This document shows, piece after piece, positions 1-64,000 of a stretch of DNA of 64,000 bases (its first letter is position 1; the number at the start of each line of letters is the position of its first letter). The stretch lies in the NCBI RefSeq assembly GCF_008180865.1, contig NZ_VTEX01000002.1:248001-312000 (forward strand), in the 5' to 3' direction. Made by a program: the position numbers and the translations under genes. The notes under the pieces were generated by a model that saw only the letters and a program-made list of their open reading frames with translations, ran no database searches and was not told the DNA's origin. The stretch is from Rossellomorea aquimaris. GTDB taxonomy: Bacteria > Bacillota > Bacilli > Bacillales > Bacillaceae_B.

Positions 1-2
1 TC

Positions 3-617
3 AATATCTTAAGGGAAGAATTCCAGGTCATCCATGAATACAATCCGATCGAACACATTTCGACCCGCCTAAAGTCCCCCGAAAGTATCCTGAAGAAAAT
101 GTCAAAGAAGGACATGAAACCTTCCTTTGATCAGATGAAAGAACAAATCCGGGATATTGCAGGCGTACGCATCACCTGCTCGTTCATCGAGGATATCTAT
201 AAGGTGTCGGACTTGATTCAATCCCAACATGACATTACAGTGGTGGAAGTGAAGGACTATATCAAGACTCCGAAGCCCAATGGGTATCAAAGCCTTCACC
301 TCATCGTGCAAATTCCTATTTTTTTGACAGATCGCGTGGAAGTCGTGTATGTGGAGATTCAGATCCGCACAATCGCCATGGATTTCTGGGCAAGTCTCGA
401 GCATAAAATTTACTACAAATATAACAAGCAGATTCCCTCCCATATCCAGGATGGGTTGAAGGAAGCCGCTACACAGGCGGCTTTACTTGATCGCAAGATG
501 GAACAGCTCAATCATGAAATCAATATATTAAAAAAAGAGGATGGAGAGGATTCGAGTTTGATGACACCGAATGAGGTTCATCAATTTCTGGTGCAGCTCT
601 CAAAAGAGGAAGATTGA
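3..617 (+). CDS. ywaC: Small alarmone (p)ppGpp synthetase, 5'-truncated by window edge
   Basis: The reading frame is open from the first bases, so the N-terminus lies outside the window; 204 codons are visible. Recognisable RelA/SpoT synthetase-domain motifs appear in order: IEHISTRLKSP near the visible start, IAGVRITCSFIEDIY, KPNGYQSLHL, and VEIQIRTIAMDFWASLEHK (substrate-binding and catalytic region). No HD hydrolase or TGS domain follows, so this is a single-domain synthetase that makes (p)ppGpp from ATP and GTP/GDP in the cytoplasm. The run EYNPIEH and the DYIKTPKPNGYQ segment resemble RelP/SasA (YwaC) more than RelQ/SasB (YjbM); this paralog choice is from memory of the families and less certain than the class. 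In Bacillus YwaC answers cell-wall stress through ECF sigma factors. Confidence 0.88.
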   Translation, partial: NILREEFQVIHEYNPIEHISTRLKSPESILKKMSKKDMKPSFDQMKEQIRDIAGVRITCSFIEDIYKVSDLIQSQHDITVVEVKDYIKTPKPNGYQSLHLIVQIPIFLTDRVEVVYVEIQIRTIAMDFWASLEHKIYYKYNKQIPSHIQDGLKEAATQAALLDRKMEQLNHEINILKKEDGEDSSLMTPNEVHQFLVQLSKEED

Positions 618-953
618 CAAAACAAAGAGGCTTGCATGCTTCAATGCAGCTTTCATTATAACTTTCAGACCGGACAGAGGACCCGCCCGATTGAACCCAA
701 AACTTTAGCACCAGGACTACAAGCATAATCTCCTTCTTCAAGATACTCTATTAAAAAGGGAAATGTATTTATTTACACTGGATCAACATAGTCTTGACAT
801 CTTAAAGCAAAGCTTACTTATGTAAAGTGCAAAAGTTGATGTCTTCTCTGCCTATGACATAGAAGGAATGGAGATATAATGATAAGTTATACGTCACATG
901 CCAAAAAGCTGCCCCGGAGGTCCGGGGCAGCTTCGTTATATAATTTGCTATTG
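618..953. other. Intergenic region after the alarmone synthetase gene
   Basis: No convincing gene. A weak hairpin with GCTTGCAT / ATGCAGC arms (about 631-652) may end the synthetase transcript. A TTGACA-like box at 792-797 has no good partner. A short frame opening with ATG at 879 runs straight into the terminator of the opposite-strand operon and is not credible. Confidence 0.5.
906..933 (-). terminator. Rho-independent terminator of the orphan permease operon
   Basis: A perfect 12-bp GC-rich stem, AAGCTGCCCCGG paired with CCGGGGCAGCTT around a short loop, is followed on the minus strand by a T run. It lies about 20 bases after the stop of the 954-1973 gene. Confidence 0.85.
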
Positions 954-1973
954 TTATTCTTTATGGACGAATTCAAATGTCTCTTTTCCCTGAAAGGAAT
1001 TGATCACTTCTTCTTGAACAGTAGCATGGCGATTGTCATAACCCATGGTTTCCATCACGTGTGTTGCCCCTATCAACATCAACTTTGCCGAAAGAATCGT
1101 CAGGGTAAAGAAAAAGACAGGGATAAATGAAATCCAAGGATAGGTCGTCCACAGAAATTGCCACCAGCTGCCAAGAAGGCCGGACCATTCATGAGAAAGG
1201 GAAACCAAGAACGGATTGTCAAAAAGGTCTACCTCCAATGATGATCCCCCGATATAAATGTTTAAAACCCCAAGATGCGCAATCAACAGCATGATAATCA
1301 TAAATTCCCGAATCGACACTAGAAAAATCTGCGGAAGAATAAAAGGACGAATATGATTCAAGATATAATTACGCTTCGTTGCACCCAGTACTTTGGCACT
1401 ATCAACAAACTCCTGACTCATGATCCGGTCATATTCATTCGAAAACAGCAGAGTCAGACTCGGAAGTGAAATAACGATAAGAATGACCAGGTAAAAAATC
1501 GTTTTATCCGTAAAATCATAAGGGAATCCCTCTGGATCATATAACGGCCCGTCAAGCATCATCCAATTTAACAATAAAAACGATAATAAAGTCGGAGGAA
1601 AATAGTTGGCAGCATCCACAATGTTATCAATGATTCTTCTGAACGGTTTCAAATAAAAATGAAGCACCAACCCAAGCAAAACCGAAGGCAATACCCTGCA
1701 TAGAGTGATGACCATTGCTGCCCCTATTGTATATTTCGCCCCAACGATGATAAGAAGGAGAATATTCCGATTAAAATTGTCGGTGCCAAGGGGTGGATAC
1801 TCTACTGGAGAGTATGGTGGGCTTAGAAAATCCCCTTCTTCATTTTTCATAAGGTCAAGCTTCGGCACCTCATCCCCCCACCCAACATAATATACAAGAC
1901 TTGAGGCAAACATACCGAACAGAAAAATAAACCCCATTAAAAATGCCGGATTCTTCATCAATTTTCTCAGCAT
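954..1973 (-). CDS. ABC transporter permease, DppC/OppC-like
   Basis: Predicted integral membrane protein of about 339 residues with an N-terminal membrane segment followed by an extracytoplasmic stretch (PPLGTDNFNRNIL, the usual 'GTD..GRD' position of DppC permeases) and a binding_protein-dependent transport domain. The EAA loop is recognisable as EFVDSAKVLGATKRNYILNH. The ATG at 1973 overlaps the TGA of the upstream permease (TGATG), so the two are translationally coupled. No ATPase or substrate-binding protein gene is adjacent, so the transported substrate cannot be inferred and the pair would need ATPases encoded elsewhere. The sequence is divergent from typical peptide permeases; family assignment is good, substrate unknown. 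Confidence 0.75.
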   Translation of the reverse strand: MLRKLMKNPAFLMGFIFLFGMFASSLVYYVGWGDEVPKLDLMKNEEGDFLSPPYSPVEYPPLGTDNFNRNILLLIIVGAKYTIGAAMVITLCRVLPSVLLGLVLHFYLKPFRRIIDNIVDAANYFPPTLLSFLLLNWMMLDGPLYDPEGFPYDFTDKTIFYLVILIVISLPSLTLLFSNEYDRIMSQEFVDSAKVLGATKRNYILNHIRPFILPQIFLVSIREFMIIMLLIAHLGVLNIYIGGSSLEVDLFDNPFLVSLSHEWSGLLGSWWQFLWTTYPWISFIPVFFFTLTILSAKLMLIGATHVMETMGYDNRHATVQEEVINSFQGKETFEFVHKE

Positions 1974-2842
1974 CAAATCACCACCTTCTGTCCGGTTTTT
2001 CTTTCAATGAGGAGCCTGATCAAGATAAGTAAAAGGAAGGCCGGAAGATAGAACATGATTAAACTGAAACAAATCACATCCATTTGAGAGAAAGACAAGA
2101 TAAAATGTGTGATTCCATAAATATTGAACAACCTCTCAAACACGATAAGAGATGATAAGAGAAAGAGAATGATAGATTTGGCATGATTCAACAAACTGAA
2201 TGAGATATTTCGCAGGATATGGATAAAAAATATTGAGTGCTTGGTCATCCCTCTGCTTTTGATCAGCTCCACATACGGCTTGCTGTATTCATCGTTCACC
2301 AGTAGGTAAATGATCCTGAACAACATGATCGTCGGTAAGATGGACAGCGTCACAATTGGAAGGAAGTACACCTTTTCCTGCGATCCGACTATGGGAAACA
2401 ATAACACACCAGTCTCTTTCAGGATAAAGATGACGCTGTATTGAATAACGATCAAGATGAAGATATCGGGTGTGGACTCCAGCAAATTGGTTGCCCTGAT
2501 GATGAACTTCGACCACCGGGCGGGAAGCAAGTGTGTGAGATACGCAAGGAGAATGCCCAATAGTACAGATAGAAGAAAAGCAGATAAAAAGATCGAAATG
2601 GAGTAAAAATAAGGCTCCCAAAAAGCAGGGAACATCGGATAAGTATTGTTTGCCTCATTGGTGATGGTCAATGAAGCGGTATGGAACAGTGACGATGAGA
2701 TATCCACAATGTTAACCATATATAGTCTCAGGCTCGGGTCTATCCCTTCATTAAAAAGCCCGATAAGACCCGTGAGAAGAATGATTCCGAATACAACGAA
2801 TACAAATTTCAAAGCCATGGAACCGATTGTTTTGATATACAT
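1973..2842 (-). CDS. ABC transporter permease, DppB/OppB-like
   Basis: 289-residue hydrophobic protein with about six membrane segments. An N-terminal segment (residues about 9-29) is followed by a periplasm-facing stretch and a transport domain. The EAA-like loop reads PYVELIKSRGMTKHSIFFIHIL. A strong GGAGGAAGG ribosome binding site precedes the ATG. It is the first gene of a two-gene operon with the DppC-like permease. The start sits about 120 bases downstream of the lysA stop, with the lysA terminator between. It is shorter and more divergent than the dipeptide permeases at 56-57 kb in this window, so it is probably a specialised or sporulation-linked importer; that is inference only. Confidence 0.7.
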   Translation of the reverse strand: MYIKTIGSMALKFVFVVFGIILLTGLIGLFNEGIDPSLRLYMVNIVDISSSLFHTASLTITNEANNTYPMFPAFWEPYFYSISIFLSAFLLSVLLGILLAYLTHLLPARWSKFIIRATNLLESTPDIFILIVIQYSVIFILKETGVLLFPIVGSQEKVYFLPIVTLSILPTIMLFRIIYLLVNDEYSKPYVELIKSRGMTKHSIFFIHILRNISFSLLNHAKSIILFLLSSLIVFERLFNIYGITHFILSFSQMDVICFSLIMFYLPAFLLLILIRLLIERKTGQKVVI

Positions 2843-2924
2843 AGACCCTTCCTCCGAATAGACGATATAACATGCCCCCTTATTTTACCATAAATATCCA
2901 CTAACAGAACCATAAAATCCCATT

Positions 2925-2957
2925 AAAAAAGTGGAACCTCATTGGATTCCACCCTTT
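2925..2957 (-). terminator. Terminator of lysA
   Basis: Stem GTGGAA / TTCCAC with a 10-base loop, flanked by A and T runs; on the minus strand it ends in six T residues immediately after the lysA stop. Confidence 0.8.
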
Positions 2958-2961
2958 TTTC

Positions 2962-4248
2962 TTACCTATCTTTCCGTAGGAGATCCGCATATGTCTCCCG
3001 CTCAATCACGACCCGTGATTCCCCATCATGCACAAACACAACGGCAGGGCGGGGGATCCGGTTATAATTACTCGCCATCGAATACCCGTAAGCCCCTGTA
3101 CTGAACACCGCCAGTATATCACCGTAATTCGTCGGAGGAAGCATCAGGTCCCAAATCAGCATGTCACCGGATTCGCAACATTTCCCTGCAATACTCACAA
3201 GCTCGGTGCATTCCTCTTGTGGACGGTTGGCCAGGACCGCATGGTATTTCGCCTGATATAGGGCGGGGCGGATATTATCCGTCATCCCTCCGTCAATCGC
3301 GACATACGTACGCACATCCGGGATGATTTTCTTTGATCCCACTTTGTACAACGTCGTACCCGCTTCTGCAACCATACTTCGGCCCGGCTCCACCCATACT
3401 TCAGGAAGAGGATATTCATTCTTTGCAAAATAGTTCTTCACACTATCGGTAATAGATTTCACATAAATTGGAATCGGCAAGGGCTGGTCTTCTTCCGTAT
3501 ACCGGACACCAAATCCTCCGCCGATATTCAGGACCGGCATCGTCACATCATACTCGATCCGGATTTTTTGCAGGAAATCAGCCAGTACTTGAATCGCCTG
3601 ATCAAAACCTTCCCGTTCGAAAATCTGGGATCCAATATGTGAATGCAGCCCGAGTAATGAGAAGTACGGCTTGCGGAGAGCTAACTGAATCGCCGTATTC
3701 GCCTGTCCGTTGGAAATGCTGAATCCGAATTTCGAATCCTCCTGTCCCGTCGTGATGTACTCATGGGTGTGGGCTTCCACACCTGGCGTGACCCTGATCA
3801 GGATCTGAACCTTTTGCTCACGCTCCTTTGCCAGGTCGTGCAGCAGTTCAAGTTCAAGGAAACTATCGACGACAAAGCAGCCGATCTCAGCTTCAAGAGC
3901 CATGATGAGCTCCTCTTCCGACTTGTTGTTCCCGTGGAAATGAATGCGTTCAGCGGGAAATCCCGCCTCCAATGCCGTATACAATTCCCCTCCGGACACG
4001 ACATCCAAGGATAGTTCCTCCTGCTCTGCCAGGCGCACCATCTCTTTACATAGAAACGCTTTACTCGCATAAGCCACCTGGTACTGCAAACCACTTTCCA
4101 GGAATGCATTTCGGAACAATCGTGCATTTTCACGGATCATCCTTTCATCGTAGACCATTAAAGGCGTCCCATAGGTCTCCACCAACTCACCCGTGCTCAT
4201 TCCCCCGATTTCAAGATCTCCACGAACATTCACATCAACTGTACTCAT
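2962..4248 (-). CDS. lysA: Diaminopimelate decarboxylase
   Basis: Catalyses the PLP-dependent decarboxylation of meso-diaminopimelate to L-lysine, the last step of lysine synthesis. The 428-residue length is normal. The alanine-racemase-fold N-terminal barrel carries the PLP lysine in YASKAFLC (about residue 63), the glycine-rich phosphate-binding GGGFGVRYT, the VEPGRSMVAEAG motif, and the active-site cysteine in CESGDML from the partner-subunit side. A GGAGT ribosome binding site precedes the ATG at 4248. The gene is monocistronic between two terminators and its 5' leader is a lysine riboswitch, so excess lysine should shut it off by transcription termination. Confidence 0.95.
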   Translation of the reverse strand: MSTVDVNVRGDLEIGGMSTGELVETYGTPLMVYDERMIRENARLFRNAFLESGLQYQVAYASKAFLCKEMVRLAEQEELSLDVVSGGELYTALEAGFPAERIHFHGNNKSEEELIMALEAEIGCFVVDSFLELELLHDLAKEREQKVQILIRVTPGVEAHTHEYITTGQEDSKFGFSISNGQANTAIQLALRKPYFSLLGLHSHIGSQIFEREGFDQAIQVLADFLQKIRIEYDVTMPVLNIGGGFGVRYTEEDQPLPIPIYVKSITDSVKNYFAKNEYPLPEVWVEPGRSMVAEAGTTLYKVGSKKIIPDVRTYVAIDGGMTDNIRPALYQAKYHAVLANRPQEECTELVSIAGKCCESGDMLIWDLMLPPTNYGDILAVFSTGAYGYSMASNYNRIPRPAVVFVHDGESRVVIERETYADLLRKDR

Positions 4249-4282
4249 ATCCTATACTCCTTTTGACTCTCTCTAAAAAAAC

Positions 4283-4317
4283 ACAAAAAAACCGTATGAA
4301 GCGATGCTCATACGGTT
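4283..4317 (-). terminator. Riboswitch expression-platform terminator before lysA
   Basis: Stem AACCGTATGA / TCATACGGTT with a short loop and a run of eight T residues on the minus strand. It lies about 35 bases upstream of the lysA start and just downstream of the lysine aptamer, which makes it the regulated terminator of the switch. Confidence 0.85.
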
Positions 4318-4369
4318 TATCATCAAAAGTTTTGGAAACATGATGAAGACTATGTATTAACATCTCTTC

Positions 4370-4536
4370 AATAGTTCTCCACAACTTCTTCATTGTGACA
4401 GTCCAGCATTTCTTCAATGCTGGCCCAACAAAAAATAGAATTGGCTATTTTCTGCTTCGGCGATCTGCCTTTTCCTTCTTTTCTCAGAATCCATTATTCT
4501 CAAAGAAGGTACTCATCATACTCGCGCCTCTATTAT
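4370..4536 (-). promoter_or_regulatory. Lysine riboswitch (L box) aptamer controlling lysA
   Basis: Read on the minus strand, the leader contains the conserved L-box segments in order: AATAGAGGCGCGAGTATGA, GATGAGTA, GGATTCTG, GCCGAAGCAGAAAATAGC, TTGTTGGGCCAGCATTGAAG and GGACTGTCAC. P1 closes with AATAG pairing CTATT. This is the arrangement of the lysC leader of B. subtilis. A terminator follows before the lysA ribosome binding site, so lysine binding should terminate transcription. The boundaries are set by the P1 pairing and may be off by a few bases. Confidence 0.93.
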
Positions 4537-4566
4537 CAGAGAGTGACGTATTATTTTGTTTGAATT

Positions 4567-4596
4567 ACTATACCATTCTCTTGAAATAGTTGTCAA
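4567..4596 (-). promoter_or_regulatory. Sigma-A promoter of the lysA leader
   Basis: On the minus strand a perfect TTGACA (4591-4596) is followed after 18 bases by TATAGT (4567-4572) preceded by TGG, an extended -10 element. It is placed correctly to start transcription just before the riboswitch. Confidence 0.8.
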
Positions 4597-4621
4597 TTGG
4601 TTTTTGAGAGAGAAATAGGCA

Positions 4622-4649
4622 AAATCCCCGGAATGGAGCCCGGGGATTT
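4622..4649 (-). terminator. Terminator of the sigma/anti-sigma operon
   Basis: Stem AAATCCCCGG / CCGGGGATTT with a short loop, directly after the DUF4179 gene stop; the T tract is modest. Confidence 0.7.
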
Positions 4650-4660
4650 CGTGGATCATT

Positions 4661-6061
4661 TTATTTCAGATTGATTTCGAACGGTTTCATTTTGACGGGC
4701 TTATCATTTCTGCTCAATGACTCGAATGGAACAATTAGAGAGTAGTCCTCAAGGTTGGCATCCTGAGGCAATGTAAACGTGGATTGATAACGGAGAGTAT
4801 CCTTATCCACTGTTTTCGTTGTAGCACTTCTGATCATATGATTCAGCATCTCATTATAATCTAGTTCATCCTTGGCATTTCTTTTAATATCTTTTGATGG
4901 GATCACCTGAACGAATTGAGCAAAATTCTCTAAAATATCATAATTGAATTGTTTTTCTTTGATGGCATCGATGGTGAAGTCCAGTGTCACCTTCCCTTTT
5001 ACGTTTTGGATATCTTGTATCGTGACCTGATAGCCAAAACGAGGGCTCTTCACCTGGAATGGAGGTGAATCCTTCAGTGAGATGATGCCGTCTTCATCTA
5101 CTCGCTCCATATCAGCTTGGACTTTCAGCGACTGTGCCTTATCACTGAGTTTACTAGTGAACAGCTCCCTGACAGTCTTTTGATAATCACCGTCAACTAC
5201 TTTGATATTCAGTGTCTCTGCACTGGACTTTGATAACCGGTTCCCTAAGTCATCAAACACGACCAGATTTAACGTATCCTTCTCAGACTTCACCGAATAT
5301 GTATACTCCAGTGTAGTCGTAGCTTTTCCTTTAGTGATGGATTTCACTTGCAGCTCAAATTCACCATGGGGCGATTCTGTCCTTACATCTGTGTGGATCG
5401 TTTCAGATGGAATCCTCTCAACCGGTACATCAAAGGTCCAAGTCCCGTTCACATCTGCCATATGGGTGAAAGTTAACGGAAGGGTGAAGTTTTCCGGCGG
5501 TTCTTTCCCGTCCCGGTAAAATTCGATCGAGCCTATGAACTCATCCCCGTCTTTTTTAAGACCCGAACTTCCCGACCCCCATTGATTCTGATCCTTCCCG
5601 TCGAAGAGGTGATAGCTGTAACCGCTCACCGGACGATTCCCATCGTCCATATGTTCAATGGAAAGGTCATCACCCTTCGCCTTGAAGGTGACCCCGATGA
5701 TGTTCCCGTCATAATACGTGCTTGTAATCGTTACATCGACACCGTTGGAAGTGGCGGCCTGATTAACTTCCGTCACTTTATCGCTGAAATAGAGTTCTTT
5801 CCCGACCTGGGAACCTACTTTTTCGTAAATGCCGCCCAGTACAGGCAGTTTGGCCAGTGCATTGTTCACAGGTGCGATTAGGAAGCCCGATACGAGTACC
5901 GTGGCGGCAGCAGCGGTGGTAAAGGCGGCACTTATTTTGGCCGTTTTTTTCCGGACTTTTTGTTTTCTACCTTTTTGTATTCCTGTTGAGATTGCCTCAA
6001 AAACCTCTTCTTTTGGTACCTCGATGCTGTTCATTTCTTCCTCAAACCATTTTTTGTCCAT
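4661..6061 (-). CDS. DUF4179 membrane anti-sigma-type protein
   Basis: 466 residues. A cytoplasmic N-terminal segment (about 1-42, rich in Lys/Glu) is followed by one membrane segment (about 43-67, with AAAATVLVSGFLIAPVNNA) and a large extracytoplasmic region. The LPVLGGIYEKVG stretch just after the membrane is typical of DUF4179 proteins. The start at 6061 overlaps the 3' end of the upstream ECF sigma gene by 20 bases, so the two are coupled, and by family precedent this protein should hold the sigma factor at the membrane and release it on an envelope signal. No ZAS zinc motif is visible in the cytoplasmic part, so the contact would be through the short basic N-terminus. The signal is unknown. 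Confidence 0.82.
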   Translation of the reverse strand: MDKKWFEEEMNSIEVPKEEVFEAISTGIQKGRKQKVRKKTAKISAAFTTAAAATVLVSGFLIAPVNNALAKLPVLGGIYEKVGSQVGKELYFSDKVTEVNQAATSNGVDVTITSTYYDGNIIGVTFKAKGDDLSIEHMDDGNRPVSGYSYHLFDGKDQNQWGSGSSGLKKDGDEFIGSIEFYRDGKEPPENFTLPLTFTHMADVNGTWTFDVPVERIPSETIHTDVRTESPHGEFELQVKSITKGKATTTLEYTYSVKSEKDTLNLVVFDDLGNRLSKSSAETLNIKVVDGDYQKTVRELFTSKLSDKAQSLKVQADMERVDEDGIISLKDSPPFQVKSPRFGYQVTIQDIQNVKGKVTLDFTIDAIKEKQFNYDILENFAQFVQVIPSKDIKRNAKDELDYNEMLNHMIRSATTKTVDKDTLRYQSTFTLPQDANLEDYSLIVPFESLSRNDKPVKMKPFEINLK

Positions 6062-6578
6062 ACTGATTCACTCCTTCCAATAGCATTCTCAATTCCAGCT
6101 TTGCCCGGTGAAGATACGTCTTGACCGTCCCTTCAGGCGTACCCATCGTATCGGCAATCATCTTGATCGACTGACCCTGGAAATAGAATAAGATAATAAC
6201 CGTTTGATAGTTTTGATTCAAAGACGCCATAGCTGTAATCAAGTCAATCCGCCCTTCTACATCCTGTTCTTCTGAGACGATGGCGGTATCGAGAAACTCA
6301 TCCCCTGTCAGCACGAGCCGGTTTTGTTTCTTTAGGATGCTGTATGCTGTATGTATCAGGATCTTGATTAGCCAGGTGCTGAAATACTCCGGATTCTTCA
6401 ACCGGGATATCGAGGTGAATGCTTTACAAACCGTTTCCTGCACAACATCCAGAGCATCCTCTTTATTTCTTACATATAGAAATGCCGTCCGGTATAACTT
6501 CTCACTTTCTGAGTGGATCAGCCTTTCGAATGCCTGTTCATTCCCCTTTATTGCTTTTTTTACAAGTTTTACATCCAT
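6042..6578 (-). CDS. ECF-type RNA polymerase sigma factor
   Basis: 178 residues, standard size for a group 4 sigma. Region 2 spans about residues 8-75 (EDALDVVQETVCKAF with STWLIKILIHTAY) and region 4 about 112-165, with the HTH seen in SIKMIADTMGTPEGTVKTYLHRAK. Related to the SigV/SigM/YlaC type but not assignable to one. A good AGGAGG ribosome binding site precedes the ATG. It is co-transcribed with the overlapping DUF4179 gene, which should restrain it. An ECF-like promoter lies just upstream (see 6601-6630), which suggests autoregulation. Confidence 0.9.
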   Translation of the reverse strand: MDVKLVKKAIKGNEQAFERLIHSESEKLYRTAFLYVRNKEDALDVVQETVCKAFTSISRLKNPEYFSTWLIKILIHTAYSILKKQNRLVLTGDEFLDTAIVSEEQDVEGRIDLITAMASLNQNYQTVIILFYFQGQSIKMIADTMGTPEGTVKTYLHRAKLELRMLLEGVNQYGQKMV

Positions 6579-6600
6579 TGATTAACCTCCTGTCATTCAT

Positions 6601-6630
6601 TAGAGTCCGGTGGGGGGGAAAAGTTTCAAG
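6601..6630 (-). promoter_or_regulatory. Candidate autoregulatory ECF promoter
   Basis: On the minus strand CTTGAAACTT (6621-6630) resembles the TGAAAC -35 of SigX/M/V-type promoters, and GGACTCTA (6601-6608) stands where the CGTCTA -10 should be, with a C-run spacer of about 15 bases. The spacing is one or two bases short of the usual, so this is tentative. Confidence 0.4.
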
Positions 6631-6679
6631 GAATTTTTTGTGTGGTGAAAAAGGGGGCGTCTACCATATATTTCAAAAA

Positions 6680-6804
6680 TACGCATAAATGATGTAATGA
6701 GACGCATTTAATATAAAATTGACGCAATTATCTTTGATAATGATGCAATTCCCCTCGAAAATGACGCAATCATGGCCGATTTCGACGCAATTAAGTAAAT
6801 CGGA
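6680..6804. repeat. Array of six ~21-bp-spaced GACGCAATT cores
   Basis: Cores on the plus strand begin at 6680 (TACGCATAA), 6701 (GACGCATTT), 6721 (GACGCAATT), 6742 (GATGCAATT), 6763 (GACGCAATC) and 6784 (GACGCAATT). The spacings are 21, 20, 21, 21 and 21 bases. The 11-12 bases between cores are not conserved apart from AT-richness. The array fills the gap between the ECF sigma gene and the XRE-cupin gene. See the findings. Confidence 0.8.
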
Positions 6805-6900
6805 TGTGGTCAGCCGCCAAGAAGTTTGAATAAAAATGATCCCAAAGTCAAATAAAGATTAAATCAACCTTTTTTAACCTCCACCGTTAGGCTTTTTGCT

Positions 6901-6932
6901 AAAAAAAGAAGCTTATCCCATCGATAAGCTTC
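6901..6932 (-). terminator. Terminator of the XRE-cupin gene
   Basis: Stem AAGCTTATC / GATAAGCTT followed on the minus strand by a run of seven T residues, overlapping the stop codon of the regulator gene. Confidence 0.85.
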
Positions 6933-7521
6933 AATCTGTCCGTCCCGTGTAAATCATCACAAAATGCAGGACTGCTTCCGTTGATTCCATATTGATGTAG
7001 CTGTGTACTTTATCACCATGGAACTTGATCGAGTCATACTGACCTAGGTCGAATTCCTCATCCTGCAACTTCACACGCACTCTTCCTTCCATGACCGTGA
7101 CAAATTCAATCACCCCGGGCTGGTGGGCATCGGCACTGTACTCACTGTCCGGTTTCAGGAAGGCCCTGTGGGTTTCCAATGAGCCATAGCCAGAGGAAGT
7201 AAACATCGGTTCCAAGGTCAAGGACTCATTGGCACTGATCACTTTGCTCCCTTCATTTTTCCGGGAGATCTGGACTTCCTGTTTTTCCACGAGGAGGGCG
7301 GATATCGGGATAGCTAAACCATTCGCTATTTTCCAGATGATCGTCAAAGACGGATTCGCTTCTCCCCTTTCGATCTTGCTAAGTGTCAAAGTACTGACTT
7401 CGGTCATGGCGGCGAGCTCCTGCAGGTTGAGCCCGCGCTCATGTCGTATATGTCTCAGTGTCATCCCGACGTGTTGCGCCAATTTTTCCGGGTCCTGCCA
7501 AGTCAAACCGTCATTGTTCAT
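6931..7521 (-). CDS. XRE-family transcriptional regulator with C-terminal cupin
   Basis: An N-terminal HTH_3 domain (about residues 15-75: LRHIRHERGLNLQELAAMTE, then LSKIERGEANPSL) is followed by a linker and a cupin_2 sensor domain (about 120-196: HQPGVIEFVTVMEGRVRV, GDKVHSYIN). The ATG at 7521 is chosen because GAAAGAGGTAGGAAT precedes it; an upstream in-frame extension has no ribosome binding site and looks like translated promoter. It is divergent from the EmrE-type exporter at 7605, so it most likely controls that exporter and itself from the shared 80-bp AT-rich gap. The ligand is not predictable from sequence. Confidence 0.88.
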   Translation of the reverse strand: MNNDGLTWQDPEKLAQHVGMTLRHIRHERGLNLQELAAMTEVSTLTLSKIERGEANPSLTIIWKIANGLAIPISALLVEKQEVQISRKNEGSKVISANESLTLEPMFTSSGYGSLETHRAFLKPDSEYSADAHQPGVIEFVTVMEGRVRVKLQDEEFDLGQYDSIKFHGDKVHSYINMESTEAVLHFVMIYTGRTD

Positions 7522-7604
7522 ATTCCTACCTCTTTCTATAGACAATGTATGTAAGTATATTATAATATATATAAAATAAACTATAGTATACAAAACGGAA
7601 AGGA

Positions 7605-8573
7605 GTGTTCATCATCAAAGAGCTTGCTCTCGGTATCATTTCATCTATGTTCTTTGCCGTCACCTTTATTCTGAACCGTTCAATGGAGCTAGCTGGTGGA
7701 AGCTGGATGTGGAGTTCATCCCTGCGATTCCTGCTCATGCTCCCCTTCCTATTCCTTATTGTAGGTTTAAGGAAGAATGTAAATCAAGTGTGGATTGAAA
7801 TAAGGAAGCGACCATTTGAGTGGCTGACATGGAGTTTTGTCGGGTTTGTGCTCTTTTATGGCCCTATCACTTATGCGGCTGCGTACGGACCGGGCTGGCT
7901 CGTCGCGGGCACGTGGCAGTTTACCATCGTCGCGGGCATCTTGCTTGCTCCCTTGTTTTATACTTCGGGACCGGTGAAGCGCAGGCACTCCATTCAAATA
8001 AGAGCACTGGCCATTTCCTCGGTCATTTTAATAGGGGTTCTTTTCATCCAGCAGGAAAATGCCAGTGGATTGTCACCTTCAGAAATGGTCGTAGGTGTCT
8101 TACCTGTGATCATCGCAGCCTTTGCTTATCCACTAGGGAACCGTAAGATGATGGAGGTGTGCGGCGGGAAGCTTGATACCTTCCAACGTGTGCTGGGGAT
8201 GACGATTACAAGTACTCCCTTCTGGTTGGTCCTGGGGTGCTATGCGTTTTTCAAGGTGGGGGCACCAAGCACGTCGCAAGTGACACAATCTTTTATCGTC
8301 GCCATCTGCTCAGGAGTGATTGCGACATCCCTATTCTTCATTGCGACAAATCAGTCCCGCCATCATCCTGGGAAGCTTGCGGCAGTGGAAGCGACCCAGT
8401 CCACCCAGATCCTGTTCGTCATCATGGGGGAAGCGGCGATCCTGTCCGTTCCATTCCCATCAGGATCCGCCCTGATCGGCATCCTTCTGATCATCACAGG
8501 CATGATCATCCACACGCTGAACATAAAAAAAATGAACTCAGGAATTATTAAACCAATTAAATCGGCAAGTTAA
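7605..8573 (+). CDS. EmrE/DMT-superfamily efflux transporter
   Basis: 322 residues with ten predicted membrane segments and a conserved N-terminal run LNRSMELAGGSWMWSSSLR typical of the 'multidrug resistance efflux transporter' (PF13536) branch of the DMT superfamily; the second half carries VEATQSTQILFVIMGE. A GTG at 7605 is the formal start, but it overlaps the AAAGGAG ribosome binding site; the codons at the correct distance from that site are ATC ATC, so either GTG is used with a short spacer or a rare start is used. The gene is divergent from the XRE-cupin regulator and ends at a bidirectional terminator. Substrate unknown. Confidence 0.82.
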   Translation: MFIIKELALGIISSMFFAVTFILNRSMELAGGSWMWSSSLRFLLMLPFLFLIVGLRKNVNQVWIEIRKRPFEWLTWSFVGFVLFYGPITYAAAYGPGWLVAGTWQFTIVAGILLAPLFYTSGPVKRRHSIQIRALAISSVILIGVLFIQQENASGLSPSEMVVGVLPVIIAAFAYPLGNRKMMEVCGGKLDTFQRVLGMTITSTPFWLVLGCYAFFKVGAPSTSQVTQSFIVAICSGVIATSLFFIATNQSRHHPGKLAAVEATQSTQILFVIMGEAAILSVPFPSGSALIGILLIITGMIIHTLNIKKMNSGIIKPIKSAS

Positions 8574-8604
8574 AAAAGAGGGGCATCTGGGATGCTCCTC
8601 TTTT
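8572..8604. terminator. Bidirectional terminator between exporter and prolyl hydroxylase
   Basis: Stem AAAAGAGG.GCATC / GATGC.CCTCTTTT with A and T runs on both sides, between convergent genes. Confidence 0.85.
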
Positions 8605-8607
8605 ACT

Positions 8608-9258
8608 TTATTTAAATACCTTTCTTCTCATCCACTGGGTCGCAGCCCATTTATCTCCGATGACAACCGGTGCCCCACCATGAAGCGTCAAGTCGTTCAG
8701 CTCCTGGTTATCATAGAAATATTCGAAATAGACGGCCATCCCCTTTTGCGGAGAGACAGAGAAATTCAATTTAGGGAAGTACGTTTCCCCTCCTTCTTCA
8801 ACGTCATTCAAGTACATGACAAGGGTGCTGATTCTCGGATTCTTCACCGGCCGCGATGATGCCGAGAAGAAATCGAAGTGGGCCTTGTATTCCTGACCCG
8901 GTTTATAGTTAAGGATTTGAAGACCTTCCCCGTGCTCCACAGGTATATTCATAATTTGAGAGACTCTCTTTTCCACTCTAGTCACAACGTCATGTTCGCC
9001 TTCTTGAAGGAAAACGCTGCTGCTCGTTCTAAGTTCATCGACAGTACGGGTATTCCCTATCTTCGAACGCTGCACCCGATCCTTTGAAAGCTGGATGAGT
9101 TCATCACATTCTTCATGGCTCAGCACATTGCCAAGAACCACGACCAGTGGCTCTTCCATTTTTGCGATAATCTGAATATCCCGGTCTTCCGTCTTGATCT
9201 TATTCCCTGTATGGTGAAAAATCGTTTGTTCCTTTACAGCTATTTCAGTAGTATCCAT
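8608..9258 (-). CDS. 2-oxoglutarate/Fe(II) oxygenase, prolyl 4-hydroxylase family
   Basis: About 216 residues; strongly resembles the Bacillus anthracis-type prolyl 4-hydroxylase, including KTEDRDIQII, HGEGLQILNYKPGQEYKAH, RISTLVMYLNDVEEGGET and KGMAVYFEYF. The iron ligands are His and Asp in AHFDFF and the distal His in LTLHGGAPV; the Lys of GDKWAATQW should bind 2-oxoglutarate. It would hydroxylate proline in proteins such as collagen-like or translation proteins. The start is uncertain between ATG 9258 and a TTG two codons upstream. It stands alone. Confidence 0.9.
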   Translation of the reverse strand: MDTTEIAVKEQTIFHHTGNKIKTEDRDIQIIAKMEEPLVVVLGNVLSHEECDELIQLSKDRVQRSKIGNTRTVDELRTSSSVFLQEGEHDVVTRVEKRVSQIMNIPVEHGEGLQILNYKPGQEYKAHFDFFSASSRPVKNPRISTLVMYLNDVEEGGETYFPKLNFSVSPQKGMAVYFEYFYDNQELNDLTLHGGAPVVIGDKWAATQWMRRKVFK

Positions 9259-9264
9259 TGTCAA

Positions 9265-9600
9265 CTTTCATCAACCTCTTATCGTATTTTTAACATTCTG
9301 AATTTTTATGTTAGTGGAAGCATTCTTGTATTCTTCCAATCTGCAAAAACGACCGCAACAATAGGCATAGCTGTAGATTGTATTTGGCTGTTTCCTCCTG
9401 CATGTGTATTTTCATATATTTTACACCCGGTATGAGGGGAAATCTATCTTTTTTTTGATAAAAAATAAGGGAGATGATGGGATTCAGGTTGATTGAAGGA
9501 TTGGCAGGGGCGCGGGGGCGTCACAGAAAAGACATGGATAGGTTTTATGCGTCAAACTCAGAAAAAAGACTGCCGAATCGAATTCGACAGCCCCTGAATT
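9265..9600. other. Intergenic region between prolyl hydroxylase and mtlD
   Basis: AT-rich upstream half, which probably holds the hydroxylase promoter, and a G-rich stretch near 9508-9522. Apart from the mtlD terminator at 9562-9593 I see no gene, repeat or RNA. Confidence 0.5.
9562..9593 (-). terminator. Terminator of the mannitol operon
   Basis: Minus-strand stem CTGTCGAAT / ATTCGGCAG with a 3-base loop followed by a run of six T residues, directly after mtlD. Confidence 0.88.
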
Positions 9601-10743
9601 TTATTTCTTCAACCCTTCATACTGCACCAATACTTCCTTCGTAATCTCACTATCTTCATCCAGTCCGCTCACTTCTTTCAACACATGAGCCGGACCGTGC
9701 TCTTTGATCATACCTTGAATTTCGATAGCTTGTTCATCCTCAGGATTGTCAAACAATAGCGCTGCTGCAATCGCCTTGGCTAGATAAGAATAAGAGAGCC
9801 CCGCTTTTTGAGCCTCTGTTGTAGGACGGATCAAACGGTCCTCGGGACCAAGCTTGCGGATTGGTGCGCGTCCCACACGGGTCACATCATCATTCAGATA
9901 GGCATTTTTGAATCGCTCAATGTTCTTTTCAATATAAGCAAGATGCTCTTTTTCATCAAGTCCGTATTGTTTTACTAGATAAGCACCGGTTTCTTTCAAC
10001 GTCTCTTTGACCTGATCGGCAATGGCATCATCCGCCAATGTTTGATCGATCGTTGTTTTCCCTTGCAGGTAACCAAGGTAAGCAATGACCGCATGTCCTG
10101 TATTAACCGTGAACAGCTTACGCTCGATGAATGGTGCAAGGTCGTCTACAATCGTCATCCCTTCAACAGGTGGGATCGCTTCCTTCGTTTCCACCACCCA
10201 CTCATAGTATGGTTCAACAAGGACATCCAATGAACTCTGATCCTGCATAGGAACAATGCGATCCACCGCTGAATTAAAGAAGAAAACCTTGCCTTCAAGC
10301 TTACTTACCGTTTCTTCATCAAGATTTTCTAAAATATGTTTTTTCAAAATGTCCGTCGCACCGATCTGATTTTCACACGCGATCACATATAACGGCTCAT
10401 CTGTAGACGCCATACGCTTAGTAATCCCCTTTGCAATCAGGGGTGCGATTCTCGGAAGGATATTCGGTCCGATCGCCGTCGTCAGGTAGGTGGACTGGCC
10501 GATCGTGTCGATTACTTCCCCTTCTTGATGAAGGTTGTTCAGGCCGGACACATTCTCGATCGTTTCCGTTTCCTTCGTTTCCGTTGCAAGCTTCACCTGG
10601 TAGCGACCTTCTTCATTCAGCTTGTTGATCACCTGCTCGGCGATGTCCATAAAGGTCACGTGGTAACCTGATTGGGAAAATAATGCTCCGATAAACCCTC
10701 TGCCTATGTTTCCTGCTCCAAAATGTACGGTTTGTTTCAACAT
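9601..10743 (-). CDS. mtlD: Mannitol-1-phosphate 5-dehydrogenase
   Basis: Oxidises mannitol 1-phosphate to fructose 6-phosphate with NAD+, linking PTS mannitol uptake to glycolysis. The NAD-binding motif HFGAGNIGRGFIG is at the N-terminus, and the polyol-dehydrogenase lysine/asparagine signature is seen in FERKLFTVNTGHA (about residue 205-215). Length about 380 is normal. Three consecutive ATG codons follow the AAGG of the ribosome binding site; the third, at 10743, has the right spacing. The first ATG overlaps the mtlR stop (ATGA), giving translational coupling. Last gene of mtlA-mtlR-mtlD. Confidence 0.96.
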   Translation of the reverse strand: MLKQTVHFGAGNIGRGFIGALFSQSGYHVTFMDIAEQVINKLNEEGRYQVKLATETKETETIENVSGLNNLHQEGEVIDTIGQSTYLTTAIGPNILPRIAPLIAKGITKRMASTDEPLYVIACENQIGATDILKKHILENLDEETVSKLEGKVFFFNSAVDRIVPMQDQSSLDVLVEPYYEWVVETKEAIPPVEGMTIVDDLAPFIERKLFTVNTGHAVIAYLGYLQGKTTIDQTLADDAIADQVKETLKETGAYLVKQYGLDEKEHLAYIEKNIERFKNAYLNDDVTRVGRAPIRKLGPEDRLIRPTTEAQKAGLSYSYLAKAIAAALLFDNPEDEQAIEIQGMIKEHGPAHVLKEVSGLDEDSEITKEVLVQYEGLKK

Positions 10744-10745
10744 CA

Positions 10746-12815
10746 TCATTCCTTTATCAAATTAGTTTGTAAGTAGTCCAGAAATATATCTTCTAATTTT
10801 TTCAGGATGATCGCTTCGTTCGTGGACGAATAAATCATCATGCTTATATGATCTTCGATTAAGCTTGTACTGATCAGGCTGAGGATTTCCTGTTCCCGCC
10901 TGCTCAACTCTTCAGGGGCAAGCATGAGGAGGAGACTTTTCATCTCCATATCCACGCCGTCCATTCCCTTGATTCTGCACGGTTCATCCAGATGGGCTAC
11001 CTGGAAGATCAGCCTCTTCACGTTACGGTCCCGGCAATGGAAGAGACCCATAATCGTTTTCGGAATCCCTAGTCCTCCTTTTTTCTCCCTTTCCATCAGC
11101 TGATGCATAACCACATGCGGCTGATGAAGAAGTTCTTCCCGTTCCGCTTGTTCCACCATTTCATTCAAAATACTGAGATGACTCCCCGCCGAATGCTTTC
11201 GGTACACCCGGAAATTGGTGAGTATAGCTTCCATGCTGGAATGGACATCCTTGATTTCCTTGAGGAGCATCCTGACTTCGGTTTTCTCACCCGATCGCGG
11301 TGCTGCCTTCAAATATTTCTTTCTGGTCAGCTTTTCGACATTATTCTGCAGATAGCTTTGGATGAATCCGATGTCCTTCTCGCTCAATAACGGGCTTACC
11401 AGAATATACTCCACTTCCGTAAAGGGGAGCCTTACTGTGGAAATGACGATATCGTATTCATCCAGGTTTGCCGTCTGAAAATCCTTGATTGACAGGATTT
11501 CCACCTTATTGATCATCGTCAACTCCCGCTGAATGCTGCTGGCGAGCATCTTGGACGTACCGATCCCCGTGGGACAGACGACCACGGCATGGATACTGAC
11601 CTTCTCTTCATTCATCAGCATGGCCGATCCGAAATGAAGGACGATGAACGCCACCTCGTCATCGGGGAAAGCAATATCCGTGAATTCCGTTTCAAGGCTC
11701 TTTTTCACCGCTAAAAATAACACGGGATACTTCTTCTTGATTTCATCCGTCAATGGATTGAAAAGATCCAGCTCCTGCTGCAGGCGGAAGATGGACGGTC
11801 CCATATGGGCAAGCAGGCCCTGGAAAAGGGAAAAGTCATCAGACAGATCCACATGGAGGTCTGCCGATACATCCTTGATGACATTCTTGATGAGATGCCC
11901 GAGGAGGATACTGTCATAGTAAACGACGTCGGGATCCTGAACTTTGGATCCTTTTAAAATGACCGTCAAAAATTGGACGTCCCGCTTGGTCATCGGAATT
12001 GAAAGCTTATCTTTCAGTTCCCTGTAAATCATGTCCATCAGCTGATATTCAGTAGAATCATGATCCTCTGCTTGCTCATATTTCTGTATTTCGAAGCCCT
12101 TTTCGGTTCGTTGTATCGTCAGGCATGTATACACAACGAGACCGATATAATCACTGTCCGTCAAGGTGATCTGACCTTCTGCCAAGTATTGGTTCACCAC
12201 CCGGTCGACAGCTAGTAAATAGTCTGGTTTGAAATACCCCAGCACCGGCACATCTAGGTGATTCCCCTTTTGCATCCCGTACAAGGTCTCGATGATGTCT
12301 TCATAAAAGTAGACGAGGAAGAAGCTTGCCAGGGCATGACGCTTGTCGGCTTCATCTGCGGCAAGCTCCACCCCCACCCCTCGTTTCCTTGTCAGGGTGA
12401 TGCCGTATTTATGAAGCCAATCGGCGAGCTCATCGAGATACGAAGTGAGGGTCGTGACGCTGATCCCCAGCTGCTGTGCAAGTACCTGTTTTTTAAAGGA
12501 AGGTCCTTCTTGGAGAAGGATGATCAGTAAATTCAGCTTTCGCTCTTCTGGTGTTTCGTCGGTGGGATTTACTTCCGCAAGATTCTGGATCAAGCGATAG
12601 ATGTGTTCATTCTTCCCGTCGATGAACAGGCCTTCATTGGCCGTTCGCTTCAGTTCTAAATGATACTGTTTTAAAATGCTTTCGATGGATTTCAGGTTGC
12701 GCTGAACGGTTCTCCCGCTCACATTCAGAAATGCAGAAAGAGAGTACACGGTATGTTTCCCCGATGTTTTTACGATCAATTCGATGATGGATTTTTCCCT
12801 TGATGTAATAAACAT
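10746..12815 (-). CDS. mtlR: Mannitol operon activator, PRD-containing
   Basis: 689 residues, as in other Firmicutes MtlR. Domains in order: two N-terminal helix-turn-helix regions (about 1-120, VYSLSAFLNVSGRTVQRNLK and LAQQLGISVTTLTSYLDELA), two PTS regulation domains (about 190-400), an EIIB-gatitol-like domain with the cysteine in VVVCPTGIGTSKMLASS (about 410-500), and an EIIA-mannitol-like domain at the C-terminus (about 540-689, GLGIPKTIMGLFHCRD). HPr and EII proteins modulate its activity by phosphorylation. It sits between mtlA and mtlD, a known arrangement in Geobacillus and relatives. A hairpin in the mtlA-mtlR gap may lower its expression relative to mtlA. Confidence 0.94.
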   Translation of the reverse strand: MFITSREKSIIELIVKTSGKHTVYSLSAFLNVSGRTVQRNLKSIESILKQYHLELKRTANEGLFIDGKNEHIYRLIQNLAEVNPTDETPEERKLNLLIILLQEGPSFKKQVLAQQLGISVTTLTSYLDELADWLHKYGITLTRKRGVGVELAADEADKRHALASFFLVYFYEDIIETLYGMQKGNHLDVPVLGYFKPDYLLAVDRVVNQYLAEGQITLTDSDYIGLVVYTCLTIQRTEKGFEIQKYEQAEDHDSTEYQLMDMIYRELKDKLSIPMTKRDVQFLTVILKGSKVQDPDVVYYDSILLGHLIKNVIKDVSADLHVDLSDDFSLFQGLLAHMGPSIFRLQQELDLFNPLTDEIKKKYPVLFLAVKKSLETEFTDIAFPDDEVAFIVLHFGSAMLMNEEKVSIHAVVVCPTGIGTSKMLASSIQRELTMINKVEILSIKDFQTANLDEYDIVISTVRLPFTEVEYILVSPLLSEKDIGFIQSYLQNNVEKLTRKKYLKAAPRSGEKTEVRMLLKEIKDVHSSMEAILTNFRVYRKHSAGSHLSILNEMVEQAEREELLHQPHVVMHQLMEREKKGGLGIPKTIMGLFHCRDRNVKRLIFQVAHLDEPCRIKGMDGVDMEMKSLLLMLAPEELSRREQEILSLISTSLIEDHISMMIYSSTNEAIILKKLEDIFLDYLQTNLIKE

Positions 12816-12862
12816 GCTTTCCCCTCTTTCCCTGAATTAGCTTTTATCGATACAAATGAGAA

Positions 12863-12889
12863 CAGAAAGGCAGGGACCCCGCCTTTCTG
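12863..12889. terminator. Hairpin between mtlA and mtlR
   Basis: Stem AGAAAGGC / GCCTTTCT with a 9-base loop and poor T tracts on either side; more likely an attenuator or mRNA-stabilising hairpin after mtlA than a full terminator. Confidence 0.5.
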
Positions 12890-12899
12890 AATGAATTTT

Positions 12900-14816
12900 C
12901 TAGTTGCTGTTAATGATGTCTTTCAGTTCTTTGGCTGACTTGGCCTGAACCATCTTGTTGACGTTTTCCTGTTCGGAGCAGACAACGGCGATGCCTGATA
13001 GGATTTCCAGATGTGTGCCATCCTTACCTGCGATACCGAAGATCATCTTCGCCTTCTCTCCGTTGAAGTCGACGCCTTTCGGAACTTGAACGACCGTGAA
13101 TCCGGACTTGATGACGGCTTTCTTCGCATCTTCCGTACCGTGTGGAATGGCTACATTATTACCCATATACGTAGATGTGATTCCTTCTCTGTCAATCATA
13201 GCATCTACATAGCTTTCTTCCACGTATCCTGCTTTGACGAGGGATTCTCCTGCGAACCGGATCGCCTCTTCTTTTGTGGCAAATTCCTGGTTCATGAAGA
13301 TGTTCTCTTCCAGGAGAAGATCATCATCATGATCTGCATTCGGTTCAGTGTTTACCGCTTCTTCCTCTGCATCCTCCACAACCTCTGCCTGCTCATCCGT
13401 GATCCCGTCCTGAAGACTCGCGATCAGCTTGTCGTACTCTGGACTGGATAGGAAATTATCCACGGAAATGTGATAGGCATTCGGAAGTTTATTTTTAGCC
13501 CGCGGCGTCAGTTCTTCCTGTGTGATGACGACTTGAGCGTCAGAAGGAAGGTTACTGATGGACGTGTTCGTCACGCTGACATCCAGACTTGCCGCTTTTA
13601 CTTTCTTACGGAGTAGTGAAGCCCCCATGGCACTTGAGCCCATGCCTGCATCACAGGCAAAGACGATTTTGTTTACTTCTTCAGGCATTGTTCCTTGGCT
13701 CACTTGGCCTGCTACAGAACTCTTCTTGCCTTTCATTTCCTGCATTTTCTTCGTTGCGCCTTCGATGTCTTCATCTGTGGTCTTGCTTGATTTCAAGACG
13801 ATGGCAGACACGATGAAGGAAACGGCTGCTGCCACAAGGACGGCTGCAAAGTTTGCGAGATACGCCAATCCTTCTGGAGGGGTAACCGCGGTAATCGCAA
13901 GGATACTACCAGGTGATGCCGGTGATACCAATCCTCCCCCTAATAGAACAAGGGTAAACACTCCGCTCATTCCACCAAGGATGACGGAAACGAACAGCAT
14001 CGGTTTCATTAATACGTACGGGAAGTAAATCTCATGAATCCCACCGAAAAAGTGAATGATTCCTGCTCCTGAGGCCGATTGCTTCGCTGTTCCTTTTCCA
14101 AAGAACATGAACGCCAGTAGAATTCCAAGACCCGGTCCCGGGTTTGCTTCTAAGAGGAACAGGATCGATTTACCACCCTGTTGAACTTGCTCCAATCCGA
14201 TCGGTGATAGTACACCGTGGTTGATGGCATTATTTAAGAATAGAATCTTTGCAGGTTCGATCAGGATACTTGTTAATGGAAGCAGTCCTGCTGCCACAAG
14301 CCAGTCAACACCTGATACCAGTAGATTCGTAAATGCATCCACGGCAGGTCCTACACCGAGGAATGCCAGAATTGCAAGGATTCCACCAAGAATACCTGCG
14401 GAGAAGTTATTGACGAGCATTTCAAATCCTGCTCTGATTTTCCCTTCGATCATCTGGTCAAACTTCTTGATGACGTAAGCACCCAATGGCCCCATGATCA
14501 TGGCACCCAGGAACATCGGTGTATCCGGTGCACCGACAATGACACCCATTGTCGCGATTGCACCCACGACCCCACCTCGCTGGTCGTGTACGAGCTTACC
14601 TCCTGTATACCCGATTAAGAGCGGTAACAGGTACGTAACCATCGGCCCTACCAGTTTGGCAAGGCTTTCATTTGGAAAGAACCCAGTTGGTATGAACAAC
14701 GCTGTAATTAAACCCCAAGCGATAAATGCGCCAATATTCGGCAGAACCATTGAACTGAGGAAGTTACCAAACTTTTGTACCGCGACTTTCATATTTGATT
14801 GAGCCACTTCTCTCAT
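12900..14816 (-). CDS. mtlA: PTS mannitol-specific transporter EIICBA
   Basis: 638 residues with all three PTS domains fused: membrane EIIC (about 1-345, NIGAFIAWGLITALFIPTGF, NHGVLSPIG, HFFGGIHEIYFPYVL), EIIB (about 380-475, catalytic Cys in VFACDAGMGSSAMGAS), an acidic linker, and EIIA (about 495-638, phosphorylated His in VAIPHGTED). It imports mannitol and releases mannitol 1-phosphate for MtlD. Because EIIA is fused there is no separate mtlF. The formal ATG at 14816 abuts its GAAAGG; a GTG at 14804 has better spacing, so the first four residues are uncertain. A cre-like site lies about 50 bases upstream. Confidence 0.95.
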   Translation of the reverse strand: MREVAQSNMKVAVQKFGNFLSSMVLPNIGAFIAWGLITALFIPTGFFPNESLAKLVGPMVTYLLPLLIGYTGGKLVHDQRGGVVGAIATMGVIVGAPDTPMFLGAMIMGPLGAYVIKKFDQMIEGKIRAGFEMLVNNFSAGILGGILAILAFLGVGPAVDAFTNLLVSGVDWLVAAGLLPLTSILIEPAKILFLNNAINHGVLSPIGLEQVQQGGKSILFLLEANPGPGLGILLAFMFFGKGTAKQSASGAGIIHFFGGIHEIYFPYVLMKPMLFVSVILGGMSGVFTLVLLGGGLVSPASPGSILAITAVTPPEGLAYLANFAAVLVAAAVSFIVSAIVLKSSKTTDEDIEGATKKMQEMKGKKSSVAGQVSQGTMPEEVNKIVFACDAGMGSSAMGASLLRKKVKAASLDVSVTNTSISNLPSDAQVVITQEELTPRAKNKLPNAYHISVDNFLSSPEYDKLIASLQDGITDEQAEVVEDAEEEAVNTEPNADHDDDLLLEENIFMNQEFATKEEAIRFAGESLVKAGYVEESYVDAMIDREGITSTYMGNNVAIPHGTEDAKKAVIKSGFTVVQVPKGVDFNGEKAKMIFGIAGKDGTHLEILSGIAVVCSEQENVNKMVQAKSAKELKDIINSN

Positions 14817-14866
14817 CCTTTCATGATTGAATAATAATTTCTCCTATATTCATCATAGGCTCCGGA

Positions 14867-14880
14867 TGGTGACGGTTTCA
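14867..14880 (-). promoter_or_regulatory. Candidate CcpA binding site (cre) upstream of mtlA
   Basis: Minus-strand TGAAACCGTCACCA matches the cre consensus TGAAANCGNTNNCA with one mismatch. Just upstream, TTGTCAC repeats at 14900-14920 (TTGTCACCCTTGTCACGACAA in total, slightly over one site) may belong to the MtlR operator. Both are predictions by eye. Confidence 0.45.
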
Positions 14881-14960
14881 ACAACGATGAAAACTAACTT
14901 TGTCACCCTTGTCACGACAAACCTATTGTTTCTCTGGTGTGGGAAGTTATTCTCACTTAA

Positions 14961-15003
14961 GAGGGACGGACCTCCTGCTTTTAGAGCAGGAGGTCCGTCC
15001 CTC
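14961..15003. repeat. GAGGGACGGACC palindrome, copy 1
   Basis: Perfect 19-bp inverted repeat with a 5-base loop; arms begin GAGGGACGGACCTCC. It ends 10 bases from the stop of the fused sigma gene. Same family as the copies at 34173, 35279, 39366, 46181 and 48773. Confidence 0.9.
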
Positions 15004-15013
15004 TTCTATATTC

Positions 15014-17077
15014 TTAATCCAAGTTCACCTTCACCCGGTCATCCACATATTTCGTTGTGCTGTATCCCCCTATTTCAAGCTTGGTCAAGTTTACATCTTC
15101 CCTGGACGAATCGTTATAAAATTCAATGGTTTGCTCCGTCTCGAAGTAGCGGGGTTGATCCAATTTATCATACTCATATACATCGATTTCATGGATCTTG
15201 CCGTTTTTGTCCATCAATACCCCATCGCCATCACTTACTCCGATTGAAGTATTTTCATTCATCAAATAATCGCTGGAGAACCCGTAGTTCACTCTTTCAT
15301 AGGCACGATCCTTCGTTACTTCATGCGTAACAAACACCTTCGCCGGATTTCCTGCCTGGACTTCATCAATGGTGATGGTATTCCCTTGATACTCAAATTT
15401 CCGGGGCAGGTTCTTGAGATCGTCAAGTGGGATGGTTTTCCTATCGTCTACTGATAAATGGATGGAATCAAACAGTATATCAACTTCTTTTGGATCTTCA
15501 AAATATAAGGTGTCAAAGCTTGATGTAAAGGCACTCCATCCTTCCTGGTCAAAGGATTCCACGTACATATTTCCTCCAAAGAGGTCTGCCTTTACATTCT
15601 TCTTGTCCGTTCCCAGGGAATCAAAGGTAATGACATCGATCCTTCTATCCCCACCCTGATTCTGAAAGCTGTACTGGAGGAGCGTCGTGGTCGGCGCAAT
15701 CGTGAGCTTATCCAGGCGGACCTTAATCCCGTCAATGGCGATTTCCTTTTCCAGCTCATGCACCCGGGATGACTGCTTTGTAAACGGAATGTCAAAGCTC
15801 CAGTCTCCTTCTGCAAATGTCAGCTCCCTACTGAAATACTCACCTTTTTGAGTGTCCTGATCTACTTGCATGAGTCTTGCCACATTCAATTTAATGGTTC
15901 CGCTGTCCATTGAAACCGGCAGGAGACTCATGGTACCTTTATACACATTCTTCTCTTCATTTTGTATTTCGTCCTGATCGACAGGAGGAGAATAGAACAT
16001 GTTTTGCCGATCACGTCTCATGACGTCATATTCATTTTCAATATGGACGCCTTCATGAGCATTCATCATATATCGATTGTCTTTCTCGGTATCTTCTATT
16101 TCATAAAAGACAAGAGTCTGTACATCATCGGCAACGACACTCTTGATGGTGATCTTCACCCCATTGCTTTCCGATTCGAGATTCAGCCGTTCCCCCAGGT
16201 TATGCTGGAGGATCGCACGCAATTGTTCATCCTCTTCCGTCCATGCATAGTATAAACTGGAGAATCCACCTGTCACGAATCCGATCGATAGTACCATCGC
16301 CAAAACACCTGCGAAGGCAAGCCAGATCGATTTCCGTTTCTTTTTCTTCCTTTGCCTGCGCGCTTCTCTTTCCTCCACCTTGCTCTTGATCCTCTCCATG
16401 AATTCAGCAGGGATCTCTATGGAATCTGTCATTCCTGCTAAGGTCAGAACCACTTCCTGAAAAGAAGCCAAATCCTCCTGACAGCCCTGACAATGGTAGA
16501 TATGCATCTCAAACTTTACCTTTTCAGGCCGATCCATCGTTCTACCTAAGTACTCAAGATAATGCCCATGAAATTCCCGACAGCCCTCGAAAGAACCGTG
16601 ACCCAACTCTTCCCTAAGTTTTCGTACACCTGAAAATAGCCAGGATTTAACCTTCTCTATTGAATTATCAAGAATACGTCCAACTTCTGCAAAAGAGCAT
16701 TCGTTGAAATACTTTAAAGCAATCGCCTCTTTTTCATGATCCTCTAATTGATATAAGGCATGAAAGAGCGTTTGAACAGATTTCTTACCCTCTGAATCCA
16801 GGAAACTCTTATTTTTAGAAAGATCCCGGCCAATATGTATAAAATGAGAAACAGCCCACGATTCAAAAGAAGTTTCTTTTTTCAAACGATGTAATTCATT
16901 ATGTACCACGATGATCGATCGATAAAATATCTCTTCCAGATCCTCTTGCTTACTTACATAAATCCGTCCCAGGGCATAGAACGATTGTTTACGCTGCACA
17001 AACCAATCCATGACCGATTGCTGGTCCTTTTCCCTCATCCCACTGACCAAAAAGGGAGCTGTTTGCGGTGTGACCAT
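15014..17077 (-). CDS. ECF sigma factor fused to its anti-sigma region and a large extracytoplasmic domain
   Basis: 687 residues in one uninterrupted frame. Residues about 15-160 are an ECF sigma: region 2 (YVSKQEDLEEIFYRSIIVVH) and region 4 with HTH (CSFAEVGRILDNSIEKVKSW). Residues about 165-225 form a ZAS-type anti-sigma domain with the zinc motif H-x3-C-x2-C visible as HIYHCQGC. A basic stretch (RRQRKKKKRK) leads to one membrane segment (about 248-270) and a 400-residue extracytoplasmic region with DUF4179/DUF5643-like character. A strong AAAGGAGGGG site precedes the ATG. In the separate pair at 4661-6578 the same parts are two genes. As a membrane-anchored sigma it would need proteolysis to act; that is inference. 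Confidence 0.85.
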   Translation of the reverse strand: MVTPQTAPFLVSGMREKDQQSVMDWFVQRKQSFYALGRIYVSKQEDLEEIFYRSIIVVHNELHRLKKETSFESWAVSHFIHIGRDLSKNKSFLDSEGKKSVQTLFHALYQLEDHEKEAIALKYFNECSFAEVGRILDNSIEKVKSWLFSGVRKLREELGHGSFEGCREFHGHYLEYLGRTMDRPEKVKFEMHIYHCQGCQEDLASFQEVVLTLAGMTDSIEIPAEFMERIKSKVEEREARRQRKKKKRKSIWLAFAGVLAMVLSIGFVTGGFSSLYYAWTEEDEQLRAILQHNLGERLNLESESNGVKITIKSVVADDVQTLVFYEIEDTEKDNRYMMNAHEGVHIENEYDVMRRDRQNMFYSPPVDQDEIQNEEKNVYKGTMSLLPVSMDSGTIKLNVARLMQVDQDTQKGEYFSRELTFAEGDWSFDIPFTKQSSRVHELEKEIAIDGIKVRLDKLTIAPTTTLLQYSFQNQGGDRRIDVITFDSLGTDKKNVKADLFGGNMYVESFDQEGWSAFTSSFDTLYFEDPKEVDILFDSIHLSVDDRKTIPLDDLKNLPRKFEYQGNTITIDEVQAGNPAKVFVTHEVTKDRAYERVNYGFSSDYLMNENTSIGVSDGDGVLMDKNGKIHEIDVYEYDKLDQPRYFETEQTIEFYNDSSREDVNLTKLEIGGYSTTKYVDDRVKVNLD

Positions 17078-17177
17078 ATTTGTATTCCCCTCCTTTAAAA
17101 CGAAATATTCAAAAAATATAACATGTGATTTAATTTTACCATATTAAGGGTGTATTTGGGATTCTATATGAGGGCAT

Positions 17178-17227
17178 AAAAAAAGGTCTGAACCCTATTC
17201 CATACAGGAATTGAGATTCAGACCTTT
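17178..17227 (-). terminator. Terminator shared by duplication with 18745-18781
   Basis: Stem AAAGGTCTGAA.CC / TTCAGACCTTT ending in a T run on the minus strand. It resembles the terminator after the 18788 gene, and the sequence beside it is a decayed copy of that gene's 3' end. Confidence 0.75.
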
Positions 17228-17238
17228 AACTTGAGTCG

Positions 17239-17368
17239 ATTAAATCCAGTCAATTACACCAAGCAGTTCATGAATATCCAGCACGATCAACTTTTCGCTG
17301 AGACACCCAGTGTTTATACAGTTTAGGAAGTGCATTCCACTGATATCTTGTCCCTTTGAATTCCGTAT
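17239..17368 (-). pseudogene. Decayed 3' fragment of a paralog of the DnaD-like gene at 18788-19120
   Basis: Minus-strand translation gives EFKGTRYQWNALPKLYKHWVS, then after a deletion and frameshift EKLIVLDIHELLGVIDWI and a stop. The intact gene reads VKGTVYHRNALSKLYNHWVS and KMIELDMHEQLGEIDRL at the same places, so about 20 bases encoding the middle are missing. The fragment starts within a few bases after the stop of the 17370-17831 gene and ends at a terminator homologous to that of the intact copy. No start codon or ribosome binding site remains. Confidence 0.8.
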
Positions 17369-17369
17369 G

Positions 17370-17831
17370 CTATCCTCTATATCTCGCTACTCCCAGGGCA
17401 TAATGTTCCCAAAGAATACCTTCTATCATTTCACCCTGATTTTCTTCGCATGCGATAATCAAGATTACTTCTGAGGATTTCCCTTTTAACGATCTCCTTC
17501 TCGGTTTCAATACCACTTCTGTCAATATCCGAATCATGAATCCTATCATAAACCCCGCCGCCGCACCAATCAGACCCCAGTAAATGGGACCCCACGCCAG
17601 ATCAAAACCGATACTCGCACCAATGACAGATAAGGCTGTTGCAAGAGCCATGCCGATATCAATGAGAGACGTTCCATCCGAACGATGAATGGAATCAAAT
17701 ACTTTTCGCTTTTCCGTTCGCTTATCCAACGGCATCGCAAATATATCTTCTTTCTTTATCCCTTGTTCCTCCACCATGGCAATGGCCATTTCTAAATACG
17801 CATTATGTTCAAACGTTGAGAATATCTTCAT
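17370..17831 (-). CDS. Membrane protein of unknown function, YqhR/general-stress-like layout
   Basis: 153 residues. A polar N-terminal part (about 1-55) is followed by two membrane segments (about 57-75 and 83-105, with glycine-rich GLIGAAAGFMIGFMI) and a C-terminal soluble part with SSEVILIIACEENQGEMIEGIL, where acidic and Cys residues could bind a metal. I do not recognise a named family; the soluble ends read like the regulatory alpha/beta fold seen after small membrane domains. It overlaps the upstream gene by 4 bases (ATGA) and so forms an operon with the duplicated membrane protein at 17828. A pseudogene fragment abuts its stop. Confidence 0.7.
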   Translation of the reverse strand: MKIFSTFEHNAYLEMAIAMVEEQGIKKEDIFAMPLDKRTEKRKVFDSIHRSDGTSLIDIGMALATALSVIGASIGFDLAWGPIYWGLIGAAAGFMIGFMIRILTEVVLKPRRRSLKGKSSEVILIIACEENQGEMIEGILWEHYALGVARYRG

Positions 17832-18625
17832 TCGATCACTTCGCTTTTTTTACTTTTCATAGGTTGAAAAGTGGGTGATTGATAATTTTTCTTAAGAAAC
17901 GCCCGCTGTTCCTTTTCAAACAACTTATTATTCTCCACCGTATTCATATAGGAATCAAAAATGGAAAAACCATATAGTGAAGGGAAAAATAAGAGCCATT
18001 CAGGATTGATGACACTGGTTGCCTCCTTTATTTCTCCTAAGAATAATAGAGAAATGGCCTCAAGACCGTGTGAATAGTAGAAAAAGACAACAGTCCAAAT
18101 GATCACGAAAAATGCTGTTACAATCCTATGGACATATAGTTGTCCGAGACCAGGGATAAATAAGGACCACAATACGGACATAACCGGATTTCGTTTATCC
18201 AAATAATTGATTTCAAGTGCTCCTATGCTGAATGAATTAAAAGGGTGGGCTTCCCGGTCGGCTAATATGTATACTTTATTCATGTCAACCGTGGTCCTAT
18301 AACTGTCCCATATCCCAAAAATATAAACAGGAATATAAATCAAAAGCCATCTCGTATCTAAAATCTCCTTCGCCATCTCGATCTCACCTTGAAACGAATA
18401 AATCATGGCCAGATTGACATTCGCTTGCAGATTCACTATGACTTCCCATATGAAGAGGACAAAACCACGCAAATATTTCGATAATAGTAAATGGCCAAAT
18501 CCGGGAAAAGCTGCACTCCACCATGCGATGATATACGGATTCCGCACGTGGATCTGGGTGGTGCCAAGAATACTGACATGCGCTGTGTAACGCCTAGCTG
18601 TGTTGTCGCTTGTATGATTGTCCAT
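17828..18625 (-). CDS. Membrane protein with two tandem copies of one domain
   Basis: 265 residues containing an internal duplication. Copy 1 (about 28-120) runs NPYIIAWWSAAFPGFGHLLL through RWLLIYIPVYIFGIWDSYRT to VDMNKVY; copy 2 (about 148-240) runs NPVMSVLWSLFIPGLGQLYV through EWLLFFPSLYGFSIFDSYMN to VENNKLF. Each copy has a P-G-(F/L)-G-(H/Q)-L turn, two to three membrane segments and a D-S-Y-x-(T/N)-T-V end, recalling TM2-type modules (PGLGQLY). The first ATG has no clear ribosome binding site, so the N-terminal 20 residues are uncertain. Operon with 17370-17831. Confidence 0.75.
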   Translation of the reverse strand: MDNHTSDNTARRYTAHVSILGTTQIHVRNPYIIAWWSAAFPGFGHLLLSKYLRGFVLFIWEVIVNLQANVNLAMIYSFQGEIEMAKEILDTRWLLIYIPVYIFGIWDSYRTTVDMNKVYILADREAHPFNSFSIGALEINYLDKRNPVMSVLWSLFIPGLGQLYVHRIVTAFFVIIWTVVFFYYSHGLEAISLLFLGEIKEATSVINPEWLLFFPSLYGFSIFDSYMNTVENNKLFEKEQRAFLKKNYQSPTFQPMKSKKSEVIE

Positions 18626-18744
18626 GAGGAGGTCAGGTCACCTTTACAAAAAATGATATATATTGTTAGTGTGCCTATCTGGAATATGTTTATTCTTTAC
18701 TGATACCCTGCCTAAGTGTGAGTATCACATCTAGCTATTAAAGC

Positions 18745-18781
18745 AAAAAAAGGCCTGAATCCCAATAGATCCAGACCTTTC
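18745..18781 (-). terminator. Terminator of the DnaD-like gene
   Basis: Stem AAAGGTCTGGATC / GATTCAGGCCTTT on the minus strand, then seven T residues; seven bases after the stop. Confidence 0.85.
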
Positions 18782-18787
18782 GCATAT

Positions 18788-19120
18788 CTATAAACGGTCG
18801 ATTTCACCAAGCTGCTCGTGCATGTCCAGCTCGATCATCTTTTTTGCCTTGGAGAAGGTAAATACTTCGTTAGAGACCCAATGATTATATAACTTTGAAA
18901 GTGCGTTCCTGTGATAGACCGTGCCTTTGACCTCTGAGAAGAAATAGATGATCAACAGGTTGACCACGTCTCCCGGAAGGGCCTTTTTTCGCTCGATTCC
19001 CTTTAACGACAAAGTATCCAATCCTCTTAATCGGTCTCCAATCACAGATTCTGCCATAAGAAATGGATCTGCCGTCCGGCATAATGTCACTAATTCTGGA
19101 TTAATCTCTTCAAATTTCAA
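18788..19120 (-). CDS. Short protein with a DnaD/DnaB_2-like helical domain
   Basis: 110 residues. The segment LPGDVVNLLIIYFFSEVKGT, then NALSKLYNHWVSNEVFTFSK, follows the pattern of the C-terminal DnaD/DnaB replication-initiation domain (G-V-I-N-V-L-I-x-Y ... hydrophobic ... W ... T-x-x-x-A). There is no winged-helix domain and the protein is far shorter than DnaD (about 230) or DnaB (about 470), so a stand-alone role is unknown. A ribosome binding site AAAGGGG precedes ATG 19120. A decayed partial copy lies at 17239-17368. The family call is by eye and needs a profile search. Confidence 0.55.
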   Translation of the reverse strand: MKFEEINPELVTLCRTADPFLMAESVIGDRLRGLDTLSLKGIERKKALPGDVVNLLIIYFFSEVKGTVYHRNALSKLYNHWVSNEVFTFSKAKKMIELDMHEQLGEIDRL

Positions 19121-19243
19121 GTGAATTCCCCTTTTACATAGAAAGTGAACGAAATTCGTTACACTTCAACCTTCATTAGATTGTAAGATCAATTACTATG
19201 TATTATAACAAAAAGACGGGACATTCATGACTTTCAGTATGTT

Positions 19244-19798
19244 TTAATTTTTACTCAACCAAAATTCCAAGATCTTTTCATTAGTAGAAGGATAGATCAG
19301 ACGTTTCACTTGTTCCTCCATCAGGTAGCATTCCGTGATCCACTCAGGGAGGGAACCATACTCTTTTTTCCACAGATACGTTCGTTCCAGTGCATCCTCT
19401 ATGCTCATTTTCACCCATGTATCCTTGATCATATTATCATCATTTGTCCCTTCTTCCACCAATGGATGAACGAAGCGATTGAAGTAGGGAATCCCGCCGC
19501 CGAGATGGCTCTTATTTCTCACCCAAATTACACTTTCTCTGGGGAGGAAGCCTATATGACGAGTTTCAGTAGCCACCTGAGTGAACTCCTCTAAATAACA
19601 GAAACATCCGGACCATTGGCGATCAGTGGATCGCGGCAGGATCATTTCGGACGTATAAATCGATTGACCTGTATGAAAAAGATTGTCGATCTCCCGATTG
19701 ATAAAAATCGGCTCTCTCCTTTTATAGATAGATTCAGTTTGAGGTGGACCGCAGGTAAATCCATTTCGGTCGAATCGGATCATTTTGACTAATTGCAT
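19244..19798 (-). CDS. Protein of unknown function
   Basis: About 184 residues, soluble, no membrane segment. ATG 19798 is chosen because GAAGGAGGGGCAAC stands at the right distance; an in-frame upstream extension of 14 codons contains that site. Recognisable landmarks are RFDRNGFTCGPPQTESIYK, TDRQWSGCFCYLEEFTQVAT and HIGFLPRESVIWVRNKSH. Two cysteine positions (TCGPP, GCFCY) could bind a metal, but I cannot place the family. It stands alone, 120 bases upstream (in transcription order) of the DnaD-like gene. Confidence 0.65.
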   Translation of the reverse strand: MQLVKMIRFDRNGFTCGPPQTESIYKRREPIFINREIDNLFHTGQSIYTSEMILPRSTDRQWSGCFCYLEEFTQVATETRHIGFLPRESVIWVRNKSHLGGGIPYFNRFVHPLVEEGTNDDNMIKDTWVKMSIEDALERTYLWKKEYGSLPEWITECYLMEEQVKRLIYPSTNEKILEFWLSKN

Positions 19799-19915
19799 GT
19801 TGCCCCTCCTTCTATCGTGAATTTCACAAGGGCATACCATACCAAATTCACTCTATAATGGGGGTAATTCCCTATATAGATTGGTGTTAAACAATTAGTT
19901 TCCATAGGGTAAAAA

Positions 19916-19946
19916 GAAACGAGCGATTACAGAGTAACCGCTCGTT
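19916..19946 (-). terminator. Terminator of the RsbR-like gene
   Basis: Stem AACGAGCGGTTAC / GTAATCGCTCGTT followed by TTCTTTTT on the minus strand. Confidence 0.85.
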
Positions 19947-19959
19947 GAATGACTTCTTT

Positions 19960-20793
19960 CTACCGTTGCTGACTCAATGCTCGTTCAAGAGTCGAAGTGA
20001 CAGAAATATTTTCAAATGATATACCAAGTTGAATGGCTGTTTGGGCAATTTCCGGACGAATGCCTGAAATCGAACTCTTCACACCAATCAAGTTCAGGCT
20101 TTCGATGATCTGGAATAATTGATGGGCGACCATCGTATCCACCATGATGACACCGGATAAATCAATGAATAAGTGCTCAACATTTTTATCGACGCATTCG
20201 GCCAGTGTATTCTCTAAGATATACCTCGCCCTTCCTGTATCGATATCACCGACAAGAGGCAGCACCCCTGTCTTCTTTTCAATTAATATGACAGGTGAAC
20301 TCAATTCCCTGATCATTTCCTGCTGTGCCTTCAAGCGTCTCTGGGCATATTCGTAATTCTCTTCGGCAAACTTGGAAATGACAAGACCAAAGGTTTTAAT
20401 GATCAATTCCCTAAATGACTCAATTCTTTCCGATGGAAACTCACTTCCATGCAGGCGGTAAAATTCCTGCAAGATCTCCAGGTACTGATCCTGGGTTCTG
20501 AAAAATTCCCTCAGTATATAGTGAGTTGGGGTTTTTAAGTGCTCTTCATCTTTTGCAATTTCCTCGATCCATTCGGCGAAATTACATAGTGCATCCTGTC
20601 CTACATCCTTAAATAGGACACAAAACCGTTCATGGAATTCGTGATTTTGACGCTTCAACGTCTGGATGACCTGAGGATCTGTTGACGCATACACACCTGA
20701 CAGATCATTTTTATCAAGTGACTCATACCAATTGTCTGTCAGTTGCCATGTACGTTCATTCATAAATTCATAAAATTTTTCCGATACGTGCAT
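19960..20793 (-). CDS. RsbR-type stressosome protein with C-terminal STAS domain
   Basis: About 277 residues: a variable N-terminal globin-like sensor region (about 1-150) and a STAS domain (about 165-277). Both threonines that RsbT phosphorylates in RsbRA are present: in PLVGDIDTGRA and in DLSGVIMVDTMVAHQLF. ATG 20793 is chosen since AGTAGGTCGAAT precedes it; upstream in-frame residues have no such site. RsbR proteins co-assemble with RsbS into the stressosome that releases RsbT to activate sigma-B. No rsbS or rsbT is adjacent, so this is a dispersed paralog, as YkoB/YojH/YqhA are in B. subtilis. Confidence 0.9.
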   Translation of the reverse strand: MHVSEKFYEFMNERTWQLTDNWYESLDKNDLSGVYASTDPQVIQTLKRQNHEFHERFCVLFKDVGQDALCNFAEWIEEIAKDEEHLKTPTHYILREFFRTQDQYLEILQEFYRLHGSEFPSERIESFRELIIKTFGLVISKFAEENYEYAQRRLKAQQEMIRELSSPVILIEKKTGVLPLVGDIDTGRARYILENTLAECVDKNVEHLFIDLSGVIMVDTMVAHQLFQIIESLNLIGVKSSISGIRPEIAQTAIQLGISFENISVTSTLERALSQQR

Positions 20794-21118
20794 ATTCGAC
20801 CTACTTTCTATAAGACAAGATATTGTGATCAGTTCATAAGCCATGACCGCAGGAGTGTATAAGACTATCCCAATTGGTTTAAACCCTAAATGACTTATTC
20901 ATATGCTTATAAGAGTAATGTACTATGTCCTTGCACAAAAAGAAAGAAAAAGTTGCACAAATGGTGTACATGGACCATTTTGATTTCTATATTTCACCAA
21001 AAGAATGATTGATTGGTCCTTTAAAGATTGCATATTTGCCAAAAAAAAAGAGAGAAGAATGTATGCTATAGAATAAACATCCCAATCTTTCCTCTTTATT
21101 AATAAGTTATTTACTTTA

Positions 21119-21577
21119 TCATTTCTTGAATATTTCTGAACTCTTAGAACCATTTCGGACTACATATTGAAAAAACCAATGTAGTGTTAGGAATGCCACT
21201 ATATAAACGGGGATCGAGTACCATATTTTCCACTCTAAATGTTCCATATAACCGTTAAAACTTAGTAATACTTCTAATAAAAATGAGAAAACGGTCCAGA
21301 TCATTGTATAGAACAAGGGCTTATCCGGTTTCATAAAATTCAAGAATAAAAGTGCAATGAACGAGGGAGCAAAGGCAACCAGTACAAAATCAGTAAATTC
21401 CACACTTTTGGTCGGTCCAAAATCTACAAGATCCACCATGATGCCTACCAGAATATGTGCCACTGCTGCAAAATATCCGACGAACGGAAACATGATAAGA
21501 TTTTCCTTAACGGTCAACCTCTTTGGCATGACCAACAGAGCAACTACTAAAAAGAGAATGAGTCCCCATACTAACAT
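21119..21577 (-). CDS. Small multi-pass membrane protein next to the ger operon (CBO0543-like)
   Basis: 152 residues with about five hydrophobic segments: LVWGLILFLVVALLVMP at the start, then FVGYFAAVAHILVGIMVDLV, FVLVAFAPSFIALLFL, FYTMIWTVFSFLLEVLL and IPVYIVAFLTLHWFFQYVV. Size, segment spacing and location beside germination genes resemble the CBO0543 family often found in spore formers, but that is from memory and unverified. It follows gerC by 75 bases in the same direction with no terminator seen between, so it may be the fourth gene of the operon. Confidence 0.65.
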   Translation of the reverse strand: MLVWGLILFLVVALLVMPKRLTVKENLIMFPFVGYFAAVAHILVGIMVDLVDFGPTKSVEFTDFVLVAFAPSFIALLFLNFMKPDKPLFYTMIWTVFSFLLEVLLSFNGYMEHLEWKIWYSIPVYIVAFLTLHWFFQYVVRNGSKSSEIFKK

Positions 21578-21653
21578 CAAGCTGAAACAACCCCTTTATC
21601 GGTTAAAAAGAATACGTCTCCTTATTTTGCTGAAACACAAGAAAATTATGTGC

Positions 21654-22721
21654 TTAACCGGGGTTCTTTAAATTCCCGGAATTCCGGATATCGACATCAA
21701 CTACAAAGTCTGTGGACAAGTTTTGATAATACTTCGATCTCCATTCCTTTAAGTCCATCCTCGGTATTTCTTTTCTGAAAAATTGGCCAAGTCCTAAAAT
21801 ATCCGCCTCGCTTTTCTGGAGCTTCGAGAACATCTTATTCAAACGGTCTGTTAGAAGCTTTTCCAATCCCTTTTCAATCATTTTCTCTGTAGGATCCCCT
21901 TTTGTTTCCAGTATCATGACATCTAACTTAATTTTGGTATATAAAAATGGTTCTTTCTGCACCTCACTTGTATGTTCAATCGTATTTCCTAAAATCAGGA
22001 CACTCCCTTCATTCAGCACCTCTATTTTCCCTTGAGTGCTTTCTCCGTTAAATGCGTTGTAAAGAAGAGTCTCATTAGCATTGATTTCTTCAACCATTCT
22101 TCCGTTCTTTATCACTGCTGAACCCACATGGTCAACTAACGTCGTCTCTCCAAGACGGAGCATCGGAATGGCCACGTCCCGGGTATAAGAGTGGATACTT
22201 CTATATACCTCCCAGACTCTGGTCAATGCAATCTGAGGGTCCCATCCGGCATTCTTTTCGAAGAAATCCAAGAGAGTCGTCCCACCTGGCGAGGTGTTTT
22301 TTTCCATACTTTTGAAAAATTGATTAATATCGTCGTTACAAATGGCAACCAGCGCTTTTGAAGATACATCCCTCGACCTCATAATGCCTGATATTAGGTC
22401 TTTCACCCCTTCTTCTGCAAGATGCCGATCGATGACAATTACCTTTACGTGAAGCAAATCGACACTGCTTTCCATGTCAGCACTAATATTATCTACAACT
22501 TCATTAATCGTTTCACCAAAACCAATGACCACCTTCGTTTGTATGACATCCTGTTGGGGGTGGGGTATCTGCAGAAAGACTTTATACTGATCACTATCCT
22601 TGGAGATGCCTAAAACAACCGGCATGACCCGATGATTAATATCCCTGGTATCCCAACAGCCGCTCATCATGAAAACTAATAATAAGAGAAAAAGCCAGAT
22701 GACCGCTTTTTTACACCTCAA
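21654..22721 (-). CDS. gerC: Spore germinant receptor C subunit, GerAC family lipoprotein
   Basis: 355 residues. A lipoprotein signal peptide ends at the lipobox MMSGC (Cys about residue 22), followed by the GerAC hallmark WDTRDINHRVMPVVLGIS. The C-terminal GerAC domain includes ADILGLGQFFRKEIPRMDLKEW region. The TTG at 22721 overlaps the TGA of gerB and sits after GGAGGGTGAAAG. In the spore inner membrane it completes the receptor with the A and B subunits. The specific receptor (GerA, GerB, GerK type) cannot be assigned from one operon. Confidence 0.93.
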   Translation of the reverse strand: MRCKKAVIWLFLLLLVFMMSGCWDTRDINHRVMPVVLGISKDSDQYKVFLQIPHPQQDVIQTKVVIGFGETINEVVDNISADMESSVDLLHVKVIVIDRHLAEEGVKDLISGIMRSRDVSSKALVAICNDDINQFFKSMEKNTSPGGTTLLDFFEKNAGWDPQIALTRVWEVYRSIHSYTRDVAIPMLRLGETTLVDHVGSAVIKNGRMVEEINANETLLYNAFNGESTQGKIEVLNEGSVLILGNTIEHTSEVQKEPFLYTKIKLDVMILETKGDPTEKMIEKGLEKLLTDRLNKMFSKLQKSEADILGLGQFFRKEIPRMDLKEWRSKYYQNLSTDFVVDVDIRNSGNLKNPG

Positions 22722-23791
22722 CTTTCACCCTCCTTCCTTGCTTTGACACCAAGAATCCAAATTGAAATGGGGACTCCAAAGATGACATAGAATCTTAGGG
22801 AAGTATTCCATTTAAAGAGCTGTTCAACGTCACTCCAATTCGGAATCCACAAACAAATGAAGTAGATGATGAATGATACAGCCATTATTAAATAGGATGG
22901 GTTCATGGTTGGCAGCAAACATTTATTTATGATCCTTACACTCATCCATAATACGAGTGAGATAAACAACAATATAAAAATGACTATACTTAGTAAGAAA
23001 AACATGGTCAGTCGATCGAACATAAGCCATGTCAAATTGATGGCATCGACTGTCATGACGAAAGGTAACAAAAATGTAGATGCTGTTGCCTGACCAAATG
23101 TAAGGACAGGAATATATACGGATATGATAAAAATGGGAATGAGTGCAACGGCAGCAAGCAAAACTTTTTTCTTCTTATATGGAATGACCGGTCTTACAAA
23201 CCCTATAAACAGGAATACACCACCAATGGCGAAGAAGCTTCTGAGATAAGAAGAGTCAGTCAAAAAAGAGAAGTCATCATTCCATAATGGGTATACATAA
23301 TGCCAATCAACATTCTGAAACGCAACCACCAATATAAAGCAAATCAAAGGGAATAAAAATAAGAAGAGAAGAATGCCTGTACGAAAAATGGCTTCCACTC
23401 CCTTAATTGCTAAATAACTTGATAATATAAGCAGCAATGCCATGATTGCCCATAGGGGGGTGTTTGATAGAAATACAATGGTAACAACTTCTGAATACGC
23501 CCGGACCGTTATGATGTTAGCCATAAAAAAATAGAGGAAAGTGGGAAGTAGAAAAATGAATGTCACCAACTTGCCTGCACGTAAATAAATGGTAATGATA
23601 TCTTGGTGCGGGAATCGATCAAGTCCAGTCAAAAGCAAGAATAAAATGATGAAATGTACGATGACCCCGATAATGATCGGAATCCATTGTCCTTGAGATG
23701 AACTGTCAATAATATTGCCAGGATACAGAAATAAAATTAGGCCAATGTGGGTTAAAATGTACATGATGACAACATACAAGCTTTTATCCAC
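22718..23791 (-). CDS. gerB: Spore germinant receptor B subunit, GerAB family
   Basis: 357 residues with about ten membrane segments, an APC-superfamily fold that binds the germinant. Recognisable: LFLYPGNIIDSSSQGQW, YLRAGKLVTFIFLLPTFLYF, and FRTGILLFLFLFPLICF. GTG at 23791 is the start, preceded by AAAGGAGTTAGTAAAA and overlapping the end of gerA by 8 bases. Middle gene of the A-B-C operon. Confidence 0.93.
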   Translation of the reverse strand: MDKSLYVVIMYILTHIGLILFLYPGNIIDSSSQGQWIPIIIGVIVHFIILFLLLTGLDRFPHQDIITIYLRAGKLVTFIFLLPTFLYFFMANIITVRAYSEVVTIVFLSNTPLWAIMALLLILSSYLAIKGVEAIFRTGILLFLFLFPLICFILVVAFQNVDWHYVYPLWNDDFSFLTDSSYLRSFFAIGGVFLFIGFVRPVIPYKKKKVLLAAVALIPIFIISVYIPVLTFGQATASTFLLPFVMTVDAINLTWLMFDRLTMFFLLSIVIFILLFISLVLWMSVRIINKCLLPTMNPSYLIMAVSFIIYFICLWIPNWSDVEQLFKWNTSLRFYVIFGVPISIWILGVKARKEGES

Positions 23792-25073
23792 TTTTACTAA
23801 CTCCTTTAATCTTGAGATAAGGCACCCCGAAAGTGCTTATCCCAGCTACGTATGCACAAACTGCGAATAATCCTGCCAATATGCCGAATACCCCAAAAAT
23901 CGAAGAAAGAATCAAGATCAGATATTTAAAGATTCGGATGGAGATGGAATTTTGAAATCCGATTATGGTAGAGTTGGCGATCGTAGTGGCCGCTAGTATG
24001 ATGATCAGTAGATTACTTACTAATCTCGCCTCGACAACGGCCTGACCCAGAATGATCCCTCCTACCATCGTAATGGTAGGACCGATGCTTTTCGGAAGCC
24101 TGATACTCGCCTCCAATATTAATTCAAGAATAAGAAGCATGAAAATGGTCTCAACAAATGCCGGGTAAGGGACACCTTCACGGGTCTGAGCAACGGATAA
24201 TGCTAATTCAATACGGAGCATCTCAGGATTGACAGCGACTAACGCTACATACAGTCCTGGTAAGACAAGGGCAAGCAATGTACCTAAAATCCTGAGCAGC
24301 CTCATTGATACCATGATCGGGAAAGAGAAGTTCCGATCATTCTCAAGGAAGAACATATCCCAGAAATCACTTGGAAGAATAAGAGCAAAAGGTATTCGAT
24401 CCAGAAATAATACAAGTTTTCCTTTTTGCAGGCTCCTGTATACTTCTTGTGGTGCCTCTGTTGTGTTGAAAGGAGAAATCAGGGTGCGGGTCGACAATCC
24501 TAACATCTTCGTCACATCTTGAATATTATGAAGTGGTTGATCCATATTGGACTCAATTTGGTGGATGACCCGGCTAACATATTCCCTATCTGCGCTTTCT
24601 TTCCGGTACACTATTGAAAGTGTTCTTTTCTGGCCGCTCCCTCCTGAAAAGGATCTCACATTCAAGTCTTTTGAAACAATCTCTTTGCGTATAATCCCAA
24701 TGTTTGTATCGATGTCCTCATTGAAAGAACTCAAAGGTCCTTGAAGGGTATTTTCATTGGTAGGAGGTTCAATTGAACGATTCAGCGTCTTTGCCACTGC
24801 GTCCATACTGAAGAAAGACCCATTTTCCCCGACACTGGAGATGATCAGCTTCCCTTTCAAAATCGCTTCAATGACTTCCTCTCCATCATGAAGCAGCTCC
24901 CCCATCGTCCCTGAAATGACTTGGTCCTCGATCGCTTGGATCGTTTTCTGCACATCTATAAGACTTTTAAGCCCCATCAATAAAAAGGGGAATCCGCCAA
25001 AATCTTGATGAACTTGAAAAAAATCATCATTGTCCCCTATCGCTGCATCGATTTCCACTAAAAAAGAATCCAT
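23784..25073 (-). CDS. gerA: Spore germinant receptor A subunit, GerAA/SpoVAF family
   Basis: 429 residues, shorter than the usual 460-500: the poorly conserved N-terminal extension is brief. The N-terminal soluble domain (about 1-230) includes QRTLSIVYRKESADREYVSR-like family positions, then the PFNTTEAPQEVYRSLQKGKL loop and about five membrane segments (from about 245), with EASIRLPKSIGPTITMVGGI and the C-terminal FGVPYLKI signature. AAGGAG precedes ATG 25073. By family it forms the ion-channel-like part of the germinant receptor. Expression in the forespore under sigma-G is expected, but I could not identify a convincing sigma-G promoter in the 240-bp gap shared with the divergent NagZ gene. 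Confidence 0.92.
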   Translation of the reverse strand: MDSFLVEIDAAIGDNDDFFQVHQDFGGFPFLLMGLKSLIDVQKTIQAIEDQVISGTMGELLHDGEEVIEAILKGKLIISSVGENGSFFSMDAVAKTLNRSIEPPTNENTLQGPLSSFNEDIDTNIGIIRKEIVSKDLNVRSFSGGSGQKRTLSIVYRKESADREYVSRVIHQIESNMDQPLHNIQDVTKMLGLSTRTLISPFNTTEAPQEVYRSLQKGKLVLFLDRIPFALILPSDFWDMFFLENDRNFSFPIMVSMRLLRILGTLLALVLPGLYVALVAVNPEMLRIELALSVAQTREGVPYPAFVETIFMLLILELILEASIRLPKSIGPTITMVGGIILGQAVVEARLVSNLLIIILAATTIANSTIIGFQNSISIRIFKYLILILSSIFGVFGILAGLFAVCAYVAGISTFGVPYLKIKGVSKSG

Positions 25074-25312
25074 AATAATAGGCTCCTTCTATACATATCT
25101 CTTGAATACTATCCCCGAATCAAAGGTGAATATGTAAAGGGAGGTTAGTATTATGTAAGGAATGCCTGTACAACCGATTAATTGACGATTTATATACGTT
25201 TATGATTATCAGAAATAGAACAAGATACAGGATGGAGAAGAAAACGGGAAAAAATATCATTCCTTAGTACTGGTACCGTTAAGTTACCTTTCATAAAGAA
25301 AGGAAGAATCTT

Positions 25313-26992
25313 ATGTCCTATAAAAAAATAATATATCTCCTTTTATCTCTAACTTTCATTTTGATTACTCTAAACTATTTTTTTATCGAAAAAAATATGG
25401 ATCCGAATCATTCATCCCAAGAAGATTCCGCTCACACCGAAGAAGATGAGTCTTCATCTGGGTCTTCAATAAAAGAAGTCCTATCCGCTGCTAAAGAGGG
25501 AAAAGTGCCGAATATCCCCATCACAGCAGGGATGACACAGATGGATGAAATAACAGATAAATGGGGGAAACCAGACAATTCCGTTCAAACAGAAGCCGGG
25601 ATTTACCAAGATTTCTCCAATCATTCTACGACAGTCGGATCGAAAGATAACGTAATTTTTGATGTACGTTCCTTTGACCCTGTCCTGCAGCAGATTCGAC
25701 TCAATGACATTAAAGAAGTCAGTGGCAATCCCAATGCGACGAAATATTACCAGGATGCTTCACATGATCAGATCATTTTCATCTATGATGTGAATTCCTT
25801 TTACCAATTAAAATGGATATTGCCGAAACCATCGATTGAAAATAAGAATCCCAAAGTAGATCACATTTCGGTTATCGCTCAAGAGAAAGGGGATACTGGA
25901 GATTCAGATATCCTTTCTACTATGAGCCTGGAGGAAAAGGTCGGCCAAATGATCATAGCCGGTGTGAATGGGACTCAGGATGGTGAAAATACGAAAACCC
26001 TAATCCAGCAGCACAAAGTAGGGGGATTTATCTTCTTCTCAGATAATTTGTCAGGACCCCGTCAAACGGTCCAATTCCTTAATAAAATGAAAGCAGACAA
26101 CGTCAATAATCCATTACCACTCCTCTTAAGTGTCGACCAGGAAGGCGGTAAGGTCACAAGATTGCCAGGAGGGCTTGTGAACCTTCCTACAAATAAAAAG
26201 ATAGGAGCCTTAAACGATCCGAATATTTCATTTGAAGTGGGGACGATACTCGGAAAGGAATTAAAAGAGTATGGGTTCAACCTGAACTTTGCTCCCGTTC
26301 TAGACGTTAACAGTAACCCTGATAACCCGGTGATCGGCAATCGATCCTTTGGTGATAACCCTGATGTCGTCAGCGAATTAGGGATCCAAACAATGAAAGG
26401 TATTCAATCCGAGGGAATCCTTTCAACCATCAAGCACTTCCCTGGCCACGGGGATACTTCCGTAGATTCACACCTGGAGCTTCCTGTTGTCAACAAAAGC
26501 ATTCAAGAACTCGAATCCCTGGAACTGATTCCATTCAGGGAAGCCATCAACAGTGGAGCTGATCTCGTCATGGTTGCTCATATCCTGCTCCCCAAGATCG
26601 ATGACACATATCCATCGTCTTTATCCAAGAGCATCATCACAGACCTCTTACGCAAAAAGATGAACTACAACGGTACCGTGATCACTGATGATATGACCAT
26701 GAAAGCCATTACGAACAACTACGGGATGGGCCAAGCGACCGTTCAAGCCGTAAAAGCGGGCAGCGACCTGATCCTAATCGCCCATGACTTTAATAAAGCA
26801 CTCTCTGCAATTGAAGCACTTAAAAAGGCAGTCCAAAACGGGGAAATATCCGAAGGTCGAATTGACGCCAGCGTTAACCGAATCATTGAATTGAAAAGAG
26901 CATACAAGCTGGAGGATATCCAAACGGGAGAGGTTGACTTAACGAAGCTAAATCAATCGATTGAGTCCATTAAAAATAAAATCGAGCAATAA
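25313..26992 (+). CDS. DUF4309 (YjgB-like) domain fused to GH3 beta-N-acetylhexosaminidase (NagZ type)
   Basis: 559 residues. An N-terminal membrane anchor or uncleaved signal (about 5-26) and an acidic linker lead to a DUF4309/YjgB domain (about 50-190: ITAGMTQMDEITDKWGKPDN, VFDVRSFDP-like core). Residues about 205-535 are a GH3 catalytic domain: KVGQMIIAGVNG, LLLSVDQEGGKVTRLPGG, NFAPVLDVNSNPDNPVIGNR, the NagZ-specific KHFPGHGDTSVDSH with its catalytic His/Asp pair, and VITDDMTM. There is no C-terminal GH3 domain. It would remove terminal N-acetylglucosamine from peptidoglycan fragments outside the membrane. It is divergent from the germinant receptor operon. The start ATG follows AAAGGAAGAATCTT. 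Confidence 0.88.
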   Translation: MSYKKIIYLLLSLTFILITLNYFFIEKNMDPNHSSQEDSAHTEEDESSSGSSIKEVLSAAKEGKVPNIPITAGMTQMDEITDKWGKPDNSVQTEAGIYQDFSNHSTTVGSKDNVIFDVRSFDPVLQQIRLNDIKEVSGNPNATKYYQDASHDQIIFIYDVNSFYQLKWILPKPSIENKNPKVDHISVIAQEKGDTGDSDILSTMSLEEKVGQMIIAGVNGTQDGENTKTLIQQHKVGGFIFFSDNLSGPRQTVQFLNKMKADNVNNPLPLLLSVDQEGGKVTRLPGGLVNLPTNKKIGALNDPNISFEVGTILGKELKEYGFNLNFAPVLDVNSNPDNPVIGNRSFGDNPDVVSELGIQTMKGIQSEGILSTIKHFPGHGDTSVDSHLELPVVNKSIQELESLELIPFREAINSGADLVMVAHILLPKIDDTYPSSLSKSIITDLLRKKMNYNGTVITDDMTMKAITNNYGMGQATVQAVKAGSDLILIAHDFNKALSAIEALKKAVQNGEISEGRIDASVNRIIELKRAYKLEDIQTGEVDLTKLNQSIESIKNKIEQ

Positions 26993-27040
26993 AAGAAGAG
27001 GTTGTCTAATAAGGCATAATTTGAAAAATGATCAAAGTCA

Positions 27041-27080
27041 AAAAGCCAAGAATGCTGACCCAATAGCATCCTTGGCTTTT
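27041..27080. terminator. Terminator after the NagZ gene
   Basis: Stem AAAAGCCAAG.ATGCT / AGCATCCTTGGCTTTT with T run on the plus strand and A run on the other side, between convergent genes. Confidence 0.85.
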
Positions 27081-27148
27081 CTTTTCCAAGATTTTGTGTT
27101 GTATCCCTCTTTGGAAAGAATAGGCACGTCATCTTTCCCAGAAGAACT

Positions 27149-27162
27149 AGGTGCCTGTACCA
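27149..27162. repeat. Degenerate AGGTGCCTGTACC element at a stop codon
   Basis: Resembles the GGTGCCTGTCCCC half-element at 30553-30571 and lies exactly at the stop of the symporter gene; with AGGCAC at 27122 it can form a small stem. Confidence 0.5.
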
Positions 27163-28632
27163 CTAGGATCCTATATTGCGATACTCCTCAGCAATCCTGA
27201 TACTCTTTTGCTGAGTGAAAACACTGACCGCGATGACGATGACGATGTTGCAGATCAATCCAAGAATACCTGCATGGATGTCGAACGGTGTAGATTCTGC
27301 GACTAATTGATAATAGTAGTTGACGAATGTACCTACGACGAGTCCAGTGATGACAGCCGGTCCGGTTACTCTTTTCGAATAGAGAGCTCCGTATACCCCG
27401 GGTGCGAATTGAACGATGGAACCATAGGCTCCGAGCAATAAGGCGATGAGTCCCTGCCCCCCGAATACGGTGATAAAGTAAGCAAGTCCCCCGACCACAA
27501 ACACACCGATTCTCATCAGTAGCAATGTGGTTTTATCAGAAATGTCCGGTTTTACATTCTTAATGACCCCGTCCGTAAATTCCAGCGAGGCACTATGGGT
27601 GATGGCATCTGCCGTAGACATGGCAGCCGCTAACGCTCCTGCGCCTACAAGTCCGTAAACCCAGCCGGGAAGGCTAAGGACGGTGGTTATCAGGTAAGGA
27701 AGGATTTCATCCGGTGCTCCAATGTCAGCTGGATTGACTACATTCACTGCAGAAAAGCCAACAAATAATAGCGGGATAAGGAACAGGGCAAAGATCGGAT
27801 ACACCAATACGGTTTTCTTAATCGTTCGTGCATTGGATGCATATGACTTTGAAAATAGGTGTGGCCACATTAAGAACCCTATGAGAGAGACGAGAATCGT
27901 GGTCGTATACGCTGTCCCTGACATGGCAGACCCTTCATTCCCGATTTCAAAAAAGGCAGGATTGTCCTGAACGAGGTTGGTAAACATCCCACCCACGCTG
28001 TCGTGGAGCTTATTTACAATCGCAAGGCCGACTACCCAGGAGATGACGATCATTAAGATCCCCTGGAACACGTCAGACCATGCCGCTGCCCTCAATCCAC
28101 CTGTTGCAACATAGATGACTACGATTCCATACGCGAGCAGGGCTCCGAGCCAAAGAGGAATACGTCCTTCAGTCATGATATTGAAGATGTAGGCCATCCC
28201 TTTCATCTGCGTGGCAAGGTATTGAATCGAAGCGAGTAACGCAATCACCCCGATTAAGATGGGCAGCGTCTTTCCTCCGTACCGTTTTTTCATAAAGCCG
28301 GAAACCGTGTAAATATTGAATTTACGGCCGATTTTCCCGATTTTCGGACCGATGATGTACCATGGGAGGATCGCAAAAGCGGTATACGTTAAAATATAAA
28401 GTGCGGGTGCTCCTTTGGAATAAGCCCACCCCGGTGCGCCAAGAAATGAAAAGGCACTGAACACAGCCCCTCCCATCAGGAACCACATTACAACCAGACC
28501 GAGACCTCCGCCAGCAACGGTAAACTCATCTAATGAATGTTTATCATGACCTCTTCCTGCCATCACACCAACTACAAGTGCAATCACAAGGTAGCCGATC
28601 ATCATGATCATTGCAATCTGCCAATCTGCCAT
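27163..28632 (-). CDS. Sodium:solute symporter (SSS family)
   Basis: 489 residues, about 13 membrane segments. Family signposts are SLDEFTVAGGGLGLVVMWFL at the N-terminus, GGLRAAAWSDVFQGILMIVI (the SSS core motif) and GAGALAAAMSTADAITHSAS. Substrate specificity cannot be read, but its operon partners are hydrolases of amide or carbamoyl compounds, so it probably imports their substrate or product with Na+. Its ATG overlaps the stop of the DUF3311 gene (TAATG); DUF3311-SSS pairs are a recurring two-component symporter arrangement. Confidence 0.9.
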   Translation of the reverse strand: MADWQIAMIMMIGYLVIALVVGVMAGRGHDKHSLDEFTVAGGGLGLVVMWFLMGGAVFSAFSFLGAPGWAYSKGAPALYILTYTAFAILPWYIIGPKIGKIGRKFNIYTVSGFMKKRYGGKTLPILIGVIALLASIQYLATQMKGMAYIFNIMTEGRIPLWLGALLAYGIVVIYVATGGLRAAAWSDVFQGILMIVISWVVGLAIVNKLHDSVGGMFTNLVQDNPAFFEIGNEGSAMSGTAYTTTILVSLIGFLMWPHLFSKSYASNARTIKKTVLVYPIFALFLIPLLFVGFSAVNVVNPADIGAPDEILPYLITTVLSLPGWVYGLVGAGALAAAMSTADAITHSASLEFTDGVIKNVKPDISDKTTLLLMRIGVFVVGGLAYFITVFGGQGLIALLLGAYGSIVQFAPGVYGALYSKRVTGPAVITGLVVGTFVNYYYQLVAESTPFDIHAGILGLICNIVIVIAVSVFTQQKSIRIAEEYRNIGS

Positions 28633-28853
28633 TAATGGACCTCCTCTTCATCTTTATCTGGATCTATTCGATAGAGTATAAGAACGATTAAAAAGGTAAT
28701 GATAATCCATAAAATCACCCAGAATATCGAAAACGGCATCCCCATGATGATCGGAGTTGCCCTGTTTCCAATTGAAAACAAAGGGAAAATCAATAGAAGA
28801 AACGGTAAAATCAGAGACAGGCAATAGATTTTCGTAAACTTGCTTTTACTCAT
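28632..28853 (-). CDS. DUF3311 small membrane protein, symporter partner
   Basis: 73 residues, two membrane segments (about 10-30 and 38-60) and an acidic C-terminus (PDKDEEEVH). The layout and the position immediately upstream of an SSS symporter match DUF3311/YhjC-type proteins, which are thought to act as the small subunit of the symporter. Overlaps both neighbours (ATGA with the amidohydrolase, TAATG with the symporter). Confidence 0.85.
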   Translation of the reverse strand: MSKSKFTKIYCLSLILPFLLLIFPLFSIGNRATPIIMGMPFSIFWVILWIIITFLIVLILYRIDPDKDEEEVH

Positions 28854-30460
28854 ATGACACCCTCCTTTTTTGCTGCATATTCCACTTTTCCATCAAGGAT
28901 CGTTAACTCTACTTTTAACTCTCTTAATCTTTCAGGTTCACAGTGTAAAATCGATTCATTCAACACAACCAGATCGGCAAGCTTCCCAGCTTCAATACTG
29001 CCTTTAATGGTCTCTTCAAAGCTCGCATATGCACCATTCCAAGTATAGGCCCTAATTGCTTCCTCTATAGTGATTCGTTGCCGGCCACCTATCACTTCAC
29101 CTGATTTACTCATGCGAGTGACAGCTGAGTAAATCCCGTGGAGCGGATCCACGATGGTGATGGGACTGTCAGAGCCGATGGCAAAAGGAATCTGTGCTTC
29201 TGAAAAGCTCGTTAAGGGGAACATGACGTCGACCCGTTCTCCATAATCCTTCAAGTATCCGTCACCGAATTCATAGATGAAGGCTGGATTTGGTATCGGA
29301 ACAATCTCCAACTCTTTTATCTGTTGAATGAGGTCCGGCGGGGTCATGCCGGAATGTTCAATGCGGTGACGATGATTTTCACGGGAATGTCGCTCAAGAG
29401 CATGACGAATGGCTCCGATCATCATTTCAACCGCTTTGTCCCCGATGGCATGCGCGGTGATTTGCCATCCCGATTCATGCGCTTTTCCGAGGCACTCATT
29501 TATTTCTTCCTGGTTCAAATATAAAATGCCTGAGTCATCCGGATTGCTCGTGTAGACCTCCCTCGTCTTGGCTGTCGGACCACTGCTGCTTCCATCGATA
29601 AACACTTTGGCAGGCCCGATTTTCATCCACTCATCCCCAAGGCCTGTCCCGATTCCGCTTTCCAGACCTTTCTCCACCATTTCTACAGAATCATGCAGCG
29701 AGCCGTATAGTGCATAGACCCTCTGCTTTACTCTCTTTGCTCCTACTGCTTTTTGAAGGAATCGAATATGTTCTGGCCCATATCCCCCGGCATCATGGAC
29801 ACTCGTAATTCCATTTTCCAAATAATCCTGGGAAGCGAGGGTCAATCCCTGCTCCACTTCCTCTTCAGAATAATTGGCTGTAAGAAACATGTTCATATGT
29901 GCGGCTTCTAACAGCAGTCCGGTTAATTTGCCGTTTTCACGGCCGTATTTCCCTCCATTCGGATCTTCTGTTTCAGGATAAATACCCGCAAGCTCCAGCG
30001 CTTTCGAATTCACGCAGGATATGTGCCCGCATGTCCGAACCACAATGATCGGGTGCTCGGTGGAAACCTGATCTAGATCCCACCGAGTTATGTGCCTTCC
30101 CTCTTTAAGGGTGTTTTGGTTATAACCCCAGCCCCGTATCCATTCCCCTTTTGGAGTCAATCGTGCTTTCTCCTTCAACTTCCCGAGGAGTTCTTTTATA
30201 CTCCCTGCCTCCTTACCGTTCACCCCGAGCTTATTGGTTCCGTAAAGTTCGAGGTGGGCATGGGCGTCAATAAAGCCGGGCAGGAGACTTCTTCCCTCCA
30301 AGTTCACAATCGTCGTTCCTTCACCTGCATATCGCAAAATTTCTTCATTCGTGCCGACTGCGAGTATTTTATTATCCTGAATGGCAACCGCTTCTTTCAC
30401 GGAAAATTCAGAATTCACAGTGACCACTTCTCCGTTTATGAAGAGCATCGTCGCTCTCAA
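28850..30460 (-). CDS. YtcJ-like metal-dependent amidohydrolase
   Basis: About 536 residues; amidohydrolase_3 family. Metal-site motifs include LPGFIDAHAHLELYG near residue 65, the mid-domain TAHAIGDKAVEMMI, HRIEHSGMT and a late aspartate in FAIGSDSPIT. TTG 30460 (after GGGAGGTGATCG) or ATG 30448 is the start. It lies between an M20 amidase and a transporter, which suggests sequential cleavage of an imported amide, hydantoin or formamide. The exact substrate of this large family cannot be predicted from sequence. Confidence 0.85.
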   Translation of the reverse strand: MRATMLFINGEVVTVNSEFSVKEAVAIQDNKILAVGTNEEILRYAGEGTTIVNLEGRSLLPGFIDAHAHLELYGTNKLGVNGKEAGSIKELLGKLKEKARLTPKGEWIRGWGYNQNTLKEGRHITRWDLDQVSTEHPIIVVRTCGHISCVNSKALELAGIYPETEDPNGGKYGRENGKLTGLLLEAAHMNMFLTANYSEEEVEQGLTLASQDYLENGITSVHDAGGYGPEHIRFLQKAVGAKRVKQRVYALYGSLHDSVEMVEKGLESGIGTGLGDEWMKIGPAKVFIDGSSSGPTAKTREVYTSNPDDSGILYLNQEEINECLGKAHESGWQITAHAIGDKAVEMMIGAIRHALERHSRENHRHRIEHSGMTPPDLIQQIKELEIVPIPNPAFIYEFGDGYLKDYGERVDVMFPLTSFSEAQIPFAIGSDSPITIVDPLHGIYSAVTRMSKSGEVIGGRQRITIEEAIRAYTWNGAYASFEETIKGSIEAGKLADLVVLNESILHCEPERLRELKVELTILDGKVEYAAKKEGVI

Positions 30461-30476
30461 ACGATCACCTCCCAAA

Positions 30477-30505
30477 CGGGACAGAGGGACAGGTCCCTCG
30501 TCCCG
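30477..30505. repeat. GGACAGG-family palindrome in the operon
   Basis: CGGGACAGAGGGAC / GTCCCTCGTCCCG, nearly perfect inverted repeat of 29 bases between the M20 amidase stop and the YtcJ start. Related to elements at 30553-30571 and 50296-50387. Confidence 0.7.
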
Positions 30506-30513
30506 GTATTCTC

Positions 30514-31803
30514 TTACTTTTCATGAACAGCAGCAGAGCCGTCTTTTGGGGTAAGGTGCCTGTCCCCATCTCCTTGACAAACCCTCAATGCCGTTGCATA
30601 TAGGAGCTCGACTCCTTTTTCAATATCATCCATTTCCGCAAACTCCAGGGGATTGTGGCTGATACCTTTTTCGCAGCGGACGAAGATCATCCCGTAATCG
30701 CTGATATAAGACATGAATAAGGCATCATGGAAAGGCCCGCTCATCAAGGTCGGTGAATCAAGTCCAAGCTTTTCATCTTCCTCTCTCATAATGTTCTTGA
30801 TCCAGTCTGCACAATATCTTGGCTCGCTCCGGGTATCTTCTTTGATCTCATATTTAAGGTTGTAACCGATTGCCGTCTCTTCAATGATTTGATAGAGTTT
30901 TTCCTCGAGTTTCGTGCGCGCTTCTACGTCTATATCTCGAAGGTCTACGGTGAACTCCACCTTTTCGGCAATGATATTTCTTGAGTTCGGGAACACCTGC
31001 ATGCTGCCAACCGTTCCGACCGTTGTTTCGGTACCTTCTTTTTTAACCAGTTCATCGAATTTCCGAATGGTTTCCGACGCCCCGACAAGGGCATCCTGCC
31101 TCATCGTCATCGGCACGGAACCCGCATGACCTGCGAATCCTTCGAGTGTAACCGTCAGCCAGATCGGTCCGGAGATGCCTGAAACAATTCCGACTGGTTT
31201 TCCCTTTTCCTCAAGGACCGGCCCCTGTTCAATATGTAACTCCAGAAACGCTGCGATATCACCTTTTTGGTATACAGGACTTGCAGTTACATCCGGCTCT
31301 ACACCGAATTCCTTCAACGCCTCTCTTCTCGTAACGCCCTGCTTGTCTTTGCGGTCCAGTTCACCTTCCTCCAGCATCCCGGCTATAGCCCGCACTCCAA
31401 ATACTCCTTTGTTAAACCTGCAGCCCTCTTCATCGGAAAAACAAATCACTTCAATGGTCCGGTCCGGGACGATTCCATTGTCCTTCATTGAGTGAACCAC
31501 TTCGACCGCTCCCAGTGCCCCGGCTGTCCCGTCGAATCTTCCTCCATATGGCTGGGAATCAATGTGTGAGCCCAGCATAAGAATCGGCTTATCCTTGTCG
31601 GCACCTTCTATCCTTCCAATCAAATTCCCGAAGCCGTCAATCTTTGTCGTTAAACCTGCTTCTTCCATCCAGCCTTTCACCACTTCCACCGCCATGCGAT
31701 CCTCCTTGGAATGGGCCAAACGGCAAACGCCTGTCTCCCCGATCTTCCCGATTTCTGCTAACTCCTCTAGATGACGCTTTAATCTTTCTCGATTAATTGA
31801 CAT
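30514..31803 (-). CDS. M20-family amidohydrolase (allantoate / N-carbamoyl-L-amino acid hydrolase type)
   Basis: 429 residues. Two-zinc M20 motifs are present: GSHIDSQPYGGRFDG (about 80-95), the catalytic FSDEEGCRF (about 127), and ELHIEQGP (about 192), the last characteristic of the Zn-dependent N-carbamoyl/allantoate/ureido hydrolase subfamily (HyuC, AllC). It removes the carbamoyl or ureido group to leave an amino acid, CO2 and ammonia. First gene of the four-gene operon. The last ~17 residues (QGDGDRHLTPKDGSAAVHEK region) are unlike the family and are encoded by an inserted GGTGCCTGTCCCC element; see findings. Confidence 0.9.
   Translation of the reverse strand: MSINRERLKRHLEELAEIGKIGETGVCRLAHSKEDRMAVEVVKGWMEEAGLTTKIDGFGNLIGRIEGADKDKPILMLGSHIDSQPYGGRFDGTAGALGAVEVVHSMKDNGIVPDRTIEVICFSDEEGCRFNKGVFGVRAIAGMLEEGELDRKDKQGVTRREALKEFGVEPDVTASPVYQKGDIAAFLELHIEQGPVLEEKGKPVGIVSGISGPIWLTVTLEGFAGHAGSVPMTMRQDALVGASETIRKFDELVKKEGTETTVGTVGSMQVFPNSRNIIAEKVEFTVDLRDIDVEARTKLEEKLYQIIEETAIGYNLKYEIKEDTRSEPRYCADWIKNIMREEDEKLGLDSPTLMSGPFHDALFMSYISDYGMIFVRCEKGISHNPLEFAEMDDIEKGVELLYATALRVCQGDGDRHLTPKDGSAAVHEK
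30553..30571. repeat. GGTGCCTGTCCCC element inside the 3' end of the M20 gene
   Basis: AAGGTGCCTGTCCCCAT is read through in frame and supplies GDGDRHL near the C-terminus. The same element in the same frame ends the EamA protein at 50337. Confidence 0.75.
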
Positions 31804-31871
31804 AGAATCACCCTTTATTTCATTTTTTATTTGCTTATTTTAAGTTTATTTTGAAAAGGCTTGTTTATCAT

Positions 31872-31886
31872 TAGACACGATGTCTA
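31872..31886. promoter_or_regulatory. Candidate operator upstream of the M20/YtcJ operon
   Basis: TAGACA CGA TGTCTA, a perfect palindrome with 3-base centre, 70 bases upstream of the first start codon in AT-rich promoter-like sequence. The cognate regulator is not evident; no regulator gene is in the operon. Confidence 0.45.
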
Positions 31887-32148
31887 TAAAAGAACTTGCG
31901 ATTTGTACAGAATGTCAAATAGAATGAAATTTCAGAAAAATAATCAGAGACTTCTATTCCCTGAATACCGGACACTCTCCCCCCTTCGACACCCACTCCC
32001 CTATTTAGACTAGTTTCTAGAACATTTTCACTTAATCCTGCCAGTCTTTTGAAAATGAAGCGATTGACTCAGTGGTTTTCAAAAAAACAGCTTCCCTTTT
32101 GAAGACAAGTTCCCTTTCCTGCTGTCAATTACTTGCGAAGGAGAACAT

Positions 32149-32235
32149 AATCCGGCCGAAATACGCATTAATCCAGCCAAAATCCTGATAAATCCGGCCG
32201 TTTTTGAAAAAAACCCGGCCAATTTACATAAATTG
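32149..32235. repeat. Array of four 21-bp-spaced TCCGGCC cores
   Basis: Cores at 32151 (TCCGGCC), 32172 (TCCAGCC), 32193 (TCCGGCC) and 32214 (CCCGGCC), each preceded by AA/AAT, exactly 21 bases apart. The spacers are AT-rich and unrelated. It lies beyond the tauE terminator, in the 570-bp gap upstream of the M20 operon. Confidence 0.8.
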
Positions 32236-32255
32236 CAAAACACATCATTAACCGC

Positions 32256-32300
32256 ACAAAAAAATAGAGAGGCCACTCGCTATGCGAATGATCTCTCTAC
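32256..32300 (-). terminator. Terminator downstream of tauE
   Basis: Minus-strand stem AGAGAGATCATTCGC / GCGAGTGGCCTCTCT (three mismatches or G-U pairs) followed by ATTTTTTT; about 80 bases after the stop. Confidence 0.8.
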
Positions 32301-32377
32301 TTCGATATGCATCTCATCGTCAAACCTACGAACATGCTTCAACCACTTGCTCAACCGACTTTCAGCTTTCAACCAGA

Positions 32378-33226
32378 TCACTGATTCACTGCTCTCTTGG
32401 TTCGCTGCTGTGAATAAATCAGTATTCCAAAGAAAACGAGCACGGATGTCAAGATCAGTCCGAGTGAGACAGAGGAAATGGATAACATCTTGAAAATCAC
32501 GCTGACCGCGACCACCATGTACAAAACAGCCAGCATCTTTTTTACAGACACACCTGAAAATCGTTTCAGCTGAATTGAGCCTATCGGGGTTCCGATCAAG
32601 GCTCCGATGATCAACATGATTCCGTGACGAAAATCGAGTGCTTCCCCCGCATACAGGTACGAGCCGATTCCCGATAACACGATGATGGATGCTGCCGATA
32701 TGCTGGTTCCGATCGCTTTGTTGAGATCAAGCTTCAGCCATTTCGAGAGGAGCGGGGTCATGACAAATCCACCGCTGACTCCCATAAGAGACGAGATGAC
32801 ACCAGTGAAAAGTCCGATCAATGGAGCCGCAGATACTCCTTTCGCTTTCGCTTCCTTTTGTCGTTTGCTTAAAAACTGATAAGAAAACCAGCTTAATATT
32901 CCAATATAGACAATGGAGATGACAGTAGAAGCTCCATTGATTGGATCGAGCCATTTTACAAATGGCACGGTGATGACTGACCCTATCACCCCGAACATCC
33001 CGAGGATAACCGCTAATTTCCCATTTACATTTTTTAACCGAATGTGTGACATTGTCCCAGTCACAGTCGATCCCAATGTCAGCATTAAGGATAGAACGAT
33101 CGCCTGGCTCGGTTCGTAGCCAAGTACAAGTAAGGTTGGCGTCAGGACAATCCCGCCTCCAATACCAAAGAAACCGGAAATGATACCGATGACTGCACCA
33201 CCTATGATAAATAAAAACCATTCCAT
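32378..33226 (-). CDS. TauE/SafE-family sulfite/organosulfonate exporter-like permease
   Basis: About 282 residues with eight predicted membrane segments and the family's twin glycine-rich motifs: FFGIGGGIVLTPTLLVLGYEP near the N-terminus and SLMGVSGGFVMTPLLSKW in the second half. Start either ATG 33226 or a GTG four codons upstream; AAGGAA lies between plausible spacings. Members move sulfite, sulfoacetate, sulfonates or other anions. The divergent LysR regulator at 33330 probably controls it. Confidence 0.87.
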   Translation of the reverse strand: MEWFLFIIGGAVIGIISGFFGIGGGIVLTPTLLVLGYEPSQAIVLSLMLTLGSTVTGTMSHIRLKNVNGKLAVILGMFGVIGSVITVPFVKWLDPINGASTVISIVYIGILSWFSYQFLSKRQKEAKAKGVSAAPLIGLFTGVISSLMGVSGGFVMTPLLSKWLKLDLNKAIGTSISAASIIVLSGIGSYLYAGEALDFRHGIMLIIGALIGTPIGSIQLKRFSGVSVKKMLAVLYMVVAVSVIFKMLSISSVSLGLILTSVLVFFGILIYSQQRTKRAVNQ

Positions 33227-33303
33227 TTTGTTGGTCACTTCCTTCGTCTAACATTATACATTTCCTTAAGCTATAATAGAAATGAATTATAATAATGTAG
33301 ACT

Positions 33304-33318
33304 ATTACGTTTTGTAAT
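33304..33318. promoter_or_regulatory. LysR-type operator candidate
   Basis: ATTAC GTTTT GTAAT fits the T-N11-A dyad of LysR regulators. It lies in the 90-bp gap between the divergent exporter and regulator genes, just ahead of the lysR ribosome binding site, so negative autoregulation is plausible. Confidence 0.55.
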
Positions 33319-33329
33319 GGAGGGACCGT

Positions 33330-34169
33330 ATGCAATTAGACTGGATTCGAACTTTTGTCACTCTCGCCCAGCTTCAGCATTTTACGAAAACAAGTGAATT
33401 CCTGAATATGTCCCAACCGACCGTCAGTGTCCATATCAAGAAATTGGAACATTCATTAGGAGTTGAACTCATCTACCGCTCCTCTACCAATCAGTCTTTT
33501 CAATTAACACCTGCAGGGCTTGAGGTGTTTGAACAAGGAAAAAAGATGTTGGAACTGTGGAGGGAGATGGAACAGGTCACACAAAAGACTGAGAAAATTC
33601 TATTACGTATAGGGGCCACTCACACCGTCAGTGACGTACTTCTTCCCGACTTTGTCAAGAAAATAAAGGTCCTTTATCCACACGTCCGCCTTCAGCTGAT
33701 GATCCACAATCATGAAACCATTGTGGAGGCACTGAATCACCATGACCTTGATCTCGCCCTTGTGGAGGGAACGCGTGGACTGGAACCCTTTCAATTGGAA
33801 GTAATCAGCCGGGACGAACTGCGTTTCTTCGCTAGTATCCGCATGAAACTGCACACTTCTCCCCTCATACTCAGGGAAATCGGATCTGGAACAAGGGAAT
33901 ATGCCGACGATTTTCTGAGATCCGAACGAATCGTGCCCATAGAAATCCTTGAAGCAAGCAGTCATTACTTAATCAAGCAGCTCGCAGTAAGGGGACTGGG
34001 GATTGCATTTCTATCAACCTCAATGGTCAAAGATGAAGTTTTTCAAGGAAAGCTTGTTCCAATTGATCCTTATGTGATTTACCGGCCATTTTATGCCGTA
34101 TATCCCGAAAATACAAAATCCGGCTCAATCGTAAGGGAATTAGTCGGGTTGATTGAGAGTCCTTCTTAA
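33330..34169 (+). CDS. LysR-family transcriptional regulator
   Basis: 279 residues. N-terminal winged HTH (about 1-60: IRTFVTLAQLQHFTKTSEFL, SQPTVSVHIKKLE) with the LysR linker helix, then a two-lobe effector-binding domain (about 90-279; TVSDVLLPDFVKKIKVLYP at its start). GGAGGG precedes ATG 33330. Divergent from the TauE-like exporter, its probable target, perhaps sensing a sulfur metabolite as CysL does; effector not predictable. A GAGGGACGGACC palindrome begins 4 bases after the stop. Confidence 0.9.
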   Translation: MQLDWIRTFVTLAQLQHFTKTSEFLNMSQPTVSVHIKKLEHSLGVELIYRSSTNQSFQLTPAGLEVFEQGKKMLELWREMEQVTQKTEKILLRIGATHTVSDVLLPDFVKKIKVLYPHVRLQLMIHNHETIVEALNHHDLDLALVEGTRGLEPFQLEVISRDELRFFASIRMKLHTSPLILREIGSGTREYADDFLRSERIVPIEILEASSHYLIKQLAVRGLGIAFLSTSMVKDEVFQGKLVPIDPYVIYRPFYAVYPENTKSGSIVRELVGLIESPS

Positions 34170-34172
34170 CAT

Positions 34173-34208
34173 AGGGACGGACCTTCGCTAAGCTGAAGGT
34201 CCGTCCCT
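34173..34208. repeat. GAGGGACGGACC palindrome, copy 2
   Basis: AGGGACGGACCTTC / GAAGGTCCGTCCCT around an 8-base loop, 4 bases after the lysR stop and followed by a T run, so it can act as its terminator. Confidence 0.9.
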
Positions 34209-34339
34209 CTTTTTCACCTGTCACATCCCTTTCAACTCACGCTTGAATCCGTTGGTTTTGGGAACTCAAGCAATGCTTGATAGGTTTTCTCCATAATTAA
34301 AGCTACACTTAATTTATACTATTAAATGAGGTGGTTGTT

Positions 34340-35269
34340 TTGTTTGATATGAAAAAAGTAGGGAAACAAATCGCACAGTTAAGGAAGGAAAAAAACATTA
34401 CACAGATGGCGCTTGCAGATCTGTTAGGGACCAGTTTCCAAGCGGTAAGTAACTGGGAGCGGGGGCAGACAATGCCCGATATCTCTAAACTGCCTGAACT
34501 TGCAAAGATATTTCAAGTCAGCATAGACGATATTTTAACGAATACTAAAGGCACACAATTAGTCAAAGAACTGGTTGAGAACGAGACACTGGCTGATTCC
34601 AGGCCCATCCAAAAGGAAGAATTTATAAACGCGGCACCCATTCTTACATTAGACCAGGCAGACATGGTCTATCAAAACGTGCAGGGTGAATTATCTCCAG
34701 AGGAACTCTTTTTAATAGCACCTTATATTAATCAAGATTCGATTGATGCATTGGCTAAAAAGGAATTTGAATCAAGGCGTCTCGAGGGACTATCGTCAAT
34801 AGCAACGTACATCAGCCAGGATATCATTGACGAATGTGCAAAGAGGGAATGTGAGTCCTATGGGTTGGGAGCCTTGACTCCCTTGGCACCTTTCATCAGT
34901 CAGGATATCATAAATTCATGTGCCAAATTGGAACTTGAATCAAATGGCCTGAAAGGTTTAACTTCCATGGCACCCTTTATCAGCAAAGAAGTCATAGATG
35001 ATTGCGCAGCCAGGGAATTTGAGTCGACGGGGCTGGAAGCTTTGTCTTCCATGGCACCCTTTATCAGTGAGGAAATGCTCATTCATTGTGTAAAAGAAGG
35101 GTATAAGCATAACGGACTTAAATCCATTGTCGCAATCGCCCCATTTCTGAAGAAAGAGTACCTGAATGAACTTACCTTAGACGCCATATCTGAAAAGGGA
35201 ATAAGTGAAATCATTCCGATCATGCCCTATATTGACCAGAAATTCATTCAAGATAAAATCCCTAAATAA
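34340..35269 (+). CDS. XRE-type regulator with tandem ~31-residue helical repeats
   Basis: About 309 residues. An N-terminal HTH_3 domain (about 5-62: QIAQLRKEKNITQMALADLL, FQAVSNWERGQ) is followed by at least five repeats of about 31 residues (about 120-300), each of the form G-L-x-x-L-x-x-(M/I)-A-x-(F/Y)-I-S-x-(D/E)-x-I-x-x-C-A-x-(R/L)-E. The repeats look like a short alpha-solenoid. TTG 34340 fits the AGGTGG site best; ATG 34349 is possible. Bounded by GAGGGACGGACC palindromes on both sides. The solenoid probably senses a protein or peptide partner; that is inference. Confidence 0.82.
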   Translation: MFDMKKVGKQIAQLRKEKNITQMALADLLGTSFQAVSNWERGQTMPDISKLPELAKIFQVSIDDILTNTKGTQLVKELVENETLADSRPIQKEEFINAAPILTLDQADMVYQNVQGELSPEELFLIAPYINQDSIDALAKKEFESRRLEGLSSIATYISQDIIDECAKRECESYGLGALTPLAPFISQDIINSCAKLELESNGLKGLTSMAPFISKEVIDDCAAREFESTGLEALSSMAPFISEEMLIHCVKEGYKHNGLKSIVAIAPFLKKEYLNELTLDAISEKGISEIIPIMPYIDQKFIQDKIPK

Positions 35270-35278
35270 TTTTGAAAA

Positions 35279-35323
35279 GAGGGACGGACCTTAGCTTCCA
35301 CACGAAGCAAAGGTCCGTCCCTC
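35279..35323. repeat. GAGGGACGGACC palindrome, copy 3
   Basis: GAGGGACGGACCTT / AAGGTCCGTCCCTC arms with a 17-base variable centre; 9 bases after the XRE stop and 8 bases before the ABC-F stop, between convergent genes. Confidence 0.9.
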
Positions 35324-35330
35324 TAAACTA

Positions 35331-37256
35331 TCACTCACTATAACGAAGCCACAGTTCCATCTCAGCATCCAGTTCTTTCACGACATCAAGCTTCCTGCTA
35401 TACAGGTTATTCAGTTCATCGTATTCAATATGACCTGTCTCCATGGCTAGATCAATTTCTCTTAACTCGTTTTCTAGACTCCCGATTTTCTTCAACACTT
35501 TGGCCAGTATCATTTCCTCATTAATAACTTCAGATTTTCGCAATGGATTCTTGCTCTTTTCATCCACAGACCCTTTCCTCTCCTTCAGGCTCCGTATCCT
35601 TTCTATTTCACTCTTATACTCATCGTAATTCCCATGATAGCTTCTCAAAGAATAATCCTCTACAGCAATGATTCTCTCCGCCATCCGGTTGATAAAATAG
35701 CGATCGTGGGAAATGAAGAAAATCGTACCCCCAAAGTCTTCTAGGGCTTCCTCAAGGGTTTCGATTGAATCAATATCCAGATGATTCGTCGGCTCATCGA
35801 GTATCAGTAAATTGGTATCCTGAAATAACAGCATGGCAAGCTTCAACCTGATTCTTTCCCCACCTGACAGATGCTTCACTTTCTTGAAGACGGTGCCTTT
35901 GTAGAACATGAACTTCGCCAGGTATTCCCGAGCTTTTCCTTCATGTATGGAAAGATCCTCCCGGAAACAGTCCAGCACGGTGACTTCCTCATTATTAAAG
36001 GCAATATTTTGTGGCAAATAGGCTGCCTTTACATTGGCACCAAATTCTAACACCCCTTCATCCGGACGCTCTTCTCCCATAAGCATTTTTAAGAAAGTGG
36101 TTTTCCCGCTTCCATTCGGACCCAGCAAGCCTACCCTTTCTCCAAAACGAATCATGACGTCTGTGTTGTTAAAAATCTTTTTATTCTCATAGCGTTTAGA
36201 AAGCCCCACCGCCTTAATGGTTTCATTACCGGATCTCTCTGCAGCTCGCACATCCAGCCTCATATTCCTTCGATCAAACACTGGCTTATCGATGCGATCC
36301 ATCTTATCCAGCTTCTTTTGAACGCTTGCGGCTCTTTTAAAGAACTTGGTATTATCAGCCCTCATCGCCCAGTCACGCAGACTCAATACGGTCTTTTCCA
36401 TGCGGTGGATTTTCTTTTGCTGTTCCCTGAAATGCTCGTATTGAATGCGCATATTTTCTTCTTTCTGGCTGATAAAAGCCGAGTAGTTTCCCTTGTAGCT
36501 AATCGAACTCATATCCTCGATTTCCATGATCTTTGTCACGACGTTATCCAGAAAATAGCGGTCATGGGATACAATGATAACCATTCCTTTGTAGCTCTTC
36601 AGATACCCCTCCAGCCATTCAATCGATTCCATATCAAGGTGATTGGTCGGCTCATCAAGAAGCAGGATATCCGGCTCGTGAATCAGGAGCTTTCCGAGGA
36701 TGACCGTTGTCTTCTCCCCTCCGCTCAATAAGTCGAATTCCCTTTCCAAGAAGCTCTCCGTCAGCTGCAGCCCTGTGCAAACCCTGCTCATTTTTTCCTC
36801 TCGTTCATACCCTCCCTTTACTTCAAACAGCTGAGTGAGATCACTGTATTTAGTAAGTGCCCGCTGGAGCTCATCCTCCTGTAAAAAGGTCAACTGCTCT
36901 TCCAGTTCACGCATCTGTTTCTCCACTCTGTCAATCTCTTTAAAGGCCAGATTCAGAACATCACTGACTTTCACACCTTTTGGGTACAAAGGAGACTGTT
37001 CCAGATACGCTGTTGTCGCTCCCCTCGATATATGAATGAGACCTTCGTCATATCCATGACTCGATGTCTGGGGATAACCAGGATAGTAATTCATCGGCTC
37101 GATTCCTGCAATCAACTTCAAGATTGTGCTCTTACCGCTTCCATTTGCCCCAACGATTCCGACCTTATCCCCTTCATACACTTCCAACGTTACATCCTTC
37201 ACCACCAGCGTCGCTTCCATATATTTTCTAATCCCATTTAATTTTAGTTCCAACAT
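35331..37256 (-). CDS. ABC-F family ATPase (ribosome-associated, probable antibiotic resistance type)
   Basis: About 641 residues, two ABC domains and no membrane part. Walker A GANGSGKST and GPNGSGKTT, signatures LLSGGEKTT and LSGGERIRL, Walker B ILLLDEPTNHLD and LLILDEPTNHLD; the interdomain linker (about 255-345) is helical and charged, and a coiled-coil tail (about 540-640) follows. ATG 37256 is chosen for its GAGAAGGAACGTGT site. ABC-F proteins act at the ribosomal E site, and resistance types displace antibiotics. The 400-base leader with promoter, leader ORF and terminator argues for drug-induced expression as in vmlR or vga genes. Confidence 0.88.
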   Translation of the reverse strand: MLELKLNGIRKYMEATLVVKDVTLEVYEGDKVGIVGANGSGKSTILKLIAGIEPMNYYPGYPQTSSHGYDEGLIHISRGATTAYLEQSPLYPKGVKVSDVLNLAFKEIDRVEKQMRELEEQLTFLQEDELQRALTKYSDLTQLFEVKGGYEREEKMSRVCTGLQLTESFLEREFDLLSGGEKTTVILGKLLIHEPDILLLDEPTNHLDMESIEWLEGYLKSYKGMVIIVSHDRYFLDNVVTKIMEIEDMSSISYKGNYSAFISQKEENMRIQYEHFREQQKKIHRMEKTVLSLRDWAMRADNTKFFKRAASVQKKLDKMDRIDKPVFDRRNMRLDVRAAERSGNETIKAVGLSKRYENKKIFNNTDVMIRFGERVGLLGPNGSGKTTFLKMLMGEERPDEGVLEFGANVKAAYLPQNIAFNNEEVTVLDCFREDLSIHEGKAREYLAKFMFYKGTVFKKVKHLSGGERIRLKLAMLLFQDTNLLILDEPTNHLDIDSIETLEEALEDFGGTIFFISHDRYFINRMAERIIAVEDYSLRSYHGNYDEYKSEIERIRSLKERKGSVDEKSKNPLRKSEVINEEMILAKVLKKIGSLENELREIDLAMETGHIEYDELNNLYSRKLDVVKELDAEMELWLRYSE

Positions 37257-37326
37257 ACACGTTCCTTCTCTCATCCATATTTGACGTTACACTTTTAATG
37301 GATGGCGTTAAGAAAGACCTTCACTT

Positions 37327-37482
37327 CTATTCATTTGTATAATAAAAAAGACCGTAAGAAGAGGGTTTCTTCTTACAGTCCTGTAGCATCCATGTATCAT
37401 CATGTTCATAAAGCTGCCCAATCAGGCATATGCAAAAAAATGCCTGGCACAGCAAGCCTAAGTTGAATGCTTCACGAAACAT
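37327..37482 (-). CDS. Possible 51-residue leader-region ORF across the terminator
   Basis: ATG at 37482 opens MFREAFNLGLLCQAFFCI and runs 51 codons to TAG at 37327, ending GLFYYTNE, and spans the ABC-F leader terminator. An AGGATG site stands close upstream. Translation through this frame would melt the terminator stem, as expected of an attenuation leader. It might instead be chance; there is no homology I recognise. Confidence 0.35.
   Translation of the reverse strand: MFREAFNLGLLCQAFFCICLIGQLYEHDDTWMLQDCKKKPSSYGLFYYTNE
37344..37380 (-). terminator. Leader terminator (attenuator) upstream of the ABC-F gene
   Basis: Minus-strand stem GAC.GTAAGAAG / CTTCTTAC.GTC with a 7-base loop, followed by TTTTTTA; about 90 bases before the ABC-F start and 285 bases after its proposed transcription start. 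Confidence 0.8.
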
Positions 37483-37500
37483 GATCATCCTGATATCAGT

Positions 37501-37650
37501 AAAGTAAGTTTCCTTCTAATTGCCCTGATTCCATAAAGAGCATAACAAATAAGCCTATCTTTCGTAGACCTGTTCACACTCAATACAAAAATCCGTATTA
37601 ATTTAAAAAATAAATTAATTAGCAATTAGTTGGTTCCATAAACTTACTTT
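37501..37650 (-). promoter_or_regulatory. 11-bp long-range complementarity in the ABC-F leader
   Basis: AAAGTAAGTTT directly after the leader ribosome binding site (37640-37650, minus strand) is perfectly complementary to AAACTTACTTT at 37501-37511. Pairing would enclose the leader peptide start region, so a stalled or missing ribosome would change it. Confidence 0.6.
37619..37639 (-). CDS. Six-codon leader peptide MEPTNC
   Basis: ATG GAA CCA ACT AAT TGC TAA on the minus strand. A strong GGAGGAGGG site lies 11-12 bases upstream, only about 15 bases from the proposed transcript start. Such tiny ORFs sense ribosome-targeting drugs by stalling in antibiotic-inducible leaders. Confidence 0.55.
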   Translation of the reverse strand: MEPTNC

Positions 37651-37671
37651 CCCTCCTCCGACATTTTCTTA

Positions 37672-37700
37672 ATTATTGCACTTTTTGGTAAATTTGTAAA
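37672..37700 (-). promoter_or_regulatory. Probable promoter of the ABC-F leader
   Basis: TTTACA (37695-37700) and AATAAT (37672-37677) on the minus strand with 17-base spacing and a TG one base before the -10 element; start would fall near 37665, just ahead of the leader-peptide ribosome binding site. Confidence 0.6.
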
Positions 37701-37730
37701 TAGGCAGGCTGGGGTCCGTCCGGTGTCTGA

Positions 37731-38663
37731 TTACATTCTCATATAGGCAATTGTTTCTGCAATCCCCTGTTCATAGGATGTGTGCTGCCGCTTGCCCAAC
37801 AATCCATCCATCTTTTCTCCAGATAGAATGGTAGGTTCCGAGTTAATATACTGCATCTCCAACGCCTCACGCATTCCCTTACCTGCGAACAGAGCGTACA
37901 CAGCAAACATTGATTTCGAGATATAATAAAGCCCCTTATCTTTCCCAAGCTGCCTTTTTAGAATCTGCTCTACCTCGTTTCCTTTAATCGATGCTACCCC
38001 AGGTATATTCCAATTATGCCCGAATGCTTCCTCATGGCGCGCAAGCTCCACCATCGCTTTAGCCCCATCCTTGGTATATATGAATTCCCGGGCGACATTC
38101 CGGGGACCTACGAACCCTGCTTTCTTCTTTGTCAACAATTGCTCTAGTGTAAAGTGAATATAAGTGTTGGTCGCGTTGGGTCCATAAAAGTCGGGGACAT
38201 GGCAGATAAGTGCCGGAACAGAAGATTGCTTGATCATCTGTTCCATTTGTAAGCGCAGTTTTCCTTTACGTGTATGAGGGTGTTTTTCACTTTCTTCTGT
38301 CAGCTTTTCACCCCCGCTTCGTCCGTAGGCATAGATATTGTCTACAACGGCCAACCTGGCGTTGTTTTGTTCCGCTGCAAGGATGATATTTCCTGTAATG
38401 GTCATTAATGTTTGTTTCCACTCTTCATAAGGCAGGTTCATGGCATGAAAGATAATATCTCTGCCCTTTGACGCATGAATAAGCTGGTCTTGATTTTCTG
38501 CGTCCCCAGGGTTGATGGTGACACGTTCCATACCTCCGAATAACCTGGTCAACTTCTCTTTTCCTCTGGTAAATGCAACGACCTCGACACCCCTGCTGAT
38601 CAATTCCATTACAAGGGCATACCCCATTCCTCCAGAAGCACCTACCACCATTGCCTTTTTCAT
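37731..38663 (-). CDS. NAD(P)-dependent epimerase/dehydratase-family protein
   Basis: 310 residues, extended SDR. The N-terminal Rossmann motif is VVGASGGMGYALVMELISRG; the active-site region contains VVDNIYAYGRSGG (Tyr and the SDR serine/threonine are shifted to atypical positions), and substrate-side TNTYIHFTLEQLL. Related to NmrA-like and nucleoside-sugar epimerases. It follows a TetR regulator in the same direction, with a shared TTGACCAGTG motif ahead of both, so it should be derepressed by that regulator's ligand. Substrate unknown. Confidence 0.82.
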   Translation of the reverse strand: MKKAMVVGASGGMGYALVMELISRGVEVVAFTRGKEKLTRLFGGMERVTINPGDAENQDQLIHASKGRDIIFHAMNLPYEEWKQTLMTITGNIILAAEQNNARLAVVDNIYAYGRSGGEKLTEESEKHPHTRKGKLRLQMEQMIKQSSVPALICHVPDFYGPNATNTYIHFTLEQLLTKKKAGFVGPRNVAREFIYTKDGAKAMVELARHEEAFGHNWNIPGVASIKGNEVEQILKRQLGKDKGLYYISKSMFAVYALFAGKGMREALEMQYINSEPTILSGEKMDGLLGKRQHTSYEQGIAETIAYMRM

Positions 38664-38681
38664 TAAAAGTCCCCCTTTTAA

Positions 38682-38696
38682 TTAACCACTGGTCAA
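38682..38696. promoter_or_regulatory. TetR operator ahead of the epimerase gene
   Basis: TTAACCACTGGTCAA, a near-perfect dyad; its complement TTGACCAGTGGTTAA differs by one base from the site ahead of tetR at 39301-39315. Confidence 0.7.
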
Positions 38697-38712
38697 ATAC
38701 ATCCAAAAAATT

Positions 38713-39282
38713 TTATCCTATTGATTTAAGGACAAAATTCACGTGCGATTTTGCTAGGTTCTCCACTTCTTCATATGTTTCATCACAACGGCAGTAATGA
38801 CTGACAAACCCGTGTAGTGCCAGGAATATCGACCATGTCTGCTGGATAGTGATCTCATGGTCGCTTAGCTGGATAAGGGCTTGCGCGAATTTTTCATAGG
38901 ATTCGTTCGGTCCTTTGTTCACGTAGCTTTTGACTTCCTCATCAGCAAGCAGAAACATCATTTCATACTGGCTTTTATGACTCAGGCCGAATCGAATGAA
39001 GGCGAGAAGAATCCCCCTCAATTTCCCTTCGTTATCCATATCCTGATCCAACACATCATCCAGCCACTGATCCAACAGCTTAAAATCGGTTTCAATCATG
39101 GCATAGAACAATTCTGCTTTATTTTTGAAATGGTAGTAGATGGAGCCGTGACTGTATCCAAGCTCAGACGCAATCTGCCTCATGGACACCTGCTGATAGC
39201 CCTTCTTTAGAAAAAGCTCCCGTGCCGCCGCCATCACCATTTCTTTCGTTAGCTCCTGTGCTACTGCTTTTCTCGGTGACAT
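38713..39282 (-). CDS. TetR-family transcriptional repressor
   Basis: 189 residues. N-terminal HTH (about 12-58: AARELFLKKGYQQVSMRQIA, YSHGSIYYHFKNKAELF) is a textbook TetR_N domain; the C-terminal ligand domain contains GFVSHYCRCDETYEEV. The gene lies directly upstream of the epimerase gene. The motif TTGACCAGTG-TTTAATTAA occurs just upstream of its own start and, inverted, upstream of the epimerase, so it likely represses both. Confidence 0.9.
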   Translation of the reverse strand: MSPRKAVAQELTKEMVMAAARELFLKKGYQQVSMRQIASELGYSHGSIYYHFKNKAELFYAMIETDFKLLDQWLDDVLDQDMDNEGKLRGILLAFIRFGLSHKSQYEMMFLLADEEVKSYVNKGPNESYEKFAQALIQLSDHEITIQQTWSIFLALHGFVSHYCRCDETYEEVENLAKSHVNFVLKSIG

Positions 39283-39300
39283 ACAATTCCCATCCTTTTA

Positions 39301-39315
39301 TTGACCAGTGTTTAA
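39301..39315. promoter_or_regulatory. TetR operator ahead of its own gene
   Basis: TTGACCAGTGTTTAA followed by TTAAA, the second occurrence of the 19-bp motif found at 38682. Confidence 0.65.
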
Positions 39316-39365
39316 TTAAATAATACTTGGCTTACGAAGTTGATGTCAAGGATTTTTTTACCAAT

Positions 39366-39407
39366 AAGAGGGACGGACCTCCGGTAAGCCGGAGGTCCGT
39401 CCCTCTT
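39366..39407. repeat. GAGGGACGGACC palindrome, copy 4
   Basis: AAGAGGGACGGACCTCCGG / CCGGAGGTCCGTCCCTCTT, perfect 19-bp arms with a 4-base loop, 2 bases from the SDR stop. Confidence 0.92.
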
Positions 39408-39409
39408 AA

Positions 39410-40189
39410 TTACTTACCCAAAAAACCACCCTCTGATTTGATCAGCTGTCCGGTAATCCATCCGGAATCATCACTGGCTAAAAATCGGATCAACTTTGCT
39501 GCATCCTCGGGTTGACCCAGACGACCCATTGGAAACATCGGAAGTAAGTGATTCCTTAACTCTTCATTGATCCACCCTGAATCGGTCGGACCCGGATCAA
39601 TCGAATTGACGGTGATGCCAATTGGTGCGAGGCCGACGGATAATGGCTCCGTGATGGCAATCAACATGCCTTTTGATGCAATGTAGGCCAGGTTATTGGG
39701 ATCCGGACCCTTTGACACCATGTTGATGATCCGCCCGTCTTTTCTTTCAGGAAAGGCTATTCCATATCTCTTCGCAAACTCCATCGTCAGCATGAGGGTA
39801 CCGCTATTGTTCACTTGATAATGTTTATCCAGAATGTCTTTGTTCAAAGTCCTGAAATTAGCCGGTGACTCGAATGTGGCATTGTTTACTAGTATGCTTG
39901 GTGTTCCCAGAGTTTCCTCTACCCGATCCATTATTCGACGAGGCGATCCCTCTTCGCTCAGGTCAACCTCTATATGAAAAGCACGTACGCCCATTTGTTT
40001 TAATTCTTCACAAAAGGTTTCCGGAAACTCATTCTCTACTCCATTTCCACTCGCCTCATCAAACGCGGTCCAATGGGTAAAAAAGATATCTGCCCCGGCA
40101 CCAGCAAGCGAACGGCAAATCGCTGCTCCTATTCCTTTTGAACGGCTTGCTCCTGTCACGATTGCCACTTTATCTTTTAGATTGGTCAT
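39410..40189 (-). CDS. Short-chain dehydrogenase/reductase
   Basis: About 259 residues, classical SDR. The NAD(P) site reads VTGASRSKGIGAAICRSLAG, with an extra residue pair as in 3-ketoacyl-ACP-reductase relatives; NNATFE stands for the NNAG motif; catalytic Ser-Tyr-x3-Lys is recognisable as MVSKGPDPNNLAYIASKG. ATG 40189 is chosen because GGAGG stands 8 bases before it. A stand-alone gene whose stop is 2 bases from a GAGGGACGGACC palindrome. Oxidoreductase substrate unknown. Confidence 0.88.
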   Translation of the reverse strand: MTNLKDKVAIVTGASRSKGIGAAICRSLAGAGADIFFTHWTAFDEASGNGVENEFPETFCEELKQMGVRAFHIEVDLSEEGSPRRIMDRVEETLGTPSILVNNATFESPANFRTLNKDILDKHYQVNNSGTLMLTMEFAKRYGIAFPERKDGRIINMVSKGPDPNNLAYIASKGMLIAITEPLSVGLAPIGITVNSIDPGPTDSGWINEELRNHLLPMFPMGRLGQPEDAAKLIRFLASDDSGWITGQLIKSEGGFLGK

Positions 40190-40535
40190 TTCATATTCCT
40201 CCAATTTTTACAGGAAGCTAATAGATGTCACTAAGAGATGTATATATCCCTGCACACAAAAAAGCGGATACACAAGTATCCACTCAGGGTGTCGGGTATT
40301 CAATCACACCAGGTGCTCCTTGTATATGATGGTCAAATAGACACACTTCTCCCGTCAGAATGATAGGTTCATAGTCTATTGATCTCGTTCATCATTACAA
40401 GATTGTCCACATGTCTGATTGAAGTCCCCTTTCGTCTACATCTCTCACTAAGAAGTATAATGGAATTTTTTTCAATAGACAATCTATGGTTTTTGAAAAA
40501 GCTTCCTTTGCTTCCTATACTTCTGAGCCTTCAGA
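40190..40535. other. Intergenic region with possible gene remnant
   Basis: A minus-strand frame from about 40400 reads ILTGEVCLFDHHIQGAPGVI and ends EYPTP with a stop at about 40287, 4 bases before a terminator, but has no start codon or ribosome binding site. It may be the 3' stump of a lost gene. Nothing else is visible. Confidence 0.3.
40258..40283 (-). terminator. Rho-independent terminator
   Basis: Stem GTGGATAC / GTATCCGC, 4-base loop, then six T residues on the minus strand; the gene it once ended seems degraded. Confidence 0.75.
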
Positions 40536-40721
40536 TCAATGCCCCGAGCCGCCACCGGAGTCACGGCCACCTCCCATGGTGTAATTCCGATCTTCACCAG
40601 GTTTAGCAGAAGGGTGAATCCCCTGTACATGCCGGTCGTTTCCCCTTCTCTTTCGCCTGATATCGATGAGTAAAGCAAATAGTAAAGTTCCCGCTATCAG
40701 GATCACAAACCACCACATCAT
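40536..40721 (-). CDS. Small single-pass membrane protein
   Basis: 61 residues. A membrane segment (about 3-20: WWFVILIAGTLLFALLIDI) is followed by a basic stop-transfer RRKRRG and a hydrophilic tail ending in a Gly/Ser-rich GGGRDSGGGSGH. GGGGTGATGA precedes ATG 40721. The 'AKPGEDRNYTMGGG' tail resembles small conserved Bacillus membrane proteins I have seen unannotated. Function unknown. Confidence 0.65.
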   Translation of the reverse strand: MMWWFVILIAGTLLFALLIDIRRKRRGNDRHVQGIHPSAKPGEDRNYTMGGGRDSGGGSGH

Positions 40722-40801
40722 TCATCACCCCTTATACAGAGTATGAAGGCACATTGAATTTATCCTTTATATCAATATCAAATTAATGGTACATCCCCGT
40801 A

Positions 40802-41242
40802 TCAAAAATCGATATAAAACGGGTGTTTCGTTTCATCCAAACAGTATTCGATTCTTTCCCTGAAGTTCTTCCAATTGACCATATCCAAGGCTTCCTCAAC
40901 CGGAAAGAACCCGACTTCCAGACTTTCCGAGGAAGTGGTTGGCATCCCTCCTATCGCCCTGGCTAAAAACAGTGTGTTACAGATCGAACGGCTTACATTC
41001 TGAAACACCCCGCAAAATTTGACTACTTCGATATCTATCCCTGATTCTTCCTTCGTTTCCCGGATGGCCGCTTCCTTCAGGGACTCTCCTTCTTCCACTT
41101 GTCCCCCCGGCATTTCCCATCCTCTTCTGGGACCTTTGATTAACAGGATTTCTCCTTTTTCATTCTGTACGATCGTTGCTGCTGAGATGATATGTTTGGG
41201 TGGTGAGTAAATCGTTTGTGTACGTTGATCATTTGGAATCAA
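40802..41242 (-). CDS. Nudix hydrolase
   Basis: About 146 residues. The Nudix box is clear: GGQVEEGESLKEAAIRETKE then ESGIDI (G-x5-E-x7-R-E-x-x-E-E-x-G), giving a Mg2+-dependent hydrolase of a nucleoside diphosphate linked to X. TTG 41242 is preferred because AAGAGGAGGAGAAG ends 5-9 bases before it; the formal longer frame would begin inside that site and give an implausible VVVRKRRR start. Neighbours give no clue to substrate. Confidence 0.85.
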   Translation of the reverse strand: MIPNDQRTQTIYSPPKHIISAATIVQNEKGEILLIKGPRRGWEMPGGQVEEGESLKEAAIRETKEESGIDIEVVKFCGVFQNVSRSICNTLFLARAIGGMPTTSSESLEVGFFPVEEALDMVNWKNFRERIEYCLDETKHPFYIDF

Positions 41243-41317
41243 AAAACTTCTCCTCCTCTTCCTTACCACTACCAATTATTTCAAAAAACAATAAGGAACT
41301 CAATCGTTGTTTTAATA

Positions 41318-41352
41318 AAAACTGGAAAATCAAAATACTGATTCCCAGTTTT
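41318..41352 (-). terminator. Terminator of the kinase gene
   Basis: AAAACTGGGAATCA / TGATTTTCCAGTTTT stem then T-rich sequence on the minus strand. A perfect palindrome AGCTTAACT-T-AGTTAAGCT lies just upstream at 41374-41392. Confidence 0.7.
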
Positions 41353-41404
41353 ATTTTATAAGGTACAAGGTACAGCTTAACTTAGTTAAGCTATCCAACC
41401 GTTA

Positions 41405-41995
41405 TCAAGTCTTCAAAACAATATCAGCACTTTCCCATGGATGAAAGGTATTCAAATAATAATCTTCCGCCTTCCAATATCTATTCTCAAACTTGTCCCG
41501 TTTCTGTTTAGCAGTTTCTGCTTCCCGCATAAATCTCTTTTCCCGGGGACAATCCAAAAAGATGAGGTGGTGATAGAAGTCTGCCCATTCCTTCCTTTGG
41601 AGGAAGACACCTTCCACGATGATGAGACCTGACTGTGGAAGCGTAATCGTTCTACTGTCACGGGTATCCGTATGTGGATCATAAAACGGAAGGGTGATTT
41701 GATTGTCTTGCAACAGCTTGCTAAAAAAGTTTTCTCTTAACCAAACAACGTCCCATTGCAGGTGAAAATATTCATACCACTCTTCAAATCCAGTATGATA
41801 TCGTCGGTTGCGTTCAACGATGTGGTCATCGATATGAAAGATATGATGATCAATCTTTTCTTTTTTCAGGCTTTCCCTCAGTTGCTCCACAAACGTTGTT
41901 TTTCCGGAACGGCTCAGGCCGTCTATTCCTAAGATGGTTCTGTCATCAGATTGAATGGTAGCCAGGAGTTCCTTTATATCAAGTTGGATTTTCAT
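41405..41995 (-). CDS. Uridine kinase-like P-loop kinase
   Basis: About 196 residues. Walker A variant GIDGLSRSGKTTFVEQL near the N-terminus, HIDDHIVERNRRYH where uridine kinases have their DD substrate motif, and IVEGVFLQRKEW for the nucleotide-side loop. It is monofunctional and lacks a phosphoribosyltransferase domain. ATG 41995 is chosen because AAAGGAGAACATA precedes it. In Bacillus such proteins are annotated as 'kinase, uridine kinase family', actual substrate unproven. Confidence 0.82.
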   Translation of the reverse strand: MKIQLDIKELLATIQSDDRTILGIDGLSRSGKTTFVEQLRESLKKEKIDHHIFHIDDHIVERNRRYHTGFEEWYEYFHLQWDVVWLRENFFSKLLQDNQITLPFYDPHTDTRDSRTITLPQSGLIIVEGVFLQRKEWADFYHHLIFLDCPREKRFMREAETAKQKRDKFENRYWKAEDYYLNTFHPWESADIVLKT

Positions 41996-42159
41996 TATGT
42001 TCTCCTTTTTTTTAGAATCCGTCTCTATGCAATGTCGCATCAATGGCTTCGCTCATAAAACCCCAATTTATACATGAAATGGCCTCTCATAACAAAAAAG
42101 CGGACTTAGAGGGATGTATGAGTGAGCGGAAAGAAGTTTGTAGGTCGTTTGAGTATAGT

Positions 42160-42293
42160 TATGATCCAGTTTGAGCAACTTTTGATCCGGATTCGAGATT
42201 TATGGTCCGGAATCAGGATTTATGAACCGGTTTTCAATGTTTATGTTCCACATTTTTAATATATGAACATCTTGTCGAATATTCACTATCCAG
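42160..42293. repeat. Array of seven 20-21-bp-spaced ATGATCCGG-like cores
   Basis: Cores start at 42163 (GATCCAG), 42184 (GATCCGG), 42204 (GGTCCGG), 42224 (GAACCGG), 42245 (GTTCCAC), 42265 (GAACATC) and 42286 (CTATCCAG), spacings 21, 20, 20, 21, 20 and 21. Most are preceded by TTTAT or TAT. The later units are increasingly degenerate. It fills the gap between the lipoprotein gene and the kinase gene. Confidence 0.75.
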
Positions 42294-42312
42294 ATTCAAG
42301 GTCCGTCCCTCT
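42294..42312. repeat. Half copy of the GAGGGACGGACC palindrome
   Basis: CAAGGTCCGTCCCTCT without its partner arm, 4 bases from the stop of the lipoprotein gene. Confidence 0.75.
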
Positions 42313-42316
42313 ATTA

Positions 42317-42838
42317 TTAAAAGCTGTCTTCATATATCACTGTGCCATCTTGATTGTAGATCGTTAGATGAAGTTCGTTGTGGATGGTGAGATCCCTTTT
42401 GTTTTTATCATAAAACAAGATCATTCCTCGTTTACCGTCTAATGGCTGAATGACCGTTGTGCCGTCATGAAACTCAACCTTCACTTCCTTCGCTTCGTCG
42501 AGGAGGCGCTCATCGTTTATGATCACATGGGCATGAGGCATTCCGGTATTGCTCAATCCCAGGTTCACTTTTTGATTGTCGTTCTCACTCCATCCGACAT
42601 AGCCTTCTACCAACTTATCACTCTCGTTGTTTTTGGAAAGATAATAGATTCCATTTTGAAGTAATAGGATGGTGACGTCCTCTGTTTCTTCGATAGTTAA
42701 GGGATGGATGTTATGTTCGCTGATAAAGTCGTCCACTTCCTGCCTGGAAGGAGAAGTATAATTGATGTGCTTTTCTTGATTAGAACACCCGATGACGGGA
42801 TAACCCACAAGTAAAAATGCTAGGAGCACTTTTCTCAT
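42317..42838 (-). CDS. Hypothetical lipoprotein
   Basis: 173 residues. A signal peptide (MRKVLLAFLLVGYPVIGC) ends in the lipobox VIGC. The mature part has two beta-rich halves with TIEETEDVTILLLQNGIYYL and KGMILFYDKNKRDLT-like segments; I do not recognise a family. The ATG overlaps the TGA of the upstream deoxyribosyltransferase-like gene (ATGA), so they form an operon. A solo palindrome arm abuts its stop. Confidence 0.72.
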   Translation of the reverse strand: MRKVLLAFLLVGYPVIGCSNQEKHINYTSPSRQEVDDFISEHNIHPLTIEETEDVTILLLQNGIYYLSKNNESDKLVEGYVGWSENDNQKVNLGLSNTGMPHAHVIINDERLLDEAKEVKVEFHDGTTVIQPLDGKRGMILFYDKNKRDLTIHNELHLTIYNQDGTVIYEDSF

Positions 42839-43227
42839 AGAACGTTACCTGCAGTCACATAGTCCACTAATTCCTCAACGCTTCCGGTACATACTTCAAC
42901 CTCTGGCAAATGATAGAATGTCGTTGTCTGAGCAAAGTCACTTACTTCGTCATGAGGGGAGTATAAAATAACTCGTTTATCGAGGCCAAGTGCTATCCCA
43001 AGTTCAACATGACTTCCTTTCCCCCCTGGCAATAATACGAGGACCACATCGGATTCGATGATGGCCTGTTTTTCCTTTTCACCAATCTTTTTCAGCTCCT
43101 CAACCGTGAAAGCCCTGCTATTCTGAGTCCAGTCATATGTATGGATATACCCTTTTCTTTTTAAACGGTCACTTACTTCACGTACTTGCTTAATGTTATG
43201 AAAGCTTGATGCAACATAAAAGTTCAT
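42835..43227 (-). CDS. Nucleoside 2-deoxyribosyltransferase-like protein
   Basis: About 130 residues. N-terminal NFYVASSFHN, middle AIIESDVVLVLLPGGKGSHV followed by ELGIALGLDKRVILYSP: the E in S-H-V-E-L-G corresponds to the catalytic glutamate of 2-deoxyribosyltransferases (PF05014) and the fold resembles the MoCo carrier/TIR-like group. ATG 43227 is chosen for AAAGGAGCATCAC. Coupled to the lipoprotein gene. Actual substrate unknown. Confidence 0.75.
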   Translation of the reverse strand: MNFYVASSFHNIKQVREVSDRLKRKGYIHTYDWTQNSRAFTVEELKKIGEKEKQAIIESDVVLVLLPGGKGSHVELGIALGLDKRVILYSPHDEVSDFAQTTTFYHLPEVEVCTGSVEELVDYVTAGNVL

Positions 43228-43283
43228 GTGATGCTCCTTTCTTATTGAAATCACAACCTGATTTTACCATAATATCTCAATTA

Positions 43284-43318
43284 AAAAAGGGAACACCTGC
43301 TAACCAGGAAGCTCCCTT
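43284..43318 (-). terminator. Terminator of cwlJ
   Basis: Stem AAGGGAGCTTCCTG / CAGGTGTTCCCTT followed by TTTTTT on the minus strand. Confidence 0.85.
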
Positions 43319-43346
43319 CAGAATTTGCCAGATGGAAAAAGGATGC

Positions 43347-43790
43347 TTACCCACCCGTATAAACACTTGCACAAGATCCCGCTGCCGGTTCATAATAACA
43401 ATGATTTTTAAATTGACCGGAAAAAGGTTGATCGTACCAGGTTGGAGGACATGGGGCATAGGGGTTGAAATACCAAAGAGCATATTTCGCCGGGTGCTGA
43501 GCCCAATAATCCAAATTCTTTTTGGCTAATTTTTTTTCAACCGACCTCGCCCTGTTATAAAAGAGGTTCCCCTTTTGGACGGCTTCAAAGGAATAATTTC
43601 CTCCCTGTACGTGAAATATGACTTGTCGGATACTTCTCACTTTTTTAAAGTCTAAACAATCCGCTTTCGCACGATTCACGATGACGTTTCCGACGTATAA
43701 CATACCTTGTTTCCCTTCACCCTCGGCTTCCGCACGCATCATCCTCGCCATTAAAGCAACATCTGCATCTGTGTATTTGACTCTTGGCAT
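43347..43790 (-). CDS. cwlJ: Spore cortex-lytic hydrolase CwlJ
   Basis: About 147 residues, the size of B. subtilis CwlJ. Hydrolase_2 signatures: ADVALMARMMRAEAEGEGKQ with the catalytic Glu region, GMLYVGNVIVNR, FEAVQKGNLFYNRAR, and the CwlJ-type end WYFNPYAPCPPTWYDQPFSG. No signal peptide, as expected of a coat-associated cortex enzyme. GAGGTG lies before ATG 43790. It cleaves muramic-lactam-containing cortex peptidoglycan during germination. Its usual partner gerQ is not adjacent. Complements the germinant receptor at 21-25 kb. Confidence 0.92.
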   Translation of the reverse strand: MPRVKYTDADVALMARMMRAEAEGEGKQGMLYVGNVIVNRAKADCLDFKKVRSIRQVIFHVQGGNYSFEAVQKGNLFYNRARSVEKKLAKKNLDYWAQHPAKYALWYFNPYAPCPPTWYDQPFSGQFKNHCYYEPAAGSCASVYTGG

Positions 43791-43880
43791 TTTTTTCACC
43801 TCAGAAACATTTTATGAAAAAAGCCCACATTGATGTCATTATTTATAAAATAGGAGCGGTTAGTTTTTAAGTACCTCTCT

Positions 43881-44348
43881 CTATTCAAACAATAAAAGCC
43901 CTGGATCCTTGCCACATTGCACCAGCATGGAGTGTAGTTGTCCTCTATGATGATACATATGAGCGACTATTTCTAAAAGCCATTCATATCTTGTGTATGT
44001 CACTCCCCAATGGGAGGTTGTTTCCGTGAGAAGAGCTTTTTCTGATAAAGTTTGATAGTTAGAACAAAGTGATTCAAAATGTTCCAGCAATCCTTCTCGT
44101 ATCGAGGTTAAATCTTGATATGAAACCGATAAATAATAAGCTTCCATATCGTCTTGAGAAGCTTCATTGGATATGCGCCAATCCGCTTCACAAATGAGTG
44201 CAATATGCTCTAAAAGTTCTCCGACGGAAAGCTTGTCTGGAGCAGGTCTTACATGTAAGTCTTTCTCTTCCAATTGGTCGATCATTTTCACCAGGGTTTC
44301 GATACAAACCTGAATTTGATGTAATGCTGATTTACAATAGGGATTCAT
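43881..44348 (-). CDS. DinB-family metal-binding protein
   Basis: About 155 residues, four-helix DinB/YfiT fold. The metal-binding histidines are visible as ELLEHIALICEADW (first) and EIVAHMYHHRGQLHSMLVQ (second and third). ATG 44348 is chosen for the GGAGGAGG site at the right distance; the longer frame starts inside it. Members of this superfamily include thiol S-transferases using bacillithiol, so a bacillithiol-linked detoxification role is possible. Single gene. Confidence 0.85.
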   Translation of the reverse strand: MNPYCKSALHQIQVCIETLVKMIDQLEEKDLHVRPAPDKLSVGELLEHIALICEADWRISNEASQDDMEAYYLSVSYQDLTSIREGLLEHFESLCSNYQTLSEKALLTETTSHWGVTYTRYEWLLEIVAHMYHHRGQLHSMLVQCGKDPGLLLFE

Positions 44349-44433
44349 CTTAACCTCCTCCAAGGAAAGTTTGTATTTGAAGTTGTAAAGTGTACGTTGT
44401 TCAGGATGGATACTGATGCCATCCCCCTATAAT

Positions 44434-44670
44434 TCACCTCTTCTTCCGTTCATTTCCCCTTTTAAAATTACCTGTTATCTTCGCCATGATGAGTTGTACG
44501 GCTTTGTCATTTTCAGCCGCGTTCACATTCCTGATAAACTTTTCGGCGTCCTTTCCTTTTAAAATTTTCACCTGTTTCCCTTCATATTCGATAAAGACGG
44601 ATTGATCTTTGTTGACCCGATACCGAAAAGGAGCTTCATCTAAACGGTTTCTTTTGTCGGTATTATCCAT
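44434..44670 (-). CDS. Conserved hypothetical protein
   Basis: 78 residues, charged and soluble; YRVNKDQSVFIEYEGKQVKI then LKGKDAEKFIRNVNAAENDK looks like a small beta-alpha domain. AATGGAGGATAAAC-type site precedes ATG 44670. It is directly downstream of a possible 29-residue ORF in the same direction. Similar short proteins occur in Bacillus without function. Confidence 0.65.
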   Translation of the reverse strand: MDNTDKRNRLDEAPFRYRVNKDQSVFIEYEGKQVKILKGKDAEKFIRNVNAAENDKAVQLIMAKITGNFKRGNERKKR

Positions 44671-44700
44671 TGTTTATCCTCCATTATTTGTACCTTCTGG

Positions 44701-44790
44701 TTATTCTTCGTGCGATGTAATTTCCACATAATCACTTCCAGCAATGATTTCCTGCTCATGTTCTCCCACCTTCCTGCTTAACATGCTCAT
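44701..44790 (-). CDS. Possible 29-residue peptide
   Basis: ATG 44790 opens MSMLSRKVGEHEQEIIAGSD and ends YVEITSHEE; AAGGGG lies just before it. The frame is 30 bases upstream of the 44434-44670 gene, so the two could be one transcript. Acidic, soluble, no family recognised. Only the ribosome binding site supports it. Confidence 0.35.
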   Translation of the reverse strand: MSMLSRKVGEHEQEIIAGSDYVEITSHEE

Positions 44791-44993
44791 CCCCTTGTTT
44801 GGAAAGGGATAAAACCCCATTTTACTTTTTCTATACGTAAACCACTGGAAAAAGTTTCATTTTCCAAAAAATATAGCAAAAACTGATTAATAATAGCATC
44901 TTTTCTTTTTAATTCGATCAAGGTGCGTCCCTCGATGCATCTCAATGTATTCCATAAAGTTTTACCGAAATAATAAAAGGGAAAAGAGAAGCT

Positions 44994-45134
44994 ATGATCA
45001 ATCACCTGAGAGGAGGAATTCCCATCTTTGGAGAATCTGGAGTTGCGTTATTTGTCATCATACCGATGGCCATTATCTTGGTCCTTATTATAGCTACGAT
45101 CCTCTTTTTCAAAAGAAAATCAGAGAAGGATAAA
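44994..45134 (+). CDS. Small membrane protein, 46 residues
   Basis: ATG 44994 follows AAAAGGGAAAAGAGAAGCT. The sequence begins MINHLRGGIPIFGESG and has one hydrophobic segment VALFVIIPMAIILVLIIATI then FFKRKFREG. A positive-inside tail after a single membrane helix is typical of real small membrane proteins. No family recognised. The 300 bases upstream hold little else. Confidence 0.5.
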
Positions 45135-45186
45135 AATTTTTAAGGTTCCAGTGGTCAGAATGGAATCGTTGGAAATTCATAAATAA

Positions 45187-45236
45187 AGGGTTGGCCAAAT
45201 AGTCGTTAATGCAACTTTTCGGCCAGCCACTTTTTA
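45187..45236. terminator. Bidirectional terminator
   Basis: GGTTGGCC ... GGCCAGCC stem with a 24-base loop, T run on the plus strand and A-rich on the other, between the convergent small membrane gene and the NTF2-like gene. Confidence 0.7.
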
Positions 45237-45292
45237 GACAGCATACACGTTTTCTAGCTTTTCATTTGAATAGGACCAGAATATATACCCAT

Positions 45293-45721
45293 TCATTCCA
45301 CCTGCTGCTCATATTGATCCTTTAGTTTCTCAATCGAAACCCCTGCCTCAATGTAGCTCCTTACCAGCCTCCACTCGCTATGTTTGTTCTTCTTAAATGT
45401 ATTAAAAAAGATATTGGCTGTCTCCATTGATTTCCCTTGGATATGGATGGTTGCTGATAGGATGGCCATGATTTCATCTTCCCTTAACGGAATGATGGAC
45501 ATTTCATTTACATCCCACTTTGCATCGTTGACCTTCACAAAATGAAACCCTTGCTTCCACCCTTCAATCGATTCTTCATAACCAAAGTCTGCGATTTCTC
45601 CTCCCGTCACTTCTCTTGCTTGATACTCCTTTGAAATGAAATATGCCAGCTCCATTAAAGATGACCGATTCCAAGCATCCAAAAAAGCATCAATAAACGG
45701 TCTGAACGTCTCGTCGCTCAT
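45293..45721 (-). CDS. NTF2-like (SnoaL/ketosteroid isomerase fold) protein
   Basis: 142 residues. N-terminal helix FRPFIDAFLDAWNRSSLMEL followed by beta strands in the order of the cone-shaped NTF2 fold (GYEESIEGWKQGFHFVKVND, SMETANIFFNTFKKN, EWRLVRSYIEAGV). Such proteins in Bacillus have no assigned reaction. AGGGGG precedes ATG 45721. Stand-alone gene. Confidence 0.7.
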   Translation of the reverse strand: MSDETFRPFIDAFLDAWNRSSLMELAYFISKEYQAREVTGGEIADFGYEESIEGWKQGFHFVKVNDAKWDVNEMSIIPLREDEIMAILSATIHIQGKSMETANIFFNTFKKNKHSEWRLVRSYIEAGVSIEKLKDQYEQQVE

Positions 45722-45855
45722 AAAATACCCCCTAAAATGATTTGATCAATCATCAGTCTTATCTAAAGGAAACGTAAATCCTGTTTCAATTTCCCAATAC
45801 CTTCAGCCTCCTGCTCTGAGTAACACATTTTATCCTGAAAAAGCGGAAGCCGTAT

Positions 45856-46068
45856 TTATTGGACGGAATTCGCTTTTTGATCATTTATTTTTTTCTGCGT
45901 CAGCCAGGTACGTATCATGCTTGGAACGCCAGCTGCCATGCTGACCATAAAACTCCACATGACATAGCGCCAATCCCCTGTGAACAGCGCCACACAGATG
46001 AAAAATGCCAGTTGACCAACCAGTGCAAACCAGGAAGCAATCCATGCCAGTTTCATATTTTCTTTCAC
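45856..46068 (-). CDS. Small two-helix membrane protein
   Basis: 70 residues; two hydrophobic segments (about 8-28 WIASWFALVGQLAFFICVAL and 34-54 YVMWSFMVSMAAGVPSMI) followed by a basic/polar tail. GAGGAGGAGTCTGAGTG precedes ATG 46068. Unknown function, typical of Bacillus small membrane proteins. Stand-alone. Confidence 0.7.
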   Translation of the reverse strand: MKENMKLAWIASWFALVGQLAFFICVALFTGDWRYVMWSFMVSMAAGVPSMIRTWLTQKKINDQKANSVQ

Positions 46069-46180
46069 TCAGACTCCTCCTCATTAAAAATCACCCTATA
46101 CTATCCATTTCTTCCAATTATTTCAAAACACTCCTCCAAACTCAATGACTTTTATAAAAAAAGAAACGTTGTATAGAAAA

Positions 46181-46227
46181 GAGGGACGGACCTTGAACTT
46201 CAGATTTGAAGTACAAGGTCCGTCCCT
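46181..46227. repeat. GAGGGACGGACC palindrome, copy 5
   Basis: AGGGACGGACCTTGAACTTCA ... complement arm ending CAAGGTCCGTCCCT (long arms with an interrupted second part), 12 bases from the helD stop. Confidence 0.88.
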
Positions 46228-46239
46228 TTGTATTAACAT

Positions 46240-48567
46240 TTAAGCCGGTCCGCTACTATATAGGTCTGCATCTATTTGTTCAAAGAACGGACTCGGTTCG
46301 CCTACGCTGAACAACTGCAGCTCGTGCATGGCTCTTGTGCAGGCTGTGTAGAACAAACGGCTGAGGCTTTCGTCACCATATGATTGGGCGGATGCGTCAT
46401 AGAGGATGACGGCGTCAAATTCGATGCCTTTTGCCAGGTAGGCCGGGATGACGATCACGCCCTGTTCGTATTCAAGCGAAGCGCTTTTCATTAGCTTGAT
46501 GCCTTCCACACCGGTTAAGGAGGCGTATGCGGCTTCACTTTCTTTCGCAGATTTACAAATGACGGCAATAGAATGATAGTCCCGGTCCTGCCATTCTTCA
46601 ATTTTCGCTGCAATACGGCAGTGAAGTTCATCCTGATCAGCGACCTTGGTAAGCACCGGTTTATCTCCGTCCCGGTCAAATGGGGATATCTGCTCGCCAC
46701 CAGGCACAAGCCGGCGTGTGAACTCGATGATCGGTTTGGTGGACCGGTAGCTCTGAGTCAGGTTGATCACGTTGGTTTCATCCTGTCCGTAAAGTCCTGT
46801 CAGTGTGCTGAAATCCACGTGCTTACGGGCATGGGCAAAAATCGCCTGATTAAAGTCTCCGAGGACGGTCATTTTGGCTGAAGGAAACAGACGCTTGATG
46901 AACTCGAATTGAAAAGGTGAGTAGTCCTGAGCTTCGTCGATGAGCACATGCTTAATCGACGTATTGGTCTGAAAGCCGAGAATCAGCTCTTTTAACAATA
47001 AAAAAGGAGTCGCATCCTCGTAGGACAGTTCCCCTTCCTCGAGCATGTTCACTGTAGAACGGCAAATATCCTCCCACTCTTCAGGGATCTCCCCACCCCA
47101 TAATGTAGAAATGTCCGCCGGATCTGCAAAGAGCTGATGATACATTCCCTTCACGTCCACATATTGAAATCTCCCGATCACTTTACGCAGTCCCTTGAAT
47201 CTCCTGCGAACGATCAATCGGGCCAGCGCCTCATACTCAATCTCATAATCATTCGAAGGATTTTTCTTCTGCAGGTGCTGATGCGCTTTGTGATAGTCCT
47301 CATTACTCATCAGTTCTATTTCTTCTTCGACCCAAGGCTTGCTCCGCTCAAGCTTTTCTGCTTCATCGATCTGTTTATGGATCCACTCGGTCAATTTTTC
47401 CAGCCTGTTATGAAAACGCAGTGACGTATCACTGGTATAAAATCGTTCATTGATTTGCCTGGCTGTGACGATCGGCTTTCCACGAAACTTAATTCCTTTG
47501 AATCGCATACCGGAGTCCTCCAGTGATGTTCTGTATAATTTAATGATGTCAAAGAAATTCGTCGATGCCTTGAAGGAGATACTCGCTGTCCTGGTCTGGT
47601 ACGATGGGGCACCTGTTTCAGTCAGGACATATTCCAATTGACTGTATGGACCCTCCAACTCGAACTCCGCACTCAATCGATGGTCCAAATATTCCTGAAA
47701 GGTCACCTGTTCCATATTCTCTTCACCAAGCTCAGGTAATACGTTCGATACGTAGCTGTTGAACATGGCGTTCGGGGAGAACAGAATGATTTGATCAGCC
47801 TTGAGGCTGCCCCGATATTTATAAAGTAAATACGCAATTCGCTGAAGGGCGGCCGATGTTTTCCCGCTTCCCGCTGCACCTTGAACAATGAGCAGCCGGC
47901 CGTGATCGTGCCTGATGATTTGATTCTGCTTCTGCTGGATGGTCGCCACGATGCTGTTCATATGGGTATCGGTCCGCTTCCCAAGCACCTCCTGCAAAAT
48001 TTCATCCCCGATCGTCAGGCTGGTATCGAACATGGAGTCGATGACGCCGTCCCGGATGAGATACTGCCACTTTTTCTCCAACGTCCCTTCGATTGTCCCA
48101 CCGGGTGTGGTGTATTCTGCGGGACCTGGCGGATAATCATAGTAAACGCTTGAAATCGGAGCACGCCAATCATAGATCAGGAAGTCCTCACCACTTTCAT
48201 CCGTGAGAGTGGCAATTCCGATATAGACCTTTTCAGGCGCCGCTCCTCCTTCTTCGGTAAAATCAATGCGTCCGAAATAAGGCTTGCCCTTCATGCGTTG
48301 AAGAGCGGATAATTTTTTTACTGCCTGCCTGTGAGTGCTTTGACTGACGGTCAACACTTGTGCCTGCTGCCTCAAACTGAGGACGGTTTCCAGAAAGTCA
48401 TCGAACGTATCCGTATTCACCTTGACCTCATCCCAGAAGTGTTTGCGGATCTCCACCACTTCATCCTGTCGCCGTCCGGTTTCATCCTCCAGGCGTCCGA
48501 TTTGCTCCACAATTGTCTCAATGACACGTTCCACACGTTTCTGCTCCTGCCTAATTTCAAGATTCAT
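46240..48567 (-). CDS. helD: RNA polymerase recycling motor HelD
   Basis: 775 residues, superfamily 1 helicase-like ATPase that removes RNA polymerase from stalled complexes. The N-terminal coiled-coil arm (about 1-70, RQEQKRVERVIETIVEQIGR) is the part that enters the secondary channel. Walker A VQGAAGSGKTSAALQRIAYL (about 240), Walker B HVLIDEAQDYSPFQF (about 545), motif IV-VI region LTQSYRSTKPIIEFTRRL and the C-terminal RLFYTACTRAMHELQ. GGAGTGCTTGG precedes ATG 48567. The gene stands alone between palindrome copies 5 and 6. Confidence 0.93.
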   Translation of the reverse strand: MNLEIRQEQKRVERVIETIVEQIGRLEDETGRRQDEVVEIRKHFWDEVKVNTDTFDDFLETVLSLRQQAQVLTVSQSTHRQAVKKLSALQRMKGKPYFGRIDFTEEGGAAPEKVYIGIATLTDESGEDFLIYDWRAPISSVYYDYPPGPAEYTTPGGTIEGTLEKKWQYLIRDGVIDSMFDTSLTIGDEILQEVLGKRTDTHMNSIVATIQQKQNQIIRHDHGRLLIVQGAAGSGKTSAALQRIAYLLYKYRGSLKADQIILFSPNAMFNSYVSNVLPELGEENMEQVTFQEYLDHRLSAEFELEGPYSQLEYVLTETGAPSYQTRTASISFKASTNFFDIIKLYRTSLEDSGMRFKGIKFRGKPIVTARQINERFYTSDTSLRFHNRLEKLTEWIHKQIDEAEKLERSKPWVEEEIELMSNEDYHKAHQHLQKKNPSNDYEIEYEALARLIVRRRFKGLRKVIGRFQYVDVKGMYHQLFADPADISTLWGGEIPEEWEDICRSTVNMLEEGELSYEDATPFLLLKELILGFQTNTSIKHVLIDEAQDYSPFQFEFIKRLFPSAKMTVLGDFNQAIFAHARKHVDFSTLTGLYGQDETNVINLTQSYRSTKPIIEFTRRLVPGGEQISPFDRDGDKPVLTKVADQDELHCRIAAKIEEWQDRDYHSIAVICKSAKESEAAYASLTGVEGIKLMKSASLEYEQGVIVIPAYLAKGIEFDAVILYDASAQSYGDESLSRLFYTACTRAMHELQLFSVGEPSPFFEQIDADLYSSGPA

Positions 48568-48599
48568 CCAAGCACTCCTTTTCCTTAAAAAATTGAGGG

Positions 48600-48629
48600 T
48601 TGACGAAAGAGTAAATTATGTTATATAAT
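48600..48629 (+). promoter_or_regulatory. Strong sigma-A-type promoter reading away from helD
   Basis: TTGACG (48600-48605), 18-base spacer, TATAAT (48624-48629). No annotated gene follows on this strand; see the candidate RNA. Confidence 0.65.
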
Positions 48630-48635
48630 TATTAT

Positions 48636-48760
48636 TGAGATAATATGTTTTTATTTACTCAATTTAAGTGTTTCTGTTCTAATTTATCACAAATATCTAT
48701 TCTAATCAATATAAATATGAAGACTGTTGAACGATCGATTTTCGTTCGGCAGTCTTTTTT
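48636..48760 (+). ncRNA. Candidate small RNA
   Basis: About 125 bases between the promoter at 48600-48629 and a terminator with stem AGACTGTTGAACGA / TCGTTCGGCAGTCT (mismatch near the middle) and six T residues at 48754-48759. The body is AT-rich. A 51-codon frame in it lacks a ribosome binding site and overlaps the terminator, so a non-coding RNA is more likely than a peptide. The stretch is also the helD upstream region, so an antisense or 5' regulatory role is possible. Confidence 0.45.
48721..48760 (+). terminator. Terminator on the plus strand
   Basis: Inverted repeat with T6 on the plus strand only; the minus side lacks a T run. It fits the end of a plus-strand RNA. Confidence 0.75.
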
Positions 48761-48772
48761 GTGTGAGAAAAA

Positions 48773-48820
48773 GAGGGACGGACCTTATGCCTTTATTTGA
48801 AAGCACAAGGTCCGTCCCTC
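48773..48820. repeat. GAGGGACGGACC palindrome, copy 6
   Basis: GAGGGACGGACCTTATGC ... GCACAAGGTCCGTCCCTC, 4 bases from the dsdA stop; its minus side is followed by a T run. Confidence 0.9.
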
Positions 48821-48824
48821 TGCA

Positions 48825-50141
48825 TTATAGTAAACCATTTCCCTTAGCAACATAACTTTCCATAATCGATGAAGGCACTAAATTCCCACCTGTCGCCCAC
48901 ACTAGATGAGTCGCATGATTTAATTGATTACTGGTTAACGAAAGTGATTCAAGATGCTTACGTATTGGCGGCAAGGTTGGACCTAACATCCCTGCAAGCG
49001 CGGAAGGTTCTAATGAAATGGACTCTGATTCATGTAAAAGAGCAAGCATTTTAAATAAGTTCTCATCGCTCACTGTGTACACACCGTTCACGATTTCCTG
49101 CACCATCCTTCCTGCTAATGCCGAAGGGCGCCCGACTGCGAGTCCATCGGCTTCTGTCCGATTGCTTAATCCTATATCCCGGACAGAAATATTTTCGTGT
49201 TTTCCAGTCGATAGTCCAAGAAGCATACATGGAGAATTGTTTGGTTCAGCAAAGTAACAATGAACATGATCACCAAAAACATGCTTCAATCCGTACGTCA
49301 CCCCTCCAGGTCCACCCCCAACGCCGCATGGCAAATACACGATCAATGGATTGTCGACAACAACCCCTTTTTCTTCAAACTGCTGACGCAACCGCAGCGC
49401 AGCGACTGCATAGCCCATGAAAAGATCCTTCGAATTTTCATCATCTATGAACAAACAATTCGAGTCCTTCAAGCATTGCTTTCGCCCCTCTTCAACGGCA
49501 TAGGAGAAATCATTCTGATGCTCAATCACCATCACACCTTTTTCTCTGAGAAGCTCCTTTTTCCACTCTTTCGCTTCACGGGACATATGAACCGTCACAT
49601 TGAAACCAAGAGCTGCACCCATGGTTCCGATACTTAAGGCCAGGTTTCCCGTCGAGCCTACAGCAATGGAGTACTGTGAAAAGAACTCCTTAAACGAGGG
49701 ATCGGCTAACACGGAATAGTCATCCGTCAATTGAATCATATCGTGTTTTAGCAAGAGTGTTTCTGCAAGTTTCAGAACTTCGTAGATGCCTCCCCTTGCT
49801 TTTATGGAACCGGCAATGGGCAGCTCATTGTCACATTTCAACAGTAGCTTTCCCGGTATAGTGGATTGATAATACGTTTCCAATTCTCGCTGCATAACCG
49901 GGAGCCTTTGGATAGGTGACTCAATGATTCCATTCTTCTCTACTGTTTCGGGAAAAGCTTGTTTTATGTATGGCGCAAATCGCAAAAGCCTCTTTTCTGC
50001 GTCAAAGATATCAGTTCCGTCGACAGTGTTTGTTTCAGAATGTCCGCAGGATTTTAGTGATGAGTTTGACCAGAAGGTCTCTTTCATTGCTTTTAGATCG
50101 GAAAGCAATGCCGGTTTCAAGCCGTATGTTTGTTCCATCAT
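48825..50141 (-). CDS. dsdA: D-serine ammonia-lyase (D-serine dehydratase)
   Basis: 438 residues, typical. PLP-dependent; converts D-serine to pyruvate and ammonia. The PLP lysine is in ELPIAGSIKARGG, the phosphate-binding glycine-rich loop is VGSTGNLALSIGTMG, and PCGVGGGPGGVTYGL is the second glycine-rich motif. AAGGGGGGATGA precedes ATG 50141. It lies downstream of the EamA-amidohydrolase operon in the same direction with a 195-bp gap, so it may be part of the same nitrogen-compound utilisation cluster. Confidence 0.94.
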   Translation of the reverse strand: MMEQTYGLKPALLSDLKAMKETFWSNSSLKSCGHSETNTVDGTDIFDAEKRLLRFAPYIKQAFPETVEKNGIIESPIQRLPVMQRELETYYQSTIPGKLLLKCDNELPIAGSIKARGGIYEVLKLAETLLLKHDMIQLTDDYSVLADPSFKEFFSQYSIAVGSTGNLALSIGTMGAALGFNVTVHMSREAKEWKKELLREKGVMVIEHQNDFSYAVEEGRKQCLKDSNCLFIDDENSKDLFMGYAVAALRLRQQFEEKGVVVDNPLIVYLPCGVGGGPGGVTYGLKHVFGDHVHCYFAEPNNSPCMLLGLSTGKHENISVRDIGLSNRTEADGLAVGRPSALAGRMVQEIVNGVYTVSDENLFKMLALLHESESISLEPSALAGMLGPTLPPIRKHLESLSLTSNQLNHATHLVWATGGNLVPSSIMESYVAKGNGLL

Positions 50142-50295
50142 TCATCCCCCCTTAATTTACGTATCATTTTACAGAAGTTTCGGATCCTTTAGAAGTTTAA
50201 TGTTGACTATTTCTTCGAGGTGTTGGAACAGCATGACACTGTTTGTAGAATTCTATTATTTTTCAGCAATTTCCGGGGAAATAGTTGTAGAAATT

Positions 50296-50387
50296 TGGAG
50301 GACAAGGCAACTGCTCCCTCGTCCCATAAGAATATATCATAGTGTTTTTGAATTTGTTGGTACAAGGTACCTGTCCCCCTGTCCCAT
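50296..50387. repeat. Two GGACAGG-family elements at the EamA gene end
   Basis: First, GGACAAGGCAACTGCTCCCT then CGTCCC (50299-50324), second, GGTACAAGGTACCTGTCCCC then CTGTCCCA (50358-50385). The second overlaps the 3' end of the EamA coding sequence and supplies its last ~12 codons. Confidence 0.7.
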
Positions 50388-51266
50388 TCGATTGGAATGG
50401 AGAGCCATTGCGACGCTTAATAGTATAGTGATTGCCCCAATCATTTGCATAGGGCTTACCGATTCTTTCAATATAATGTATCCGACCACCATTGCCACAA
50501 ATGGTTCTATATTCAGGAGCAGGGATGTATTCGTAGAGCCGATTTCTGTTATGCAGTGATTCCAGATTAGCGGGCATATCCCATGCATGATGATCGCTGT
50601 GAGAAAAAGCAGCATCCATATGCTGAACGGAACGGCCTTCAGAATGGAGACTTCTGAGAATGGTAAAAACACGGTCATGAAGATCAACCCTACCATGGTC
50701 GAATAAAAGGTCAATAGAATAGAAGAAAGGTGCCTTGCATATCGTTCCACAAGGACCATGAAGACAGAAAATGTAAGCATCGTGAGGAAGATATATCCTT
50801 CTCCCATACCGATCACGATGGCCCCTTTCTTCATGATGACCAGAAGCACGCCGAAAAAGCTGAGGAGGCTCCACATCCAGAAAAACGGGCTTTTACGTTC
50901 CTTAAATACAACCGAATTGATAAGGGATGTACAAATGGGTGCCGTAGCCAGGATCAAGGCAGCCGTTACGGGTGATGCCGTGGTCAAGCTGGCATAGAAG
51001 CTCCAGTGATTCAAAGTCACGCCAATGAAACCGATGAAGAGCAGTGGGATGATCAAGGATTTCAACGAACGAAATTGACGAATTGGCTTGAAGAACACCA
51101 TAAGCAGGAACAGAGTAATAAAAATAAGCCGTAGAAAAGCGATTTCCATCGGCTTGAAATATTGCACTAAAATCGCACCGAATATAAAATTACTTCCCCA
51201 GCATATCACACAAAAAAGGAGGCCCATGTAGAGATACACGGGCTTTCCATTTACCTTTTCTTTCAT
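50337..51266 (-). CDS. EamA-family drug/metabolite exporter
   Basis: 309 residues, ten predicted membrane segments in two EamA halves (FCVICWGSNFIFGAILVQYF at the start; EIGSTNTSLLLNIEPFVAMV in the second half). The ATG overlaps the stop of the amidohydrolase (ATGA), so it is the last gene of that operon. The C-terminal residues MGQGDRYLVPTNSKTL come from the GGTACCTGTCCCC element and are unlike EamA family ends. Probable exporter of an amino acid or product of the amidohydrolases; inference only. Confidence 0.85.
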   Translation of the reverse strand: MKEKVNGKPVYLYMGLLFCVICWGSNFIFGAILVQYFKPMEIAFLRLIFITLFLLMVFFKPIRQFRSLKSLIIPLLFIGFIGVTLNHWSFYASLTTASPVTAALILATAPICTSLINSVVFKERKSPFFWMWSLLSFFGVLLVIMKKGAIVIGMGEGYIFLTMLTFSVFMVLVERYARHLSSILLTFYSTMVGLIFMTVFLPFSEVSILKAVPFSIWMLLFLTAIIMHGICPLIWNHCITEIGSTNTSLLLNIEPFVAMVVGYIILKESVSPMQMIGAITILLSVAMALHSNRMGQGDRYLVPTNSKTL

Positions 51267-52498
51267 TTTACCAGCTCATGAGTACTCCAGAGAGACCCAT
51301 ATACCACTTTCCCTTTGTTCATCACCGCCAGTCGTTTCGGTCTTCGGGCAACGACCTCTGCTGATGAAGCGGCGTCGACGAAGATAAAGCTTGCATCATC
51401 TTCCACTTTCGGCCACTTGTATTCACCTGTTTTCGTCAATGCTGTTGTTCCTCCAGTTATCCACTTCAGACTGTCCCTTAAGGATACTTCATCACTTCTT
51501 CTTGTCACCTGACCGTATTTATACACTTTCTCTAACACGTCACCGTGCCCCAGTGGACTCCAGGAGTCATAGAATCCATCACACCCAAGATGGACTTTCA
51601 CGCCATGATCATCCAAGAGCTGTATTGGCGGAAGGGACTTTGTCAAAGGAATGGTCGACATAATCGAAACGCCATTTCCCCTCAAACGCTCTGCCAATTC
51701 AATTTGTTTCACTTCCGGGACCTCCCCGATACAGAAGGCATGGCTGATAGCTGTCCGGTTCTGCCAGTTGGACTCTTCCACCATATCCATCCACTTATCG
51801 ATCGTGTAGGTTCCCACATGCCCGCTATCGTGTAGATGGATGTCTACATCCACATTAAACTCCGTTGCGATATTCATCGTTTCATAGAGTGATTTTTCAA
51901 TAGACCGATCGATTCCTGCAGGGTCAAGGCCTCCTACCATGGTGGCACCATTTCTCATCGCTTCTCTCATCAATGTCGGTACGGAATCTCTTAATAATCC
52001 ATGCTGAGGGAAGGCAATGATATCTGCGGTGACAGCATGTTTATAGTCGTCCAGTGCCTCGGTGACACCTTCAAGGTTCTTCAACCCAATGTATGGATCA
52101 ATGTTTACGTGAGTGCGGATATGCGTTGATCCGTTTGAAAGGATTTCGTCGATCATCCGTTTCGCTCTTTGTTTGGTGGTTGGTGCGAGTTCTGTCAGCT
52201 CCTCTGCTTCAAACTGCAGTCTTTCTTTCAGGTTTTTAACGGGCTTCGTTGCTTTCCATCCAAGGGTTAGATACGTTTTGTCCAAATGGTTATGCATTTC
52301 TTTAAAGGTTGGAATGGCCAATTGACCTTTTACATCATAGATCACATCAGCAGTCTCGGGTATGGACTGTGTATGAGACAGCTGTTGAACAATTTTCCCT
52401 TCCTTGACCCCGAGATGAAAAAGCTCTGTTTTCGTTTCGGTCATTCCTCCATTTTCCATGTTTCCTACTTCAAGCTTCACATTTTTCAGCCAGATCAT
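51263..52498 (-). CDS. Cytosine-deaminase-like metal amidohydrolase, paralog A
   Basis: About 411 residues. Amidohydrolase superfamily, metal motifs: FKEMHNHLDKTYL (H-x-H with following D-K typical of the cytosine deaminase/N-isopropylammelide group), the middle histidine in VDIHLHDSG, TAISHAFCIG and the aspartate in HLGCDGFYDSW. ATG 52498 is chosen since GGGAGACGTTTCG precedes it. It is about one-third identical in layout to the adjacent paralog B. It hydrolyses a ring or amide C-N bond of unknown substrate, likely imported by the divergent ABC transporter. Confidence 0.82.
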   Translation of the reverse strand: MIWLKNVKLEVGNMENGGMTETKTELFHLGVKEGKIVQQLSHTQSIPETADVIYDVKGQLAIPTFKEMHNHLDKTYLTLGWKATKPVKNLKERLQFEAEELTELAPTTKQRAKRMIDEILSNGSTHIRTHVNIDPYIGLKNLEGVTEALDDYKHAVTADIIAFPQHGLLRDSVPTLMREAMRNGATMVGGLDPAGIDRSIEKSLYETMNIATEFNVDVDIHLHDSGHVGTYTIDKWMDMVEESNWQNRTAISHAFCIGEVPEVKQIELAERLRGNGVSIMSTIPLTKSLPPIQLLDDHGVKVHLGCDGFYDSWSPLGHGDVLEKVYKYGQVTRRSDEVSLRDSLKWITGGTTALTKTGEYKWPKVEDDASFIFVDAASSAEVVARRPKRLAVMNKGKVVYGSLWSTHELVK

Positions 52499-52516
52499 CG
52501 AAACGTCTCCCATCTA

Positions 52517-53761
52517 TTATTTATTGATCAGTACGGATTCAGATTGTGGCAGCACCACTTTTTCCCCGTTTTTATAAACAGAATCAATTTTTGCTCTCCT
52601 TGCCACTGCTTCCGCTGAACAGCTTGCTTCGACCAGGACAAAGTCTGCTGCGTCCCCTACTTGAGGCCAAACCTGTTTCCCTGCATCATCCAGCGGCGTG
52701 ATTCCGCCAGAAGCATATTTCCATGTACGGTTGATGGAGTACTCATCGATCAATCGGAATCGTTCAGCAAGGATATTCAGCTTCTCGATCGTATCCCCGG
52801 TTCCAAAAGGTGACCAGTGATCGGTTAAGCTGTCATGACCGACGGATACCTGTAAACCGTATTGATCCAGAGTCGGAACCGGAATGGTTGGGCGGTTAAT
52901 CGGGATCGTCGTGGTAATATCAATCTCTTGATCTTTCAGAATGGCCATCATGTCTGTAAGAGATTGCCCCTCAAGATCTCCAAGTGCAATGGCATGACTG
53001 ATCGTGACACGCCCCTTCAAGTTCGCCTCTCTTGTAAAATCAGCAAGACGTTCAAAGGTGAAAGCCCCAAGTGTATCCGGGTCATGAAGGTGAATGTCGA
53101 CACCGGCATTATGCTCAGTGGCAATGTCAAACGTCGTATAGAGCGATTGATCGATATGTCGGTCCACTGTCGCCGGATCGACTCCCCCAACAAGGGTGGC
53201 ACCACTTTTCATAGCTTCCCGCATCAGTTCCACTGAATTGCTGCGCAGGAGCCCATGCTGAGGAAACGCTACAATGTCATAAGTGAGGTGATGTTTATAT
53301 TTCTCTAATGCTTTAACGGTTACTTCCAAGTGCTTTAAACCGGAAGTCGGTTCTATGTTGCAATGCGTCCGGATGTGAGTGTGGCCATTTTGAAGCAGTA
53401 GCTCGATCATCTTTTCAGCTCTCTCCTGGGCGTATGGCAATTGCTTAGGCAGCAACTCCTGTTCTTCTTCTATTCTTGTAAAAATACCTTTTGTGATCGG
53501 ACGGCATGCCTTCCAAGGACCGCTATAGTAGGTTTTATCGATATGGATATGCATTTCACGTAAGGAAGGCAGGATCAGCTTCCCTTTTGCATCCAACACG
53601 GCCGCTCCCGTTTCAATCTCTGACTCGTCATTTGAGATGGCCGTGATCTTTCCCCCTTCTATTTTCACATGGGCATATTCCGTAAGGGTTCCTGTCACAA
53701 CTTCATTCTCTTTCTCAAATCCCGTTTCCATTCTCACATTTTTCATCCATACTGTTTTCAT
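52517..53761 (-). CDS. Cytosine-deaminase-like metal amidohydrolase, paralog B
   Basis: About 414 residues, same family as paralog A. Metal motifs LREMHIHIDKTYYSGPWKAC, VDIHLHDPDTLG, VTISHAIALG and SVGHDSLTDHW. ATG 53761 is chosen for GTGGAGGTTGATTTG. It differs from paralog A at several presumed substrate positions (IPINRPTIPVPTLDQYG against IPLTKSLPPIQLLDDHG), so the two probably act on related but different compounds. Follows the substrate-binding protein gene by about 50 bases and precedes paralog A by 18. Confidence 0.82.
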   Translation of the reverse strand: MKTVWMKNVRMETGFEKENEVVTGTLTEYAHVKIEGGKITAISNDESEIETGAAVLDAKGKLILPSLREMHIHIDKTYYSGPWKACRPITKGIFTRIEEEQELLPKQLPYAQERAEKMIELLLQNGHTHIRTHCNIEPTSGLKHLEVTVKALEKYKHHLTYDIVAFPQHGLLRSNSVELMREAMKSGATLVGGVDPATVDRHIDQSLYTTFDIATEHNAGVDIHLHDPDTLGAFTFERLADFTREANLKGRVTISHAIALGDLEGQSLTDMMAILKDQEIDITTTIPINRPTIPVPTLDQYGLQVSVGHDSLTDHWSPFGTGDTIEKLNILAERFRLIDEYSINRTWKYASGGITPLDDAGKQVWPQVGDAADFVLVEASCSAEAVARRAKIDSVYKNGEKVVLPQSESVLINK

Positions 53762-53811
53762 CAAATCAACCTCCACTTTTTATTTACAGGGATTTCGGAT
53801 GGTGCCATCCC

Positions 53812-55392
53812 CTATTCGATCGTTGCGTCATTCACCATTAAGTAGTTGGCGGCACTCAACCAGAAATCTTTCACTTCATTGTTGTACACTGCTAAATGCT
53901 CGTAGTTTCGAATTGGAATGTATACCGCTTCTTCCATTTCAATGGTCATCGCTTCTTCATATAATGTCTTTCTTACTTCAGGGTCCACTTCTTTTCTTGC
54001 CTGCTCGATGAGATCATCAACTTTTTCATTTGTATAATAGAAATGGTTTCCTGGTGAACCGTGTGAAGCAGAGTGGAACAAGTTGTATTGGTTGTAGTCA
54101 CCGTCACCGGTTGCATTTCCCCATCCACCGATGAACATATCTTGTTCTCCTGTGTCTACAGCTTCAATATATGCACCATATTCAAGCACCTGAATATTCA
54201 CTTTGATCCCGATTCCTTTCAACTGGGACTGAATGACTTCTGCCATATTGATCCGTTCTTTACGGTCACTCGTAATCAATGTTAATTCGAGACCTTTTTC
54301 AAACCCTGCTTCTTTCAAAAGCTCCTTGGCAGAATTCGGATCATACTCATACGGCTTCACATTTTCACTATGACCGAATACTTGTGGACTCATGGCAGCA
54401 TTTGCTAACGTTCCCACTCCGTTATACACACCTTTAATGATTGCTTCTCTTTCAATGGCCATGGAAATGGCCTGTCTTACCTTTACATTATCGAAGGGCT
54501 CTTTTTGTGTATTGAATCCGACATACTCGACGGCTAATCCTTCTGTTCGATACAGATTCAATGTGTCAGAGCTTTCAATACGCTCGATTTCAGTAACGGG
54601 CACTTGATCACTGATATGGGCTTCACCCGTTTCAATCATCGCTAATCGTGTCGCGTCCTCTGGTACAACCTGAAACTCGATTCCATCAATATTCGGAAGT
54701 TCTCCCCAATACTCTTCATTTTTTTCAAGGTTGATGGACTGACCTGACTTCCAGGATTCGAAGGCAAATGGCCCGGTTCCGATCGGGTGCTTAGCAAGAC
54801 TATCAGGATTTTCTTTCACAGCTTTAGGGCTCATGATGCTTCCTTCGTTACTTGCAAGGATCGATAAGAGAGGTGCATAAGGAGCATCCAGCTTGAATTG
54901 CACTTTATATTCATCCAGTACGTTTATTTCTTTGATCATCCCGAGCTTATCCTTTTGAGGAGACCCGGTGTTAGGGTCCAGTAAGCGGTCGAACGTTACT
55001 TTGACAGCCTCAGCGTTAAATTCAGAACCGTCATGGAACGTGATTCCCTCATTTAATGTGAATTCCCATGTCGTATCGTCCGGCTGCTCCCAGCTCTTCG
55101 CGAGTGACGGAACTATGTTCATTTCTTTATCAAACGTCACAAGGCTCTCGTACACTTTTTGATAAAGGACATTAGCAGACGGAATATCTGTAATGAAGTG
55201 TGGGTCCAAATTGGTTGCATCGGATAATCGTACGACCTTCAGTACTCCGCCTTCTGATTCACCGCCTTGTTTGCTTGCGGTTTCACTTTCTACATTACTA
55301 GTCGAACACGCCTGGGTGATGAGCATGACCATCACGATCAATAATCCTGCGATCCCCCTGAAATACTTCTTCTTTTCTTTCAATTCCTCCAC
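53812..55392 (-). CDS. Peptide/opine-type ABC transporter substrate-binding lipoprotein
   Basis: About 526 residues. Signal peptide with lipobox ITQACS, then SBP_bac_5 features: RLSDATNLDPHFITDIPSAN, DTTWEFTLNEGITFHDGSEF, KHPIGTGPFAFESWKSG, and AGFEKGLELTLITSDRK. The start is uncertain: GTG 55392 or TTG 55383 stand near overlapping AAGGGAGA and GTGGAGG sites. It is divergent from the permease and ATPase genes that follow from 55572 and heads the operon with both amidohydrolases, so the transporter likely feeds them. Confidence 0.88.
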   Translation of the reverse strand: MEELKEKKKYFRGIAGLLIVMVMLITQACSTSNVESETASKQGGESEGGVLKVVRLSDATNLDPHFITDIPSANVLYQKVYESLVTFDKEMNIVPSLAKSWEQPDDTTWEFTLNEGITFHDGSEFNAEAVKVTFDRLLDPNTGSPQKDKLGMIKEINVLDEYKVQFKLDAPYAPLLSILASNEGSIMSPKAVKENPDSLAKHPIGTGPFAFESWKSGQSINLEKNEEYWGELPNIDGIEFQVVPEDATRLAMIETGEAHISDQVPVTEIERIESSDTLNLYRTEGLAVEYVGFNTQKEPFDNVKVRQAISMAIEREAIIKGVYNGVGTLANAAMSPQVFGHSENVKPYEYDPNSAKELLKEAGFEKGLELTLITSDRKERINMAEVIQSQLKGIGIKVNIQVLEYGAYIEAVDTGEQDMFIGGWGNATGDGDYNQYNLFHSASHGSPGNHFYYTNEKVDDLIEQARKEVDPEVRKTLYEEAMTIEMEEAVYIPIRNYEHLAVYNNEVKDFWLSAANYLMVNDATIE

Positions 55393-55571
55393 TCTCCCTT
55401 TTCCGTATTGTTGGTGCCTATCTGCATTATAAAAAAGAAAACAGTGAATGATTTTCAATATCTTTACCAACTTTTTAATTATTTTGACAATTCAAACTTA
55501 TCACCTTCCCTTTCCACCCCTCTTCCTCTATCTTTGAATTACACAAACCATTTCAATGAGGAGGAAACGTC

Positions 55572-56477
55572 ATGTCGACAGAACTTAAAGTTCAAGAAAT
55601 TCAATCACCCATACTCAATTCAAAACCGAGCGTTTTTGAAAAAAGGATCAAACCCTTCTGGGACACCTTTTCGAAAAACAAGGCAGCAGTGGTTGGTGGA
55701 GGGATCATTCTCTTCTATATTCTCATTGCCCTATTTGCTCCTTTACTTGCTGTTTATGATCCTTATGACATTCAACTGGACAATAAACTCCAGCCACCGA
55801 GTACAGAACATTGGATGGGAACAGATGATAAAGGACGGGATATCCTTGCAAGGATCCTTTATGGCTCCCGTCTTTCAATGGGGGTAGGTTTTGCCGCAGT
55901 CGGCTTCGGTGCTTTCTTTGGCATCATCATGGGGTTGATTTCAGGGTTTTACGGAGGATGGATCGATACCTTCATCAGCAGAATCCTGGATGTCATGCTT
56001 GCTTTCCCTGGAATTCTATTGGCTCTTGCTATCATCTCTGCCCTGGGACCGAGCCTTGTGAATGTCATGATCGCCGTCGGGGTGTTCTCCATCCCATTAT
56101 TTGCAAGGGTTGTCCGGGGATCGACGCTCGAAACGAAGAAGCTTGAATATATCGATGCCATTCGGTCGCTTGGAGCCAATGATTTCATCATCATCTTCAG
56201 GCACATCCTGCCGAACATTTTATCTCCCATCATCATTCAAGGTTCCTTGCGACTTGCCACCGCCATCCTTTCAGCAGCGGGATTATCCTTCCTTGGTTTA
56301 GGCGCACAGCCTCCTTCACCTGAATGGGGTACGATGCTGTCCAGTGGAAGGGACTTTTTATTCACGGCTCCCTACATCGCCCTCTTCCCGGGGTTGGCGA
56401 TTTCCATTCTCGTACTCGGCTTTAATTTGTTCGGGGACGGCCTTCGGGACGCGCTTGATCCGAGACTGAAATCATAA
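55572..56477 (+). CDS. ABC transporter permease, DppC family
   Basis: 301 residues. The DppC markers are NKAAVVGGGIILFYILIALF, HWMGTDDKGRDILARILYGS and EYIDAIRSLGANDFIIIFRHI (EAA loop). GAGGAGGAAACGTC precedes ATG 55572. First gene of a C-B-D-F operon, an order in which the DppC-like gene precedes the DppB-like one, less common than B-C. Confidence 0.92.
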   Translation: MSTELKVQEIQSPILNSKPSVFEKRIKPFWDTFSKNKAAVVGGGIILFYILIALFAPLLAVYDPYDIQLDNKLQPPSTEHWMGTDDKGRDILARILYGSRLSMGVGFAAVGFGAFFGIIMGLISGFYGGWIDTFISRILDVMLAFPGILLALAIISALGPSLVNVMIAVGVFSIPLFARVVRGSTLETKKLEYIDAIRSLGANDFIIIFRHILPNILSPIIIQGSLRLATAILSAAGLSFLGLGAQPPSPEWGTMLSSGRDFLFTAPYIALFPGLAISILVLGFNLFGDGLRDALDPRLKS

Positions 56478-56493
56478 TAAGGAGGAATATGAA

Positions 56494-57414
56494 ATGATAT
56501 TGTACATTTTCAGAAGATTAATAGAAATCATCCCCGTCATATTCGGTGTGACCCTGGTTGTCTTTCTCATCATGCAGATGGTTCCCGGAGACCCGGCTAT
56601 CATTCTTGCAGGGGAAGGGGCCTCGAAAGAAGCGATCAACCAATTACGGACAGAGCTCGGCTTGAACCGCCCCTTGTATGTTCAATATGGTGAATACATC
56701 ATGAATGTCTTCCAGGGTGACCTTGGACAATCTCTGAAGAGTCAACAGCCTGTCATCCAGGAAATCATGACCCGCTTACCGATCACGATTGAACTGGCCT
56801 TCTACAGTATTCTCATTACGATTGTCCTTGGAATGACCGCTGGAATCATATCGGCAGTCAGACCATACTCTGCTACCGATATTTCCGTGATGATCGTCGC
56901 TTTATTAGGAATTTCACTGCCCAGCTTCTTTCTAGGCCTGCTTTCCATCTATTTATTCTCTGTCAAACTTCAGCTTTTACCTGTAGCAGGATGGGACAGC
57001 ATGTTGCACATCATTTTACCGGCCTTTACGCTCGGGGTCGGAGGAGCTGCCATCGTTGCCCGGATGACCCGATCCAGCATGCTTGAGGTCGTGAGGCAGG
57101 ATTATATCCGGACTGCTCAGGCAAAAGGTTTGAAAAGCTTTGCCATTATCTATAAGCATGCCCTTCGCAATGCTTTGATTCCCGTCATCACAGTGGTCGG
57201 CCTTCAGTTTGGGGCACTGCTCGGAGGGACGGTATTAATCGAATCCGTCTTTGCCATCAATGGACTCGGCCGTATGATCGTTGACTCGATCCGCACACGT
57301 GACTTACCGATGGTTCAGGGCGGGGTACTGGTCGCATCCTTGGTCTTCGTAATCGTCAATCTATTCGTAGATGTTTTATACCGATTCTTTAACAAACGAA
57401 TTGAACTTAACTAG
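56494..57414 (+). CDS. ABC transporter permease, DppB family
   Basis: 306 residues: [20 protein letters not shown], the G-D-x-A-x-x-x-A-G region [40 protein letters not shown] (EAA loop) and [34 protein letters not shown] precedes ATG 56494. Couples with the DppC-like permease to form the channel. Confidence 0.93.
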
Positions 57415-57425
57415 GAGTGGTTGTA

Positions 57426-58421
57426 ATGAGTAAAAATGTGGTCTTGGAAGTAAAAAACTTAAAAACCCATTTCACTTCGAAAAAAGGAGTGACGAAAGCC
57501 GTGGATGGAATCGATTTTGTCCTTCACGAAGGAGAGACGCTTGGGATCGTAGGAGAATCGGGCTGTGGAAAAAGCATGACCTCCCTTTCGATTCTTCGTC
57601 TTGTCCCCTCCCCTCCCGGAAAGATTGTGGACGGAACCATTGAATTGAAAGGGAAGGACATCCTTAAAATGTCCGAATCCGAGCTTAGAAAAGTGCGCGG
57701 AAACCAAATTTCTATGATATTCCAAGAGCCTATGACGTCATTGAATCCTGTCATACCCGTCGGGGAGCAGATTGCAGAAGCTGTTCGCATCCACCAAAAG
57801 CTCGGTAAAAAGGATGCATGGAAAAAAGCGGTCGAAATGCTCGAATTAGTAGGCATCCCTTCTCCTGAACATAGGGCGAAACAAGAGCCTTTTCAGCTGA
57901 GCGGCGGAATGAGGCAACGTGTCATGATTGCGATGGCTCTTGCCTGCAACCCGGAGGTCCTGATTGCAGATGAACCGACTACGGCACTTGATGTAACGAT
58001 CCAGGCACAAATCCTTGAGCTGATGAAGGACCTTCAGAAAAAGCTGAATATGGGAATCATCTTCATCACACACGATTTAGGAGTGGTAGCCGAGCTATGT
58101 GACAAAGTTGCGGTTATGTATGCGGGACAGGTGGTGGAATATAGTTCGACGGAACAATTATTCTCCAATCCGAAGCATCCATACACAAATGGGCTGCTGT
58201 CTTCATTACCAAAATTGCATGAAGACCAGGCAGAGCTGGAAACGATGCCGGGAAGCGTCCCTTCCCCCTATGACATGCCAAAAGGCTGCCGTTTTTCTCC
58301 CCGTTGCGCATTGGCAACCGCACGATGTCACGAGGAAGAGCCACAGCTCAATTCTTCGAAGGATGGCAGTCAAATCAGATGTTTTCTATATAATGCCGAG
58401 AAAGAGGTGCAGATGACATGA
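57426..58421 (+). CDS. ABC transporter ATP-binding protein, DppD family
   Basis: About 331 residues. Walker [20 protein letters not shown]-loop [16 protein letters not shown], signature [17 protein letters not shown], Walker [19 protein letters not shown], and the oligopeptide/dipeptide-specific C-terminal [18 protein letters not shown] with its cysteines, which bind an iron-sulfur cluster in DppD of E. coli. TAGGAGTGGTTGTA precedes ATG 57426. Its end overlaps the DppF-like gene by 4 bases. Confidence 0.94.
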
Positions 58422-59398
58422 CCGCTGTGATGACTGAAAAAAAACCTATTTTGGAAGTGAAGGGCCTGAAACAGTACTTCCCTATCAAAAGGGAGTCCTT
58501 GTTCCAGCCGAAACAAGTGGTGAAAGCCGTGGATGATATCACTTTCACGCTGTACGAAGGGGAAACCCTCAGTATTGTAGGTGAGTCCGGCTGCGGTAAA
58601 TCGACAACCGGCCGTGCCATCCTTCAGCTGGATAAGCCGACGGAAGGCAGTATCCAATACAATGGAATCGAATTGAACAGTCTATCCAAAAAGGGATTAA
58701 GAAATATGAGGGGCGATATCCAGGTCATCTTCCAGGATCCGTTTGCCTCGTTGAATCCGAGACAAACCGTCCGCAAGATCCTGAAAGAAGCCATGACCAT
58801 ACAAAAAGTACTGCCTCCTTCCAAACACGAAGATCGTATGAAGGAATTATTGGACTATGTGGGCCTTCCGATTACGTCACTGGACCGTCTCCCACACGAG
58901 TTCAGCGGTGGTCAGCGACAAAGGATCGGAATCGCACGGGCGTTGGCTGTCAATCCCAAAGTAATCATTTGTGATGAAGCCGTATCGGCACTCGATGTAT
59001 CCATTCAGGCACAAATCTTGAACCTGTTAAAGAAACTTCAGAAGGAATTGAAATTAACGTACCTCTTCATTTCCCATGATTTAAGCGTTGTACGTCATAT
59101 ATCAGATCGGGTGATCGTGATGTATCTGGGGAAGGTGGTCGAGATCGGGACAAAGCATGAGCTGTTTGACAATCCTACCCACCCTTATACCAAAGCCTTG
59201 CTTTCAGCCATCCCCGTACCTGATTTTTCTCAGAAAAGAGAAAGAATCCTTTTAAAAGGGGATGTACCTTCCCCATTGAATCCGCCATCAGGATGTAAGT
59301 TTCACACCCGCTGCCCTCTGGCAACGGATTTGTGTAAAGCAGAACTGCCTCCTATGACCGGACATGGGGAGCATTTCACACGGTGCCATTATGTCTAA
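58418..59398 (+). CDS. ABC transporter ATP-binding protein, DppF family
   Basis: 326 residues. Walker [20 protein letters not shown]-loop [16 protein letters not shown], signature [18 protein letters not shown], Walker [20 protein letters not shown]-terminal [23 protein letters not shown] overlaps the DppD-like stop (ATGA). Last gene of the transporter operon. About 70 bases separate it from the histidine kinase gene. Confidence 0.94.
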
Positions 59399-59467
59399 AC
59401 ATATTTTCAGAATCTTAGTTTTCTTATAAAATAGAAAGTATGACTCACCACTTTAGGAGTTCTTCAC

Positions 59468-60232
59468 ATGATTACACAAGAATCCTTTTCATTTTATATC
59501 ATGCTGTCCGTATTAGCCCCAATCATTGGGGCTTTTAGCTTATTATTTCTCTTCCTATTTGAAAAACGTCTGGATCAACTGGAGAAAGAAAAGAACCAAC
59601 TGCTTCTGAAACAGGAACTTCAGGAAGCTAAATACAACCAACTGAATCAGCAGATCCAGCCCCACTTTTTTTTCAATACGCTTAATGTCATCCTGAGCCT
59701 GGCACGTTTGAATCGCAAGGAAGAACTGGTTTCTGCCATCGAGGTCCTTTCCAAATACTTTAAATTCAAATACAAACAGACTGACCCTTTGATCACCATG
59801 GAGGAGGAGATTCAATACACCCAATATTATCTCGACATTCAAAGGCTGAGATTCAGAGATCGTCTCCAAATAGTATGGAACGTGGAAGAGAGCTGCAAGT
59901 CTTCACTAGTCCCTCCTTACCTCCTGCAGACCCTTGTTGAAAACGCATTTAAGCATGGTCTTGAAAAGCATCCTGGGCAAGGCAAGCTGATCATCATCCT
60001 GAATGAACAAAGGAAAAAAGTGTACTTAGAAGTATGGAACAGCTCATCATCTTCTTTGGACACGCTTGATTCTCAAAAGGAAGACCGTGGAATTGGATTA
60101 CATAATATCCAGAAGCGATTACAGATGCTCTTTCCAAAGGAAGAAATCCTCATTCAGCTGAATGAAGAAGCCAAAGGAACAAGCGTCCAAATCTTTTGGC
60201 CACGTATGACCAGAGAAGACAACATTACTTGA
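59468..60232 (+). CDS. LytS/YesM-type sensor histidine kinase, short membrane anchor
   Basis: 254 residues. One or two N-terminal membrane helices (about 8-32), a coiled coil (about 33-55), then the HisKA_7TM-linked His_kinase domain: phospho-accepting histidine in QQIQPHFFFNTLNVILSLAR (about residue 65), N-box LLQTLVENAFKHGLEKHP and G-box RGIGLHNIQKRLQMLF. No extracytoplasmic sensor loop of note, so it may sense through a membrane partner, perhaps the transporter at 60943. It overlaps nothing but is 16 bases from its response regulator. Confidence 0.88.
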   Translation: MITQESFSFYIMLSVLAPIIGAFSLLFLFLFEKRLDQLEKEKNQLLLKQELQEAKYNQLNQQIQPHFFFNTLNVILSLARLNRKEELVSAIEVLSKYFKFKYKQTDPLITMEEEIQYTQYYLDIQRLRFRDRLQIVWNVEESCKSSLVPPYLLQTLVENAFKHGLEKHPGQGKLIIILNEQRKKVYLEVWNSSSSSLDTLDSQKEDRGIGLHNIQKRLQMLFPKEEILIQLNEEAKGTSVQIFWPRMTREDNIT

Positions 60233-60248
60233 TGAAGGAGGAAGCGTA

Positions 60249-60938
60249 ATGCATATTTTACTCGTTGACGATGAGCCCCTTGAACTGGAGCAGCTCAACT
60301 ACATGATTCACGAAAAATATCCTTATTGGACGATTCATACTGCCGCGGATGCGTCACAGGCTTTAAAGATTCTGACGGAACATCCGATTCGCCTTACGCT
60401 GCTCGACATTCAACTGCCTGGTAAATCAGGGATCGAACTCGGGATTGAAATGAAGAAATATGATCATATCGACATCATTATGGTCACCGCCTACCAATCA
60501 TTCGATTATGCACAGGCCTCCCTGCGACTCGGCGCAAAGGATTATTTAACTAAACCGATTATTGAAGAAGAATTATTTCAAGTTCTCAACCAATATAAAT
60601 ACGCATCCATCCAATCCCATATCGTCCAGGAAGCATTAACGATCATCCATGAACAATACAGCGATAAGCTCTCCCTTTCATCATTGGCGAGCCAGATCCA
60701 TATCAACGGTACGTATCTTAGCAGGAAGTTTCATGAAGAAATGGGGATCAGCTTCTCTGAATATCTGAATGATTTCAGAGTCCAGGCCGCACAGAGATTA
60801 CTTCGGCAGGACACCGAAAAGTCCATCTCTTCTATTTCTGAAGAATGCGGATTCAGCAGCCAGCACTATTTCAGTTCATTATTCAAGAAGCAAACAGGAT
60901 ACACTCCAAGGGAATATCGGATAAGAGAGAAGGTATAA
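60249..60938 (+). CDS. AraC-family response regulator
   Basis: 229 residues: N-terminal receiver (about 1-120) with DDEP acidic pocket, phospho-acceptor Asp in LTLLDIQLPGKSG and lysine in DYLTKPI; C-terminal AraC double HTH (about 130-225, LSLSSLASQIHINGTYLSRK, IRVQAAQRLL-type second helix with ECGFSSQHYFSSLFKKQTGY). Cognate to the kinase just upstream. It probably activates the adjacent transporter gene. Confidence 0.93.
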   Translation: MHILLVDDEPLELEQLNYMIHEKYPYWTIHTAADASQALKILTEHPIRLTLLDIQLPGKSGIELGIEMKKYDHIDIIMVTAYQSFDYAQASLRLGAKDYLTKPIIEEELFQVLNQYKYASIQSHIVQEALTIIHEQYSDKLSLSSLASQIHINGTYLSRKFHEEMGISFSEYLNDFRVQAAQRLLRQDTEKSISSISEECGFSSQHYFSSLFKKQTGYTPREYRIREKV

Positions 60939-60942
60939 ATCA

Positions 60943-62244
60943 ATGAAGCCACGAACGTACCGTGAATATATACAAGGAACCATCACGTTTGGTGTGGCGT
61001 ATGGAGTCGTTTCGCTCCTGGCAAGATGGGTGACCGGCAATACGATTTTGTCTTCTCCTGAAACACTCGTGAAATATGGACTGCTTGGTGGAATTGGCTA
61101 CGCCATGATGGGAGCCACCGCTCTCTTTCTATTCGGGTGGATCACCCCCTATATCAGGGAACGATTCCCAAACTCCATGACTCTAGGGGATGTATTGAAA
61201 GAAAGACTCCGGGGCCGGTCATACTGGTTCGTCATGTGGGTATTACTCCTGACAAGCCTGGACTCCCTGCTCATACAAGCACTGGGAGCAGGTGTGCTAT
61301 TCCACTTTCTATTGAAAACACCGATTTATGTAGGATTACTCGTATTTTTTTTATATTGCTTCTTGTTGTCCATAGGAGGCATGAAGCAAATCCATCGATT
61401 TGAAGGGATTCATATCTCGTTTATTTTCGCAGCCATCATCCTGATTCCCGTTTATTTTTTTATCCAAAAAGGTATTTTTCCCGTTTACGATGGATTGCTT
61501 CTTTATCATCCCTACTTATTATTTCTGAAACATAATGAAATCACCTTGTTCATTCTTACCGCATTTCTGATTGGATTCGGACAAGTATTGATCGACCGGG
61601 CGAGCTGGCAGCGGATTTATATCATTGAAAAATCCAAGGTACGAACATCCTTTATGATGGCCGGGATCATATGGGCGACCATTCCCCTTGCCTTCACCGC
61701 GATTGTACTGATTGCGGTTTATGGGCAGGGCTTTGAAAACATTTACTCCATATTGAGTCAGCTGGTGGAGAAAATCGACTCATTGTTTCTGCTTCTATTA
61801 TTTATCGGCTGCTGCTTCAGTGCCATCGCCTCCACCGTGGGGGCAGAGCTCCATGCCACATCGATCATGGTCATCCGGAATATGCTGAACCACAAGTTCG
61901 ATTGGAGTGAAGACCAGCAATTGAAAAAGACCTATTTGGTCTCCGGTGTGCTTTCCCTTTCACTCTTTCTCATCAGCTCGATCCTGTCACCGAGTCTGAT
62001 GGAGCTCATCTTCTTTTTTGCCCAGGTGTATGCATCCATCATCCCGACCATGCTAGTGGTCATCTTTTATAATAGAATGATCCCGATGCTCCTTCCTTAT
62101 TGCTCATTGATAGGTTTAGGGACCGGGTTGCTGTCTCTACTAAGCTATAATTCAATTCAATCGACCTGGATCAGCTTTTTCGTGTCGAGTGGGTTAGTGG
62201 TGATATCCCTGGTGGTTAATGAGATTCGGATTCATAGAAAATGA
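60943..62244 (+). CDS. Sodium:solute symporter-like transporter controlled by the two-component system
   Basis: 433 residues, about 12 membrane segments: VAYGVVSLLARWVTGNTIL at the start, LGGIGYAMMGATALFLFGW, GFGQVLIDRASWQRIYIIEK (SSS/putrescine importer-like core), FSAIASTVGAELHATSIMVI. It resembles SSS/APC-type symporters but is divergent and shorter than the usual 480. Starts 5 bases after the response regulator stop, so it is probably the regulated target. Substrate unknown. Confidence 0.78.
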   Translation: MKPRTYREYIQGTITFGVAYGVVSLLARWVTGNTILSSPETLVKYGLLGGIGYAMMGATALFLFGWITPYIRERFPNSMTLGDVLKERLRGRSYWFVMWVLLLTSLDSLLIQALGAGVLFHFLLKTPIYVGLLVFFLYCFLLSIGGMKQIHRFEGIHISFIFAAIILIPVYFFIQKGIFPVYDGLLLYHPYLLFLKHNEITLFILTAFLIGFGQVLIDRASWQRIYIIEKSKVRTSFMMAGIIWATIPLAFTAIVLIAVYGQGFENIYSILSQLVEKIDSLFLLLLFIGCCFSAIASTVGAELHATSIMVIRNMLNHKFDWSEDQQLKKTYLVSGVLSLSLFLISSILSPSLMELIFFFAQVYASIIPTMLVVIFYNRMIPMLLPYCSLIGLGTGLLSLLSYNSIQSTWISFFVSSGLVVISLVVNEIRIHRK

Positions 62245-62268
62245 GACCACACTCGTAATGGTCCGAGT

Positions 62269-62298
62269 AAGAGAGTCATCAAATAGGCGACTCTTTTG
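62269..62298 (+). terminator. Terminator of the two-component/transporter operon
   Basis: Stem AAGAGAGTC / GACTCTTTT separated by about 11 bases and followed by T-rich sequence. Confidence 0.75.
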
Positions 62299-62430
62299 TC
62301 TTAATGGACTAAGACATCTACTAATCACAGGTTTGTATGATGTTATCTATAAAGCCTCATCGTGATAGAATGAGAGAAACGATGAAACAAGTTAGAAAAT
62401 ATGAAAAACCATTAAGGAGGAAAGATAAGA

Positions 62431-63144
62431 ATGACAGAATCAAAGGAATGGAAACATGGTGCTCGCGGGCATTCATTCATTACTTCGTTTAGCGGAGGAA
62501 AAGATAGTGTTTTAGCTCTATACAAAGCATCGAAGGATGGAGATGCGCTCGGGCTGATTGTAATGCTGGAGGAAGAAGGAAAGCGGTCCAGATCCCACGG
62601 AATGCCTCCGGAGCTTATCCGTGCACAAGCAGAAGCGATCGGCTTGCCCGTATTCACTGCAGCCGCCAGTTGGACAGATTATGAAGAAGTCTTCATGACC
62701 CTTTTAGAAAAAGCAAAAGATCAAGGGGCCGAAGTGTTAGTGACGGGAGACCTGGATATGCCTGAACACGGCTGTTGGCATGAAAAAGTAGCGAAGAACG
62801 CAAGGCTGAAGCTTGGGATGCCTTTATGGGGAATGAACCACCGCGAAGCTGTCGAAGAGTTCATCAATCTGGGATTTGTATCCATCGTTGTAACGGTTAA
62901 TTTATCCCTGGGCATGCGCACTGAAGATTTAGGTCGCACGTTAACCCATGAATACATAAAGGAACTAGAAGCCCGAGGGATCGATCCTTGCGGAGAAGGT
63001 GGAGAATTCCATACTACAGTAGTGGATGGACCGATTTTCAAACATCCTGTTCCCGTTTTAAAACGTGAGATTTTGAATGACGGAGATTATGCTTTTTTGC
63101 CTTTGGAGCTGGATCGAGTTAGAACAAACCTGCATGATGATTGA
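62431..63144 (+). CDS. Diphthine-ammonia-ligase-like ATP pyrophosphatase
   Basis: 237 residues. The PP-loop motif is SFSGGKDSVLALYKA at residue about 20; VLVTGDLDMPEHGCWHEKVA and GIDPCGEGGEFHTTVVDGPIF are diagnostic of the Dph6/TIGR00290 group. Bacteria lack diphthamide, so the true substrate in this host is unknown; an amide-forming adenylation is expected. AAGGAGGAAAGATAAGA precedes ATG 62431. Isolated, convergent with the RsbR-like gene. Confidence 0.9.
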   Translation: MTESKEWKHGARGHSFITSFSGGKDSVLALYKASKDGDALGLIVMLEEEGKRSRSHGMPPELIRAQAEAIGLPVFTAAASWTDYEEVFMTLLEKAKDQGAEVLVTGDLDMPEHGCWHEKVAKNARLKLGMPLWGMNHREAVEEFINLGFVSIVVTVNLSLGMRTEDLGRTLTHEYIKELEARGIDPCGEGGEFHTTVVDGPIFKHPVPVLKREILNDGDYAFLPLELDRVRTNLHDD

Positions 63145-63152
63145 ATCAAGAC

Positions 63153-63188
63153 AAAGCTGAAGATCAGATGATTGATCTTCAGCTTTTT
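63153..63188. terminator. Bidirectional terminator
   Basis: Perfect stem AAAGCTGAAGATCA / TGATCTTCAGCTTT with a 6-base loop and T runs on both strands, between convergent genes. Confidence 0.9.
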
Positions 63189-63199
63189 GCCTCTATAAA

Positions 63200-64000
63200 T
63201 TAAATTTGCACTCCCGATTCCAACACCAGATGTTCTTTGAGTGTTTGCTGTAATGTCCCCTTTGTCTCTATTTGACCGTCAAATGCGACTCCTGTATCAA
63301 CTATTTTTCTGACAAGCTCTACCCGCAGTCCTGTAAGGATGGCTTTGCATCCCATCATATTAACTCCGTTTAAGATCTTCCCAAATTGAAAAATGACATC
63401 CAATTCCATTTCCGCAATACCCGATAAATCTATAATAAGGGTTTGAATTTTCATAGAACTGATTCCCATCAACACTTTTTCTTCCAGTGTATGAACCCGA
63501 TAGGTATCTATCCTTCCAATTAAAGGCAATACCGCAATCGAGCTATTGATTGGAATGATAGGTACCGATAGATTTTCCACCAGCTTTTTCTGTGACAACA
63601 GCTGTTCATCTTTGTAATCAGAATAACTGATAAAGAAATTATTCAGGAACTGATCAACACTGTCATTGATTCTTTTTTCCAAATCAAAGAATTTCTTTCG
63701 CGGAGATTCATTATCCTCATTTTGATTATCATATTGATAAAGGAAATACCATAGAGTTCTTCTAATTGCATGTACCCATTCCAGTTTGAATGCAAGTGTG
63801 AGAGAATGCTGCGCCCATGCTATGCCTTCTACTTTTGCAAATTTAACCAGCTCTTCTTCTTTGTTTTCAACGATATAATGAGCTAAGACTTCTGCATTCT
63901 TTACCAGATCGATGTTTCCCTTTTCTAGAATATCATTGATTTTGCTACTAACATTTACAGCTTCAGATAAGAGTTTTTGCTTAAAATCCTCTCTGTTAGC
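63200..64000 (-). CDS. RsbR-like STAS protein, 5'-truncated by window edge
   Basis: The frame stays open on the minus strand from 63200 to the last base, giving at least 266 residues; a start at an internal TTG near 63682 would miss the first ~105 residues seen here. N-terminal segment reads ANREDFKQKLLSEAVNVSSK, then helical FAKVEGIAWAQHSLTLAFKL, a possible globin-like sensor as in RsbR. The STAS domain (final ~125 residues) has LPLIGRIDTYRVHTLEEKVL and TLIIDLSGIAEMELDVIFQF. The first RsbT-type threonine is kept (GRIDT); the second is replaced by leucine (EMELDV against MVDTMV), so it is probably a non-phosphorylatable paralog. Confidence 0.85.
   Translation of the reverse strand, partial: ANREDFKQKLLSEAVNVSSKINDILEKGNIDLVKNAEVLAHYIVENKEEELVKFAKVEGIAWAQHSLTLAFKLEWVHAIRRTLWYFLYQYDNQNEDNESPRKKFFDLEKRINDSVDQFLNNFFISYSDYKDEQLLSQKKLVENLSVPIIPINSSIAVLPLIGRIDTYRVHTLEEKVLMGISSMKIQTLIIDLSGIAEMELDVIFQFGKILNGVNMMGCKAILTGLRVELVRKIVDTGVAFDGQIETKGTLQQTLKEHLVLESGVQI

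Follow-up and report, generated by a model that had tools for sequence, protein, structure and literature searches.

Intergenic arrays of short core words, phased at two helical turns, in Rossellomorea aquimaris and related genomes

A six-unit array at positions 6680-6804 of the window, the 64,000-nucleotide stretch of Rossellomorea aquimaris DNA analysed here, belongs to a large population of intergenic direct-repeat arrays in which a short core word returns every 20-21 bp, in step with a one-turn alternation of AT and GC, and is conserved more strongly than the bases between cores. At least seven classes of core word are represented among the 67 arrays collected from four genus genomes. At a probability of about 0.5, they are best explained as phased, curvature-prone DNA elements along one face of which putative class-specific proteins would be assembled. 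Full-text searches of the open-licence literature found no named family for such arrays.

Arrays in the window and in other genomes

Array A1 (6680-6804, plus strand) was read directly and aligned in eight further species, and its class, GACGC/GCGTC, was found genome-wide. Its six cores, TACGCA at 6680, GACGCA at 6701 and 6721, GATGCA at 6742 and GACGCA at 6763 and 6784, are spaced 21-20-21-21-21 bp, just as an earlier, sequence-only reading had listed them. The two other arrays which that reading placed in the window are also present, with a period of about two turns: A2 (32149-32220, plus strand) consists of four AATCCGG(CC) cores spaced 21-21-21, and A3 (42159-42268, plus strand) of six TTATGATCC-like cores spaced 21-20-20-21-20, with an end word TGTCGAA on the same strand (42273-42279) that is identical in four species. 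In addition, a lone GACGC unit is found on the minus strand at 9541-9553, directly after a terminator-like hairpin.

A1 is located upstream of a gene for an ECF-type sigma factor (6042-6578, minus strand; Pfam Sigma70_r2 and Sigma70_r4_2) and is faced by the 3' end of a gene for a regulator with HTH_3 and Cupin_2 matches (6931-7551, minus strand; Pfam). None of the nine proteins encoded near the window arrays or the lone unit is a Rep or Par protein by Pfam, and the one protein among them without any match is the product of a small gene, 42317-42838, that adjoins A3. The window arrays are likewise without a match in Rfam 15 at gathering score; the sole match in the window is a lysine riboswitch elsewhere (RF00168, 4364-4540, minus strand, 130 bits), which lies upstream of a gene at 2962-4248.

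What had been taken for one of three arrays is instead one of 10 in 464 kb (the window and another 400 kb from its contig); the three sample a population that extends over the whole genome and would number about 100 by extrapolation. Within these 464 kb, a scan for chains of at least four near-identical 7-mers (one mismatch allowed) detected nine intergenic chains at spacings of 20-22 bp, and 0 or 1 chain for each of seven other spacing triplets. De novo scans yielded the 67 arrays from 1.72 Mb of sequence in four genus genomes, distributed as 10 in this genome (464 kb), 43 in G023 (700 kb), 13 in G007 (400 kb) and 1 in G001 (160 kb); a few are doubtful, including the one at 524522 of G023, which lies inside a coding-like repeat. 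The possibility, raised along with the sequence-only reading, that such arrays are as common in shuffled DNA is refuted, because real intergenic DNA from three genomes (717 segments, 202,851 bases) contains 45 arrays and ten dinucleotide shuffles combined contain none. The autocorrelation of intergenic 6-mers is highest at 20 bp, followed by 40-42 and 60-61 bp; an additional peak is seen at 126 bp. A gap of this genome (C10, 453427-453491) also carries a 19-bp tandem repeat, GGGGACGGTTCTGAAGCAC, whose units, at least three and near-identical, are not of the array type.

Three successive occurrences of GACGCA-N13-15 are found in 19 of 36 genus genomes, with a maximum of 110 matches in G023, and the reversed pattern in none of the 36. 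GACGC-class arrays are absent from 17 of these genomes, so that their function is either dispensable there or performed by other classes. One genome without them, G001, has a single array, with core AATGTGCGAA, in ~214 kb, and ~106 kb of another, G010, contain no array with a different core. Four of the six genomes searched contain the RGCGAWA class, and 4 of 36 genus genomes contain ATGATCCGG pairs; the controls, with a reversed pattern in the case of RGCGAWA, gave 0 both times. The matches listed by the array-pattern scan include records of Rossellomorea aquimaris, R. vietnamensis and two Bacillus sp.

At the level of the order, 23 of 397 genomes, spanning 11 of 135 genera, match. Judged by the matches listed, those of G066, G295 and G332 resemble plain tandem repeats, and those of G377, G256, G278 and G319 (one genus) and of G352 resemble the present type. 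In a 240-kb sample of G377 there is a single locus, whose long array runs to at least 33 units with an interruption by N; in this other genus, positions 231146-232397 of contig C2 comprise 33 plus 13 units of three alternating types, with a super-repeat of ~61 bp and the interruption by N. Two of three samples of G352 contain one array each, and 20-kb samples of G152, G121 and G260 contain none. In G152 a reversed control (ACGCAG, spaced 19-21) matches 63 times, possibly another core class.

A phage origin was considered and rejected: 43 viral stretches (L320-L362) match a tight GACGC pattern, and none was recognised as an array of the present kind. Thirty of the 43 share one nearly fixed three-unit sequence, GACGCAAAYGTGTTAATAAAAGACGCAAATTGTTRATAACAGACGCAAA, most of the others are near-identical tandem repeats, and one (L330) has varied spacers and lies inside an open frame. 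The GACGCAAAYGTGTTAATAAAAGACGCAAATTGTTRATAACAGACGCAAA repeat may serve as an origin or operator in one group of phages.

Unit geometry, core classes and placement

The layout of the unit can be written W5-S5-W5-N5, that is, a GC core with AT flanks and about five free bases. GC content is 0.62-0.86 in the five core bases, 0.09-0.27 in the adjoining five on each side and 0.33-0.46 in the middle between cores, and the share of the commonest base is 0.75-0.89 across core and flanks and 0.59-0.63 in the middle; the core values are inflated by centring on the GC-richest five bases and by the choice of arrays through repeated 7-mers, whereas simulation and random-spacer controls show a smaller effect on the AT flanks and the one-turn phase. 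Of the unrelated AT-rich spacers originally described, a free stretch of only ~5 bp is left, since the core is bordered on either side by ~5 bp that stay AT-rich.

The strongest alternation of AT and GC has a period of 10.25 bp, one helical turn, and not that of the 20.5-bp unit, power being 8.8 times background at the former and 4.5 times at the latter. One-turn power exceeds two-turn power in 53 of 67 arrays, against a fraction of 0.475 in simulated arrays, and real cores set on random intergenic spacers reach 1.12 in the one-turn phase control, as compared with 2.36 in the real arrays. The predicted end/contour ratio, calculated from wedge parameters, is 0.889 for the arrays, 0.948 for background and 0.954 for shuffled arrays.

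The core classes comprise GACGC/GCGTC (20 arrays), TTACGCAAT and ATGAKCC (11 each), RGCGA (9), TAATCCT/ATCATGCC (5), TTTTCAA (4) and TTATCGAC (2), with five arrays of other cores, GGCCGG among these. Over all intervals the mean spacing is 20.474 bp (n = 285), and the class means are 20.05 (RGCGA), 20.31, 20.33, 20.44, 20.47 (GACGC), 20.50 and 21.00 bp (TTACGCAAT), as obtained from a scan that admitted 20-22 bp only and excluded spacings below 20. Whereas 39 of 41 RGCGA intervals measure 20 bp, only 47 of 88 GACGC intervals do so, and all 42 of 42 TTACGCAAT intervals measure 21 bp, a uniformity that is not independent evidence because some TTACGCAAT arrays are local copies of one another (tandem copies in G023).

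Five or six units and a length of roughly 80-130 bp are usual, lenient counting giving four units in seven arrays, five in 20, six in 30, seven in five, eight in four and 15 in one; by eye, many arrays alternate two unit types. The word TGTCGAA, whose resemblance to the Spo0A box offers a lead, lies no more than 45 bp from the end of nine of ten ATGAKCC and TAATCCT arrays, and further out in the tenth, as against 0 of 44 other arrays; all six G007 arrays of the ATGAKCC/TAATCCT type show it by eye. Two neighbouring arrays differ in their cores, ATCAGCG in one and AACGGCG in the other, and this difference is kept in G007 as well as in this genome.

By gap type, 34 of the 67 arrays are in ++ gaps, 10 in --, 9 in +- and 9 in -+, with 5 unplaced, and each type's share of arrays is close to its share of intergenic length. 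The position of A1 upstream of the ECF sigma gene and between same-direction genes, to which the sequence-only reading had drawn attention, is incidental, and an insulating role at gene ends is not favoured by this want of a clear gap-type preference. Arrays lie at a median of 128 bp from the 3' ends of genes and 303 bp from their 5' ends, both values approximate because gene positions come from ORF lists without RNA genes. In G023, the minus strand carries every listed GACGC array in the left half of the chromosome, and the plus strand most of those in the right half (by eye, 100 of 110 matches listed), a bias possibly linked to replication or gene direction.

Conservation and turnover between species

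The A1 locus is matched over its full length in eight genomes, counting this one, and in a ninth only over its first part; in all nine species the array is kept, with four to six matched units. Six further partial matches to the locus have no array there, but their neighbouring gene order is altered. Pairwise differences among the nine species are 2-9% in cores and 27-40% in spacers. Three comparisons, in which cores were labelled from one sequence and differences counted among the others, gave 12/704 against 312/834, 59/640 against 322/813 and 63/872 against 295/1101 for core against spacer, and all nine sequences together 115/1544 in cores, 718/1981 in spacers and 1990/5496 in flanks. The rate of change is lowest at the core and climbs gradually to its peak 8-11 columns from it.

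For A3, the corresponding counts in four species are 20/288, 47/369 and 88/540 for core, spacer and flank. Seven arrays compared between this genome and G007 differ at 16/310 core, 35/361 spacer and 187/1618 flank positions (core-spacer Fisher p 0.029), with no difference between core and spacer in three of the seven pairs, namely A1, A2 and the array at C10:93629. The initial view that spacing is more conserved than sequence is not supported as worded, the core being strongly conserved within a class and changing only between classes.

Length changes involve whole units: A2 has four here and six at the corresponding site of G007, and the G007 site corresponding to 9541-9553 has six GACGC units. 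Because a more distant relative, G003, carries an array of the same kind at the same distance from its own A1 as that G007 array, the lone unit looks like the trace of a loss in this genome. G030 and G003 lack both A3 and the small gene 42317-42838 at the corresponding locus, as if the two had been gained or lost together. A mobile element with target duplication was rejected, as none of three length differences between this genome and G007 is, by eye, a clean insertion. Protein coding was also rejected, in line with the sequence-only reading: one of the six frames is open in 50 of 67 arrays, near the shuffle level of 0.70.

Interpretation and relation to known systems

Sequence-specific proteins lined up along one face of bendable DNA would need conserved words, a fixed phase, a class-dependent pitch and free middle bases, and the arrays combine all four. 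The original suggestion of a phased protein- or structure-binding array, presenting one face every two turns, is accordingly the best fit, backed by core conservation, class-dependent spacing and the one-turn AT/GC phase. Points against it are the three pairs with G007 whose cores and spacers do not differ, the 17 genus genomes that lack GACGC arrays and the even spread of arrays over gap types. The GC-rich core word would come back on the same helix face every two turns, while AT tracts every turn would give a stretch of DNA that is curved or wraps readily; each core class would have one or a few sequence-specific binding proteins, which would assemble side by side on the cores, and the resulting nucleoprotein patch may, at a guess, structure or insulate the chromosome between genes. 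A bolder and rather unlikely extension would regard the arrays as nucleosome-like positioning elements throughout the chromosome, in which one scaffold, often of six units, with AT tracts at each turn and a core word at every second turn, accepts interchangeable core words and each class has its own putative coating or wrapping protein, so that several address systems would operate in parallel in one genome. If proteins coat the arrays, these would constitute a large unnamed layer of chromosome architecture in Bacillaceae, as well as a natural experiment in which the same geometry carries different words and differs in its presence between close species. Bait sequences for finding the binding proteins follow directly from the phase and the words.

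Much of the turnover would also be expected of host-neutral or selfish interspersed repeats that, once seeded by some process, gain and lose whole units and survive in gaps in which they are nearly harmless, an unlikely but serious alternative. Array numbers that differ strongly between close species, whole-unit length changes, local tandem copies in G023 and the missing A3 of G030 and G003 all agree with such an origin, which explains changes in copy number but not the several-fold slower change of A1 cores relative to spacers; homogenisation by unit exchange would take the spacers along with the cores, and the three length differences examined include no clean insertion with target duplication. 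Wrapping sites for gyrase akin to BIME-2, whose AT/GC phase would guide DNA round the enzyme behind transcribed units, are the other main alternative but improbable. In E. coli, GC content varies with the helix over the 130 bp of the gyrase motif, and gyrase cleavage sites are overrepresented in BIME-2 and behind rRNA operons (PMC6379681). Arrays resemble this motif in length (~120-130 bp) and in one-turn GC variation, and in the G023 sample a GACGC array lies 425-446 bp downstream of three of five 5S ends, the other two having a TTTTCAA array at 1113 bp and none within 3 kb; in this genome, one GACGC array is beside a 5S end at a contig end. However, the motif has a period of 10.75 bp in two arms that flank a 36-bp centre, and it lacks fixed words (PMC6379681), whereas the arrays average 10.24 bp per turn and are continuous, with no central gap. 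Neither their exact core words nor their class-dependent spacing would be explained by gyrase.

Operators for regulators that bind direct repeats head to tail are quite improbable too, even with BldC as a precedent: it assembles head to tail, in helical phase and variable number, on AT-rich direct repeats about a turn apart, bends DNA and has widespread relatives (PMC5859096), but its sites lie in promoters and have no GC core every second turn. The arrays are, on the approximate gene calls, farther from gene 5' ends (303 bp) than from 3' ends (128 bp), have many unrelated neighbour genes and also occur behind rRNA operons. The ram site of RacA is a GC-rich inverted repeat whose word contains TGACGC, whereas the arrays are direct repeats. 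RacA binds as a symmetric dimer without global bending (PMC5859096), and its sites are dense near the origin and scattered elsewhere (PMC6593407), a distribution echoed by G023, in which 20 of 26 listed GACGC clusters occupy the origin-proximal half (by eye, 100 of 110 matches listed; numbering starts at a DnaA-like ORF, by inspection). A RacA-type centromere-like site is nonetheless very unlikely for the GACGC class, as the same count is mixed elsewhere (G007 9/12, G030 7/14, G019 5/6, G033 3/6; by eye, origin position assumed) and the other classes would be left without explanation. Least probable of all are RNA elements or hairpins formed from transcribed arrays. Some spacers are palindromic by eye, and the TATGAKC group reaches z 3.6 in a pairing test of spacer halves against re-paired halves, but the other five of the six spacer groups remain at z 2.3 or below (best over axes) and mean fold z is 0.25 on one strand and 0.04 on the other; with no general pairing signal and an RNA fold z of about 0, hairpins of RNA or single-stranded DNA were rejected.

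Several known systems share individual features with the phased arrays. REP and BIME elements, some of them tied to gyrase, also occur as many interspersed intergenic copies (here 67 arrays in 1.72 Mb), but REPs are palindromes in alternating orientation, unlike these direct repeats with several core words and no supported hairpin. Plasmid iterons and ParR-type centromeres are, like the arrays, direct repeats about two turns apart, and are bound cooperatively; they are located next to a rep or par gene of a single replicon, whereas the arrays occupy many chromosomal gaps, with no rep or par gene beside those in the window. CRISPR loci, which the sequence-only reading had rightly set aside, have near-identical repeats longer than 20 bp with unique spacers, whereas the whole unit here is 20-21 bp and only core and flanks recur. 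The nearest printed case found among open-licence papers is that of the TAACTGA repeats of Beggiatoaceae (PMC4679880), which consist of one heptamer and lie mostly right upstream of start codons; in contrast, the present arrays employ several words at a spacing of 20-21 bp and are mostly away from start codons, at a median of 303 bp from gene 5' ends.
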